Below, one piece after another: positions 1-64,000 of a stretch of DNA of 64,000 bases; the stretch's first letter is position 1, and each line of letters begins with the position of its first letter. Below the pieces are notes generated by a model. The model made no database searches. It saw nothing but the letters and a program-made list of their open reading frames with translations, and had not been told where the DNA came from. The translations under genes and the position numbers were made by a program. Origin of the DNA: Hydractinia symbiolongicarpus (lineage: Eukaryota; Cnidaria; Hydrozoa; Anthoathecata; Hydractiniidae). Where the stretch lies: NCBI RefSeq assembly GCF_029227915.1, contig NC_079879.1, forward strand, positions 21,220,501 through 21,284,500, given 5' to 3'.

Positions 1-251
1 AGGCAAATTAATTATAAACAGTCTTCTAAATTAAACGAAGATAGCAAAGTTTTCTTCGTTTTGCATGCTGAGTAAACTTGTTTCAAAATCGACCGTGAGA
101 ATAGGCCTTAAGAAAAAATTTGCGCGGAAGATTCTCTATACAGTGTTTACCGAAACAGATATGTTTCTTCATTTCGTGATTTTACAATATATTGGCGTGC
201 TGGCATTGGTTGTGAGAATAACAGTAAAAAGAACAAAAACAAAAGTTTTTT

Positions 252-485
252 TTCTCGCATCCTACTGAACCAAGCGTAAGGGCTGCTTGGGTTAGGGCAA
301 TCAGCAGGAAAAATCTTTCAAATAATGTCTTATGTTCTGATCATTTTGACAGGGAGAAAGATTTTGACCTGCTGGGAAATGCAGAACAGACTGCACTACA
401 CATCTAGACCTGTTTTAAACGACTTCTTGTGAAAGGCGCGGCACCATCTCGTTTCCCCCACAAGCAACAAATAGAAAAGGCGTGA
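252..485 (+). pseudogene. Broken THAP-domain zinc-finger relic
   Basis: One reading frame from 252 to the stop at 405-407 encodes a stretch with W-V-R-A-I, then R-K-N-L and V-L-C-S-D-H-F, the second half of a C2CH THAP DNA-binding domain. In a different frame at about 420-475 comes L-V-K-G-A-A-P-S-R-F-P, which matches the THAP C-terminal box (conserved AVPTIF-like end). The upstream Cys pair was not found; it may lie in an unseen exon or be lost. The stop and frame change between the two halves argue for a decayed copy, although a short intron cannot be excluded. THAP domains occur in animal transcription factors and in P-element-type transposases, so a transposon origin is plausible but not shown. 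Confidence 0.5.
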
Positions 486-603
486 CCAACTTTAAAGAAG
501 AGAGCTGAAAAGAGCATTCAAAACGAGGTATATTGTTATTACTCCTATTATTAACATTTCCTTCTTTTTTCGCATTCTTCGAAGCAAAAAAAGAATGGAG
601 TGA

Positions 604-915
604 ATGCTGTTATTAAGATTGTTTCATTTTTTTGCAATGCTTGTTTTAAAGGTTATTGAAGCAGCGTTTCAAGAGACTTCTCTAAATAAAGAAACTAGCA
701 ATTCCTTAGCTGTCGACTTTGACAGCATGAATGAAAGATTTTCAATAGGCGTGCTAACAGAAAGAGAAGATCGCGGAAGTCAATATAAACACCCGTTATT
801 ACGAAGCATTGGTGTTCAAGCTGGACCTGAGGCTGCTATTTCCTTGTGTCAAACAGAACAAGAAGAAACATCGTTGGTTGTTTTTAAATTTTCTTTCCTT
901 AGAAATGCGCTATAG
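604..915 (+). CDS. Unrecognised open frame downstream of the THAP relic
   Basis: A 103-codon ATG frame lies about 120 bases after the THAP relic on the same strand. It begins hydrophobic (L-L-L-R-L-F-H-F-F) and becomes polar and Glu-rich. A further short Lys/Arg-rich frame runs to about 1,145. I do not recognise either. Position suggests they could be later parts of the same THAP-containing gene or element, but no splice model was convincing. Chance open frames of this length occur in AT-rich DNA. Confidence 0.2.
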   Translation: MLLLRLFHFFAMLVLKVIEAAFQETSLNKETSNSLAVDFDSMNERFSIGVLTEREDRGSQYKHPLLRSIGVQAGPEAAISLCQTEQEETSLVVFKFSFLRNAL

Positions 916-1145
916 ATGAAGAACGGGAGATAAAACCATTATTCTTTGTGGCATATTCAAAGCCAACAAAACGATTTGTGGCCAAGGTGGTAAAAGAAGA
1001 AAAAAATTACAACTACTTGTCGAACATTATAAAAAAAATGACTGCCAGCGCTACCAAAAAAAGAAAGAGAGCAAGAATGACCGACAAAAGCGTCAGCTGG
1101 AACGTAAAGTTGCACCAAAAGAAAGGCCTTCTCGCGACGAATTAA

Positions 1146-3021
1146 TCGAAAGATCGCTAAAATATTAGAATTGTGAAATATAACTTGTTTTTATTTCACA
1201 GCAAAAGCCTATAACTATCATCTTGATATTTTAACTTAATAAAAAACACTTCAAAGATCAAGTTAAATTTAAAGGTGTTGAAGCGTATTAAGAACAATTT
1301 TTTCCTGAATTCTGTAAAAATAAAAACACATTTAAGCTCTGCTAAAACTATGTTCTTAAAAAAAAGCTAAATTATTTTTATAATCCAATTAAAAATAATG
1401 CTAGGAAATAAGTTTGGGTTCAGTGTTCTCACTCGCCTTGCGCGTCTGGGTTTCTATACAAATGTCTACATCAAATGCATAATTACGCATATTAAATTCT
1501 TTACCCAATTCTTTTATGCGCAAGTTATTTAAAAAGTTGAGCGCTGTGTTTCAACATGGCCAACAGTGAGGAAAATATTAAAAGGAAAGAAAAACTAAAA
1601 TATCAGGAAGCCATTCATTTTATCTTTTGAACGCCTTAAACCCAACCACCTGTGCAAGCATAAGCAAAAGGAAATCTGAAATGGTTTAGAAAATTGTCCC
1701 AGCAAGGACAACATGCTTGTGAATTCAGAAACTGTCAATAAGAACCTCCCTTTTTACAAATTCATCCTTTATTTCAATCTAAGAAAATTTAAAATGAAAT
1801 GTCCTGAAAGTGCATAGGAGAGAGTGGAAGTGAATTAATAAAACGTGTTAAAGACCACATGAGAAGAGACCACAACTCTCATGTAGTACTCTTTAGAGAC
1901 TGGGCACAAAAAACTTACAATGCAAGATATAACAAATATATACAAAACACTAAAATTATTTTAAAAGGAAGGTCTCAGAGAACGGAGAAGAAAAGAGTAT
2001 GTTACAGACTTGATACCAACATGCCATAAAGGTGCTGCAAGTGAAGCTTAACACAATGATGCAAAAACAAAATACAAGAATTTGAACAAGGCAATTTATA
2101 TATCTGTACATTGAATACGCAGAATATATTAAACACCTGCAGAATGTGAACATATGACATGGTATAGGAGTGGAGAAAATGTCAACGTGAAAGAAACTCA
2201 GAAAAATGGAGATATTACTGACCTCAAAAAGATGGATGAGATGATAATACCAATAGAAGGTGTTAATGTTTGTAATGACGTCAATATAAATACTACTTCA
2301 CAGTTGTATATAGATGGGAAATAAAATGACCATAAGTACAAAAAATATACTGTTAGCTTTATAGAGAGAATTGTAAAGAGAATTTATATCCTGGAATGTT
2401 CTCTTCTCATGGCAAAATTTTGTCTTGGGTTGTTTTAGTTTAATAACCAACAATTCCAGGATCAAGTTCTTATAAAAAAAGATGTTGTATATTTTGTTTT
2501 GTTTTAAGAACCTTTTTTTCCTCTAGACATCTTTCTAAATGCATTCTTTTTTACAAGAAGCAGGGATATGTGATATTTCAAGCTACTATTATGTGGCTTG
2601 AAATATCCCTACAAAACCACATCTCTACATAATCAATTATACACACGGTACTATGACTTCTCACAGCAAATTAAGAAATTATTGGAAAGATTTATCTCAA
2701 TGTCTAGAAATAAATAAAAAAAATACAACCTTACAACTGCAGTGTAAGTAACAATTATTTTTAGATTTTTAAAAGTTCAGCTTCACACATTATACGTTGT
2801 TTTATGTCAGCACAGAAAAATATTTTTAAATTTCCTATTTATATAAAAAAGAATAAAAAGATGCATGTTTCGAAAAAAAACATATTCTTTACAAAAAAAA
2901 ATGGGTTAAATTAATTTTGCAGAAGTGCTGACTAGGTTAACTAGGTATATGTCATTTGTTTACATTCTTGCATTTGATGAACTAGATTGTTTGGGAAAAG
3001 AAGGTCCCCATTACTGCTGAA
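1146..3021. other. Intergenic, no supported gene
   Basis: AT-rich DNA without a recognisable gene. The only mildly coding-looking piece is an open frame on the + strand at about 1,820-2,030 (K-D-H-M-R-R-D-H-N, later F-R-D-W-A-Q-K-T-Y-N-A-R-Y). It has no start, no recognised family and no clear splice partners. Confidence 0.4.
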
Positions 3022-3496
3022 ACGAGGGTGCCGATAAGCCGCATACGCCGTAAAAAGTGTAGGCGTTTTCGGGCGAGTTCAGCGTTTTGAAAAAAATTCA
3101 AGTATTTGCTCGAAAAAACCTGCATAGGCCCAAACAATGCCCCCCCCCCCCAAAAAAAAAAAAGACAGACACTAATATGATTCAAAAAAACTATAAAAAT
3201 TAAAAAAAAAATACTATGTGGTAGCGAAGTTCTTAAAAGAACTGTTTTGATGGTTTTTGACAAAGTTTACTTTATAAATAACTTATACATAAAGTTTATT
3301 AACTCCTTTCTCTTCAAGCGCCTTCTTCCCAACTATTGTCTGCATGGTTTGTTACAAGGAATTGCATTTCGGGAATGTCCCGGGCTAGTTCGGGGAAGTG
3401 CGGGCGGTTTCGGGGGTCAACCGCCAATTTTATTTGAGAAGTCGCCCGAACTCGCCTGTATATATGCAGACTTTTGCGGCTTATCGGCACCCTCTT
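3022..3496. mobile_element. hAT-type MITE, 475 bp
   Basis: The two ends are inverted repeats built on GAGGGTGCCGATAAGCCGCA (left 3,024 onward; right ends at 3,496 in reverse complement). Directly outside them is an 8-bp direct repeat CTGCTGAA at 3,014-3,021 and 3,497-3,504, the target duplication length of hAT transposases. The interior has no protein-coding capacity, with C- and A-runs at about 3,140-3,164. A partial relative at about 60,362 starts CAGAGGGTGCCG, which fits hAT termini beginning CAG and suggests the left end here has mutated. Confidence 0.75.
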
Positions 3497-3504
3497 CTGC
3501 TGAA

Positions 3505-4270
3505 GGTAGCTATACCACACTTATGGCAGATGATACATTATCTATGTATGAGCAAAAGTTTTGAGATAGGTGGTAGCTATATATATAACTCTTTTTATTA
3601 ATGCATCATCTAATATTAAGTTTCTCTTTGTTGTTTGCCTTTAACATAACAGATTCAAAATCCTTAAATAACTTAAGTATACTTACAATACTCTGTATTA
3701 CTTCTTCACAGAAATGTCTTACTTGAAGAAAAGTCTTTTGGGCTATTTATATGGTAAAAATTCCCTTTTTCCAGGCATTAATCTGGAACTGGATGGCTAT
3801 GCTAGATGGCTATAGCTATATACTATAGCTGAACTTACCTCCATTTTTGTGTATATGTGTAATCAGTAGCCTAAAACAACACGCTCTATTTTCTAACAAA
3901 AGATATGCATTTGAATGATATTCCAGTCACATTCGTTTCTTTCTCACACTGGTGACCGGCCTCCCGCACTTGGTTTCTTCGGGTTCCTTCTTTCTTGATT
4001 TGTTTCAGCCCGACCGTAGAATCCCAAAACAAGCGGCCCTGGTCAAAAAGGAAAAAAAATTGACCCGCGGTTTCTAAACGGCAAATCAAATTTAAATTAA
4101 AAGGCCATCAGGCCCTTTAATTTAAATGTAAACGACTGTGTCAACTATTTTTTATATATATTCATATATACTATAAATAATCTTATGAATTAATAGGTGA
4201 TATTTTTTTTACCGCAGTTATAACATTCCGACACAGAACGCTCCCATGCGTGACCAATAATTCTGCATTC
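3505..4270. other. Intergenic, with a hairpin at 4,091-4,126
   Basis: No gene seen. At 4,091-4,126 a 14-base arm (TTTAAATTAAAAGG) faces its near-perfect reverse complement across an 8-base loop. This sits about 150 bases upstream of the TATA box of the esterase gene. Its role is unknown; it could be a small repeat remnant. Confidence 0.5.
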
Positions 4271-4278
4271 ATGCGGCA

Positions 4279-4287
4279 TATATAAAG
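4279..4287 (+). promoter_or_regulatory. Probable TATA box of the esterase gene
   Basis: TATATAAAG lies 63 bases upstream of the esterase ATG at 4,350, at a distance that would leave a 5' leader of roughly 35 bases. It is the only strong TATA match just upstream of the single-exon gene. In AT-rich DNA a chance match is possible. Confidence 0.4.
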
Positions 4288-4349
4288 CAACCGATATGAA
4301 AACAAAAATGTTGCAAAATTTAAACTCTTAACAGATAGCCGTAAAGCCA

Positions 4350-5618
4350 ATGTTTGAACGACGAATTCTCTTCCTCTTTGTTATAATTGCGACGTTTCTT
4401 ATTTATATAAATTATATTTTATTGCGCAGAAGTAAAGGAGAAATTCTCGAAGAACCGCAATATAAATCTAACATTAGTGAAAATCATTCTTTGGATAGCC
4501 GGTGTTGCAATGTTTTGTTTTGTTCTACAGAAGGGAAATGGATTTTGCGTTCAAATATCACTGCGAAAGATTTTGACGAAGTACTTGAATCAAACAAGGA
4601 GTTAAGATCGCGAAAGGGGTGGCCGGAAGACCTATTTCGAAGTGACTCTAAATGCGGAAAGAAACACCCGCTATCAAGATTGATACGTAGAAACAGTACG
4701 AGGATATCCTACCCGGATATCTCTTCACAATGTAACCCGCTAAGTAATTTAACATGTTGCAACGAAAACAAAGGGTTATGCGGAAAAGGCCCTAGATTCT
4801 GTGATTGTAATGGATGTATTGATTATGCAAGGTATCTTAATGCAGAATTATCAATGTGGCAATCAGATCTTCAATGCCCTTTATATGAACCAACGTCATA
4901 CGACAGCTGCTCCTTTTTAGCAACAAAATTTACTTCTGTAACATTTATCGGAGATTCTTTAGTCCGGCACGTATTTTCAGCATTTTTGCTGCTTTTAACA
5001 GGAGACTTAAAATATGGTGCTTTGAAACAGAGGCTAAAGCAAACGAATAGGGAATACTGCAAAGGGGAAAACCAATTTGTTGACAGTTCTTGCCATGTTA
5101 AGCTTGCAACAAAGTGGTTTGATATAAAGGAAAACCCGTCCTATTGTAATCACACAGAAGATAAAGTGAAAATTTCATTCGTGCAAGCTTACAGTACACG
5201 CCATAAAAATCTAGCAATTGACACAATCGAAAAAGCTCTAAAAGAAAAAAGACCATTGATTTTCGTTGGCATAGGAATTCATGACAACTTTAACTCAACA
5301 AAGGTAATAAAGGATTTTCTGAAACCAATACTCGGCATCCGTTTTCCTTACAAGACTTCAAATCCTATCTTTGTATGGTTAAATACGCATGCTGCTGGGC
5401 CATTAAAGCCCATAGAATTTCAGGAAACCCAAGGCAACAAGCAGATAATAAAATTCAATAAAATTTTAAAACAGTATTGTTCCATAAACTCCTTGCTGAT
5501 ATTTGACGCTTTTAATATCACAGAAGGTTTACATAGTTTTGACGGCACTCACTATGGAAGTGTATTAAACTTGTTTAAAGTAGCTCTGCTACTGGATGGA
5601 TTAAAAACAGTTGCTTAA
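4350..5618 (+). CDS. GDSL/PC-esterase-like type II membrane protein
   Basis: Intronless 422-codon frame. Residues 5-25 form one hydrophobic segment after a short basic start, so the product is probably a type II (Golgi or ER) membrane protein with a lumenal catalytic part. Residues 201-207 read GDSLVRH, with nucleophile Ser203. Near the end D398-G-T-H401 supplies the Asp/His pair. G-I-G-I-H-D-N at 307-313 is a candidate for the middle conserved block. This order (GDSL, then C-terminal DxxH) is that of PC-esterase families such as TBL, CAS1/CASD1 and NXPE, which O-acetylate or otherwise modify glycans; the exact substrate cannot be told. The many Cys and N-x-S/T sites fit lumenal exposure. Converges on the cathepsin gene 180 bases away. 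Confidence 0.75.
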   Translation: MFERRILFLFVIIATFLIYINYILLRRSKGEILEEPQYKSNISENHSLDSRCCNVLFCSTEGKWILRSNITAKDFDEVLESNKELRSRKGWPEDLFRSDSKCGKKHPLSRLIRRNSTRISYPDISSQCNPLSNLTCCNENKGLCGKGPRFCDCNGCIDYARYLNAELSMWQSDLQCPLYEPTSYDSCSFLATKFTSVTFIGDSLVRHVFSAFLLLLTGDLKYGALKQRLKQTNREYCKGENQFVDSSCHVKLATKWFDIKENPSYCNHTEDKVKISFVQAYSTRHKNLAIDTIEKALKEKRPLIFVGIGIHDNFNSTKVIKDFLKPILGIRFPYKTSNPIFVWLNTHAAGPLKPIEFQETQGNKQIIKFNKILKQYCSINSLLIFDAFNITEGLHSFDGTHYGSVLNLFKVALLLDGLKTVA

Positions 5619-5798
5619 GTTTTGTTGACCAAATTGATGAACGTTTTAAAGAGAAACAGGCGGAATTAATTTGAATTTTTTTCTTTTTATATGTATACAA
5701 AAAGTGCATTTCCTATTCTATTAAATTCACAGAAGTTATTTACATTAAAATGTTAACATACAAAATAAACACCATGAAAACATGAATTTTATGTAGAA

Positions 5799-7361
<1,563 letters not shown>

Positions 7362-8173
7362 GTTTTAAAAATTTATTACAACTAAAAAAAAGTTTCATTA
7401 ATTGAAAGACAATGAAACCGAACTTGAAACAAAATATTATTTTGTACATCAAAAACATTAGCAACTTAGCTATAAGTATTAGATAGAATTTGTCTGTTGA
7501 GTCCAATTGCTCCTTCTGAGAAATAAGAAAAAACTAACTTAGCGCTAGCTAGCTTAGTTAACACATCCCAGCTAAATACTCGAGTAAAAGACTGCGCTCT
7601 TTTAAACCCTCCGAATCCTGGTAATAATTACTCCCTTTTGACACTTGACTGTCTTGTGATACTCAGTTGTTTAATTAGTGCGCAACAACAACGTCAAAAC
7701 CATTCAATACACCTTTACGATAATTTATTTGTTCATGCGTTCCTACGGCTCTCCCTCGTTTTACAATCTCGGAAAAAAAGAGGTATCTATTTCTTTCAAA
7801 TTCTCAGGAAACGTTAATAATAATAAGATACAACTTATGTGCACTTTTCATTAAAAACAAAACGCGGCAAGAAAAGTTATCACGAAAAAACGTGTTTTCT
7901 CATTAATAAACTCTTATAAAAGTGTGATGTTTACCTCCTCGGATCGTGAAATAGGCTGCGATGGAGTGTTAGTTTTCCCGAATTATCGTAAAGGTATATT
8001 CATTGCGCCAAAGAGAATCACACAACGAGTAATCACATGATAACGCATAGTTTCAAATTATGATCTTAAACATTTAGTGACCTCGTACGATAACACTGTG
8101 CACAACCTCGTTCCAGGCTTTACTCAAACAACCTGGTCCCATGGGCACTATCCTAGACTGGGAGAGACTGAAA
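7362..8173. other. 5' flank of the cathepsin gene, no other gene
   Basis: Upstream region of the cathepsin gene. No other coding sequence was found. Around 8,100-8,165 a phrase (CCTCGTTCCAGG) resembles the 'cctcg..c.agg' motif found in several repeats of this window, so the distal part is probably repeat-derived. Confidence 0.4.
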
Positions 8174-8175
8174 TA

Positions 8176-8658
8176 CCGTAATGATCCGAACAAGCGCCTT
8201 GTGGGCGCTTATTAAATTTTTGGATATTTTACAGGGCCCTTAATCGAGGGAGGCACTTAAAAAATGCTGGGCGCTTTATAAACTTTTCCTGATTATTGTG
8301 TACAAATTAAAGACAACGGTAATTTTCAATTTTGTTTTTTTCCTAAAAAATAAAACTGAACAAAAGATGTAACAAAATGAAATTTAGTCTTTCTAGGTTT
8401 TTTTAGAAAAGATTGTATAGGAAATTTCCTATTTATGTAATATAGAAAAGTTGTTCAAAACATAAAATATGGGTTTTTTCATTCTCAATATAAGAAATTA
8501 AAATTTTCAAATACGCTTCCAGTTTCTCAAGGTAGTTTTCGATTAAGCTTAATAAGTGCTGGGCAATTATTGAGCTTTGAGGAAATTACCTGGATGCTTA
8601 TTCGAGGGGGAGGGGGGGGCGCTTAAAAAATGCTGGGCGCTTAATCGGATCTTTACGG
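8176..8658. mobile_element. Tc1/mariner-type MITE, 483 bp
   Basis: The ends are inverted repeats: CCGTAATGATCCGAACAAGC on the left and, in reverse complement, CCGTAAAGATCCGATTAAGC on the right. Both are flanked by TA (8,174-8,175 and 8,659-8,660), the Tc1/mariner target dinucleotide. The interior repeats the phrase 'gcgctta..aaatgctgggcgctt' and has no open frame. It ends 93 bases before the left end of the RAG1-like transposon. Confidence 0.7.
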
Positions 8659-8751
8659 TAATACAATCCAAATAAAATAAACGAAAGCCCTGAGAAATAG
8701 GTTGCTTTAGTACGCCTCCTGGAAATACAAAACTCGCGTTTCAAGATTTTA

Positions 8752-8798
8752 CACGGCTGTTTCAGCTAGCGAGATTTCGGAAACTCAGACTGCGCATG
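8752..8798 (+). repeat. Left terminal inverted repeat of the RAG1-like transposon
   Basis: CACGGCTGTTTCAG at 8,752-8,765, then a 12-base insert-containing spacer, then CGGAAACT and AGACTGCGCATG ending at 8,798. It matches the right end in both outer and inner blocks, but the distance between blocks is 10 bases longer here. An A-run follows directly (8,801-8,809). Confidence 0.85.
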
Positions 8799-9231
8799 TC
8801 AAAAAAAAATTTAAAATAAGGACTGGGGCGAGTTGCGCTTAAAAGTAAACAAATTTTAGGGTAGCTAGCACCAGGTTTAATAGGCATTTTAATCACATAA
8901 ACCAACTTAAGGACTGGAAACTAAGTGGTTTAAATAAAATATAGTCCTATACCAATAAGATTAATTCAAATACAAAGCTATTCGCTTGTTGCCTAGCTAA
9001 AACAAAACAAAAACTTTCAACCTCCATTTTGAAGACTGTGGACACCATGCCAACTTAAAGCAAAATATTTTCAGATACGAAGTTATCCCACAGATAATTT
9101 TTATAAAAATCATTCAAAGATAGTTACGAGATACGAATAAAAAAAGAACTGTAGGTGTATCAGTACATTACGAATTGATATTGTATCAAACATTAGGTAC
9201 TTTTTTTTCAAAATTTTTGTTAAAGTTCAAG

Positions 9232-12200
9232 ATGGCTACTGGGGATTTACACCTAGCTCGGTTGAACAAGCTGTGTCGAATATGTGGAAACACTCTGCCT
9301 GGACGATCACATATTGTCCAAGAGCACATAAAGAACTTGGACAGTATTTTCAGAGCTGATTTTTATTCTGATCGGGCAGGCATTCACCCAAAAAAATTCT
9401 GTCACTCGTGCTTTGCTACAATAAGTAATGTCCTAAAACGTGACTCAGCTACCGCTATTGTGCCTGTTAAATGGTATACACATAAAGACACCGAGTGCAA
9501 AACATGCATATTAAGTGCACAAAAAAAGAGAGGTGGCAAACCTATGAAAAGAAGGGGCGGTGGTAACCCAACACACAAAGCTGTGGATTCCGCAGAAAAA
9601 ACTTGGACACCCCTAGAACTTAATAAAATTTACAGAAAAACCTCTGAACTTTTTGACTATAGTGGAAACGTTCTCTCAGACATAAATATCAGTGAAGGCA
9701 ACTGGGAACATCTGATTTGTGCTTTGTGTAGCAATATTTTAAAAAGGCCATTAATGATAAACCAATGTAACCACGTGTTTTGTGCCTTGTGTTTAACAAA
9801 TTGGTTGGAAAATTCAAATAGATGTCCCACCTGCAGCATCCCAACAACACCCGGGGATGTCTCGCCTGGTTTGTGCATTTCCAGGATTTTAAACACACGA
9901 GTTGTCAAGGGAACATGTGGTTGTTCATTTAAACTGCTGTCTGCACAATCGCACACATGCTCTCCAGCATTGTCATTTACAACACTAGAGATGATGCAGT
10001 TGAGCCCTTCCAAGCCTGTACCGAAAAAGGTAGAAGAATGCATTGCTCATGTGGTTGGAATAAAAATGCAGCAGTCAAACTTTCCGAATAAAACTGTCCA
10101 ATTGCCCAGTGGAAGTTCACAAGTAAGATTACTTATGTATGGAGTGGACTCAGTAAAAGTGATTTGACATTGACTTTTTTTAACAAGCAACTGATTTTCA
10201 AACGGCTGATAAAGCAAAAAATTTTGATCTTAGCAATTTTAAGGCTGAAATCAAAACTGAAAATAAGTTGCTTTTGTATATGTCTATATATGTGCATACC
10301 TAGGTTATCATTTTTTTACAATTCCAGTGAAATGTTTCTTATACACATTTTTTATACAAAAAACAAGCCATAATAAGAACAAGACAAATTTTAAAATGTT
10401 CAGAGTAAATAATTAAAAATAATAATAAATATAAGTATATAAGTGGCTAGAGGGGTCACAGAATATAGGAAGTTTTGGGGGTCAATAAAAACCATTCTAT
10501 ATATTAGGAGATTTACTAAAATTTTGATGTGCCCACCCTAAATGCTAAGGCGTCTACATCGTTAAGTGATCTTATATAAAAAATGTGTATAACTACTTTA
10601 TACAAAAATACAAAACTATGCTATGTTATATTAAAAATAATGTACACATAATTGTCTGTAACAATATGATAATTTTAATAGTAATATTACATTTTACATA
10701 AAACAAATTAATAACATATGTTCCATATTTTAGCCATTGACAATAACACCCATTAGAATTCCTCGCAAGTCTTCTGATGAAACATGTGAAAGGAATGTGC
10801 GGAAAAGAGCAAATACAGCCAAGGAGTTAATCCATCTGATGTCTGGTGAAGAAACCCAATCTGTCACAAAACAGACCACAGCACTGCTAAAGTCTATGGA
10901 AGAAAGTGACAGAAATACTATCATTAAAAATTTGGGTACAGAAGTCATTATTCCAGCCAATCACATCACAGCAATGAAATCAAATTTAAACATGCCATGG
11001 AATCAACTACGTGAAATATCACGTTGGTTGAAAACATTCAACATAAAAATTGAATCAGAAAAAAAAGCAAGAAGTGTCGCTGCTGAATGGGTAGGCCAAG
11101 GACTGAGAGTTGAGCTGGCTCCTCTCACCAAATTATCAGTTGGAAACAGGGTATCCGTTATACCTAGGCCCTGGGGGTATCTGTATAATGTAGTTGGCCA
11201 CATTCTGTATCAACTCAAAAAGCTAGAATGTCACAATTTACTTGTAAAACATAGTTTCATTCCTGACAATGAGATCCATGTTAAAATTGGTGGAGACCAT
11301 GGAGGAAATAGTTTTAAAATGGCATATCAAATAGGCAATGTTCTAAACCCAAACAAGAAGGAAAACACAATAATGTTTAGCATTTTTGAAGGTAACAAAC
11401 ATTAATGCAATATATTACAAATATGAAAAAAAAAAAATTAAAACTGGAATTTCCAAAATTCTATGCATGTGATGTCTAATTGTGATCTAAAGTAGAAATG
11501 ATCTAAGTGATCTAAAGTAGAAATCAAAACATTTTTTATATTTTTTTTTTAAATTAGGGAAAGACACAAGAACAAACTTAAGAGTCTGCCTTGAACGGTT
11601 TCGACCACAAATAAAAATGCTGCAACAAGTCAAATATAAAGAGTCGATATTCCGTGTATTTATGTATGGCGACTACGAATTTCTGTGTGCAATGTATGGT
11701 ATAACTGGTGCAAATGGTAAATATTAATTACTTAAGATCTGGGGCAAGTTGCTAGTTGATAATCAAAATTAATTAATTTTTGACCACAAATAAAAATGCT
11801 GCAACAAGTCAAATATAAAGAGTCGATATTCCGTGTATTTATGTATGGCGACTACGAATTTCTGTGTGCAATGTATGGTATAACTGGTGCAAATGGTAAA
11901 TATTAATTACTTAAGATCTGGGGCAAGTTGCTAGTTGATAATCAAAATTAATTAATTTTTACAGAACTTTTTTTGCAACTTCATAAAGTTCCTGTAGTTT
12001 AACAATGGGTTTTTACTACGCAGATATGGGAAATGCATAGTTAAAAATGGTTTATTTTTAAAAGTTTCTAATAAAATATGTATACTTTAACATTTGTGTT
12101 TAGGGCGTCACAGCTGTTTGTTTTGCAACATTACCTCAAAACTAATGAACATCCCAGTGTTTACTCGCAAGAAATTTAAGAAAAGGTCACTGGCGACACT

Positions 12201-13880
12201 TGAAGAAAATTTAGCAGATTTCCGTGAAAGTGGTGGGAGCCCTAAAAATGCGAAAGAATTTTATAATGTCATTGACAACATATTTTTTGACATACCTATT
12301 GATCAAGTATACATCATATTTTTATGCTTTTCCACTGCAAGTTGATTTAATAATCCCAAAATAAAATCTATATAAACACCTAATTTTAGGTCTGTATTCC
12401 TGGTCTTCATATTTCCTTGGGTGTATATCAAAAGATGTTTAAAATGTTTGAGTCTTCTTGCCAAGACTATGATGTAAAAATAGCTCTGCTGTTGGCAACA
12501 GAAGACAATGAACTGGATTCAGATTATGGTGACTACATCGAAGTCCTTAAAGAAACAAATGACTTGCAGCAAAAGCTGGAAGATGAAAAAGCCAAATTAG
12601 CAAACCAGCAAGATCAGTTAAACTGGCTTGTAATATCTGGTGGCTTACAACGAAATATACTGACGTACGAGAAAAGTATAATAAAAACTGAGAAGAAAAT
12701 CACAGAATTAGAATTAGAAATCTCAACCTTGGGAAACAACAAAAGAATTTTAGTGGGTATGATCATTTTTATTACCTAAGTAATTTTTTGTGATATTCGC
12801 AAATGTTTTTTTGTCTGGAAATTCCAAGAAATTTAATTCCCGAAAAAAAACTTTCCAAAATTATAATTTTCATTCTGATCTTATGATGCAAGCCTTATAT
12901 TCTCTCCAATCTAAAGCTATGTTTAATAGTTTGTTCATCTTATTTTAGGTGTTGGTCCTTGTGCTTCTTCAATAGATAAAACGCTGCAAAAAATGGGTGT
13001 TGAACGTCAGGCCTACCATGGCCAAAGTTTTATCGGCAACCATGTACATAAATTGCTAAAGGTTTGTTAATACTAACAATAATGTAGCAATTTAAAAATA
13101 ACATATTTAAAGAAAATTAAAAAAACAATCTTGCTCTTATAGAAAGAAAACATCCAAAATTTAACATCCAGCATTAAAGAGATTGTTGCAGCACAAAAGC
13201 ATGATGACCAGCTTATTCACAGTGTGAATTTAGAAATGGATAAGTACGACATGTTATTTACTTACTTTGCAGAAGTTCATAACATTTACAATTCGGCAAA
13301 ATATCTGTCATGTGAGGAAATACTGGCTTTAGGTGAGAAACTTGTTCCTTTTTTTAATAATAAATAAGTTTTTTTTAAAATTTCATGTGCCAAAAACAAA
13401 ACAAAAAGAAAGAATAATATACATATAGTACATAATTCTAGAAATTTCAATTAATAAATTCATGATGCATCTGCGAACTAACTGGCCAAAAGTTAATATT
13501 TCACCAAAACTGCATATGCTTGAAGATCATGTCACTGAGTTCATAGCAAAATGGAATGTTGGATTTGGGTTTTATGGCGAACAAGGTAAACAGCCACTTA
13601 AATTTGTAACCTGGTAACACCAAAATTTGTGTTTTTTACCAAAATGTGTTATTTTTCAGAAAATGTGTAGCTAGCTAGCTTAAATGTCAAATTATAACAT
13701 TTTTAAGGTGGAGAAAGCTTGCATCATGAAATCAACAGGATGTCGAGCAGGTACAGCTGCATCAAAAACCCAGTCGAGCGGTTACGAAATACATTAAAGC
13801 AACATTTTGTTAATGTAAATCCTGAATCGAGCCAATTAAAACCAAAAATTAAAAAAAGAAAAATTGCACGTGAAGAATAA
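9232..13880 (+). CDS. RAG1-like transposase (zinc/RING N-terminus plus DDE core)
   Basis: Exons 9232..10122, 10734..11391, 11558..11716, 12104..12306, 12390..12756, 12949..13061, 13143..13332, 13442..13585, 13708..13880: 2,898 bases, 965 residues, all GT-AG and in frame. The N-terminus resembles RAG1: C15-R-I-C18, then H52-P-x-x-F-C57-H-x-C60, and C89-x-x-C92. A C3HC4 RING spans residues 163-201 (C-x-x-C ... C-N-H-V-F-C ... C-P-T-C), followed by a second zinc segment near 225-240. The core aligns by eye with RAG1: D485 (G-G-D-H-G-G; human D600), D555 (Y-G-D-Y-E-F; D708), C574-L-F-C577, H885-x4-H890 (H937/H942) and E911 (G-G-E-S; E962). Residues about 660-740 look like a coiled coil not expected in RAG1. 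Start: ATG 9,232 (AAGATGG) precedes the first Cys pair; an upstream in-frame codon at 9,175 is less likely. Confidence 0.9.
11558..11716 (+). other. Transposase exon 3 carrying the second catalytic Asp
   Basis: The acceptor is AAATTAG before 11,558 and the donor is GTAAAT after 11,716. The exon encodes K-D-T-R-T-N-L to Y-G-I-T-G-A-N and holds D555. Only this copy has an acceptor; its 3' duplicate at 11,782-11,895 does not. Confidence 0.75.
11603..11960 (+). repeat. Perfect 179-bp tandem duplication over transposase exon 3
   Basis: Bases 11,603-11,781 are repeated at 11,782-11,960 without a difference that I can see. The unit covers the 3' part of exon 3, including the codon for the second catalytic Asp and the donor site, plus part of the following intron. 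The second copy lacks a splice acceptor in front of it, so it should stay intronic. The identity implies a very recent event or an assembly artefact. Confidence 0.85.
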
Positions 13881-14671
13881 CTTTTAGACTTACAGCTTAG
13901 ATAGCTAGTTATATCTTTAACTGCATATTAGCATTACTTTGCAAGCTCCTTTAGTCTTTGCATTATTTCAAAGGTGGATCAGCTGGTCTAGAAAGAAAAA
14001 GAATTGAACAGTTAATTAGCTTACTACATGCATAGTTCATTTTTATTTGACTTTTTGTCGAGCTTACGTTAGTAGTGTATGAGACGCAGAAACCTTATTT
14101 AGAGTTACAGAATTGTTTATATAGAATGTTGTTTAGTGTTGTTATTCTGTGAAATATTAGCTTAGTAAACTACAACAGTTTTAATGCCTACAATAAATCA
14201 TACAGTAGATTATGTCAAAGAGGGAGTTAAAATTTTCAGGTTTTACACTAACTTTTATTGCCAGAATTCAGCGCTCTAGCATTCTTTCAGAAGTACTGAT
14301 ACAGTTTTTTCGTTTTTCTTACCTTGTAGATGAGCCTTTCAGCTTTCCAAAAATATATAATACACCAGCCACATAACTTCGCAACGTCCACAAAACCAAA
14401 AATTAGTTGGAACAAGTTGCCATGTTAATTTTAACAAAAAAAAGTATGCCTTCAAAACTGCCACAGTATTACTCCAACAGCATGCTTGTCGCAAAGGTAA
14501 AAGAAAGATTTAGCTTCCAGCGTGTTGAAATGCTTTAAAAAACTAAATTAAATCCACTGAAATAGATTCTATCATGCAAAAGCGATTTCAAAAAGTTAGT
14601 TACTTATTTATCATGATTGTTTTTATTTGCGCCCGCCATCTTGCGCCTCAACGTGGCCGTAATTATTGACG
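13881..14671. other. 3' part of the RAG1-like transposon, no second gene
   Basis: Between the transposase stop and the right terminal repeat no open frame of useful length exists on either strand, so no RAG2-like protein fits. On the minus strand there is a CAAGATGGCGGGCG motif (14,632-14,644) with a short frame of only about 11 codons, and a good-looking donor near 14,333. These could belong to an antisense transcript, but that is not supported further. Confidence 0.5.
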
Positions 14672-14708
14672 CATGCGCAGTCTTAGTTTCCGCTCTGAAA
14701 CAGCCGTG
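14672..14708 (-). repeat. Right terminal inverted repeat of the RAG1-like transposon
   Basis: In reverse complement it reads CACGGCTGTTTCAG, AG, CGGAAACT, A, AGACTGCGCATG. It is 37 bases against 47 at the left end. The inner end forms the palindrome GCATGCGC, which resembles an NRF1-type promoter motif. Confidence 0.85.
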
Positions 14709-14886
14709 TTTAATGAAGGGCCCGTCTAAAAATTGTCAAAAAAAGATGTGGGGGTGAGAATTATGCACTTTTTTGTCTTTTGTCGCAATCGTCTTTTAAA
14801 AATTTAAACAACGGTAACGAATTAAAAAGCCCCTGAAGTTTAAAATAATCCAGATATCGTAATTGACCAGATAAACACTGGTCATG

Positions 14887-15534
14887 CCAACCTCGTCTCC
14901 AGGACTATTTTTGTTTAACAGGTAGGGTTCCACTTTATAGTTAAAGGTGCTGGGGTAGAGCCTTGGTTAATCTCTGAGGAATGTCGCTTTATTTTTACAA
15001 TCACTATGGGATACAGCTAAAGTTGACTAAAAAATCAGATGTGTTTTGTAAAAACACAATGTTATTAACGGTACAAAACTGATCCTTTCGTCTCTCTCCA
15101 GGGTTTGTTGCCTATGTCAAGCCGCTAGCGCTGTCAAAAAAGCAAAAGGCCCTTGTGACGAGGTTGTTGCTAAACCTACTTTTTAAGTTTAGTATAAACG
15201 TAGGCATTTAGGAGATTGTGTAACCCAAGTGTGACTAGCTCCATCCCATATCAGAAAAGATACAAAACACCCTTGGAGCGAGGTTGAACTTTTAGCGTAA
15301 TCCAAGAAATTAAACCTTTAATAAAAAGGCATTTATAAAAAAAAAAAACAGAATCAGGAGTTCTCAGAAACTGCACACACTTGAGAAGAATTTATACAGG
15401 TGTGGTAACAAGTATAAGAATAAGAAGAGGTGACACATTTTACCAGTTCTTAAATAATCGCGTTATTCTATTTCCCTGGCCAGACAAAAAGCGCAGTGCC
15501 GTTGAGAAGCAAATAGTCCTGGGGACAAGTTACG
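14887..15534. mobile_element. Possible MITE of about 650 bp
   Basis: The left end (CCAACCTCGTCTCCAGGACT) and the reverse complement of the right end (CCGTAACTTGTCCCCAGGAC) are imperfect inverted repeats that continue into TATTT on both sides. No target duplication could be fixed and there is no open frame. Internal phrases such as 'gacgaggttg' recur elsewhere in the window. Confidence 0.4.
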
Positions 15535-16529
15535 GGCGAATTAATCCGTAAAGCAAACGTGTTGAAAGGTCTAAATAGCGAATTTGAACGCTGTTAGCCT
15601 CCTAACCTACGCAACTGCAATGGCTGCGCCGGATTTCGTAAGTTTATACTTTTTACGAAGTTCGTGAAAAAGTGAACAAGGGTTGTTGTCTAGAGTTGCT
15701 GCAGAACCGGTAGTCTCTTTACACAATAGTTTATATTGAACAGTTTAGTTCTAGTTTTTGCCTTTGTTGTAATATTATTTTTTTAATTTAATCTGATAAA
15801 TTTTTGTCCGTGTGCCTTTTGAGAAGCCTGTTAAATTGTTTTATTTCTTGGTATGGTCTTAATCCTCTCTGGACGTCAAAGCTTGCTGAATCTGACTATA
15901 ATATTAAAATAAGTTAAACATGATCTCTACAAGGAAAGTGAAAGTATGCGTCTGATTTATGTCTTAATTTTTACCGACGAATTGATTTAATTTATAGTAT
16001 TTTGTAAAAAGGTTAAGGTTATCTATTTAACCATATATTTGATTGAAACATTGTTTCATTTCTGAGGGAAAGGGTTTTCAATTCTTGCAAATACTTTGTT
16101 TACTGACTTGAAGAAGAGTAAAAAAATCAGTTTAAAAGTCGATCGAGCGAATATAAATTTTTAAATGCTGATAACTTTTTTTATTGTAAAAAGAAACATG
16201 CAGCTGCGGCTCCTTCGAAGGGAAAGGTTAGGTTGCAACAAGCGAGCACAAACAAGAATCATGATGATGGAAATTTTATTACCATAATACATGTTTGACA
16301 ATACATACCTTGGTAGTGCCTAAATTTAAAAACTAAACTAAAATAATACATCGAAACCGGGGTTAAAAATAAATAATTGTAATTATAATAACTATAATAA
16401 TAATAATAAAAACAACAACAAAACACAACAAAAAATATTGAAAATTGAACTGCTAACAATACAACTACCAATACATACGCCTTCTGCTATCGTTCAAAAT
16501 ACTTGACCAAGACTTCATCACGTAACCCA
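15535..16529. other. Intergenic, 3' of the DPY19L gene
   Basis: No gene supported. A short ATG frame at 15,620 (M-A-A-P-D-F) runs straight into a GTAAG donor, which would look like a first exon, but no matching downstream exon on the + strand was found. The rest holds AT-rich simple sequence, including an (AAT/AAC)-rich stretch at about 16,385-16,430. Confidence 0.4.
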
Positions 16530-19500
16530 TCACAAAAGTTTGTAAAGATAAAATGTCCGATTCTCAAAGACTTTGTAAAAATATTTTCTAAAATTTTCTC
16601 CGTTTAATTTTATTGCATCACAGAATCTCGGTGTACCACCTCGTTCGTTTAATCGATGACCATTATCCATATCCAAAATATCCGTGAGCCGACAGCCCTG
16701 GTCTATTCTTGAGTAGCAAATACTGTTTTCGAGTATGATGTAGCTTGTGCCGTGTTTACGCAAGATCTTGTAAACCTCTTCAGGTGAACGTCGAGCGTAA
16801 ATTTGATACACCTAAAGATCGAGGAGGCCCATTATGAAATTGTGTTCACCGTGAAACTTAATCAAATGTTACTTACTGCATGTTACTATTTCGTTACGTT
16901 CTTTATTTTGTTATAGTAAGTTTGACTTTACCCTTTTTTTTAACACCTTAGTGCGTAAGACATTTTTTCACTGCCATATATCGTGTCGTAAGCTTCTCTC
17001 TTGTATACTACATCAGGGATTTTTTGTTTTTCGTCCTTTGTACGTTTTTAGTAAAAAGTAAGCAATCTAACGAGGATCTTTTTCTCCGGGAATTTTTACA
17101 TGCATACTGATAGTGAGTTGTAATAACTAACCTCCTTTGTTCTTTGTCTTAAAAATTTGTTTTCATAATGAGGATGATTTGTGATTGGTCGGTCCGTACA
17201 TAGCTTAACACCTGCCAGCAACTGCATACTACCAGTAAAGGCTGCATCTTCTGGAGTAGAGGATCTGAAGAGAGAATCAAACAAAAATAAACATACTATA
17301 TTTGAAAGAACGTCATCTTGATTCCACGTAAGTACAGCAATTGCGTTTATTTTAAGTAATTAATCATACAGCATTTTACATAATGTAATACGCATGCGCA
17401 GGTAAACGCGATAATCCAGCTGAGTTTTTTTTAGCTATGGTACATAGGCACTTTAATTTTTCACAAAGGTCGAACCTAGATACATGCGATAAGACAAGCA
17501 GGATAAAATCTAAAAATAGCACTATTGTCGTTAGGATGAAGCTTCACAAAATACAAGAATATAGTTCAAATTTTGTTTTAAATAAACCCTCAGCTGTGAC
17601 ATGCACTTCTTTTAAAGAGTTTGTTTACAGGGCGTTTCTTAGCACTTTGGCGCCTTGTATGGTGAACGCATGCTCAGATTTGTCATTTACACATTTTTAA
17701 CACATAACTCATAACTTTGTTTATAACACTGTAATGAAGATTGGCGTAAAAATGCTCTTCTATAGACTGCGAGTAAAATTCTAGCTAAGAAAGTATTTAT
17801 GTCACTTCAAAAAAAGACAATCAATAAGTTTCTATAACTAGTTCAAAGTTAAGTTCGTACTTACTTAATCCATTCCATCAACTCAACCGTGTCGGGATCG
17901 TGAAATTCTCTCAACTGTTTCAATTCTTCTTGCACACCAGAAAGTTTCTAAACACCAGGCGAAAATAAAAGCAAATTAAAAGGAACGAATCAGAAAAAAA
18001 AAACTAAAAACTAAATATTTTTAGGTATACCTGAAATAATACCATCGAACACAGCACTATTGGAACAGAATGACGCAAAAGAAAACTCTAAAATAAAAAA
18101 CAGCAAAAATGCGAAAAAAGAATAATTAACATAACAAGCTGAAACAAAGAAGGAAACTGCAATACTAAATGAATTTATATACCACAGGCAATTGATAAAA
18201 AAAACCTACCTTCTTATCTGAAAATTCAAAGCTTTTGTTACATTAGGCTCCGATATAACAAAAAATTTAGACGACCTGCGGAAGAGTTTCCACTGACTGA
18301 GAAAAAACTTGCATGTGGATACAAGAGGTGGAGACCAAAGGTACAACTTATCACACACATGTGGAAATAAGAAGTGGAGAGGTACAGCCTATTAAAAAAG
18401 TTGGAGAGGAAAGATCACATCATGGATGTGGAAAGAGATAGAAAGTAAAGGTACAGCCTATCAAAACATGCATGTGGAAAGACGTGGAGAGCCTATCAAA
18501 CTTATCCTATCAAAACACCTTTGTAGAAACAAGTTGAGAGCATAAATACAACCTACCAAATTTTTTTCAAGGTGTAAAGCGTTAGCAACAGATTTCCAAG
18601 CATCTTGATGACAAAATACTCCTGCTGCCAGTATGCACATGTGAGGCATCCATAGGAACTTCATTCGTAATGTTGTCAACGCCATACCACCGAAGAACAC
18701 GCTCAAAATTATGTTAAATACCACTTCAGGATAATCGTCTAACAATGATGTCATACCCCTGCCAAGGTTTAAAGGTAAAATTAAAAAAATCTTTAATCTG
18801 TCACAAAAATATTAAGACAGTGGCACTTTTTTAATAATTAAAATTAATTAATCCGGTGGGACTATTTTTTCAGATGCGTATGTTAGATAAGCAGCGGTTA
18901 AATTGCGCTAGTCGCACTTTCTAACACGCACGCTATACGGGAAAAATCCACGTCCACACCTGTAAAAGCCTTGAAATTTGAGAAAAATGGCCATGCTATG
19001 TTTAAAGCTCCTCAACATCTACATCTACCTTATACTATGTAAAGCAAAGGTGAGTTTAACAGTCAAAGATTCAAAACTGATTGATATTCTTCGTGCTAAA
19101 CTTCTTTCATTGAAAACGAGCCGAAATACCTATATTATCGCCAGTTTATATATGCCAAAATTTTAATAGGAATTTTATTTCCTCACAGTTCACGCTACAA
19201 CGTTGACTTTGCAAAACAAGAAACAGACACAAATACACGTCAAAATGATAAGCGAAAAACCATTAACAAAAAACTTGCTTTTACCTCAACTTGTACAGGT
19301 AGGAATATGCAAGCGCCAGTAACACCATGACGGTTGAAACAGCATACACTGGAAACACAATGCCCTGGGTTAACCGCTCGAATGTATTAAATGGCAAATA
19401 TTGGAAGGAGCCTTCGCAAAGATAGAGACGAGAATCAAAATCGCTAAAATATAAGACATTTATTTTAGTGACATCAAAAATGTTTTATACTCGCTGGTGA

Positions 19501-22500
19501 TGAAATAAAAAAAATACATAAAAAGATTTATATCACACCTTGGGATTTCATTCCCAATATCAATAACGTAATAATTTGGGCGCTGAATTGAGAGGGCGCT
19601 CAAAAGGTGCGAGGTTAATTGTTCTAGCAGAATTATTCGCTTGCTCCAATAGTACTCAAACAACAATACAATTGATAGGAGTATAGGAAAAATTAAATTT
19701 AGACTTAAAAAAAGAAAAGTTCCTAATTTTGTTTCTGGATGTAGTGCAAAATGATAATAAAAAAGGCTTTAAACAACGATTAATGGAAAGCACAGTGTTA
19801 GTGATACAAGACAAGAAAAATCATACATACTTTTTCAGCGTAGCCAAGTTTAGCAGAAACAAATTTGAAAACATGCTCATCAGAATCCACCTTTGTTAGT
19901 TTCTGTAAAACACAACAACTTGTTTTTACGTCCAGATATATACAACGTAACATCCTTTCCATATTTTTTACCTTTTTTTGATGTCTGACAAAATACAGCT
20001 TATTTCAATATTCTGATACGCTCCATATAAATTGTCAATACAATTATATTATCATAATTTAACATAATTTATTTTGCTGAATGTACATGTACACAATAAC
20101 ACACTACACTTAGCCCTATCACCAGAAAAAAATAACACAAGATATACTTACTTTAATAGAAATATTTATGGCAAATGTCAATACAAGAACAAACGCAATT
20201 CGCATGAGCAGAACTAACAACTTCTTCACCAATCCTCCAGAAACATATTCATTACTCTGTATAAAAAATAAAATCAAAAATTTTACAAATATATATTACA
20301 AATATAAAAAAAAAATGATGAGAATAGTTTGAAACATTGATTCCAACACTTGAACAAGAAAACCGTCCGGTTTAATCACACATTCGTATTGTACACATAA
20401 TTTCTACTTAAATATTGTATTGATTATGTTTATATATCTTGTATCTATGGCAACGTTCTTGTTTATATAGACCTGTTGTATAATTTTTATATTACTTGAA
20501 AATGGGCGTATGACACCCAAAACGTCGTAAAATGTTGTTTTAATTTGTACACATACACATGGATGTCCAAGTTTTAACATAAAACATTGTCTATCGTATT
20601 TCTAATGTCTTATGTAAAAATAACAACAACTGAAGCCTTTTGAGCACTCACACAATCACATGATAATAAATAATTAAAATGTATTTATTATAAGTATAAA
20701 ATATAGAATGATAAAATTTGGTGTAAAATATTAAGGCATAAACTTAGAGAAAGAGATGATAAATTGCAGTAAATCAAAACAATCATTTCAAGACAATGAA
20801 CACCCTCATTTGATGCCAGAATTTCTCAAAATTTGAATAAAATATATATCTTTTATTATTTTGGGTATACTATATACAGCTACACCATAATGAGAAAACA
20901 AAAAACAAAAACGCTGCTACACGCAAAAAAAAAAATACATGAACAAAAACTTTTGGTCAATATAGCGCGCTATTTGTGGTGGCTTTGATTTTGATACTAT
21001 TCACACTCCTTTCAACTTTTCGTTACCACCATGACAGAACGCAGCCCAATCACACATTTCTACGAATGTATGAAACAAAACATATTAACAGTTTTTTACC
21101 TGTAAAGTCAGCAAAATTATAGCTGCCACACAAAAGCTGGAAGCTAACGAAGTGTATAACATATCATTACCAAACTGCAGAAAACATACAGTTGCTAGGT
21201 TACCAACAATTATCATGTATATCGATCTGACCTGTAAGTAAGTTGAAATAAATATCAAACATTAATGTTAATTCAAACTTTTTATAGCAATTTAATATGG
21301 TATTCTCTGACAACAGACAGAAATGGTGGTGTATAATATGAGTAGGATACCTAAAAAGCACAGAAATTATACTTAAAATACAATCGGTTTTATTCGTAAT
21401 CTTGAATTCATAGGTTCAAGTGAAAATTACTGAATGATGCAAAAACGACTTATTGACTATATGGCAAGCAAACTCCACTGCCCAGTTTCTCTGCTCAGAA
21501 GATAGCTCTAGATCTTGAGAATTTCATCATGAGAATTTATTCCCTAAAAGTTGAAATTTTTTTTGCAATCATTTGCACACCAGGCTTTCTTTGTCAAAAA
21601 AAATAGAAATAAACTTGCCATGTGGGGACGAGTAAACTCCAATGCGTAGATCCCATACAATGCAAAAGATTCCAACAGCAAAACAAACTGAGCAAATTGC
21701 CATGTTATGGTGAAACAAAATGTAGATAAGGCTATTAGAAGTAAGCATATGTTCTATAAAAAACATTAAAAAAGTTGTAGGAGAACACATTCTTTGCATT
21801 AGGAATGTTTTTTTTGTAGAATTTATTGCGCAGAAACGAGTCATTTTCACTTAACATTTAATAACAAAGAAATAATTTCCAGACTTTCTAACAACTCAAT
21901 GATAAGGAGAACAGGAGTTTAGAACATCAGGATGTGTAAATAAGGTGCATTTATTTACTTTGTGTGAAGCTTTTACATCCTTTTTAAAGTAGTATGTCAA
22001 CACAGCAACTTGAATGTAGATAAAAGGCAAGGAGAAACTTTCTCGTAAAGGCATGGTGTAAGATAAACGTGTCATGTCCATTCTAAAAAAAATGATTTAG
22101 GATTTAGAGAAGTTATATTGGGTTTGAATAAGAAAGTGACAAAAACAACTACAAGGGTATTAAAAACTAATTAAAAAAAGATCAAGTCAAGATGTAAGAT
22201 TTAAAAATCAGAAAGATACTTATAGTAGAAAATATTGGTTTCTAGCTTACGTTGTTTTACTTGAACGTGACAGAAACAAAAAAGAAAACATTTATTTCAA
22301 AATATATGAGTCAACAGATTGTCACCCTTGAGTTTCTTGTTAAATTTCAGGCTAATTGTTTTTTTTAGCAACTACCAGTTTTACCATTGAAAATTTAGTT
22401 CAGCAAAGAAGTAATGGTGTTGGTGAGAAGGGAAATTTTGAAATCTAGTCCCACTCCCCCTAGACTGGCTAAAAATGCATTTACCATTGTGATTCTTTTT

Positions 22501-23857
22501 AGTGGTTAGAAAATTTTTTTTAAATAACACACCTGTTAAATACAAAAAATGAATTAGCAAGAACTCCAGCCAAAAACGAACCACTGATTAGCCAAGATGA
22601 TATGAACATGGCAATTAAGTATACACCATGTAGGCCAAAAATTGCATCGATGTAGAAATAAACATGTTCAATAGAAAGCTGAAATTAAAAATTAAAAAAA
22701 AAATCAGAATAGAATATACAAACAGTAGAAAGAAAAGATAACCAAAGAGTTCAATAATTTTCTTGGAAAAGAAATAATACATGTGATTTAATTGTCTACA
22801 GTAAAGGTAGATTGACCTTAACTATGCTATATATTATGCTTGAAGTTTAATTTTTTTAAAAAAAACTGACACATCTTTTGTACAAATTTTACTATTTCTT
22901 TACAGAATAGACTTAAGATAATGAACATCAGCCGGATCTCCACATTAGTATATGGAATTACTTTAAGTTGCTCTATTTAAAAGGGCAAATATTTGGATAA
23001 ATAAATTTGTCACCCTTTTGTGCAATGATATTTTCTAATTTTAGGAGAGGCTGCGTTGAGATACAAGTGATATTCCCTATATCTTAAAGGCCAGATTACC
23101 TGTGCAGGAAGGCTTTTTTCATTACTGAGATATTATTAATGAATTATAAACATGCAAATTTTTATGGAAGTTAAGTTTAAAACAACTGCAATGGTTACCT
23201 GCCATGCTTTTGGCATAAGTCTGTATAAAATCCCAAGAAAAACTTCCTGATAAATGTTAAATCGTTCCAAGATGTTAATTGTTCGTAAATGCTCAGTAAC
23301 ATTGTCATGCGTTAGTTGATGGAAACCTACCAAAAAAATACAACATGCATGCAACTTGTATTAAAGCAAAATGAAAGCCTCACTGCAATTCAGAACAGAC
23401 ATGAAATAAATTCATACCCAGTTTATTTACCTATGCAAAAAATACATAACTTGCATACCTTCAGATATAGACGGAGCCAGAACGAATTGCTTGTAATATG
23501 AGAAATACAGACCAGTTTCTGTTCGAAATGATATCTCCCTTTCAACTTGCTAGATATTAATAATTTCAGAGTTAATTAACTTGTATTTAATAACAAACAT
23601 TTATCACATGCATACTTACATACCTTGATATTTGAAAACCACATGTCATTTTCGTGCAACATTTTTGCATACTTTGCATATTCATAGCCTAAGTATAATG
23701 CTACACATAAACCAACAACAATAGTTGCATATTCTTGCACCACACCATAATTAGCATCCTTGGTTGATGGTGATTTACCAGATGGCACAGATGGTTTATT
23801 TGAGAGGTCTCTTCTTTTCCCTTTAGCTTTCATTATATGTAATATATGGCCTATCAT
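16530..23857 (-). CDS. DPY19L: DPY19-like C-mannosyltransferase, multi-exon
   Basis: Exons, complement of 23624..23857, 23459..23549, 23199..23326, 22533..22678, 21959..22082, 21619..21753, 21100..21231, 20152..20256, 19831..19902, 19285..19443, 18557..18758, 18031..18087, 17865..17947, 17132..17264, 16530..16811. The product is a polytopic ER protein of about 690 residues. DPY19 proteins add mannose to Trp in W-x-x-W motifs of secreted proteins. Family landmarks seen are E-R-E-I-S-F-R-T-E-T-G-L-Y-F-S-Y, R-F-N-I-Y-Q-E-V, P-L-R-E-S-F-S-L-P-F, T-W-Q-F-A-Q-F, F-D-S-R-L-Y-L-C and the C-terminal N-H-P-H-Y-E...R-T-K-E-V-Y-Q-I-Y. Two oddities: the 21,619 exon appears to use a GC donor (ATG|GCAAGT), and the junction between the 19,831 and 19,285 exons is off by one base in my model. 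A short exon after 23,199 may be missed. The start could also be the Met codon at 23,828-23,830. Confidence 0.88.
20495..20527 (+). ncRNA. Hammerhead-like relic of a Penelope-like element end
   Basis: CTTGAAAA, a stem TGGGCG/CACCCA around a TATGA loop, then AAAACGTCG. This has the layout of a hammerhead core (CUGANGA, stem II, GAAAC) with several mismatches. Penelope-like elements are known to carry hammerhead motifs in their terminal repeats. It lies in a DPY19L intron. Confidence 0.3.
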
Positions 23858-24057
23858 GAGAAATAAATATATACATTTTCATAACTTTTAGAGGTTGTAG
23901 ATTCTATTTCTGGTATTATTTTGCTGTATATTTTAAAAGTTAACGATAGTATATACTTACAAAATGGGAAGCACCGTCAGAAGTGCTGCCCAGTTTTTAC
24001 CTAGATGATGTGCAATTGTTACATGCCTATTCTCACAAATACTGAGAGATTTACCCT

Positions 24058-24325
24058 TTTTATTATTTCCAGAAGGGGTCAAGGCGTAGATAGGGAGTCA
24101 TGAAGCATTTAAAACTCATTATTGAGCGATGCAGACCCAATTAAGGTCCCGCTCTACAAGACAACGTCCTGAAACATCCAATAGTCTACACAGTGTTCCA
24201 TTTCCGCTATTTCGCTCACATGGCTGGGGTTAAATAGGCGCTATGGTAATATTCACTTGCCTAAATTGAATTGCCACAATAGGAAATCAAACACCGGTCA
24301 TATGCACAAAGTGCAAAAATTTTAA
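24058..24325 (-). mobile_element. tRNA-derived SINE, minus orientation
   Basis: In reverse complement this matches the SINE at 60,801 along most of its length: a B-box-like GTTTGATTTCC, then 'ggcaagtgaatattaccat', 'ccatgtgag', 'cactgtgta.accattggatgtt', 'ttgtcttgtagagcg', 'ggtctgcat.gctcaa' and 'cttctggaaat'. It is an older copy with many substitutions. It lies just upstream of the DPY19L gene. Confidence 0.7.
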
Positions 24326-26299
<1,974 letters not shown>

Positions 26300-26860
26300 A
26301 AACGAAAAATATTTTCTATTTTTCTTAGACGATGCGTGGCGTCTTTTGGCCCCTGAGCCATTATTACTGGTGGGGGAGCAGCCAACAATTTCGCCGCTGC
26401 TGTCAAATTTATCAAAAACGCTCTTTTCTAATTTTCGCCAGACTAACTTTAATAAATAAGAAGCCAGAATTGTAGGAAGTTTTCCAAAGGAGTGCGAAAA
26501 CTTAACCTTGCCCCCCCCCGTGCATCTTGCTGTATCTTTTCTGACATAAGCGGACGTCGTCTTGATATAAATAAGAGAAAACAGGCGCCCAGAGAACGAG
26601 GTTGGTGAAAACTTTTGTTTGTTTGACAATATGTCCTTAAACCAATGTGACAAATTTAAACATGGGATATCTCGCAAAAATGAGCCCTCAGTGATTCCCA
26701 AGGGTCTTGTGGCCCCTGAGCCGTTATTACGGAGGATCTTGTGGCTCCTCCTGGAGCCGTTATTAATGAGTGCCCGCTATTAACTTTATCAACAAGGCAA
26801 AATGCCCTGGGAACGAGGTTGGCGAGAATCCATTTTCACAAATTTGGCAAATAGCGAGTT
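26300..26860. repeat. Repeat-derived region with duplicated phrases
   Basis: The phrase 'cttttggcccctgagccattatta' at about 26,343 recurs as 'cttgtggcccctgagccgttatta' at about 26,705 and again, shortened, near 26,750. 'gagaacgaggttgg' (26,594) recurs as 'gggaacgaggttgg' (26,809). This indicates degenerate repeats or nested MITEs. The 153-codon minus-strand frame 26,240-26,701 falls across them and shows no family signature, so it is not called a gene. Confidence 0.5.
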
Positions 26861-27489
26861 TCCCAATAATTTTTGTGGGAACTAAATTCGCGAAAATTTA
26901 TGCTCGCATAAATTAATTCTCGTGTGTAAGGACTATTTGGGGTTGCCGATGCAAACCATTCGCAAAGGCAATATAATGTAAATTATGTTGTAGAAACCGG
27001 AAGAATGGGAAGGAGTGGAAGTTTTTTTTTCTTCTCTCGTTTTCAGGACCAAAACATACATAAATTATTCTTTACATATAAGCGCGTTTTAAAATGGTTA
27101 CATAAGCTCGTATTTATAAAAAATACATAAATGTGAATGCAACTTACTGCATCTAGTGAAAATACTCATAAAATAAGCAACAAACATAAAAGGGATTCAC
27201 CAAGGCAGAGCAGTAGTAAGCTTTAAAAAAAATTTCCTTTCTGAGCCTGAATATGTTTACAAGTATTTGCTTATAAAAACAAGCATGTGCTGTAGTTATC
27301 TATCATTAGTCGTTTTCTTATACTAAATTCCTATATTCTCAAAAATTCCGCAAAAAAAAAACAATAATAACGACTCTTTCTGTTATTACATGGAAACAAC
27401 AGGCTGTAACCTGTGTTAATATCACCTAAAATTTTGGAAAATTTATTTTTTGAAAAATATATTACACACGAAACGCTATATAACGCTAA
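26861..27489. other. Intergenic, no supported feature
   Basis: AT-rich DNA without recognised genes or repeats. Confidence 0.35.
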
Positions 27490-27662
27490 GCGCACTTGAC
27501 TGCATTTGCAACATACCGCATACCTGTACTACAGCGCTCCACCTGCATGCACAGAACGAATTACCTAGACTTAAGCGCTCCACCTGTATGCTCAAACGAT
27601 TTACCTGTACTACAGCGCTCCACCTGCTTGCGCAGCACGATTTACCTGCACTTAAGCGCTTA
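27490..27662. repeat. Minisatellite, about 41-bp period
   Basis: The core AGCGCTCCACCTG recurs at about 27,532, 27,573 and 27,613, with a degenerate AGCGCT at 27,655, giving a 40-41 base period over three to four units. Alternate units share 'tacctgtactac' and 'ttacct.gacttaa'. A solitary related core (AAGCGCTCCACCTG) occurs near 27,782. Confidence 0.65.
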
Positions 27663-28167
27663 AACTGACGTTAAACAACGGGAAGGCCTTATCGCTGTAA
27701 GCACTCCACAGAATTTGTGAGACATCATATACATGTACTAAAAAACCCCAACCCGGTCGTGCTACATGGTGTACCTGCACAAAGCGCTCCACCTGGCGTT
27801 CACCACCGGTCACCAGCTAGTTTTTAAAAAGACCCCCCTACCCGCTTCATCACAACTAGAAATGTTTTCAATTGTAGAAGATATTTGTTCCTACTCCGCA
27901 TAACAAATAAATGATATTTTAATATGAATTTCAGTGATTTTAGCCGCGGTTGGAAAGCAGATAACGAAAAATTCTGTTTCAGGGAGACAAAGGGCATGGG
28001 CAACAATAGACAATAAAATGGATATCTCAGAATATCTATATTTTTATATCCTACGTGTTTTCTCACAAAACAAAAAATTCTTTAAATAAACTTCTTTTAA
28101 GTATATATACAACTAGAACGCTGTGGTTCCACTATATAGTTTTCTTTTAAATGTTTTTCTTTTTTAT
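27663..28167. other. 3' flank of the SSUH2-like gene
   Basis: No gene seen. It contains the stray minisatellite core near 27,782 and the likely 3' untranslated or intergenic DNA after the SSUH2-like stop. Confidence 0.35.
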
Positions 28168-31100
28168 TTACAAAATGTTGCATCCCATCATGCATTTCGA
28201 AGGGTAATCTGGACAATAAACTTGATTTTCATTTCCATACACCCAATAAGTAAACTCCTGTCTTTTCCATTGTGAACGGATCTCAGTAACAGGTACCTCT
28301 CTTACACAATGGCGCTGCAATAAAATTATAGTTTATTAAAAAACCATTGGCCTTGTCAACTGTGATTCCTGTATTAAAAGACAATGTATATTGGTCAAAA
28401 TGGGATTGTGATATTTTATTATATGCCCAGTTGAACCTTATTTTTTTAGCCTTTCGAATTAAATTTCTGTATTCTCAAAAATAAAAAAATGCACTTGTAG
28501 ATTTTCAGAAAATTTCCGGCTTAATCATTTTATTTTAACAAATCATGTTGCGGTAATTAAGTTTAAAACAAAAGATATTAATACTTGAACGATTTAATAT
28601 TTAAAAGCAAAACAAAAGTTAAACTCTGCAAAGTGTTTTTCCATTAAATAAAAAGGAGGAATATCTTAAATTATTTGATAAGCGGTTTTGCCTGCAAGTA
28701 TAAAGTATAAAATAGTAGGCAGATATTGCGTGCTTATTAGTTAAACATGAAGATGTATTAACTCGAGAGAAATGATATTTCACGATGCGCAGCCTAGTGA
28801 AAGCAGAGAGTGCAAAAATCTGATATTCAACAAAGATGGCAATTATCTTACTACATGCGCAATTAATCCTTGTTTTTCTTAGCATTTTGAATTAAATTTC
28901 TCTGTTTTAAAAAATAAAAAATGCGTTTGTAGATGTTCAAAAAATTCCTGTCCCAAGAATTTTATTTTAACAAATCATGAATAGTAATTAAGTTTAAAAC
29001 AAAAGATATTAATGCTTGAACGATTTAATGGAATAGATAATAAAAAAAAAAAAGTGAAATGGACGTGCAGCTTTTATTCTTTAAATGGCAATCGTGCAGT
29101 GTCATGAACTATTTAATAAGCGGTTTTTTCTACAGGTACAATGGTAACAGAAGTATTAGATAATTTGCTGAGAACCTAAGTAGCATTCACAACATATAAG
29201 GTCATTGATAGATTAAAACACTGAAGATTTTTAGATTCACACCAGCGTAGAATCAACACTTTTTAATAAAATTTACTAAGTTTGCTATCTTATATTACCT
29301 GCATTATTATACGACCATGTCGCAATTGGTCTTCGTGACTAGTTATCATCTTTCGAGACGACACATTTATATAATCTTCTGGAAAGTCTATCAAAGGATA
29401 TACTCGATCATTTTGTTCTTGGAAAACAAGCGTCCCAGATACGTCAGTAATGCATTGTTTAGGAAGTTTTGTTTTTTGCAACACTTTATGAGCTTTTAAA
29501 ACCTTCCTAAAATGGAAATAAACAAGAAATTTTAAACTTTAACACGACGAAATAAGAAGAAAACACACTGGTTCTGCTTCCATTTAAATTCGTTTCTTTT
29601 AATTTATTAGATCGTCACTCGCTAAATTACCTCTTTCATGCGGTTCTTATTTTCGCTCATTAATATTATTTTTCTATTGTTCGAAAAATAGACGTATCAT
29701 TTTAAATATGATAACCTAGTGGTAGAGCATTCGCTTTTAGTGCGGGAGGTCTTGGGTTTAAACCTTGGCCGAGTCATGCCAGAGACTATAGAGTATTAAT
29801 CTATCCTTTCTACTTGACGTTCATCATGAGAATAGGATTGATATCTTAGGCTGTTGTCTAGTTGAGCGATTGCTGTGTTCGCATGACTTCCGTAGCTCAA
29901 AGGGGACCTTTAAATGCACTAGGACCTCCTTCGCAAGACCCTCGTTGATAGTAGTACCAATATGAACTGAAGAGGCTATAATAATAAGTCTCAGCCTGAT
30001 ATTTTTATAAAGCATATATTTTTACAAAGGAAAAAGCGTGTAGTACATTTTAGAATATAAACTTTCCGAAAAGATCATATAAAAACATTGTACTCAAGAT
30101 TTAGTTGCGAGCATAAACACGAAAACAAAAGTCGACTGTTCTTACCATTTTACTGTTAGTCTTATGTAAACTTTCACACGTCCATTTCCTTTACATGTAG
30201 TACAAACCATTTGTCCTTTGCCATGGCAACTCTGACATGTTTTCTTGCCGCCGTTACAATGGTGACAAGTCCGACAACCAGATGATGACGACCGGCGCTC
30301 TAGTATTGACATGTCTTCTTGTGTACAATGATGCAATACTCCGAGTCCGTCACAAATGGAACATTTCAACTAAAAAATATTAAAATTTTTTTTTTAAACA
30401 GAGCAAAAAAAAAAAATTTTTTTTAATTTTCTATATGTCAGTCAATTTGTTCCAAAATCCCCGCAACGTAATTCCACTTTTCATGTTACAAGCAAACAAG
30501 TTTGCACGAAATAGCGGTTCGGGAAATATGCACAAAGGCGGACTTTACCTAGGTTTTACACGACCGAACTACTACAATCATGTTAATAATAATTCGGAAA
30601 TGGCATTGTGTCTAACGAATGCTCTGCAACAGAACGCCTGCTAAATTCTTTCGTAGGCACAGGTGTAGGGAGGGTAAGAAGCGTTAAAAAAAGCGTTTTA
30701 CAGTTTCTGCGACTTTCGCGTTTTGGGACAATTAACGCAACGGCCGCGAAGATCAAGCAAATTGCAAAAATAGGCCATACTGACGTTATCAAGAATGATC
30801 GCAGTTTGAGATTTCGGATATAACCAATTACTTTAGATCCTAAGTTTTAAGTTCGTTTGTGAATATTAATATAGGTCTAATATGAAAAGACCGCACATGA
30901 TTGCTTGTGGGTAATAATTTTTTAGACAATTGACCTAAATTGGTCCTAAATTAATAACTGCCAACTGCCCACTGGCGTCAGCAGATGTTAGCAGGGTATC
31001 GCGATTTTTTTTTTTCATTTGATGATGCGTCACTGGATGATGATGCTTTTTCTTTTGAAAAAGAACTTTTCAACTTTCACACGTTCCGTTTACGAAGAGA

Positions 31101-34100
31101 ACATCAAAAATCGACAACTTACGTCTCCTGAACCATAACATGGAACACACTTTTTATTTCCTTTACCATTACAAGATGGACAATCCTGAATACAAAGAAA
31201 TCTTTTTTTAATTTTTCGTCAGTTTAGATCGCTTGGGTTTAGAAAATGTATCAAATATCTTAAATTTACCATATTTGTAGGCTGACATGCCTTTTATCTC
31301 TTACATGAAACTGTTGTATCTCCGTTACGCCAGTCAAAACTTTAGTTTCAATCACGTGTGGAATTTCACGTGTAAATTTTACAACAAGACACGCCTCGGA
31401 AACAGTTGTTGTTGTTGTTGTACTCCTTATCTTTTCCCATATCTTTTTTTTTTTGATTTCGAATCCGATTTTAAAAAAAGAATTTGAGCTTCAGGTTGAT
31501 AAAACGTTGCTTATAAAAACAGTGTATATGCTGCAAAAACAGATATGTAAATCCTACCTTTAACGAAGCTGTATGGGGTACCTCAACGTGTATTTCTTTC
31601 TGTTGGAACATTTTTGGTCTGGCTACGCAAATGCTCCATGGAACTGGTGGCGTTCCATTTTTTGCAGTATCTATGGTTTGGTTTGTGTAAGCCTCTTGAT
31701 GCCAGCTGGTGCAGCGTTCTTCATAATACGTCTCCAAGATGTACTAAAAAAAAGTTCGTTGTGAAAAATAGAACGAAAGGGAATACACGTTTCCCAAAAA
31801 ATAAACAAAAATTGAGTTAAATTTGCACTCGAAAATTGGGTTGAATTTGCACTCGAAAATTGGGTTGAATTTGCACTCGAAAATTGGGTTGAATTTGCAC
31901 TTGAAAATAGAGTTGAATTTACACTCAAAAATTAGGTTGAATTTATACTCAAAAATTAGTGATGGTAAATCCAATTAAATAAAATCCAGATTTTGAGAAA
32001 ACATAAAATTTGGAATTCGTTTAACACAAAAAAGTCTCTATATTAAAGCCGTATTTTGTCTGCATCTGCGCTAAATAGTATCGCGAGTAGCGAGACACGA
32101 AATGCGGTAAATAAAGGACGGGTGATCCCGTGAAATTACCCACAGGCACTGAATATCCATCTCATAATTTCATAATCCTAAATAATGACATCCTCCTAAA
32201 TCTCTTGAGAAGCGGCGCAACAACAAGTTCCAAACATTTTTACTTTCAACTTCCATATTTTACGACTAGATTTGAATGAAAAAGTCTTAAAAAATACCTG
32301 GTGTCCATTAGTTGGTACAATTGCTTTTGTTTTCATATTTTTCGTGACGCCATTATCATAACACCAATTCGTCGACACAAACGTTGATAAGGCTTCAATC
32401 GCATCTTCTTCATTGAAGTTCCTGCACGCGTAACAATACGATTTGATGTAAGCCAACATAATGATAATTTATAGGTGAGCAAATTTCGTGGTCACTGAAA
32501 GCGTCTCAAAGAACGACAAAAAACACACAGCCAAAACCCAAACAGATCTTTTCATCGTTTAATATTATTAATATTGACTTGAGGTAAAGAAAATCTTTTC
32601 AATATCAATATTAAAAAAAAATCATTTGATTTTTTTTATGTGATAGATAAATTATACTTCGTAATTGATTTACTGTTATGCCTGAAACCAAGGGGGAGTT
32701 TAATATTAAAGAGAACACTAAAACCCCTAATTGAAATTCACCAGGGTAATTAAAAGTTTGAACGAAACAAGAGCAATTTCACGAAAGTTATTCTATGCAA
32801 GTCAATATAAGAAATCGTACACTCGTCCATATATACGTAATTGGCTTGCCATGTTGCGTGTTCAATTCTGCACTTAATCACACTCGCTTAAAAATGGTAG
32901 GTGGAGCTACAGAGAAGTTATTATACCGTAGATAGTTATATATTATTGGCCTGGCTGTAAAACCCCCGTTTAAAGGGAGGAAACAATCTCGTTTAATAGC
33001 TATTACCAGAAACCTAAATTCTGATACCTTTTTAGAGCTTGTACTTGTCTTTTTTACTACCTATGTTTAGCCTTGTTCTCGTAAAAAGCCGAATCATGAC
33101 AAGACTATATACCTGGTTGAATTAAAAATCGTGAGGTGTTCTTCTTCTTATATTTTCTCACAGTCGGGGTTATACAAAACTATAAATATCGGAGATATTG
33201 GTTATGAAAAGAGTGGAAAAATTTTCACGATTGGAATTTAATGTCCAACGAATTTTTTTTTGTTCATAAGACATTTTAAAAACAAACCAGTTTCTTCGCC
33301 AAAATTCATTACTGAAGAAATTTTCCTCAATTTAAACTTGTTACTGTCCGAATACCTGAATATCGCTGAACTCGTGCCATTTTAAGATTCGCAAATGTTT
33401 GAAACACTATTAAAAATTTCCTATTGGAAAAAGGGAGGAAAATCCTTTAAGTGTGGAAATATTTTTGTTAAGACATTTGTTTTAGCATTGGAAAGGTATA
33501 CCATACCTTGCAGAGGGGCAATCCAAAGGCTGTGTAATGTTCATTGCTTGTAACCACTGTGGATTATACGCATGGTTATCAGATGGCACGGCATAGCAAT
33601 GTTCTATTAAACTGCTGACGTCAGCATCTTCTCTAAAACTGACAATAAAAAAAACATATGTCAAGTATTCCAACGAAACATCTACTCAGGAGTGTCGTGA
33701 AGCCGAAACATTTGAAGAAATCATAAAAGAAGTACATAGCTTACTCGTGGCCTCCATTTGCTGTTGTATCTTCTTCTTCATACGGAGGGGGCGGCTCATC
33801 GGGAAAGAAGAGATGGAAATCTAACGGGGTGGGAGGGGCAGGCACTGTGACAACTAAAAGAAGAAAGTATCATTAACCCTTCTTAATGTGTAGAATAGCA
33901 AAATTTGTTCAATCGCACTTAGGCGGGAGTTTGATTTCGTGTTTCGTCTATAGCAAACTTTTTATAACATTAGCAGATCACTTAATAGCTTTCAATAAAT
34001 CGATTTTTAGTTTTTTGGTATTTCCTACAGCCAACAGTTTTGATTTTGTCAAAAATTCACATGGTGAACAAAAGTAACATGTCAAACCTAGTAACATTAA

Positions 34101-37100
34101 AATTTGCAGACGCATAAAGGTAATTTTTTCCTTCCCAAATTTAAAAAACCTTTGTTTCCAACGAAACTGGCTAAAATTTCTTTGTTTACGGAAAATACAC
34201 GTAAATAATACAGCAGGACTTGATTCTTCTCTTACATACGTCTCACCGCGACATTGACAAGAGTGCAGTTGATCTTTTTTGTTGAACGTTCAAGATCAAA
34301 ATAAGTGGTGCTTTTGTTGCTCAAATTAGACTTTTTCGCGAGAATTTATTTTCCCAAATTTAGAAAATTTAAACTTTTTGCAAGAATTTAATTTCGCGAT
34401 CTCGTAGAAATCAACGTTTTGAGTATATTAATTTTTGGAATGTTTTATTATAATCATGTATGAATGACAGTAAAGGGAAGAAGGTATTTTTGCCATTAAA
34501 ATCTAACATTTCATTTTTTTCGCGTATTACAGAATACTAAATTTTTCGCAAGAATTTATTTTCACGAATTAAAGAAATTCAAAATTTTTGCGATAATTTA
34601 ATTCCGGGCGTTCGATGATAATTCGCGAACTGGCGAGGTTTTCTTCGTGCGAAATTTTCTTCCCTAATGTAGCAAAAAATGGCTGTAAATTGCCGTGTAG
34701 ATAGTCACGTTTGTTACACACCTGAATGAAGTTCATTTGTGTGTTCATACCCTTGAACAAGATCCAATGAGTAGGGTAGAGGTGGGGCGCTTGCATCTAA
34801 AAAAAATATGTGATATATAAAGAACTTTATGAAAATCGTTAACTTCTTTGAAAAGAATTGAAGCGTTCAAAAAATGCAGGTAGCCAGCAAAAAAGCCTAC
34901 GCTTAATGGACACATATTTACTGCTAAAAAGTATTTAAAAAACAAAAAAACTTTGAAAACAGTAGCCTGAAAAATAAGGAATAGAACAGTTTAATAAACA
35001 AATCAATGGAAGACGAATTAAAAAGAGAACGAAATAGGATTTAATAGGGGAATTATTTCTCCCTGTCGTTTAACCATACATGGGATTAGAATAATAACTT
35101 TCCGTTAGGGTTTGATTACATTTCCGCTTGAAGAGAAAAAAATGTTCAAATATTTACATTAAAATAAAAACAGGAAGCAGTTCTGTGTAATAATTGTTTT
35201 TGATCATATTCTATTTATAGCTTTCAGAGACAAAAATCAACTGCAGACATGAATTTCATCAAAACATTTTATATAAAAACACTAAAATTTGTCAAAACGA
35301 AAAAATAGCCTAAATTATTGGGCTATGATGTCCTGCTTCCATTGTCATCATTACAAAATTGTCCAACCGTCTTATATTTAACGCTTACTGCTGCCTATCT
35401 AATTAACAAGAGGATCAATTACTGTTTCAATTAGATCATTGTTAAAAACTAATGGTGTGGAAAGACTACCAGGATAGTAAAAATACCGTGATGCAAGCCT
35501 ATCAATAAGAAAATGACACCCAGGCAATAAATTGCTCGCCCAAGGTTACAATAATTTAGACTGGGCGAACAACCTGAATAAATAGAATAAGTTTATACAC
35601 ACATATTTTATTACAAAATCTTTTTTAATCTTTTTTATATATTTTAGTTATTTTGAATTGATATTGTTCAGCCAAACAAACTTTTTGTAGAATTAAGGAA
35701 GCAATTAATGGCTCAGCTTGTTTCTCATTTTTCAGAATTGGAAGAGTCTTTGCGTGAGCAAGATCGATCGCTCTCCCCTTATTGACATGCCTTGTGATGC
35801 TGCAAATCAATGCCTGTTTATCAACAACGAGAAGTTAGCGTTTCTTTTGGAATACAAGTCTTCAACAGAAGCTCACTTGTTGCAATATAAAAAAAGCAAG
35901 AAAAACACATAATGTCTGCTGTTTTTAAAGCATCATTAAAATGCTAAAATTGACATAAATCAGTCTGTTTTTCATGAAGTATATTGGACGCCATTTCATC
36001 AAAACATGAAACAGGTTGGTGAACTGTATTTCTTCGAATATCATCAAGAGCAAAATAAATGACTTCAAGAGATAAAACTAACAATTTTTTGAATAAGCTT
36101 CACAAAATTAAATTTAAGGAAATTTGAAAAAAAGATTTTTTTTTTTTGGGGGGGGAAGGGGGGGGGGGGAATTTGAAGGGTTTTGAGGAGCATGGCAATT
36201 CCTTATATCCTGTTGATTATAAGTGGTACTAAAAAAACGTTTAAACAAACAAAAAAGCACGCTACAAACAAATAAACAAACAAACAAACAAGCTAGCCAA
36301 CAAACAAACAACAGAGAAGTATACGAACATTACCGAGTTTCTTTTTAAATTCCATAATCTCTACACAAGAGTTGAACATAGAAAATTATCTAGTGAATGG
36401 TAGCCGTAATATCTCTTTTAATTTAAAACGTGGTTGGATTAGGAAAGGGTCATTAACAGCTTAATAATAATAATAATAAAGGTCGGAACTACATAATTAC
36501 ACTAAACCTATCTAACAGTGTTACCTGCAGCAAACAAAACACCAAGTTGACGAAAACTTTTCTATTCCTATCACACACTAAACTTCGGACGAACAGTGAA
36601 ATAAGTCATTGTGAAAACCAGTACGAATAATATTGCAATAAACTTTGTATTTACTACATAGCTATGCCCATTAAAAACTGAAATTTTCGGCAGAAAAACT
36701 TTCGGACACAATTTTTTTTTCAGCGGAAAAAATTTCGGACAAATTTTATAAAGTCAAAAAAGGCATTTTGAACGAATTTTAACCAAATTTCAAAAGTAAT
36801 GAGTACTGGAAATGACAAAAAAAAGGAATCAAGATCTAAAAAGGGTCTTCAGAATCAACTTTATAGATAGAGCCTCAGGCAAATGTAAAAAAAAACGAAA
36901 ATAATAAGTTCAAAAATTACTTTTATTGATTTCCTGATTACCCCATAATTTCTATGCGTTGGTCATTTTAAAAAAATTAAAACCCCCAAGATTTTCGAAC
37001 AAAAATACTTTCGGCAGACAGACGGACGGAAAAATTTTCGGACAAAAAAAAAATTCGAAAGTTTTTCCGTCCAAAAATTTTTGTTCCTGATGTATGACTT

Positions 37101-37920
37101 TCTGACATGCAAAACTAATAACGGCATTTTATCTGATGTAACAAGACAATCTCACATTCTTACCACTATATGATCTGTCTCTTCCCTCGTGGCAAGGTGT
37201 TGAGCAAGGGGTAGAACATTGCATGGCATTGTTCACATCAAAGGATGAAGTATTGATTGGCGTTCCAAACGAAAACAAGGATTGGTTTGAATAGGTACGC
37301 TCTCTACGTGGACCGGGGTACAGGGGCGAACACGATTCAGTAGACTGCTGGGAATAAGACCTGTTTCTGTATGATGCTGCAACATGTGGTGGAATGCGCG
37401 CAGGAGAACATAGTGCAGCAAACTGTCGACTATTTCCACGCAAATACGACACTCGATCATGTGGCGAAGCAAAGTCAAGTGTTAATGACATGTGTTGTTT
37501 AAGTTGGGGCGGACATGGTTCCACATTGCTTGCATTTCGGTGACTTTTTGGAAAGCCATCCTCGAACATGAAATGGTTGTTCTCAACACTCCACAGGGTA
37601 GTTGTATCAAGCTCTCTACCTTCACATATCACGTTGTTTACTGTTGTTGTACTGAAGAAATCTTTTCGAACCCCTCCTCCATCGTGGAGTGGAGAGTCAA
37701 TTCCACTGTCACCAAATTCTTCTTCTGGTACGGATCCTTCAGAATAAAGCCTTCTCCGGGATCTTCTTTTTGGTATTTGAATAGGTTCAGAGGAATGAGG
37801 GCTGCTGATGTGCTCTGCACTTGATTTTATTGATCGTTCATCCGAATGAAATGATAACGATCCTCCTGGATGGAGCACAGAATCCAGGATTTTATGTTGC
37901 TCCCAAAAATTATCCAGCTT
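28168..37920 (-). CDS. SSUH2: SSUH2-like protein with long Ser-rich N-terminus (5' end not located)
   Basis: Exons, complement of 37164..37920, 34722..34796, 33745..33853, 33507..33638, 32298..32421, 31558..31743, 31123..31185, 30146..30369, 29299..29506 and 28168..28314, all GT-AG and in frame: 2,025 bases, at least 674 residues. The C-terminal two thirds match vertebrate SSUH2: N-E-E-D-A-I-E-A-L, then DnaJ-type cysteine repeats (C-P-S-C-N-G-K-G, C-V-P-C-Y-G-S-G, C-Q-S-C-H-G-K-G, C-T-T-C-K-G-N-G), then V-Y-P-L-I-D-F-P-E-D and the Y-W-V-Y-G...C-P-D-Y-P end. The zinc repeats resemble the CxxCxGxG domain of Hsp40 proteins. The N-terminal 757-base exon is Ser/Pro-rich with recurring R-x-x-S motifs, and the 33,745 exon has a P-P-P-P-Y. 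An upstream exon at about 38,055-38,117 may join in phase; the start codon was not found. Its function in animals is poorly defined. Confidence 0.85.
29710..29992 (+). mobile_element. tRNA-derived SINE in an SSUH2 intron
   Basis: A tRNA-like head has an A-box-like TAGTGGTAGAGC and a B-box-like GGGTTTAAACC. The body shares with the SINE at 60,801 'gttgtctagt.gagcg' and 'gtagctcaaa..g.c.ttaaatgcactaggacctcc', near-identical in layout. It lies in the intron between the 30,146 and 29,299 exons, antisense to the gene. Confidence 0.7.
31808..31968. repeat. Minisatellite, 24-bp period
   Basis: About six and a half units of a 24-base repeat with the core TTGAATTTGCACTCGAAAAT. As 24 is a multiple of three, all frames stay open and yield spurious repeat peptides on the minus strand. 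It lies in an SSUH2 intron next to the 31,558 exon. Confidence 0.85.
36130..36315. repeat. Poly-G and (CAAA)n low-complexity tract
   Basis: T- and G-runs at about 36,136-36,170 are followed by repeated CAAA units from about 36,244 to 36,313. Located in the large SSUH2 intron. Confidence 0.7.
36670..37090. repeat. Probable MITE or repeat built of TTTTCGGACAAA phrases
   Basis: The left edge (GGCAGAAAAACTTTCGGAC) and the reverse complement of the right edge (GGACGGAAAAACTTTCGAA) are imperfect inverted repeats, and the phrase 'ttttcggacaaa' recurs near both edges. The middle is unique AT-rich DNA. No target duplication was fixed. Confidence 0.45.
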
Positions 37921-38117
37921 CTAAATACTGTAGAAAAAAATATAGTTGAACAATACTTTTTAAATTGGATATATAGATATAAAAAAAATTTGTACTCGGA
38001 AAAACAGCAATGAAGTATTTATACCAATGGTAAAGATTAGCAATAGAATTTACTTGAGTTAAATTTTTAGTCTTAACCAGAATTTCCGTTGCACTTGGTG
38101 GAGCAGAAATGAAAGCT

Positions 38118-40411
38118 ATAAAGACCACATTTATGTTTTTTTTTATAAGAAACTAAGGGAACGGCTATCCTGAGGAAGTTTTACCAATAAAAGTTTTTTA
38201 ATGAGTTTCTTAATGTTGACGTGTCTATAAGGGTGATATTCAATCAAAAACATGATTTGGATACAACTAAGGCAATTTTATCAACAAATATACAAGAAAA
38301 GATGAAATAATGGCTTTTTATTTATCATCTAAAACGAAGACTGTCCCGTTGACATCGTCATTTGTAAAAAATTTGTCCAGTTTCTTGTTATACCAGGTAA
38401 TAATTATTTGAATGCCATTTAAATGCCATTCGAATGTCATTGATTGATGGGAGGCATGTGTGAAAAAAGGTTCTTACTTAAAATTTCAGTTTTATGGCTG
38501 GCAAAAGTTTCTGGATTCTTTTGAAAAAACGTGCAGGTGAGCTCAACTTTGTTGATACAAACTTTCATTGTGTTTTTCTGTAGAATTGGTGGTAGACACT
38601 TTCTTATGATATTTCGATTTATTACAGGTGAAATAGTCTTATGTTTTCAGATCTCTCGAAAAACAGCAAAAAGTAATAAATTTTTACACTTGTTTTTAAA
38701 AAAACTGCATGAGAAGAAAATAAACTAGACTGGTTTCCCAGAGCAACAGGTGTTCTCTTTTTTAAAATAAAATTAGAAACAGTGAATTAGTACATTTTAA
38801 AATATTTTCTAGTTTTCTATCATTCACATTCAGCAAATTATTTTCCTTCATTTTTTCTTTTTGTGAATGTTTTTTACAAAAAAAAACCTTAATAATGAAA
38901 AAAGTAGTTTCATACTTCTTGTGAAATAAAACCTGAGGGTAAAATGAAAACATTTCAGATCAAAAAAATTTATAAACAGAAAATCTCTAAGCAGAATTTA
39001 CTTGTTTTTTTTTAAACAGTGTACTCCTAATTAGAGATTTTATTTAACCTGCAGAAAACTTTTCATGGTATGCACTAAAATTAAATGCATGCAGTAGAAT
39101 TAAAGTAGCCCCAGTGTTAGTTTTCTTAAAAAGGCTGCAACGTTTATCTAACAAGTAAAGGAAAACAGTAAAAGAAAACAGTAACATACGATTTCCTGTT
39201 ACATAACATATTTTCATTCATCAAATTTACCAGGCATGCTGGATGACGTAAACACATGGTTTTAAAAAAACACATGTGCAGTAAAAAATTGGAATTTTAA
39301 TGATAAAAAAAGAAATTTTAGGTTTAGTTGTAGTTTTTTTTATATTTAACATTTTTTGGTAGATGCCTAGTTAGTTATATTTGTCCAAATGTTTTAAACG
39401 CAAAAAAAAAACTATTAAAAATTAAAAAACACGTGTATAAGCTATATATAAATGTAAATCTTTACTATAAATACACAAATATCAAATCAGAAAAATTATA
39501 ACTTTGGTAATAATAAAGATATAATAACAAAGAAAATATATATGTAAAACATAAACCTACCTCTTCTCTCGAATGTTTATAAAGTTTCTAACACAACTCG
39601 CTTCACCTGGTGAATACTGTTCTATAGAGATTGAAAACTACATCATTTTCTGCATTATTCAGCACAAGAGTAGTATATGTGTTCAACTCTTATTTTACAG
39701 GTGTTAAATGCAAGCTATACACCAAAACAGTTTGCTTCATTCAGCAGAACACGTGAACCAAAATAAATCAAAGCGCGCTCAAAGTTTCTATCAATAAATG
39801 ATATGTATATGTATTTAAAAAACAAAAACAAATCAAAATTGGAACATATTTAAATGCCTTTGAACAACAACAAAAGAGGAATTGTGTAAAATTAAAGGAA
39901 AATATCTCTCAAAACAATGCTCATTTACGCATGGATTGAAAAAACCGCATGTCTATCTTCTGTATATATTATCTACAAAAAAAACAACAACCAACTATTT
40001 GTTGGAAGTAAACAAAAGTTTCCATGGCAACATAAGTGCTCATTATGTGGTAGCACCTGTTAAGTAGAAGATAGTTCCCTTAAGATTAGTTACCAGTTAA
40101 CACTCTTTAGATAGGGGTGTTACCATGAGTAAGTTATGATAACCCACCCAGAGGATGAAATAATTCAGCCATGATGGGAAAATGTGTTTTCTTAAACGCA
40201 ATGCAATGCACTAGTTAAACATTGACTGAAATTGTCCACCCTTTTTTGGCCAAACTCAGATGAAATTATGAACGTGTTTTCCTACTTGTCAATAAAAATG
40301 ACAAGAAGAATAAGAAAAAACAAAGTTAATAATAAACCACTAGGTTTTTGTTGTATTTCTTTCACAATTTTATTCACTACATCAAAACATATTTTAAATG
40401 ATAAAAACATG
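38118..40411. other. Between SRP72 and SSUH2, probable 5' region of SSUH2
   Basis: No clear coding exon. A possible non-coding first exon of the SSUH2-like gene ends at about 39,562, where a good donor on the minus strand (AGAG|GTAGGTTT) occurs. The 3' untranslated region of SRP72 must also lie just below 40,412. Confidence 0.35.
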
Positions 40412-43400
40412 CTACCATCCACCCTTTTTCTTCTTCTTTGATTTCGATTTTGCACCAGGTTTTTGTTGGCGGGGAGGCACCACGTTGGCTCCACCTGGAC
40501 TATTGTGAGGAGATGTGCTTGTAATGCCAGGCTTAGGTGATGACACTGAGTTGGGCTTTGGCGAAGCTTGTCTAAAAAACAAAGTAAGGGATAAAAATTT
40601 ATAGTTATTCAAATATTAAAAAAATATAAATTGTAAATAAACTTGTTCTGCTCACAAAAAATGTTTAGACTGCTATTTTAACTTTCTTAGCAACAAATTA
40701 TAGATACATGAAGTGAAATGAAAGAAACAGCAAAAAAAATCTCAGATAACATTTTACTCCAATGAAATTTCGCTGGCTCAAAACAATTTTTCCCGAAATA
40801 CTGCAATACACTCTATTTTTAATGTAAGAACAATTTGATACAAACATTTTTGCCTCAATTTTCAGGATTTAAGAACAAACCAAGGTTGTTTTTATAACAG
40901 AAAATAAAAAAGAAAGACTTTTTCTTTTTTAACAATAATAAACAGTGGATCATGATCTAATTATATAATCTTCTGTTATGTAGATCTAGCAAGGAATATT
41001 CGCATATTTATTTTTTGTTATTAAATGTTTTACACAAAAAGAATTTTTTTTAATGCAAATGTAATCTATAACTTCTAAGTGATCAAAAAAAAAACTTATC
41101 ACATTTTAGTCTACCCATAGAAAATTTAATAACCAGTTTCAACACCAAATTAAGTAGCTACACGAAAAATAAAATAGCGGTCTTTTAAAAGTTCTACTTG
41201 TTAGGTATTCGTTTGTAACTTTTTACGGCATTTTACCATTTTAATGACTAAACAGTCTATACAATCATTTTGCAATATGGAGGGGTTAATTCCATCACAA
41301 AAAGGTTGGGAAGAAGCACTAATTTAGTGTTATATGATTTCTGAATGAGCCTCAAACTGACATCTTGCTGTATCTTCCTTTTAAGACTAAAAAAACTAGT
41401 ATTGAAAAATTCTCTGTTTTTTAAAACAAAAGAAAATAGTTTTCTATACACCATTTTCTTCAGAAAAACCCTGCAGAAACATTTTAAGTTTTAGAGACAC
41501 TACTTACTGTTCTGAAGCGACACTTCCTTGGGTGCCTTTCCCTGAAAAAAGAAAAGAAAAAAGAAATAGAATTCAACACAGAGATAATTTAAAACAGAGC
41601 ATAAGAGAAAGCACCCACTATGGAAAAGATATATATAAAAAGCAATCCAATAAAGCTTAAATTCATAAAATCGAAAAAGATTTTTCCTTTAAAATAATTA
41701 GCATTATTGGTTTTAAACTAAGCACGTGACACACCTATTGTATTTGTTCCTCTTTTCGCTTTTTTATGTTTGAACGTTGAACGCTCCCAACGTGGAAGCC
41801 AGCGTTCTGGATCAGGGTCAACATCAGGGTTGTAGTTCTTGGGCAATTTACCTAAACATATATGTATATTAATTTATAATTCACCATGTTTAACCATTTT
41901 CTATTTGACCTGTATTAAACAGGTCAAATAGAAACCAATTTTAAGTACATAGAGTTCATTTCACTTTGTGTGTGAAGGAAAATGTTTGGTTCAGAAGAAA
42001 CAACGAAACAATCAAGGTTAAAATTTAACTAACTCACCCTTCTTTCTTTTTCTTTTCTTTTGTTTAATGATGACATCATCCCTAAACACAACATGACGCT
42101 TTGATGGTGAAATTGCAATAGAGGAATTTTGATAGAGAAGTTGTGATAAAGAAATTGTGATAGAGAAATTGTGATAGAGAAGTGGTGATAAAGAAGTTGT
42201 GATAGAGAAGTTGTGATAGAGAAGTTGTGATAGAGGAGTTGTGATTGAGAAGTTGTGATAGAGAGGTTGTGATAGAGAAGTGGTGATAAAGAAGTTGTGA
42301 TAGAGAGGTTGTGATAGAAAAATCATGATGTGAAAATTGTATTTGAAAAGAAAAAACAAAAATACAAATTCAGCAAAAAAAGAACAAGAACGCATACTTC
42401 GACTCCCCCTCCTCTAAAGATTGTTTTAGTGTTTTTTTCGAGAATCTGAAACTGCCTATCATTTCAGTCATTTCCAATACATCGAGATCGAGTTCCTTTT
42501 CTTCTAGCGCAGTGGATAACTCTGGAAGATCGACACTATGTCTAAAATTTTTATTAAGGAATGCACAACAATAAATGTTTTCAGTCAAATTTAGGTCAAA
42601 TGAAAAGGAAATCATACTAAAAGGTTTTAAAAAACGCATTTGGGTATTTTTCAAAATCCAGTTCATAAAAAAAAAGATAGATACATTCCTGCTTTTTTAC
42701 ATAAATCATTATCAATGCTAGGCCACTGTAAGATATTACGATGTTGACAAACGAACAGATAGCATTGTCAACAAAATGGTCATGATATTGAAAAGATACT
42801 CTTCAGCTTTCTGTAAATCAAACTTCGAGTAAGCTGCAACTATCTTTGCAAGTGTAGTGATTTCTGTGGGATCCTCTCTAAAGTTAGAAAGTGTTGGATA
42901 TTTTATAGACAAATGATGTTAGGCAACTTTTTTCAAAAACATTATTTTAACATCAACAATTAAAATTAACATATACTTTGCCGATTGGAGAAAACTGGAC
43001 TCCTATAATTCTAAGAAGAAACTACCAAACTTGCCTGATTTTTTCAAAATAGGTTTTTTTTCACATTAAATCATTTCTAAACACATTATCTCCTAGTATC
43101 TCCTTTTAATAAAGACAGTATATTTTCACTTACTTCCTAAGCATCTCTAACATTTTAACTGCAGATTCCATGTCACCAGTAGTCAGTTTAAGGTTCGAAT
43201 TTTCCCTCATGAAGGTTACGACGTGTTCTTTTTGCACTTTGTTCTAAAAAACAAAGTTTGCAAAAATGCTTACAGAGAAACAAAAAGGTACGTTTTTTGA
43301 TGCTTGTTTATAGCTATATCGTCCAGTTTAGTATCTTCTCCTGCTATCAACCTTGATATCAGTGACTGTTCCAGTCCTGGTAACGCTCGCCCGGGTGATA

Positions 43401-46400
43401 CTCCTCTGCAGGTAGCAGAAGTAGATTTTAATATTTTTACCTCGTATCACAATACACTGTTCGAATGCTGAGGGGAAATGTTTTTTTTCAAGTTATACAG
43501 ATTTCGAATTTTAAAATGTTAATTTAATTTTTTTAAATTTGGTCAGTACAGTTACTCTTGTATCGGACTTCTGGTTGAAGGGGGACTTAAATCCTTCAAA
43601 TTGAAACAGATTCCACTGTAGTTATATGTGTTATAATTATATCACATAAACAGAGCAGTAGAAAAGCATCTTCAGACAAGATGAAGAGAACTGAATCTGT
43701 TAAAAATTGTTTTCCGTGAAGATCAGAGTATCAACCACTCAACCATATTGTAATGTCTTACTGGATTTTTTCGTCCATATTCAACTGCTTCCTCTAGACA
43801 GGCTAATGCTTCACTTTGATTTCCCAAAATGTTATATAAGCTAACACGCAATGAAACCTGAAAAGTTAAAAAAAAAGTGTTGGAATGCACTGAGAAAAAA
43901 ATACATATCCTATCAAATATATTACTATTGCATGACACTTACTATAGCGGGTTTGTATTTGACCGTATCATCAAGTCTTTTTAGTGTGTCCAACGCCTTT
44001 TCATGCTTTCCTAAGAAGTGTTAAAGTCTACATTAGCAAGACATTCAACGCTAGGCACAACTTGACTTTCAAACTTTTGGGCATGGACAAACAATTTTCT
44101 CTAAATAATTTCTACCTTTAGACATATGTAATTGACACAAAGTCAGCACAACATCGTTCGAATTGATACCTGATGATATCAAGCCCTAAAGAAAAGCAGC
44201 ATTAAAAAATTCCATATCAAAAAATGCTGTAAAATTTTATTTTTATAAAAAATTTGCAATCCACTTCCTGCGCAACCCTGCACAAACGGCACAGTATGTA
44301 ATTACTATCACAAGGAAAAAAATAGAATGACTGTCTTTAAGATTCTTATGCGTGTTGCATACTGTAACATACAGATATTCCAACATTTTTAAAAATATTT
44401 TTTTAAACATTGCAGCTACACAGAAATAAACTTAACACCTCTCCTTCCATCGTTGCGCTTACCTCCAGGTGACTCAATGCTTGTTCTTCATGTTTGTCTC
44501 TCAACTGTACAGCTGCTTCAAGTAAAGCTGTCTTGTTTTTGTCTGATGCTGTTTGCTTTAAATTTGATAAGCACTTTTTACATTTTTCCATCTACAAAGA
44601 AAATGATGAGTGGTTAGCATTCTAAAATACAGTTATTTCAATTCAAATCTGTTTACATCATTGCCCAATATTATGCACACGCCTACTTTGTAAACAATTT
44701 CTGAGTTTCGACAATAAAAAGGCTACAAAATTTACATAGAAATAAATCCTACAAATTCTAGGCCATCCTACAAAATAGAATATACAAAACTGATGCAAAT
44801 TACCATAAAAGCATTTTGAAAAGACTTACTTGGTTTGTGTACATATATAACAAGCATTTGTTTATTTCAACTGCTTGTTGCTGCACTGATGTCAATTTGT
44901 GTGGTAAACCATCAACACAGATAGATTTGAGTCTCTTTTTTGAATCAAACAAATCTCGGTCCTATCACATATAAAAGTTAACATACATAACAAAGATATT
45001 TTCCTTTTTACAGATTTCAACATTTCCACAGAAAAGTGATTCTTTAAAAAAAAGTTTTTTAATCACCCCTTCGGTGAATTATGTAGGGTTAAAATCTAAA
45101 GTTTTATAAATGTTACGAAGCAAGAGCTTATACAACACAATCTTTAGTTTTAATATTGTACCTTGTTAATAGATATAATGTTATTAGAGATAACAGCAAC
45201 AAGAGCAATGTCAGGAGGTTTCGACTTTAAAACTTGATTATAAAGTGTCACAGCATCGTTCGTCTTTCCTTGCAGTTGACGAATGTAAGCAAGTTGTGCT
45301 CTAAATAAAAAAAACAAAACAAATGTATAAGTGCAAGCTCTACAAGTGTATGCTTTCTGTGGATTAATTCAAAAATATACTCTAGCATAAGGTGACTTTA
45401 TTATAAAAACCTATCAAAAAAATCATTATAATTGACACAAATAAATTCCAGACCATAAAAAGACACCAGTATTGTTTTTATATTGAAAAATAAACAAATA
45501 AAAAAAATAGGGGTTGTCAACAAATTTGTTTCAGTAGCTCCGAAAACATTTGTTCTACCTGATAACACCAAGCTCTTCCTCAACATCCTCCTCAGTTGTA
45601 TCCTAATCAAAGAACATGAATTTCTATTTTCAATATCAATTCAATATCAATTTAATTCAATAAATCAAGAACTAAAAAAGCTTTTTTTGTTAGTAGAAAT
45701 ATTTTCAACTACATACCCTGGTAGTTTCTTTTAGTTGACCCTGGTAGTCGCTTTTACTTTTTAAGGCAATGAATATTGTGTTAGGGGGATATAAAGCAAT
45801 GATATTTTTATGTTTATTGCACATTAAAATAAGCGATGAAGAAAGCGATGAATATTAAAATTTTCAATATTTTTTTAAGCCACGAACCAAGACCTTCATG
45901 AAATAGAAATATATTCAGGTTCATATCCTGGTAGATTTTACCATTTTTTTTAGTTTAAGTAAAAAATAAAGGTAATGTTACTGGTCATGTTTTTTTCAAC
46001 AATTTATCGTGGACTGGAATTGTTATTTATGTGCAAAATTTCTGTATAATGGATTCACAAAACTGCATTTGTGCTTCGTAAAAAATAATAAAAGGCAAAA
46101 AAAACAACACTGCTTACTTCGTCTGCCTCCAAGCTCTGGCGACAAAAACCTAAATAAGTTATAAAAAATTTAAACACAGTGTTAATAAGATGAGCAATAT
46201 CTTACAAACATATTTAGGATAATGTGGAATTTGATTCAACGCAAAAATAGAAAGATATTTTGTGTTAAAAACTTATTTAGAATACATGTAAATGCAAATA
46301 AAAATACCACAGTATAAATGAAAAATAGTGTTGTAACTGGTGGTCATGGATAAAAAAAGATATTTACATTTCTCATCAGTAATTTTACTCCTGTTAAGGG

Positions 46401-49400
46401 ATATGCATTCAAACTTTATCAATGCATAGCTTTTATAAGGTGAATTGATTAACATAAATTTTAGTCAGAATGACACTCGTTTGTTGGTTCCAGGCCTTTT
46501 AATTTTTTACTGACGACCAAATAAGTCGAGATCTGCAACTTGGTTCGCAATAAAATTTCTGGGTAAGCTTGTATAAGCCCTATATGTTTACCAACAAAAT
46601 TTGATTGCAAACCGACGTGCAGATTCCAATTAATTGGTATATTGATTAATAATAACAATTAAGATCTATACGAGCGATCAAATACACAGGCTACAAATAA
46701 CCCTCCAGGTGAGTATCATGAGAGCTGAAGCAATAACTTGCTATTTATGTCAAGGTCTAAGATAAAGCAAAAATCTGAAAAAGGTTTTCTGATCTCTACA
46801 GATGGAATTAAGTACACAAAACAACAATTGTAGACTAATTACTAAATAGTAAATTAATATTTAAATACAAATATTAATAGAAAAAAATCCGAAAATTTTG
46901 TTCTATCAATACACGTGCAATCATTTATAGTACCCTAAATTAGTTACTGAAAATAAGTGAGTAGGGTTTTTCTAAAGGACTTCTTCAAGGTTAACTCATA
47001 CCTACATAGTTTGTTCCAAGAAACTTTCAGTTACGAAAAAAACGGGTCCTACCTTCTGCCTCTTTAAGTACTGTTTCAGCTTTTTCAAGATTTCCTTGTG
47101 CAATAAGTAAACACGCATAGTTGTAACATAATTCATATGTGTCAGTTCTGATATTTGAACTGCCCTAAAATATGAAACAGAGACTTTTAAAATTTTTTTG
47201 CTTCTTAAAATATTTGATTTTTTTTTAAGTTAACATAAAATGAATAACAATAAAAAAAAAACTGGCACCGCCTCTGCAAAATAAAGTGCCACAAAAATCT
47301 ATGAAATTTTAACATCAACAAATAATACGATGATTGTGAGTTATTCTCAAAACAGCACACACACCAGGTTTTACCAATATTCACAAATATTCATTTACCT
47401 TATATACAATATACTTTCTAATTCTACTTTCTAGGTACTCAACAAAATATTCTAAACATGTTTTTGAAAGCAAGAATGCTGTCAAATTTAATCTATGTGT
47501 GACAATAGTTTTGATAAAGATCATTTCTCTCTCTGCTTCAGGTAATGTCTAACTTTAAATCTGTCATTGTCTATACCTAATAGTTCAGTAACAAAAAACT
47601 AATAATAAATACACACAATATTTTCTTTTTTCCACATTTTTGCTGCAGCAATAACTGCAGCCATGTTTGCTTCCCGTTCGTCTCCATAATCATCCTAAGA
47701 TGAGAATAAAATAGGGTCTGAAGATTTTTTTGTGGTACACCTTTCTTACATGGTAGAGCAAATCATATATTTATCCTATGAAACCTACTTTCAAATGCTA
47801 CCCTTAACAGATTATTACTTACAGCAGAGTTCTTTATCAAACTTCTGTATAACTCTAAGCAACTACTGTAATCTTCCAACCGATAATTCTAAACATGAGA
47901 AATACATTTACTTGAATTAAGAAAATGGTTTACCAAAAACATAAAATTAGGCTGAGGTTAAGAACCAATTTTTTAAGACACATTTTAAAACCCCCCTTGC
48001 AACTATACTACGCACATATCCAATGGTAAGTTTTTGTACGTTTGCTCATATTGTAAAATTTATTTTATATTGACGATTATGTAAACTTTTCAGTCAGTAC
48101 TGTTTTTTTATTACAATTATTTATATGATACCCCGTGACTTCACAAGTTCTTTTTTTTACTTCTGTATTAAATCTGGGGTTTAACCAAGATATGCCATTA
48201 TTCTTCTGCAAGAAAAATTTCTGACAAGTGTATTTTCTTTAAAAAACATTTTTTGCAAAATTATTAAAAATGACTTTTTTGCTTTGTTATCACAAATTGC
48301 TTTAACATTTACAAATTGCCAACAGAAAGACTCTCCTTGTGCTATGACCACTTTAATGGACTTTAATAAAGCCAGTCAATTAAAAAGGATATTCTAATCT
48401 TCCCTGAAAAATAATAATTAATTTTGCAGAGGTTATGTTGTTAGGGAATGCATCGATTAGTTTACAGCAACTCCTGTAAATAGGCATAACTTTTAATGGT
48501 GGATTTTAGTCTTGGTTAAATTTCTTTCAAACTGCTTTTGTATAATATATAACATTGTAGGGGAATGTTGACACAGGTTTTTTAATAAATTTGATAAGCT
48601 ACACAATGTTTTAAATTGAAAAAACATTATTTGCTTTTGTTTGTTATTATTGACTTCCTCCCCCGTTTCTTAAATAAAATACCCCCCCCCCCCCCCCAAA
48701 TGCCATAATGTAATATCATATGATAAGATTTAAAGAGATCTACTATTATCATTAATCTGATAGGGGCCTTTTTTTTTTCTATACACTTGAACACCATATG
48801 GAGATGAGAAGGAGAAGTTAACCTGGATGAGTTATTCTAACACGTTTTTTAGCACAGAGTTTTATTGTATTGAGAATAATTTGGAATGAGAATAATTTGC
48901 CTGACGATAATGTTGCAGAGGGGCCAGTTATGGATCAAGTCAAAATGGGCAGTGGGAGCTGTTAGGACAATGAATATTGAAAAAACTACAGATGTGCCAG
49001 GTGTTGTTGCACAGATGGTAAAAGCATCTGCATATATTGGAGTTCAGCTTGTAATGAGTCTTGCCAATCAGATTTTGTCTTTGTAGATTTGAGTGCCATT
49101 CAAAGTTAATTGGCAGGCTAGGATTAAATCCTTGACTAAAAACTTACCCTTTTTTTTTAATTTTAAAAATTTAGGAAAACGCACACAGATATTTAAAGGT
49201 ATGTGTAGGTGTCGGCAATAGCCCCAACTAACAAATTGAACTGGGGTGATGATGTTTTATGTTTAATTTTTTTTTGTTAAATATTTATGAATAAGATAAG
49301 CAACAAAGAATTTAACAAACACACACGCGCAGTATCTACTATCTTTCTAAATCCAAAATGCACTTTTTAACTAACATGAATCCTTGGTTGCTAAAAGAAA

Positions 49401-52400
49401 TATGCCTTTGCAAAAATAAATACGCAAATCACTTTCCTTTGATTTGTAAAAAATTGTACAGTTAATATTGTAAGTTTAAGGTATAAAAACTAACAGTAAA
49501 AACGTCTCACCACTTGAGCTAGCAATTCATTTTCCTTCAAGCCTGGATTCTCTAGACCATTTAATATCTTTGCTGCTTCATGTAATCGATTTAAGCGATA
49601 TAAGCAGTATGCCTTTTCAAACGTCATTTGCAACAACCTATATTAAGATATAATATGATACATGATAAAATACTAATAAATGTGTAGGACTGTCAGTTTG
49701 TTTGTCTGTATGTCTATAACGCTTAGAGTACATATATTCTTAGCAAGTAGGACACATTTTAAAATCAAGAAAACAAAATGGATTTTGGAGCTGAAAGGTT
49801 GATATCATTAAAAAAAAATTAATAAACATTCATATCCCTAAAACTTTTTTTGGTATCTTTGTAACCATTCCCTGAAAGCACATGGTTCTATACAATCTCT
49901 TGATAAGCATTTCAAGCAGTTAGTGCAGCTTATTTAAATCTCATGTTTCAGTGCATTGCTGATGTGATTAAAATTTGTTGCCGTAGAGGTTTGCTTCCGT
50001 AATAAAATTGATAATTTGCACCTGTAGGCCTATTAATTACCCCATTATATTAATATTTTAATACACGTGTCTGTTTGCAACACACAAAAAAGGATGTGTT
50101 TTTTCCTTTGAAGTAGCCAAAAGGGTGTTGATTTCTTTGAGTGTTAAGCACAAAGCATGAAGTAGACTGACAACATATTAAATTAAATTAGTTAAGCCAT
50201 TATATATAGTCTATAACTTTAGGGGGAAATAACTTGATGAACTAAATAATATAAATAATATCATGTCATGAACAAGCGAGTTTATTCTAGGCTACGTTTC
50301 AACAGCTACAGCTGTCATCGACGGGCAATGATCGTAATAATCTTTGGCTATTTATTATTTGAAGAGATACTTAGAGGATCGAAATTAACCAATCAGATCA
50401 CAGTAATTAAAATAATTAACTTTTTCACGGACCCAGATAAATTGATTAAAATCTTTCCTTTTTCTAAAAGTTTGCTTTATGTTACGTTTTTTTTTCTAAA
50501 AGTTCGCTTTTTTGTTACGTTTGTCCCGAACCATTTTTTTGTACTTTTTTCCTAAATGTTCACTTTCCGAAGTGCGGGTAACCATATTTCTGGAAGTTAA
50601 TAGGAAATACTATTGATATGAGTATTTGTGTCTATACTATTTATGGTTTCTTTTACTTTTTTTGCTGTCCAACCAGACTCTCGGTCAACGATCTTTTTAT
50701 TGTCCCAGTCTATAACATGATCATTCTTCCAGCTATGGTCTGCAATCTCATTTTTGTCTGTATCTGCAATGCATATGGCTCTTTTGTGCTTTTGCACATT
50801 TTGTTTAAACATTCGTTTTGTTTCACCGATATAAACAGCATCACAATCCTTTTATGGGATTTCATAGACAATATTACATTGACTCTCTAGACATATTTTG
50901 TCTTTCGGATGTGACAGTATACTACGTAGCATGTTTTTAGATTGAAACACTGGCTTTATTTTATGATCTTTCAATACCTGACGAAGTATAATACTTGTCC
51001 CTGGTATACATGGCATACATACAGGGGCTACTGGATCATTTTCCGCATTTTCCACGTCACTGCTCTTATCAGTCCTGTTCATGATTTTCCTCTCAACCTT
51101 TTTAATGGCCTGTCTCGAGTACCCATTTGCAAGTAAGGCGTTGTTTATATGAGATAACTCTTTCTTTCGGTCATTCTCTTCACTGACTACATTGGCTGCT
51201 TTGTCCAGTAATGAGGACACTACACTTTCTTTGCATGACACTTGTTCATGGCATGATAATTTAAGAGACAAGAGAGGAGTTGAACGTCCTCCACCATACC
51301 TTAGTTTAAAGGGGCGATTGTGGAAGTCCCATGAAATGCCACATAGTGATAGTGTCACTTTAAAAAACACCCAGTCCGGTCTGTGAATGTTTGGCGCTAG
51401 GAAGGGCATCCAGGTGTAAAACAATGCCAAAACTCTTTATTAATGGCCGTAAGAATAGTTGATCAGACAAACTGCGTAAACAGGGCTGGAACTCTAAGGA
51501 GTGAAGGTGTCGCTCACGGTAGGACAGATGTCAGGTGTGAGCATCGTCAGACCGTTACTCAGGTATCACATCACAAGGTAGATAACACTAGGTTGAGGAT
51601 GGCTAGTGTAAATGTTGGTACTCTAAGAGGTAGAGCAGGTGAAGTAGTTGAAATGTTAAAACATAGATCCGTTGATATGTGTTGTGTTTAGGAAGTCAGG
51701 TGGAAAGGAGCTTCAGTGAGATTTGTGGAAGGTAGGAGGGCAAGGTATAAGCTTTTTTGGATTGGTAATAGTGATGGATATGGAGGAGTTGGCATATTCG
51801 TTGCAGAGAAGTGGGTGGAAAAAGTAATAGATGTTATGTGTGTTAATAGTCGTATTATAGTGATAAAGTTTTTGATAGGTAATAGGATTGTCACTTTTCT
51901 GTCAGTTTATGCTCCACAGTGTGGACTCAGTGAGGAAGATAAAGGTAAGTTTTATGATGAGTTAATAGCAGTCACATCAAAGTTTGGAGACACTGAACTT
52001 GTCATGGTGGGTGGCGACTTTAATGGCCATGTTGGGAAGTCATCTGAAGGTTATAGAGGTGTGCATGGAGGCTATGGATTTGGGAGCAGAAATAAGGAAG
52101 GGGAGAGAGTGCTTGAGTTTGGAATGGCAACGGACATGGTGGTTTGCAACACATCATTCAATAAAAGACAGAGTAGGCTGATAACATATGAGTCAGTTGG
52201 TTGTAAGACACAGATAGATTACTTCCTGGTTAGAAAGTCAGACAAGAAAGTGGTGAAGGACGTGAATGTTATATCGGGGGAAGAGTGTGTTTCCCAGCAT
52301 AGGTTGCTGGTTTGTGATACTATCTTGAAGAGTGTTAAAGAAGCCAAGGCTTTCCCTTGTCGAAAAGTCTGGAAGCTGAAGGAAGGGATTGTAGCAAGAC

Positions 52401-55400
52401 AATTTAGTCCAAAAGTTCAGCAGTTAGCCCACAATGGTCAATGTGATAGTGACAATGTTGAAATTACTTGGACTACTTTAAAGAATTGTCTTCTAGAAGC
52501 TTCTGATGATACCTGTGGGTGGACGAAAGGACCAGCTAGACATAGACAGACCTGGTGGTGAAATAATGAGGTTGACCAGTGTATAAAGGAAAAGAGGAAA
52601 GAGTGGAAGTCAGGTGGTAGTAAAAATATTTACTTAGAAGCTAAGCGTTGTGCTCGTACAGCAGTGTATAAGGCAAAATCAGAAGCAGAGAGAAACAGAT
52701 TTGCAGATGTGTTAAGAAGGGAAGACCAGCGCAATGAGGTATTCAAGATAGCAAAGCAAATGAAGAAGGCTAATCAAGATGTTGTAGGTGAGAAGTGTAT
52801 ACGTAATGATGAAGGTGTTTTGGCTAGCACAGAGGAGGAGGAAAGGGTAGCTTGGAAGAATTATTGTCAGAGGTTGCTTAACACTGAGTTTGATTGGGAT
52901 GAGGATAATTTGTCTGATGATGATGTTGTAGAAGGGACAGCTATGCAGATCAAGACAAAATGGGTAGTGGAGGCTATTAGGAAATTGAAGATTGGCAAGG
53001 CTGCAGGAGTATCACGCATTGTTGCAGAGATGGTAAAAGCATTTGGATATATTGGAGTTGAGCTTATTACAAGTCTTGCTAACCAGATTATAAAGGATGG
53101 TGCTATTCCGAGTGAGTGGCAGTCGAGTGTAATAGTGAATTGTTTCAAGGGCAAGGGTGATGTATTAGAAAGGGGTAACTATGAATGAAAGTTATTGAAA
53201 GAATGATTGATAAGTTACTTAGAGAATGAATTGATATAGATAAGATGCAATTTGGTTTTGTTCCAGGGCGTGGGACTACAGATGCAATACTTTTACTCTC
53301 GCAGCTTCAGGAAAAGTATTTAGGAAAGAGAAAGAATCTCTATTGTGCCTTTGTATATTTAGAAAAAGCTTTTGATAGAGTGCCACGTAAACTTATTTGG
53401 TGGGCTATGAGAAAATTAGGTGTGAATGAGTGGCTAGTTACGATGGTACAGTCTATGTACAGCAATGCTAGAAGTCGTGTCAGGATTAACGATTCACTTA
53501 GTGATGAATTTAGTGTAAATGTTGGTGTACATCAGGGTGCTGTACTTAGTCCTTTGTTGTTTGTTCTAGTCTTAGAAGCGCTGTCGATGGAGTTCAAAAC
53601 AGGTTATCCATGGGAGTTATTGTATGCAGATGATTTGGTTCTCATAGCAGAGTCGATGGAAGAATTAGTTGAAAAGTTTGAGAAGTGGAAGAAAGGACTA
53701 GAAGAGAAAGGGCTAAAGGTAAACACAGCAAAGTCTAAAGTCATGATTAGTAGCATTGCAGCCAAGTGTGACCTTGTAGTTGGAAAGTGGCCTTGTGGAG
53801 TTTGCAGGAAAGGGGTTGGTAGTAACTCAATTTTTTGTGAGACTTGCAAGCATTGGGTACATAAGAAGTGCAGTAGTATTAGTGGAAGGTTAAGAGCTGA
53901 CATTCAGTTTGTATGCACTCGTTCCAAAGGTGAGATTATAGAGAATGAAGTATTTCCAAATGACGTACAACAGTGGCTCGATAGAGATAGTTGAGAACTT
54001 CTGTTACTTAGGTGATATGTTGGGCAGTGAAGGGGGTGTTGGAAGAAGTGTTACTTGCAGGATAGGTTCTGCTTGGAAAAAGTTCAGAGAGTTACTTCCT
54101 TTGTTGACTAGCAGAGTCCTGTCAATTGAGGTAAAAGGTAGGTTGTATGAGGCCTGTGTAAGAAGTGTTATGTTGCACGGTAGTGAGACATGGGCAGTGA
54201 AGCAGGAAGATCTTGACCGTTTAGAAAGGAATGATATGAGAATGGTTAGGTGGATGTGTAACGCCAGTCTGAGAGACAGAAAGAGTTCAGATGAGCTAAG
54301 AAGCAGACTAAGTCTCCGTAGAATTAAAGATGTTATCCAAATAAGAAGATTGAATTGGCTGGGGCACTTGGAAAGAATGGAGGAGGATAATTGGGTATAA
54401 TTGAGACTTGATAGTTCCTGGGGCAAAGCCCAGAGGCAGACCAGCAAGAAGGTTATAAGGACAGACTTGATACAGAGGAAGTTGAGTTTAGATCTAACAC
54501 AGTCTAGATCAGATTGGAAGAGGGTCATTAATATACCTCATCCAACCCATGCTAGCATGGAAAACGGACGTTAAGCCGAGAATGATGATGAATGACGATG
54601 ACTGAACAGATAAGTGGTAATATTTTTAAAAAAATTATTAAACAGCAATATGGAGCCCCCATGTTGGCTGAGGTGAGATTGTTAGAAAAAACTAAATTGA
54701 AAATCACAAGATATTCAAATCATCTTAGATTTTCTTTACGTTGTCATCACAACAACATTATTCAAAATCATTATTATTCAAAAGACCTCCGTCTACAATG
54801 CAAAGTGAAAACGGAGAGAAGTCGGAAAATACTACTCCGTGCAAGTCGCCAATTGTTGCAGGAGCGGATTCATCTGAATCATATGGTTAGAGGTAATCTG
54901 CGGAATAGAACGACAGAAATTAATGGAAATATATGTGCGGTACTGTCAGATGATTGATTGTGCAAAACCAGACATCTCAAAAAGTTCTCCAATATCAATA
55001 GACCAGTGGTTATTGAAAATACTTCCATTGATACATCGAAGTGGGTCATGAACTTTTTTTTTCCAAAGAACTTTCGGAGAAAGAGAGCAGCGTTCTATCA
55101 AAAGGGATGAATTATTGTCTAACTCCAACAAGTTTACCAACTAAAGAAATTGTTGCGAGTGTTGAACAGGCAATTAAAGTATTGTCAAAGAAAGAAGCAG
55201 TCCGTGCGAAAATTAGCCTGACTCTACAATATGCAAAAGTGCCAGAAGACAACATGACGAAACAGGAACGCATCACACTGTCTAAATTAAGAAAGGATAA
55301 AGATATTATGTTCTTGCCAGCTGATAAAGGTCAAACGACGGTCATTTTAGACAAAAATGATTATATACGCATGCCTCAAACAAGATCCAACAGAAACTAT

Positions 55401-58400
55401 CAAGCGTGATACAAGGAATATCTTGATACGTATAAATAAAGACGACAGCATTGATGATAGGTTGTATTACAAACTTAGACCTTCAGACACTCCACCGCCT
55501 CGATTCTATGGTCTTCCTAAAATACATAAACCTGGAATTCCTATACGCCTAATCGTGTCGTGTACAGGATCACCTTTGTATAATTTATCCAAATACCTAG
55601 CTTCCATTCTTAGCAATTACACAAAGAGTGATCACTGTAAAAACTCGAAAGAGTTTTCGGAATTTATCAGAAACATACGGATCGAGGAAGATGAGTGTAT
55701 GGTATCATTTGACGTTACTTCATTATACACAAATGTACCGATAAAGGACACATTATATATAGGGAATTACTACTAAATGATGATGAGTATGAGAACAAAA
55801 AACACGCATCCCTATTGACAAACTAATGTCCTTGGCCTAAATTGTACATACAAAAACATGGTATTTATTTGACGGTAACTTCTTTACGCAAACTGACGGT
55901 GTGGCTATGGGTGGCCAACATCCTCTGTGGTAGCTGAAATATATATCCAGGCTCGCGAGACTACAGCTTTAACAACTGAAGATCACGCTCCAAGAATTTA
56001 AAAAATATTTGTGGATGACGTCTTTTTAATAATAAAAAGAGCACATCTAGACGCATTTCATGAACATATCAATAATTTTCACCCGAAGATTCAATTTACA
56101 ATCGAACACGAGAAGAACGGTACCCTTTCTTTCTTAGACACTCTAGTGTCTAGCAACAATGGTAAATTATCAGTATCAGTATACAGCAAACCTACTCATA
56201 CTGATCAATATCTCAACTGCACATCTAATCACCAAATTTCTTGCATAGAAAGTGCAGTGTCGGGACAAACGTAAAAAAAAAGCAAACTTTGAGAAAAAAG
56301 AAACGTAACATAAAGCGAACTTTTAGAAAAAGGAAAGATTTTAATCAATTTATTGCTTCCATCTGGGTCCGTGAAAAAGTTAATTACTTTAATTACTGTG
56401 ATCTGATTGGTTAATTTCGATCCTCTAATTATCTCTTCAAATAATAAATAGCCAAAGATGATTTCGATCATTGCCCATCGATGACAGCTGTAGCTGTTGA
56501 AATGTAGCATAGAATAAACTCGCTTGTTTATGACATGATAATATTTATATTATTCAATGACGATGACTGAACAGATAAGTGGTAATATTTTTTAAAAAAT
56601 TGGTGAACTAATTTGTTAAAAAAATTGAGTTTCTTCTTTTTTCGACCAGCAGAGTGTAGGTTATAAGAGAACTGATATGTTGTACGGTAGTGAGAAATGC
56701 CTCTTAGAAAGGTATGATGTTAGAATGGTTAGGTGAATGTGTAACAACAGTTTGAGAGACAGAAAGAGTTCAGATGAGCTAAGAAGTGTACTGGGTAATT
56801 GTAGCATTAAAGTAGAACAGTTGTAAAGAATGGAGAAGGATAATTAGTGAGGAATGTGTAGAAACTTGTTTGTTCCTGGTGCAAAGTCTAGAGTTAGATC
56901 AAGAAGCACTTGGCAGGGGGTAATAAGGACAGATTTGATACAGAAAAATTTGATTTTTAAACTAACACAGTCTAAATCAGATTGGAAGGTCCTTACATAA
57001 CCTGTCCAACCCAAGCTACCTTGAAATGACCCCTAACCTGAGAAGACTTACACAACTTCTTTTGGCAAAGCGTTGCGAAATTTAAAGTCTGTGCAAAAAA
57101 ATTAAGCCAATGAAGTGTTTATGATGATGAAAAACAAAAGCTTTAACTTACCCTTTCTTTTCATTTGAGGTGATAACATCATGAGCTTCTTGAAAGCATG
57201 ACTGTTGGATCAGGCATACAATTTTACATTTTAGTGCATCAACATCATTAGGTAGTAGCTTCAAAACTAAAAAAAAGAACTGGCTTTATATAGAAACTAA
57301 GACTCTTTTTTGAAAATATTGCAATCAATTAAAACTCATTAGGTGCTATTATTATGTCCCACATGTCACTATAAGAAAAGCAGTTAACTTTTTAAAATTT
57401 GCTCCACAAATACAAAACAAAGTCAGACAACAATTTAAATTGTTGCCTATAGGTTAAAGCTTACCTTCAGAGAAAGTTTGAAAAATTGCTAAACCTTTAA
57501 AAATTGTCTACAAATCTTTTTGTTTGAAAAATCTTGATTGGTTCTCAAGATTTTTGACTTTTGAAGTTTTGATAACTATGCTAATTAATGCATGATATTA
57601 TATATTAAAAATAATCCAGGTGTGGTTTTAAAGAGCTTAGCAAGGTAAGTGGTGATGTAAATACGTTGTATAATATTATTTATGTTATTTATTTAAACAT
57701 ATTTACATGACTTTAAATATTTAGTTATCCAATTTTCATTCATACCAGCACTTATTTCTCAGCATCTAACTTATGATGTCACAATTCTGCAAAATTAGCT
57801 ACACTTTTAAGGCCTATAGCAGAGAAACCAAATAAGATTTTACCAAAAAGTAAACAGATTTAGTAAATAGCTCGTTCATATGAAACCAAAAGATAAACTA
57901 TTTGTGGAGGTCTTGAATTGCTTATATTGAAAGTGTGAAGTTTTGAACTGCTACTTTGTGATTGTTACATTGTGTTTGTATTGCTTCTTTTGTTTTCTCT
58001 TCCTGTGCTAAAGGGGTAGATTTTGGAATGGTAAGAAAAACTACAAGTAATGAGTAGTAAGTAATCACTTATTTGATGAACATGTTATTGGTAAGGAAAG
58101 CAACAAAATCACAATTAAAATAGACAATATTATATATTACCACTACTAGTTATCAAAGTTTTTAAGGATAAAAGATTTTCTTGTAAAAAATCCAGGCTTA
58201 GAAAAAAATGACAAGAAATGAACCTAAATTTAAACTACAACAATACACTTATGCAAAAACAACATATATCTAATCTAAAACATGTAAAAACATAAATGAA
58301 TGAACACTTTGAGTTTAAGTCTCAGTTTCACAATTTTAACTTCCGTTTTAAAATTGCATTTCATTGCTTCATTGATGCTAAGCATAGTATATAAAGTTAG

Positions 58401-59850
58401 AAGATTGTACTATAATATTATTACTTATCAGAAAATCCCTGAAGGCTGTGTCTCAGATTATTCAGGTATAAATCTCTGTCACTTGCCTTTTTAAATTCTC
58501 AACCCTGCCAGTTGCCCAGGTCTTGCAGTTGACATGCTGCCCTGTCAATTAACAGGGTAATGGGTCTAAAGAGAGGCATGAGGGTCTGACTGCCTGAAAA
58601 TGCTGCAAAACCATGGGGGCTGTCAGACTACCTTCGACGTTTAAAAAAACGTTAAAATTTCGCATTTATTACCATGTATAATTTATTATTTTCATGTCAA
58701 GCAGTGGTAGTAGAATAGTTCTTGAAAAAAATGGTTTTTATATCATTTATTCCATAAATAGCTGTAACAACATCCCACAAATAATGAAAGTACAACGACA
58801 AAATAGCACCTTCCTTCTTCTCGACAAAATAAATGAGAACAATGAGCTTGCACGCGATATATTTCAGGCCCAATTCGGGTGGTTTCGGACTGGTCCAGTC
58901 TTTTCCTGGCCTGGTTAAAGAAACGCCCGCGGCCGCCCTCACATATAGCTACGGCGCTTTCAGCGAGTCTGTACTCTTTTAGACAGGCCATTCTGTTCTA
59001 ATTTTGGTCAAAATATTGTCAAGCAAGATGGTTAATATTTGCCTACATAGTTAGTTGGGTTGATAATAAACTGTTGAAAATGTGATGTTCATGTCACAAG
59101 CATGCCGTTTAGCTAACTAGATAGCTATATGGTGAAACCTTTATAATTTCAAGATTGGATCGTTAAGGGATTCTTGCCGTCAGATTGGCGTCATAACACT
59201 TGTTGAACTAATCACGGGCCAGTATTCAGGTTAAGCAGCCATTATGAAAGGTGTACAAATGCCGTAATCATGTTTTTGTGGTGAAACTTTCATAACTACA
59301 ATACTGGATTTTTCAAGGAATTCTTTTTTTTAGTCAAATCTTTAATATGTTTTAAAAACTGCTTAATTTTTGCCATTTTGCAACATTTTAACACTGTTTT
59401 GCTTGTAAATTCTCTTTAATTAAGGTTGCTACTGTGAAGGTTTGGCCGTAAAAAGTCCACTTTGTACCCCCATATCGGAGAGAAGGAGAACATTCCGTCT
59501 GCAAGAATACCTATCTACTAAATTTACTAAGTTGTTAACCTATGTTTAGGAAAATCTTTCTTAAAAAAAACACACCACTGGCTTTTTGTCTAGTTCTAGC
59601 TAACCGCTTTCATCCTTTTAACTCTCTTGGAATAAGAAACAAAGCCTGAAAATATTTGGATTATTAAAATTATTTGGTTTCCTTATGGTGACACATGTAG
59701 AGCAAAATAAATGGCACCAACGATCTAGCATAGTAATCATTTCTTACTTTTATTTGCACTTTTTTGTGCCAGTGAATAATCCCCATCTTTAAAAGACTTC
59801 AAAACTTCAGCAAAAAGTTGTGCTGTGCTTATTTCTTCCTTCGCCGCCAT
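40412..59850 (-). CDS. SRP72: SRP72, signal recognition particle 72-kDa subunit
   Basis: Twenty-one exons, complement of 59748..59850, 57152..57266, 49511..49637, 47823..47888, 47617..47694, 47053..47164, 46118..46149, 45559..45602, 45162..45300, 44830..44961, 44463..44591, 44116..44185, 43943..44010, 43762..43857, 43134..43243, 42800..42877, 42398..42541, 42038..42081, 41735..41851, 41508..41541, 40412..40571. They sum to 1,998 bases (665 residues plus stop), all in frame; human SRP72 is about 670. The TPR-rich body binds SRP68; the Lys-rich tail binds SRP RNA. Landmarks are D-V-D-A-L-K-C-K-I-V-C-L-I-Q, Y-E-L-C-Y-N-Y-A, L-F-D-S-K-K-R-L, and the RNA-binding region K-L-P-K-N-Y-N-P-D-V-D-P-D-P-E-R-W-L-P with a K-K-K-K-K-G-G-W end. 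The protein works in the cytosol in co-translational targeting to the ER. Introns 1-3 hold a large retroelement cluster. Confidence 0.95.
41898..41934. repeat. Perfect 15-bp inverted repeat with 7-base loop
   Basis: TTTCTATTTGACCTG, a TATTAAA loop, then the exact reverse complement. It lies in an SRP72 intron 47 bases from an exon edge. It may be a foldback left by a mobile element or a transcript hairpin. Confidence 0.7.
42120..42330. repeat. Minisatellite, 15-bp period
   Basis: About fourteen units of a 15-base repeat with the core GATAGAGAAGTTGTG. It lies in the SRP72 intron between the 42,038 and 42,398 exons. The period is a multiple of three and the minus-strand frame stays open into the 42,038 exon. 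Confidence 0.85.
46490..46645. repeat. Fragment related to the Kolobok-type MITE at 62,460
   Basis: It shares 'tgtttac..acaaa.tttgattgcaaac.gac.tgcag' with the interior of the 62,460 element, and it has no intact ends. It lies in an SRP72 intron. Confidence 0.5.
48925..49090 (+). mobile_element. Decayed LINE fragment (reverse transcriptase part)
   Basis: Closely similar to 52,955-53,095 of the fuller LINE copy, including 'gcagagatggtaaaagcat', 'atattggagtt.agctt' and 'gtcttgc.aa.cagat'. It has point changes, is truncated at both ends, and lies in the same orientation as the other LINE pieces. Confidence 0.75.
50258..51265 (-). mobile_element. Penelope-like element, 3' part with GIY-YIG endonuclease
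   Basis: On the minus strand two frames, broken by one stop, encode K-E-S-V-V-S-S-L-L-D-K-A, then Q-C-N-I-V-Y-E-I-P, then D-A-V-Y-I-G-E-T-K-R with H-K-R-A-I and D-H-S-W...H-V-I-D-W. This is the Penelope-like C-terminal GIY-YIG endonuclease; here the motif reads I-V-Y ... V-Y-I-G. The segment from 50,590 down to 50,258 is the 3' non-coding end. The same end recurs inverted at 56,260-56,545. The 5' reverse transcriptase part is absent. Confidence 0.8.
51270..54590 (+). mobile_element. LINE retrotransposon with AP endonuclease and reverse transcriptase, inactivated
   Basis: The + strand encodes an AP-endonuclease domain (A-S-V-N-V-G-T-L ... Q/E-V-R-W-K-G ... G-G-D-F-N-G-H-V-G ... Q-I-D-Y-F-L ... 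S-Q-H-R-L-L-V). A reverse transcriptase follows (M-Q-F-G-F-V-P-G-R-G-T-T-D-A, E-K-A-F-D-R-V-P, H-Q-G-A-V-L-S-P-L-L, Y-A-D-D-L-V-L). Next comes a Cys/His knuckle (W-P-C-G-V-C...C-E-T-C-K-H-W-V-H-K-K-C) and a tail near 54,000-54,400. Stops at about 51,689, 52,561, 53,186 and 53,228 and a frameshift near 53,950 inactivate it. It ends in GATGATGA-type simple sequence. It lies in SRP72 intron 2, opposite to the gene. Confidence 0.88.
54590..56600 (+). mobile_element. Penelope-like element with reverse transcriptase, endonuclease deleted
   Basis: The + strand encodes the Penelope-type N-terminus and reverse transcriptase in broken frames: F-L-P-A-D-K-G-Q-T-T-V, P-P-R-F-Y-G-L-P-K-I-H-K, V-S-F-D-V-T-S-L-Y-T-N-V-P, V-D-D-V-F and L-S-F-L-D-T-L...V-Y-S-K-P-T-H-T-D-Q-Y-L. 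At about 56,255 it jumps from the start of the endonuclease linker directly into the 3' non-coding end, so GIY-YIG is lost. A stretch of about 35 bases (TGACGATGACTGAACAGATA and onward) at 54,590 recurs right after the 3' end at 56,558, like the terminal direct repeats (pLTRs) of Penelope-like elements. Confidence 0.85.
56640..57055 (+). mobile_element. Decayed LINE 3' fragment
   Basis: Matches the 3' part of the LINE at 54,095-54,560: 'gttagaatggttaggtg.atgtgtaac', 'tgagagacagaaagagttc', 'taacacagtcta.atcagattggaag' and 'ccaaccca.gctag'. It has many changes and a shortened middle. With the fragment at 48,925 it may be one older LINE that was later split by insertions. Confidence 0.75.
57267..59747. 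other. SRP72 intron 1, no other gene seen
   Basis: AT-rich intron. A GC-rich patch at about 58,920-58,940 (CGCCCGCGGCCGCCC) and a small hairpin CCCTGT/ACAGGG near 58,541-58,558 are the only local irregularities. No gene was recognised. Confidence 0.4.
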
Positions 59851-59854
59851 CTTG
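59842..59854 (-). promoter_or_regulatory. YY1-like motif over the SRP72 start codon
   Basis: On the minus strand CAAGATGGCGGCG spans the ATG. AAGATGGCGGC is the classical YY1 site that often sits at the start of housekeeping genes. The family rule is known; function here is inferred. Confidence 0.4.
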
Positions 59855-60361
59855 AATAGAATGTGTATATCAGTTCCTTAAAGTACACACTCTCTATTGC
59901 TTCTACACTGGGAACTATTCGGTAAAATATACATGTTTATGCAGTTGAACTTTGTACCTAATTTGACGCCGAAATAACCATGCACAGGGAAGGAAAGTCA
60001 GGTTGGTGTAGTGGCGTGAAATTAATGTTTTGTAAACTACTGTTTCTCTGTCAATAATTTTGCATATGTTCATTTTGTTAAATATTTTCCTAAATTTTAG
60101 TTTAAAATAACTGCAACACTCAATTTAAATCTTCCAATTAGGCTATTAACATGGTTTTTGATATTTACTGTATAATCCTTGCATAACTGCCCAATCTTTA
60201 AGACACTGATTAAACTTTAGTCTTAGATTGGGCAGGGTTAGCACAAGTTTTGACAGAAGGCTCGTCTCCTAATGCTTTTTAGATCACTAAGAAAGGGTAC
60301 ATAAGAGAGAGAGAGAGAGACACATGCATATTTGACATGGCAAGCCTCACCCTCTGCACCC

Positions 60362-60534
60362 CCAGAGGGTGCCGGAGGGTGCATATGTCGTAAAAAGTGC
60401 AGGCGTTTACGGCCAAGTTTTGCCTGAACCTGCATAAACCTGAACAAAAACATTCAAAGATTCACTACAGATGATTCAAAAAACTATAAAAATTAAAATA
60501 AACTTACTATGTGGTAGCAAAGTTTCCATATTGA
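60362..60534 (+). mobile_element. Partial relative of the hAT-type MITE
   Basis: It starts CAGAGGGTGCCG and shares with 3,022-3,240 'cgtaaaaagtgcaggcgttt' and 'gattcaaaaaactataaaaa', 'tactatgtggtagc.aagtt'. The right end is missing, interrupted by a SINE fragment. Confidence 0.65.
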
Positions 60535-60600
60535 ATCGCCACCAGGGGGAATTGAACCTTGGTCTTGCACACAAGTGCAATAATTATAACCACTTTCCTA
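60535..60600 (-). mobile_element. SINE head fragment
   Basis: In reverse complement it reads 'agtggttataattattgcac' and then GGTTCAATTCC, matching the tRNA-like head of the SINE at 60,801. The SINE body is absent. Confidence 0.55.
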
Positions 60601-60800
60601 AACTTTCCTAAATTTCATCAACATGGCTAAAAGCTTGAATCGTAATCACTGTATAAAAGATTACTTTTGCAAGTAAGCACACCATTTAGATTTAGGTAAT
60701 TATTCCTTTCCTCATTTATGAAAAACCACATATATATTATTTTTTCACCAATAATTTACGTTCATGAAACGTGTTTGTAGTATTAATTGTTTAATTTGTG

Positions 60801-61130
60801 GCGCCGTAAATTAGTGGTTATAGCTCTCGTACTCTGTGCGGGAGACCAGGGTTCGATTCCTCTTGACAGAGATTCAACATTGGCGAGTAAATGTTACCAT
60901 GGCCCCGGGTTAGCCCAAGCCATGTGAGGGAAATTGGGAAGATGGCACACTGTGTGGACCATTGGATGTTGCCGGGAGTTGTCTAGTAGAGCGCGAGCCC
61001 TAATTCGGTCTGCATAGCTCAAAATGAGCATTAAATACTCTAGGACTCTCCATTAAGCCATGGCCCCTTCTGGAAATGATAGACAGGGTATATCCCTCAA
61101 TATTTGTGAGGCTAGTTATGTAAAATATGC
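60801..61130 (+). mobile_element. tRNA-derived SINE
   Basis: The head has an A-box-like TTAGTGGTTATAGC and a perfect B box GGTTCGATTCC. The body carries 'ggcgagtaaatgttaccatgg', 'ccatgtgaggga', 'cactgtgtggaccattggat' and 'gttgtctagtagagcg', shared with the copies at 24,058 and 29,710. The tail runs into a CTAT microsatellite at 61,135-61,163. It is the best-preserved copy in the window. Confidence 0.8.
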
Positions 61131-61537
61131 ACATCTATCTATCCATCTATCTATCTATCTATTGTTCACTATTTTTGTAAACCTCTTGTGCTTGACACAT
61201 TCAGACTCCATGACATCCTTTCATCTTGCCTATATATACATGTTGTTTGTTTATATGGTAAAATGAGGTATACATTGTCTATTTTCATCCCTATTTTCAT
61301 CCATATTTTATCAAAAAAAACATAACATATTGCTTTTAACAAAAAAAAGCACCAGGTTTACTATTGCCTCTGTACTATCTACTGCAGCCTCTTATGTGAT
61401 TGATATGTCTTGTGTATATTCACATGATATAAACAAACAAATGTCAATTTTTTTTACCCAGAAACAAGGTATTAAATGGCCTTATTTATCAGTTTCAGTG
61501 TGTTTTCTAATATTTAGAATTATCAAAATAATTGCGA

Positions 61538-63817
61538 ATGGATAGAAAAGATAGAAGTTGGCTTTTTGGAGCAAAGAAAAAAATTGATTATATGATAAAA
61601 GAAGGTGGAAAGAGCTGTATATACTACAAACCTCAAGAAAAATTACCACCTAGATTGCAGTTTCGTGGTATTTCTGTTGCTGCTCGTGTAGTTGGTCATG
61701 GAATACGAAACTTTACAAAAAAAACTACTGGAAAAGACCTTGCATGCTTAAGAGACAGCAAAAGAAGGCAAAGTATTTTGGACAAACTTTCAGATTTCCA
61801 CTTAGCAGTGACTGATAAAAATGCAAAATACAATTTATTGACATTAGCTTGTAGTCATAGCTCAAATTTTACAACCTCATTGTCACCGGAGGAACTTGTT
61901 CATTTAAATACAGACTATGATAATGACTTTGGAAAAAATAATCTGCATGACTTAATAGCTCAATATCATAAAAAGTGCCTCGGGAATGAGGTGGAGAATG
62001 ATAAATATATTGTAAAACATTCAAAACACAGAATAATGAAGCGTAAGGCTAGTCCTTCTGTTGAAGAAGACCAAATCAAGCTGAAATCCTCAACATGTTT
62101 GTGTGATTCACCAATAAGTAAAGAGAAGAGAGGGAAAGGAAGTTTTTTAAATTGTTGGGAGCATAAGGGTATTTCAGAGGCAGACTTGGCAAGGTAGGTT
62201 CTTAACCATGTGCTAACACAAACCTTGGTTCTTGAATGCCATATATCTTATACATGCTTTAATTTTTAGTTATTATTTGGAAAATGCTTGTCACTTTAAT
62301 GCAGCAGAAAAAATGGGAAAGTTGAATTTTGGAGATAAAGTTGGTTGGCAAGAATTCCTGAAAAAGGAAAACTGCTTAGTTTTCAGAAAAAAGCTCCACA
62401 GTGGTTTATATGAATACAGAGGTAAAAGGATTTTCTTTTAAAAGAAAAAAATATTTTAAAGGGAACCCAAGGTATAATATGATGTTGCACTTATGTTAAA
62501 GTTTGGCCCGAAATGTTTACTCACAAATTTGATTGCAAACGGACATGCAGAGCTCGAGTTATAGGGTTGTCAAAAAAACCTATTAACCAAGTTTTTAAGC
62601 TTTATAATATAAGTCCAACATCATTTTATATCCTGGGTTCCCTTTAAGCAAAAGGTCTTCTTTGAAAATTGAATTTGTTAGAAAAATGAAATTTTCCTGT
62701 CTATTTAGTTCAAGCAAGTTTCTTCGATATATCTGCCAATCATCTCTTCACAACACAGGTAAATTTTCATTAGTCAATTGAAGAATCCCAAAAAGTGCCA
62801 CAACAAATTTCCATCAAAAAACATTTAAATACCATAATTTGCCAAAACAAAGTGATAATAATTTAAACTTTAAAAGTGATTTTTCTAAGTCATTTAAGTC
62901 ATTTTGTATATGTGCAGGCAACATTTAAATTTTGTTCAGATTAAAAATAGACTCAGATGATGCCTGTGCATTTTATGGACGATTACTTTTCTGCTTTAAA
63001 TTTTCATATGCTGCTTATCAGCACACATGTTTATTGAACTTGTGTATTTCATGAAACTAACTTAACACTATTTAACACATCTGAAATTTGTATTTACTTT
63101 CTATGAAATAACCAATGTGTAGATACAGTGAGTGAGTATTGTGTAGATACAGGGAGTTTCACTTCGTTTTGATGAACATATCACATTAATTCCATAAAAT
63201 AAGGAAGTTCGATAAACGTGTGCTCATGTGCATGGTACACTGATATAATAAGCAGTGTGTAAAGATTTAAGACGAAAAGTAATTGTCTTAAGGTATTATA
63301 TTTATTGTACTTTAGTTTTATTGTCAAAATTAGTCACGCATATCAGATCGCCATATCTTTAAAATCAAAATCAAGTTTCTATTGTTCTTCTGGCGTCTTA
63401 CCATAATAAAATGAATAAATATGCTATGTTTTAGCTGGACTGTGAGTACAGAAAGCAATGGGATGAGTATGTCATTGATTTGCGTGTAGCTGATTCTCAC
63501 AAAGAAACGAATTCTGAGCTGATTCATTGGGTGACAAAATGTCCATATCCATTTGCAACACGTGAATACGTCTACCTGAGAAGAAACAAGGTTTGTTGTA
63601 GCACATGTTGGTAGAGTCAAGGTGTTTTATTGACAGTAGTATCGTTATTTTCATTTTCAAATTTGTCTTTTTCTAGGTTGATTTAACAAACAGGGCATTG
63701 ATTTTATATCAGCAAGCCACAGATGAAACAAATATTCATCAGGAAAAAGGTGTTCACAGAGTCGACACCTATGTGTCGAAAATTATTATAAAACCGCACA
63801 ATGATGATTTTGACAAT
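61538..63817 (+). CDS. STARD7: STARD7-like START-domain lipid-transfer protein, 5' part
   Basis: Exons 61538..62193, 62270..62421, 62709..62758, 63435..63590, 63677..63817, continuing beyond the window; all GT-AG and in frame. The START domain begins near W-Q-E-F-L-K-K-E-N and matches STARD7 at L-D-C-E-Y-R-K-Q-W-D, E-L-I-H-W-V-T-K-C-P-Y-P, R-E-Y-V-Y-L-R-R and I-I-I-K-P-H-N. STARD7 carries phosphatidylcholine to mitochondria in animals. The first exon encodes about 218 residues rich in Lys and Ser that I do not recognise. It shows no obvious mitochondrial presequence, so an upstream exon is possible. The chosen ATG has a good context (GCGAATGG). Confidence 0.88.
62460..62643. mobile_element. 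Kolobok-type MITE, 184 bp, in a STARD7 intron
   Basis: It is flanked by TTAA at 62,456-62,459 and 62,644-62,647. Its ends are inverted repeats of about 28 bases beginning AGGGAACCCA and including ATGATGTTG. Kolobok elements use TTAA targets and have termini starting RRG, which fits; piggyBac also uses TTAA but with CCC-type termini. Confidence 0.7.
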
Positions 63818-64000
63818 GTGAGTTTATCAGTATCAACGAGTGTCTCAATTGTTTGGTAAAGTGTTAAAATCTATGTATAACAGCAAGGTTGCTACGCCTC
63901 CTCCAAACTTCTTAATTCTCCTCAATTATTTTTTATGGAAGTACCATCTTCTTAAAGAAGGTTAAGAATTCTTATTAAAAGTTCTCAAATTTGACTCTAT
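63818..64000. other. STARD7 intron at the window edge
   Basis: The downstream START-domain exons lie beyond the window. Nothing else was seen here. Confidence 0.5.

Follow-up and report, generated by a model that had tools for sequence, protein, structure and literature searches.

A young Chapaev transposon of Hydractinia with a predicted RAG1-type N-terminus and two ends that differ by about one helical turn

Chapaev transposons that carry both a Chapa and a RING domain were reportedly recognized by Kapitonov and Jurka in 2007. Two Chapaev subgroups in which a Chapa domain is followed by a RING have been described, and the ancestor of RAG1 has been inferred to have had both domains (Kapitonov and Koonin, 2015, PMC4411706). 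According to the same source, such Chapa-RING elements are known from sea anemone and lancelet, and sea-urchin-type RAGL transposases are without RING (PMC4411706), which is why the origin of the N-terminal part of RAG1 is unsettled. Chapaev elements are reported to have CAC/GTG ends and target duplications of 3–4 bp (PMC4079192), and C(2)C, LH and H(4)H motifs have been described in Chapaev and related elements (PMC4079192; PMC12730594). Their transposase corresponds to DUF1280, which has been placed with RAG1 in one clade (PMC3985635). In RAGL and Transib elements, by contrast, the target duplication is described as 5 bp (PMC7204232). Transib transposases share the DDE residues and have C(2)C as well as H(3-4)H motifs (PMC12730594), and they are described as being without an N-terminal extension, while a transposon with a RAG1 N-terminus, N-RAG-TP of Aplysia, is cited second-hand in the same paper (PMC8355894).

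The window analyzed here is a stretch of 64,000 nucleotides, in which the initial annotation had placed a complete-looking RAG1-like transposon of a probable cnidarian, with an intact nine-exon gene, all DDE residues, inverted termini starting with CAC, a short direct repeat outside, a RAG1-type N-terminus and no RAG2. The structural part of this description was borne out, its coordinates and counts being exact. The host is the cnidarian Hydractinia symbiolongicarpus, and the 5957-bp element is a DNA transposon with both ends present, starting and ending exactly at positions 8752 and 14708 and flanked by TTTA on both sides (Table 1). All borders of the nine exons are GT/AG, and the joined exons comprise 2898 bases, that is 965 codons with no internal stop. 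The acidic residues and their partners are D485, D555, C574/C577, H644, H885/H890 and, as the catalytic Glu, either E907 or E911. Both ends open, in inverted orientation, with the block CACGGCTGTTTCAG, which gives 5'-CAC...GTG-3' termini as in Chapaev (CMC), and a second block common to both ends at 20 of 21 bp lies inward of it. Neither a second gene nor a convergent RAG2-like gene was found downstream of the stop, where the longest ATG frame on either strand (13881–14708) has 54 codons.

Table 1. Positions of the features of the Hydractinia element in the window.
Feature	Positions	Strand	Remarks
Target-site duplication TTTA, left	8748..8751	.	Identical to 14709-14712
Left end, terminal block CACGGCTGTTTCAG	8752..8765	+	Other left ends (n=17): 6 substitutions, indels in 2/17
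Left end, 12-bp spacer	8766..8777	+	55 substitutions, 0 indels (17 other left ends)
Left end, inner block CGGAAACTCAGACTGCGCATG	8778..8798	+	Complementary to 14672-14692 at 20/21
Exon 1, codons 1-297: predicted Chapa domain, RING, trailing zinc finger	9232..10122	+	
Chapa (RAG1 N-terminal) domain, predicted	9268..9516	+	PDB matches to RAG1; PF12560 7.9e-6
RING C3HC4, codons 163-201	9718..9834	+	PF13923 1.9e-11
Trailing C-C-H-C zinc finger, codons 229-243	9916..9960	+	Region aligns with RAG1 up to residue 378; putative metal binding
Exon 2; first catalytic Asp D485 at 11295-11297	10734..11391	+	
Exon 3; second catalytic Asp D555	11558..11716	+	
179-bp tandem repeat, two units	11599..11956	+	Other copies: 0, 1, 2 or 3 units
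Exon 4; C574 and C577 (C(2)C)	12104..12306	+	
Exon 5; H644 (LH motif)	12390..12756	+	
Exon 6	12949..13061	+	
Exon 7	13143..13332	+	
Exon 8; H885/H890 (H(4)H), E907	13442..13585	+	
Exon 9 with stop; E911	13708..13880	+	
Right end, inner block	14672..14692	-	Pairs with left inner block, 20/21
Right end, 2-bp spacer	14693..14694	-	0 indels in 17 other right ends; two bases only, a weak test
Right end, terminal block CACGGCTGTTTCAG	14695..14708	-	
Target-site duplication TTTA, right	14709..14712	.	Matches left TTTA

Recurring paired ends and empty sites, for which the initial annotation had suggested a search, are both present in the genome. The assembly (480.9 Mb, 76 contigs) was searched with the left and the right 100 bp of the element. 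The left end gave at least 40 matches, at least 23 of them at 100% identity, scores being available for 40 of the 45 candidates, so that all copy numbers given here are minimum values; the right end gave 37 matches, 24 of them at 100%. Left and right ends recur paired and facing inward at no fewer than 28 places, the window's copy counted, which is far beyond chance. By the identities of their ends, 23 of these 28 copies form a young family and five are older. Among the end matches, no left-left or right-right pair occurs within 12 kb, against 28 left-right pairs; inheritance alone predicts such a pattern.

Twenty loci were fetched, 19 of which have both ends, so that 20 copies could be examined together with that of the window. 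All 20 are flanked by a perfect 4-bp target duplication, which extends to 5 bp in none of the 19 fetched copies, and these 19 are 99.78–99.97% identical to the window's copy over aligned bases (a difference of at most 0.22%). The 965 codons are all open as modeled in 11 of the 20 copies, a count outside which stand five copies with one or three 179-bp units (L010, L013, L014, L016 and L028), since the alignment cannot place the gap of this unit. L011 has an in-frame 12-bp deletion, and deletions break L019, L023 and L027, the stop being lost in the last. In L015, the right end is absent and 508 bp of the left part are left over. The insertion in L013 sits in a satellite of ~203 bp, and its flanks, joined with a single ATAT, align without gap over 158 bp to seven neighboring satellite units (85–92% identity), which represent empty sites. 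In the older subfamily, L034/L046 shows one mismatch in its duplication (GGTT/GGCT); matching duplications were read by eye in L029/L058, L030/L059, L032/L060, L033/L051 and L040/L052. The terminus of L047 is CAT in place of CAC. The element has fixed ends, has moved as a unit and duplicates 4 bp of its target on insertion, and the movement of its family is very recent. A long intact frame with many introns would also suit a host gene domesticated from Chapaev and no longer a transposon, but identical ends recurring with differing 4-bp duplications, near-identical copies and empty sites leave this explanation with practically no credibility.

Comparison with protein structures clarified what the N-terminus resembles. 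The first 150 codons, without the RING, match only three RAG1 sequences in the PDB under E 0.1 (best 1.1e-6), the remaining matches being two antibody chains (E = 0.25 and E = 0.89). With the single protein of the window, a two-RING chimera (1e-11) comes slightly ahead of RAG1 (4.2e-11), and the best single stretch by far, 38–229, is that with RAG1. A profile built from the N-terminal sequences of four Hydractinia families (the window's family, F1, with F5, F6 and F9, see below) has residues 102–378 of RAG1 as its best PDB match at 5.1e-20, against 7.1e-15 for the best other RING protein. As this profile ranks RAG1 first, the predicted module of Chapa domain, RING and trailing zinc finger can be considered RAG1-type and colinear with RAG1, as initially annotated, and it is only in this N-terminal part that the predicted protein matches RAG1 colinearly. 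The order of a Chapa domain followed by a RING is that of the Chapa-RING subgroup of Chapaev, the reference for the Chapa domain being here RAG1 and not the Repbase Chapa model. In a protein search with the N-terminus alone, none of 733 candidates matched with an E of 1 or lower. Chapaev elements with a RAG1-type N-terminus have already been published (PMC4411706), and the Hydractinia element is a new case, intact and young.

The core of the protein points to another family. The Pfam search returned DUF1280 (PF06918) at 4.3e-15, with 56.4 bits for a cut-off of 25, besides the RING and the RAG1 importin-binding (7.9e-6) families, and the RAG1-core family gave no match up to E=1. When the PDB was searched up to E=10 with a core profile, neither RAG1 nor Transib chains were retrieved; set directly against the RAG1 core, the profile reached a probability of 4%, the C-terminal parts aligning weakly but in the same order. 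The DDE residues and the C(2)C, LH and H(4)H motifs of Chapaev (CMC) are all present. The two Cys follow the second Asp by 19 and 22 residues, the same distances as in the RAG1 core when measured from the residue which we take to be the catalytic Asp of RAG1.

Since a DUF1280 core and a 4-bp duplication, found in 20 of 20 copies and consistent with the empty sites, fit Chapaev and not the 5-bp RAGL and Transib elements, the element is very probably an autonomous and very recently mobile hydrozoan Chapaev (CMC/CMCT) DDE transposon. Its one gene would encode a transposase that combines a RAG1-type N-terminus (Chapa domain, RING and zinc finger) with a DUF1280 core. The RAG1-like affiliation initially given to it has thus to be abandoned: the protein is closer to DUF1280, another DDE family and a distant relative of RAG1, than to RAG1 or Transib. 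A true RAG1-like transposon, RAGL or Transib, after loss of RAG2 would account for the N-terminal match, the CAC termini and the 19- and 22-residue distances to the Cys pair, but the duplications are of 4 and not 5 bp, the core is DUF1280 with no match to the RAG1-core Pfam family up to E=1, and no frame longer than 54 codons lies on either strand between the stop and the right end. Membership in RAGL or Transib was rejected on duplication length, core family and the lack of a second gene, and we consider it highly improbable. The kinship of the Chapaev-type core with that of RAG1 is suggested by motifs and by the published work, as the core profile found neither a RAG1 nor a Transib chain and gave only the low probability above; beyond the motifs, the two cores are far apart.

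When the genome was searched with exon 2, 145 matches were obtained and sister families came to light, five of which were fetched as copy pairs (F2, F5, F6, F7 and F9); F3 and F4 are known as protein matches alone, and the end comparisons cover F1, F2, F5, F6, F7 and F9. Both ends were read in ten copies of the five fetched families, and each of these copies is flanked by a perfect 4-bp duplication. A full C3HC4 RING is found in F1, F5, F6 and F9, and the F7 copy read aligns with the RING, with Tyr replacing the last Cys. F2, whose protein is 56–57% identical to that of the window over exon 2, lacks a RING in all six frames. This family occurs at 15 places with equal score and an open frame in the exon 2 search, and its two fetched copies are 99.8% identical. 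Such a multi-copy family without RING suggests, provided that the rest of its gene is intact and F2 is not mobilized in trans, that spread is independent of this domain, which F2 would have lost. The RING may be a ubiquitin-ligase or dimerization module dispensable for movement. Two predicted proteins (P0001 and P0002), both of which may miss exons, also contained no RING, and IMG/VR contained no relative of P0001. L071/L072, considered as a further family, were rejected as such, being an F2 copy in a duplicated satellite.

The two ends of the element are not equal: in F1, the spacer between terminal and inner block measures 12 bp at the left end and 2 bp at the right end, a 10-bp difference that the initial annotation had overlooked. 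Across the 17 other left ends in the F1 group (F1 with its relatives), the spacer has accumulated 55 substitutions but not a single indel, whereas 7 of the 17 carry indels in the 48 bp beyond; these substitutions do not equal 55 events, most being common to one older subfamily. An indel within the terminal or inner block occurs in three of these left ends (L041, L043 and L044). The 17 other right ends, four of which are identical to that of the window, have no indel in blocks or spacer and indels beyond them in 11 of 17.

The same asymmetry is found in the sister families. In F5 and F6, the distance between CAC and the box GCATGCGC is 43 bp at the left end and 32 bp at the right end; in F7 and F9, it is 42 and 32 bp, the right end of F9 being taken from L074 and a further copy at C1:9311809-9315480 (32 and 42), as that of L073 was not found. 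The matching box of F1 (left end GCATGTC, right end GCATGCGT) stands at 42 and 32 bp, and that of F2 at 38 and 34 bp. Distances were counted from the terminal CACG alone, further CACG lying at 22, 23, 26, 52 and 55 from the box in some ends. When left ends were slid on right ends, the best shift was 10 in F1, its subfamily F1b, F7 and F9 and 11 in F5 and F6, with scores reached by 0 of 2000 shuffles, and in F2, 10 tied with 4 (p 0.08). In five of six families, the inner motif is thus 10–11 bp further from CAC on the left than on the right, about one helical turn, and F2 shows this less clearly. Between the six families, left-end positions 13–26 match in 73 of 210 comparisons, against 116 of 180 for the terminal 12; with a constant offset, this indicates that in five families the spacer sequence drifts and the offset stays. 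The families share ancestry, and the offset represents conservation, not independent events. Genome-wide, the pattern CACG-gap-GCATGCGC gave 1589 matches against 102 of a reversed control, but several unrelated repeats are mixed among the matches listed, so that the excess is no clean measure of spacing.

As a DDE enzyme, the transposase would act by cut-and-paste chemistry. It might recognize two sites in each end, namely the CAC terminus and the inner block, in two spacings about one helical turn apart, cut at CAC and then join, unequal ends being preferred. For the ends alone, another explanation is that the box is a host transcription-factor site and the 10–11 bp offset an inherited accident. 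The box is palindromic and resembles what we assume to be an NRF1 site, and ATGGCG, presumably a YY1-like motif, occurs ~75 bp in from several right ends. The common ancestry of the families, the deviating F2 (38/34, with its tied shift at p 0.08) and the block indels in three of 17 other F1-group left ends, by which the distance is not absolutely fixed, are also compatible with a host factor. A promoter site, however, would need no fixed distance from CAC, and the box keeps 42–43 bp on the left and 32 bp on the right in five of six families despite a poorly matching intervening sequence, the F1-group left spacer itself having changed by substitution and not by indels. This nearly fixed distance favors the transposase as the reader of the inner box, and we hold the host-factor explanation to be somewhat less likely than not.

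If the transposase is the reader, a further step would be a 12/23-like rule in Chapaev, by which it would pair a long-spacer with a short-spacer end, their inner sites being one helical turn apart. The Chapa domain, RING and one-turn unequal ends would then be ancestral components of the lineage that supplied RAG, and the 12/23 logic would predate both RAG and the divergence of the Chapaev core from the RAG1/Transib core; taken as a whole, this proposal is unlikely. Two-block ends with unequal spacers are also found in piggyBac, which is of another superfamily and has a TTAA target, unlike the Hydractinia elements. CAC termini and bipartite unequal ends are shared with RAG1 and ProtoRAG/RAGL. 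According to the published description, the ProtoRAG spacers are 27/31 and its ends thus differ by 4 bp, whereas RSSs differ by 11 bp (PMC8289069); the 10–11 bp of the Hydractinia Chapaev families, one helical turn, resembles the 12/23 RSSs in this respect. The element differs from RAG1 and ProtoRAG/RAGL in its other-family core, 4-bp duplication and absence of RAG2.

With published Chapaev elements, the window's copy has in common the Chapa-RING order, the CAC/GTG ends, the duplication length and the DUF1280 core. Ordinary in kind, it is unusual in being intact and young, in its RING-bearing and RING-less sisters, five sister families being fetched from the same genome, and in the one-turn end difference. 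The latter is apparently new in Chapaev, as no earlier report was found in the open-access papers covered by the search. The value that the initial annotation had seen in the element for ordering the steps from transposon to V(D)J recombinase is retained in part: being a Chapaev, it informs the origin of the N-terminal part of RAG1 and not that of the RAG1 core or of RAG2. A young Chapaev with a full RAG1-type N-terminus in a laboratory cnidarian makes this module testable in a living transposon, with the RING-less F2 as a natural control, and with the one-turn end difference it can be tested whether the 12/23 logic by which antibody genes are assembled is older than RAG. The window's copy also contains, at the end of exon 3 and the start of intron 3, a tandem repeat of 179 bp that had gone unnoticed in the initial annotation.

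Within F1, the young Chapaev family to which the element in the window belongs, the number of 179-bp repeat units is variable, since element copies hold zero, one, two or three of them (window element and genomic loci L010, L013, L014, L016, L019, L023 and L028), a count of zero denoting a copy which carries a large deletion. Intron 1 also differs between copies: in those at L012 and L017, a 12-bp span bears the same ten clustered changes and lacks one base, perhaps as the result of a small inversion or a templated patch.

Features of the window and their coordinates
Feature	Window position	Description
Intron 1 span altered in L012 and L017	10211-10222	12 bp
179-bp tandem repeat	11599-11956	two units, each with end of exon 3 and start of intron 3
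ATGGCG box	14630-14645	near right end of the element
TA repeat	24825-25197	perfect, 186.5 units
LINE-like stretch	51692-54400	LINE-like character

Copies of two Chapaev families are hosted by a single kind of satellite of ~203 bp, and it has been found that these copies (L013 and L014 of F1, about 15 kb apart, and L071/L072 of the sister family F2) were duplicated along with the surrounding satellite.

In exon 1 of F1 and of the sister families F2, F5 and F6, the Chapa domain is followed by a basic GGRP/GRP-like stretch which resembles an AT-hook. A GGRPR motif forms the start of the RAG1 nonamer-binding domain. The ATGGCG box is located ~75 bp inward of the right end of the element and also occurs in the right ends of the subfamily F1b, F2 and F6; it resembles a YY1 site. 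In the RAGL transposon ProtoRAG, the ends are acted on by a YY1-like factor, according to a published account (PMC7481187).

Elsewhere in the window, the LINE-like stretch contains, in order, a weak match to an endonuclease that stays below the cut-off, a reverse transcriptase and a PHD finger.
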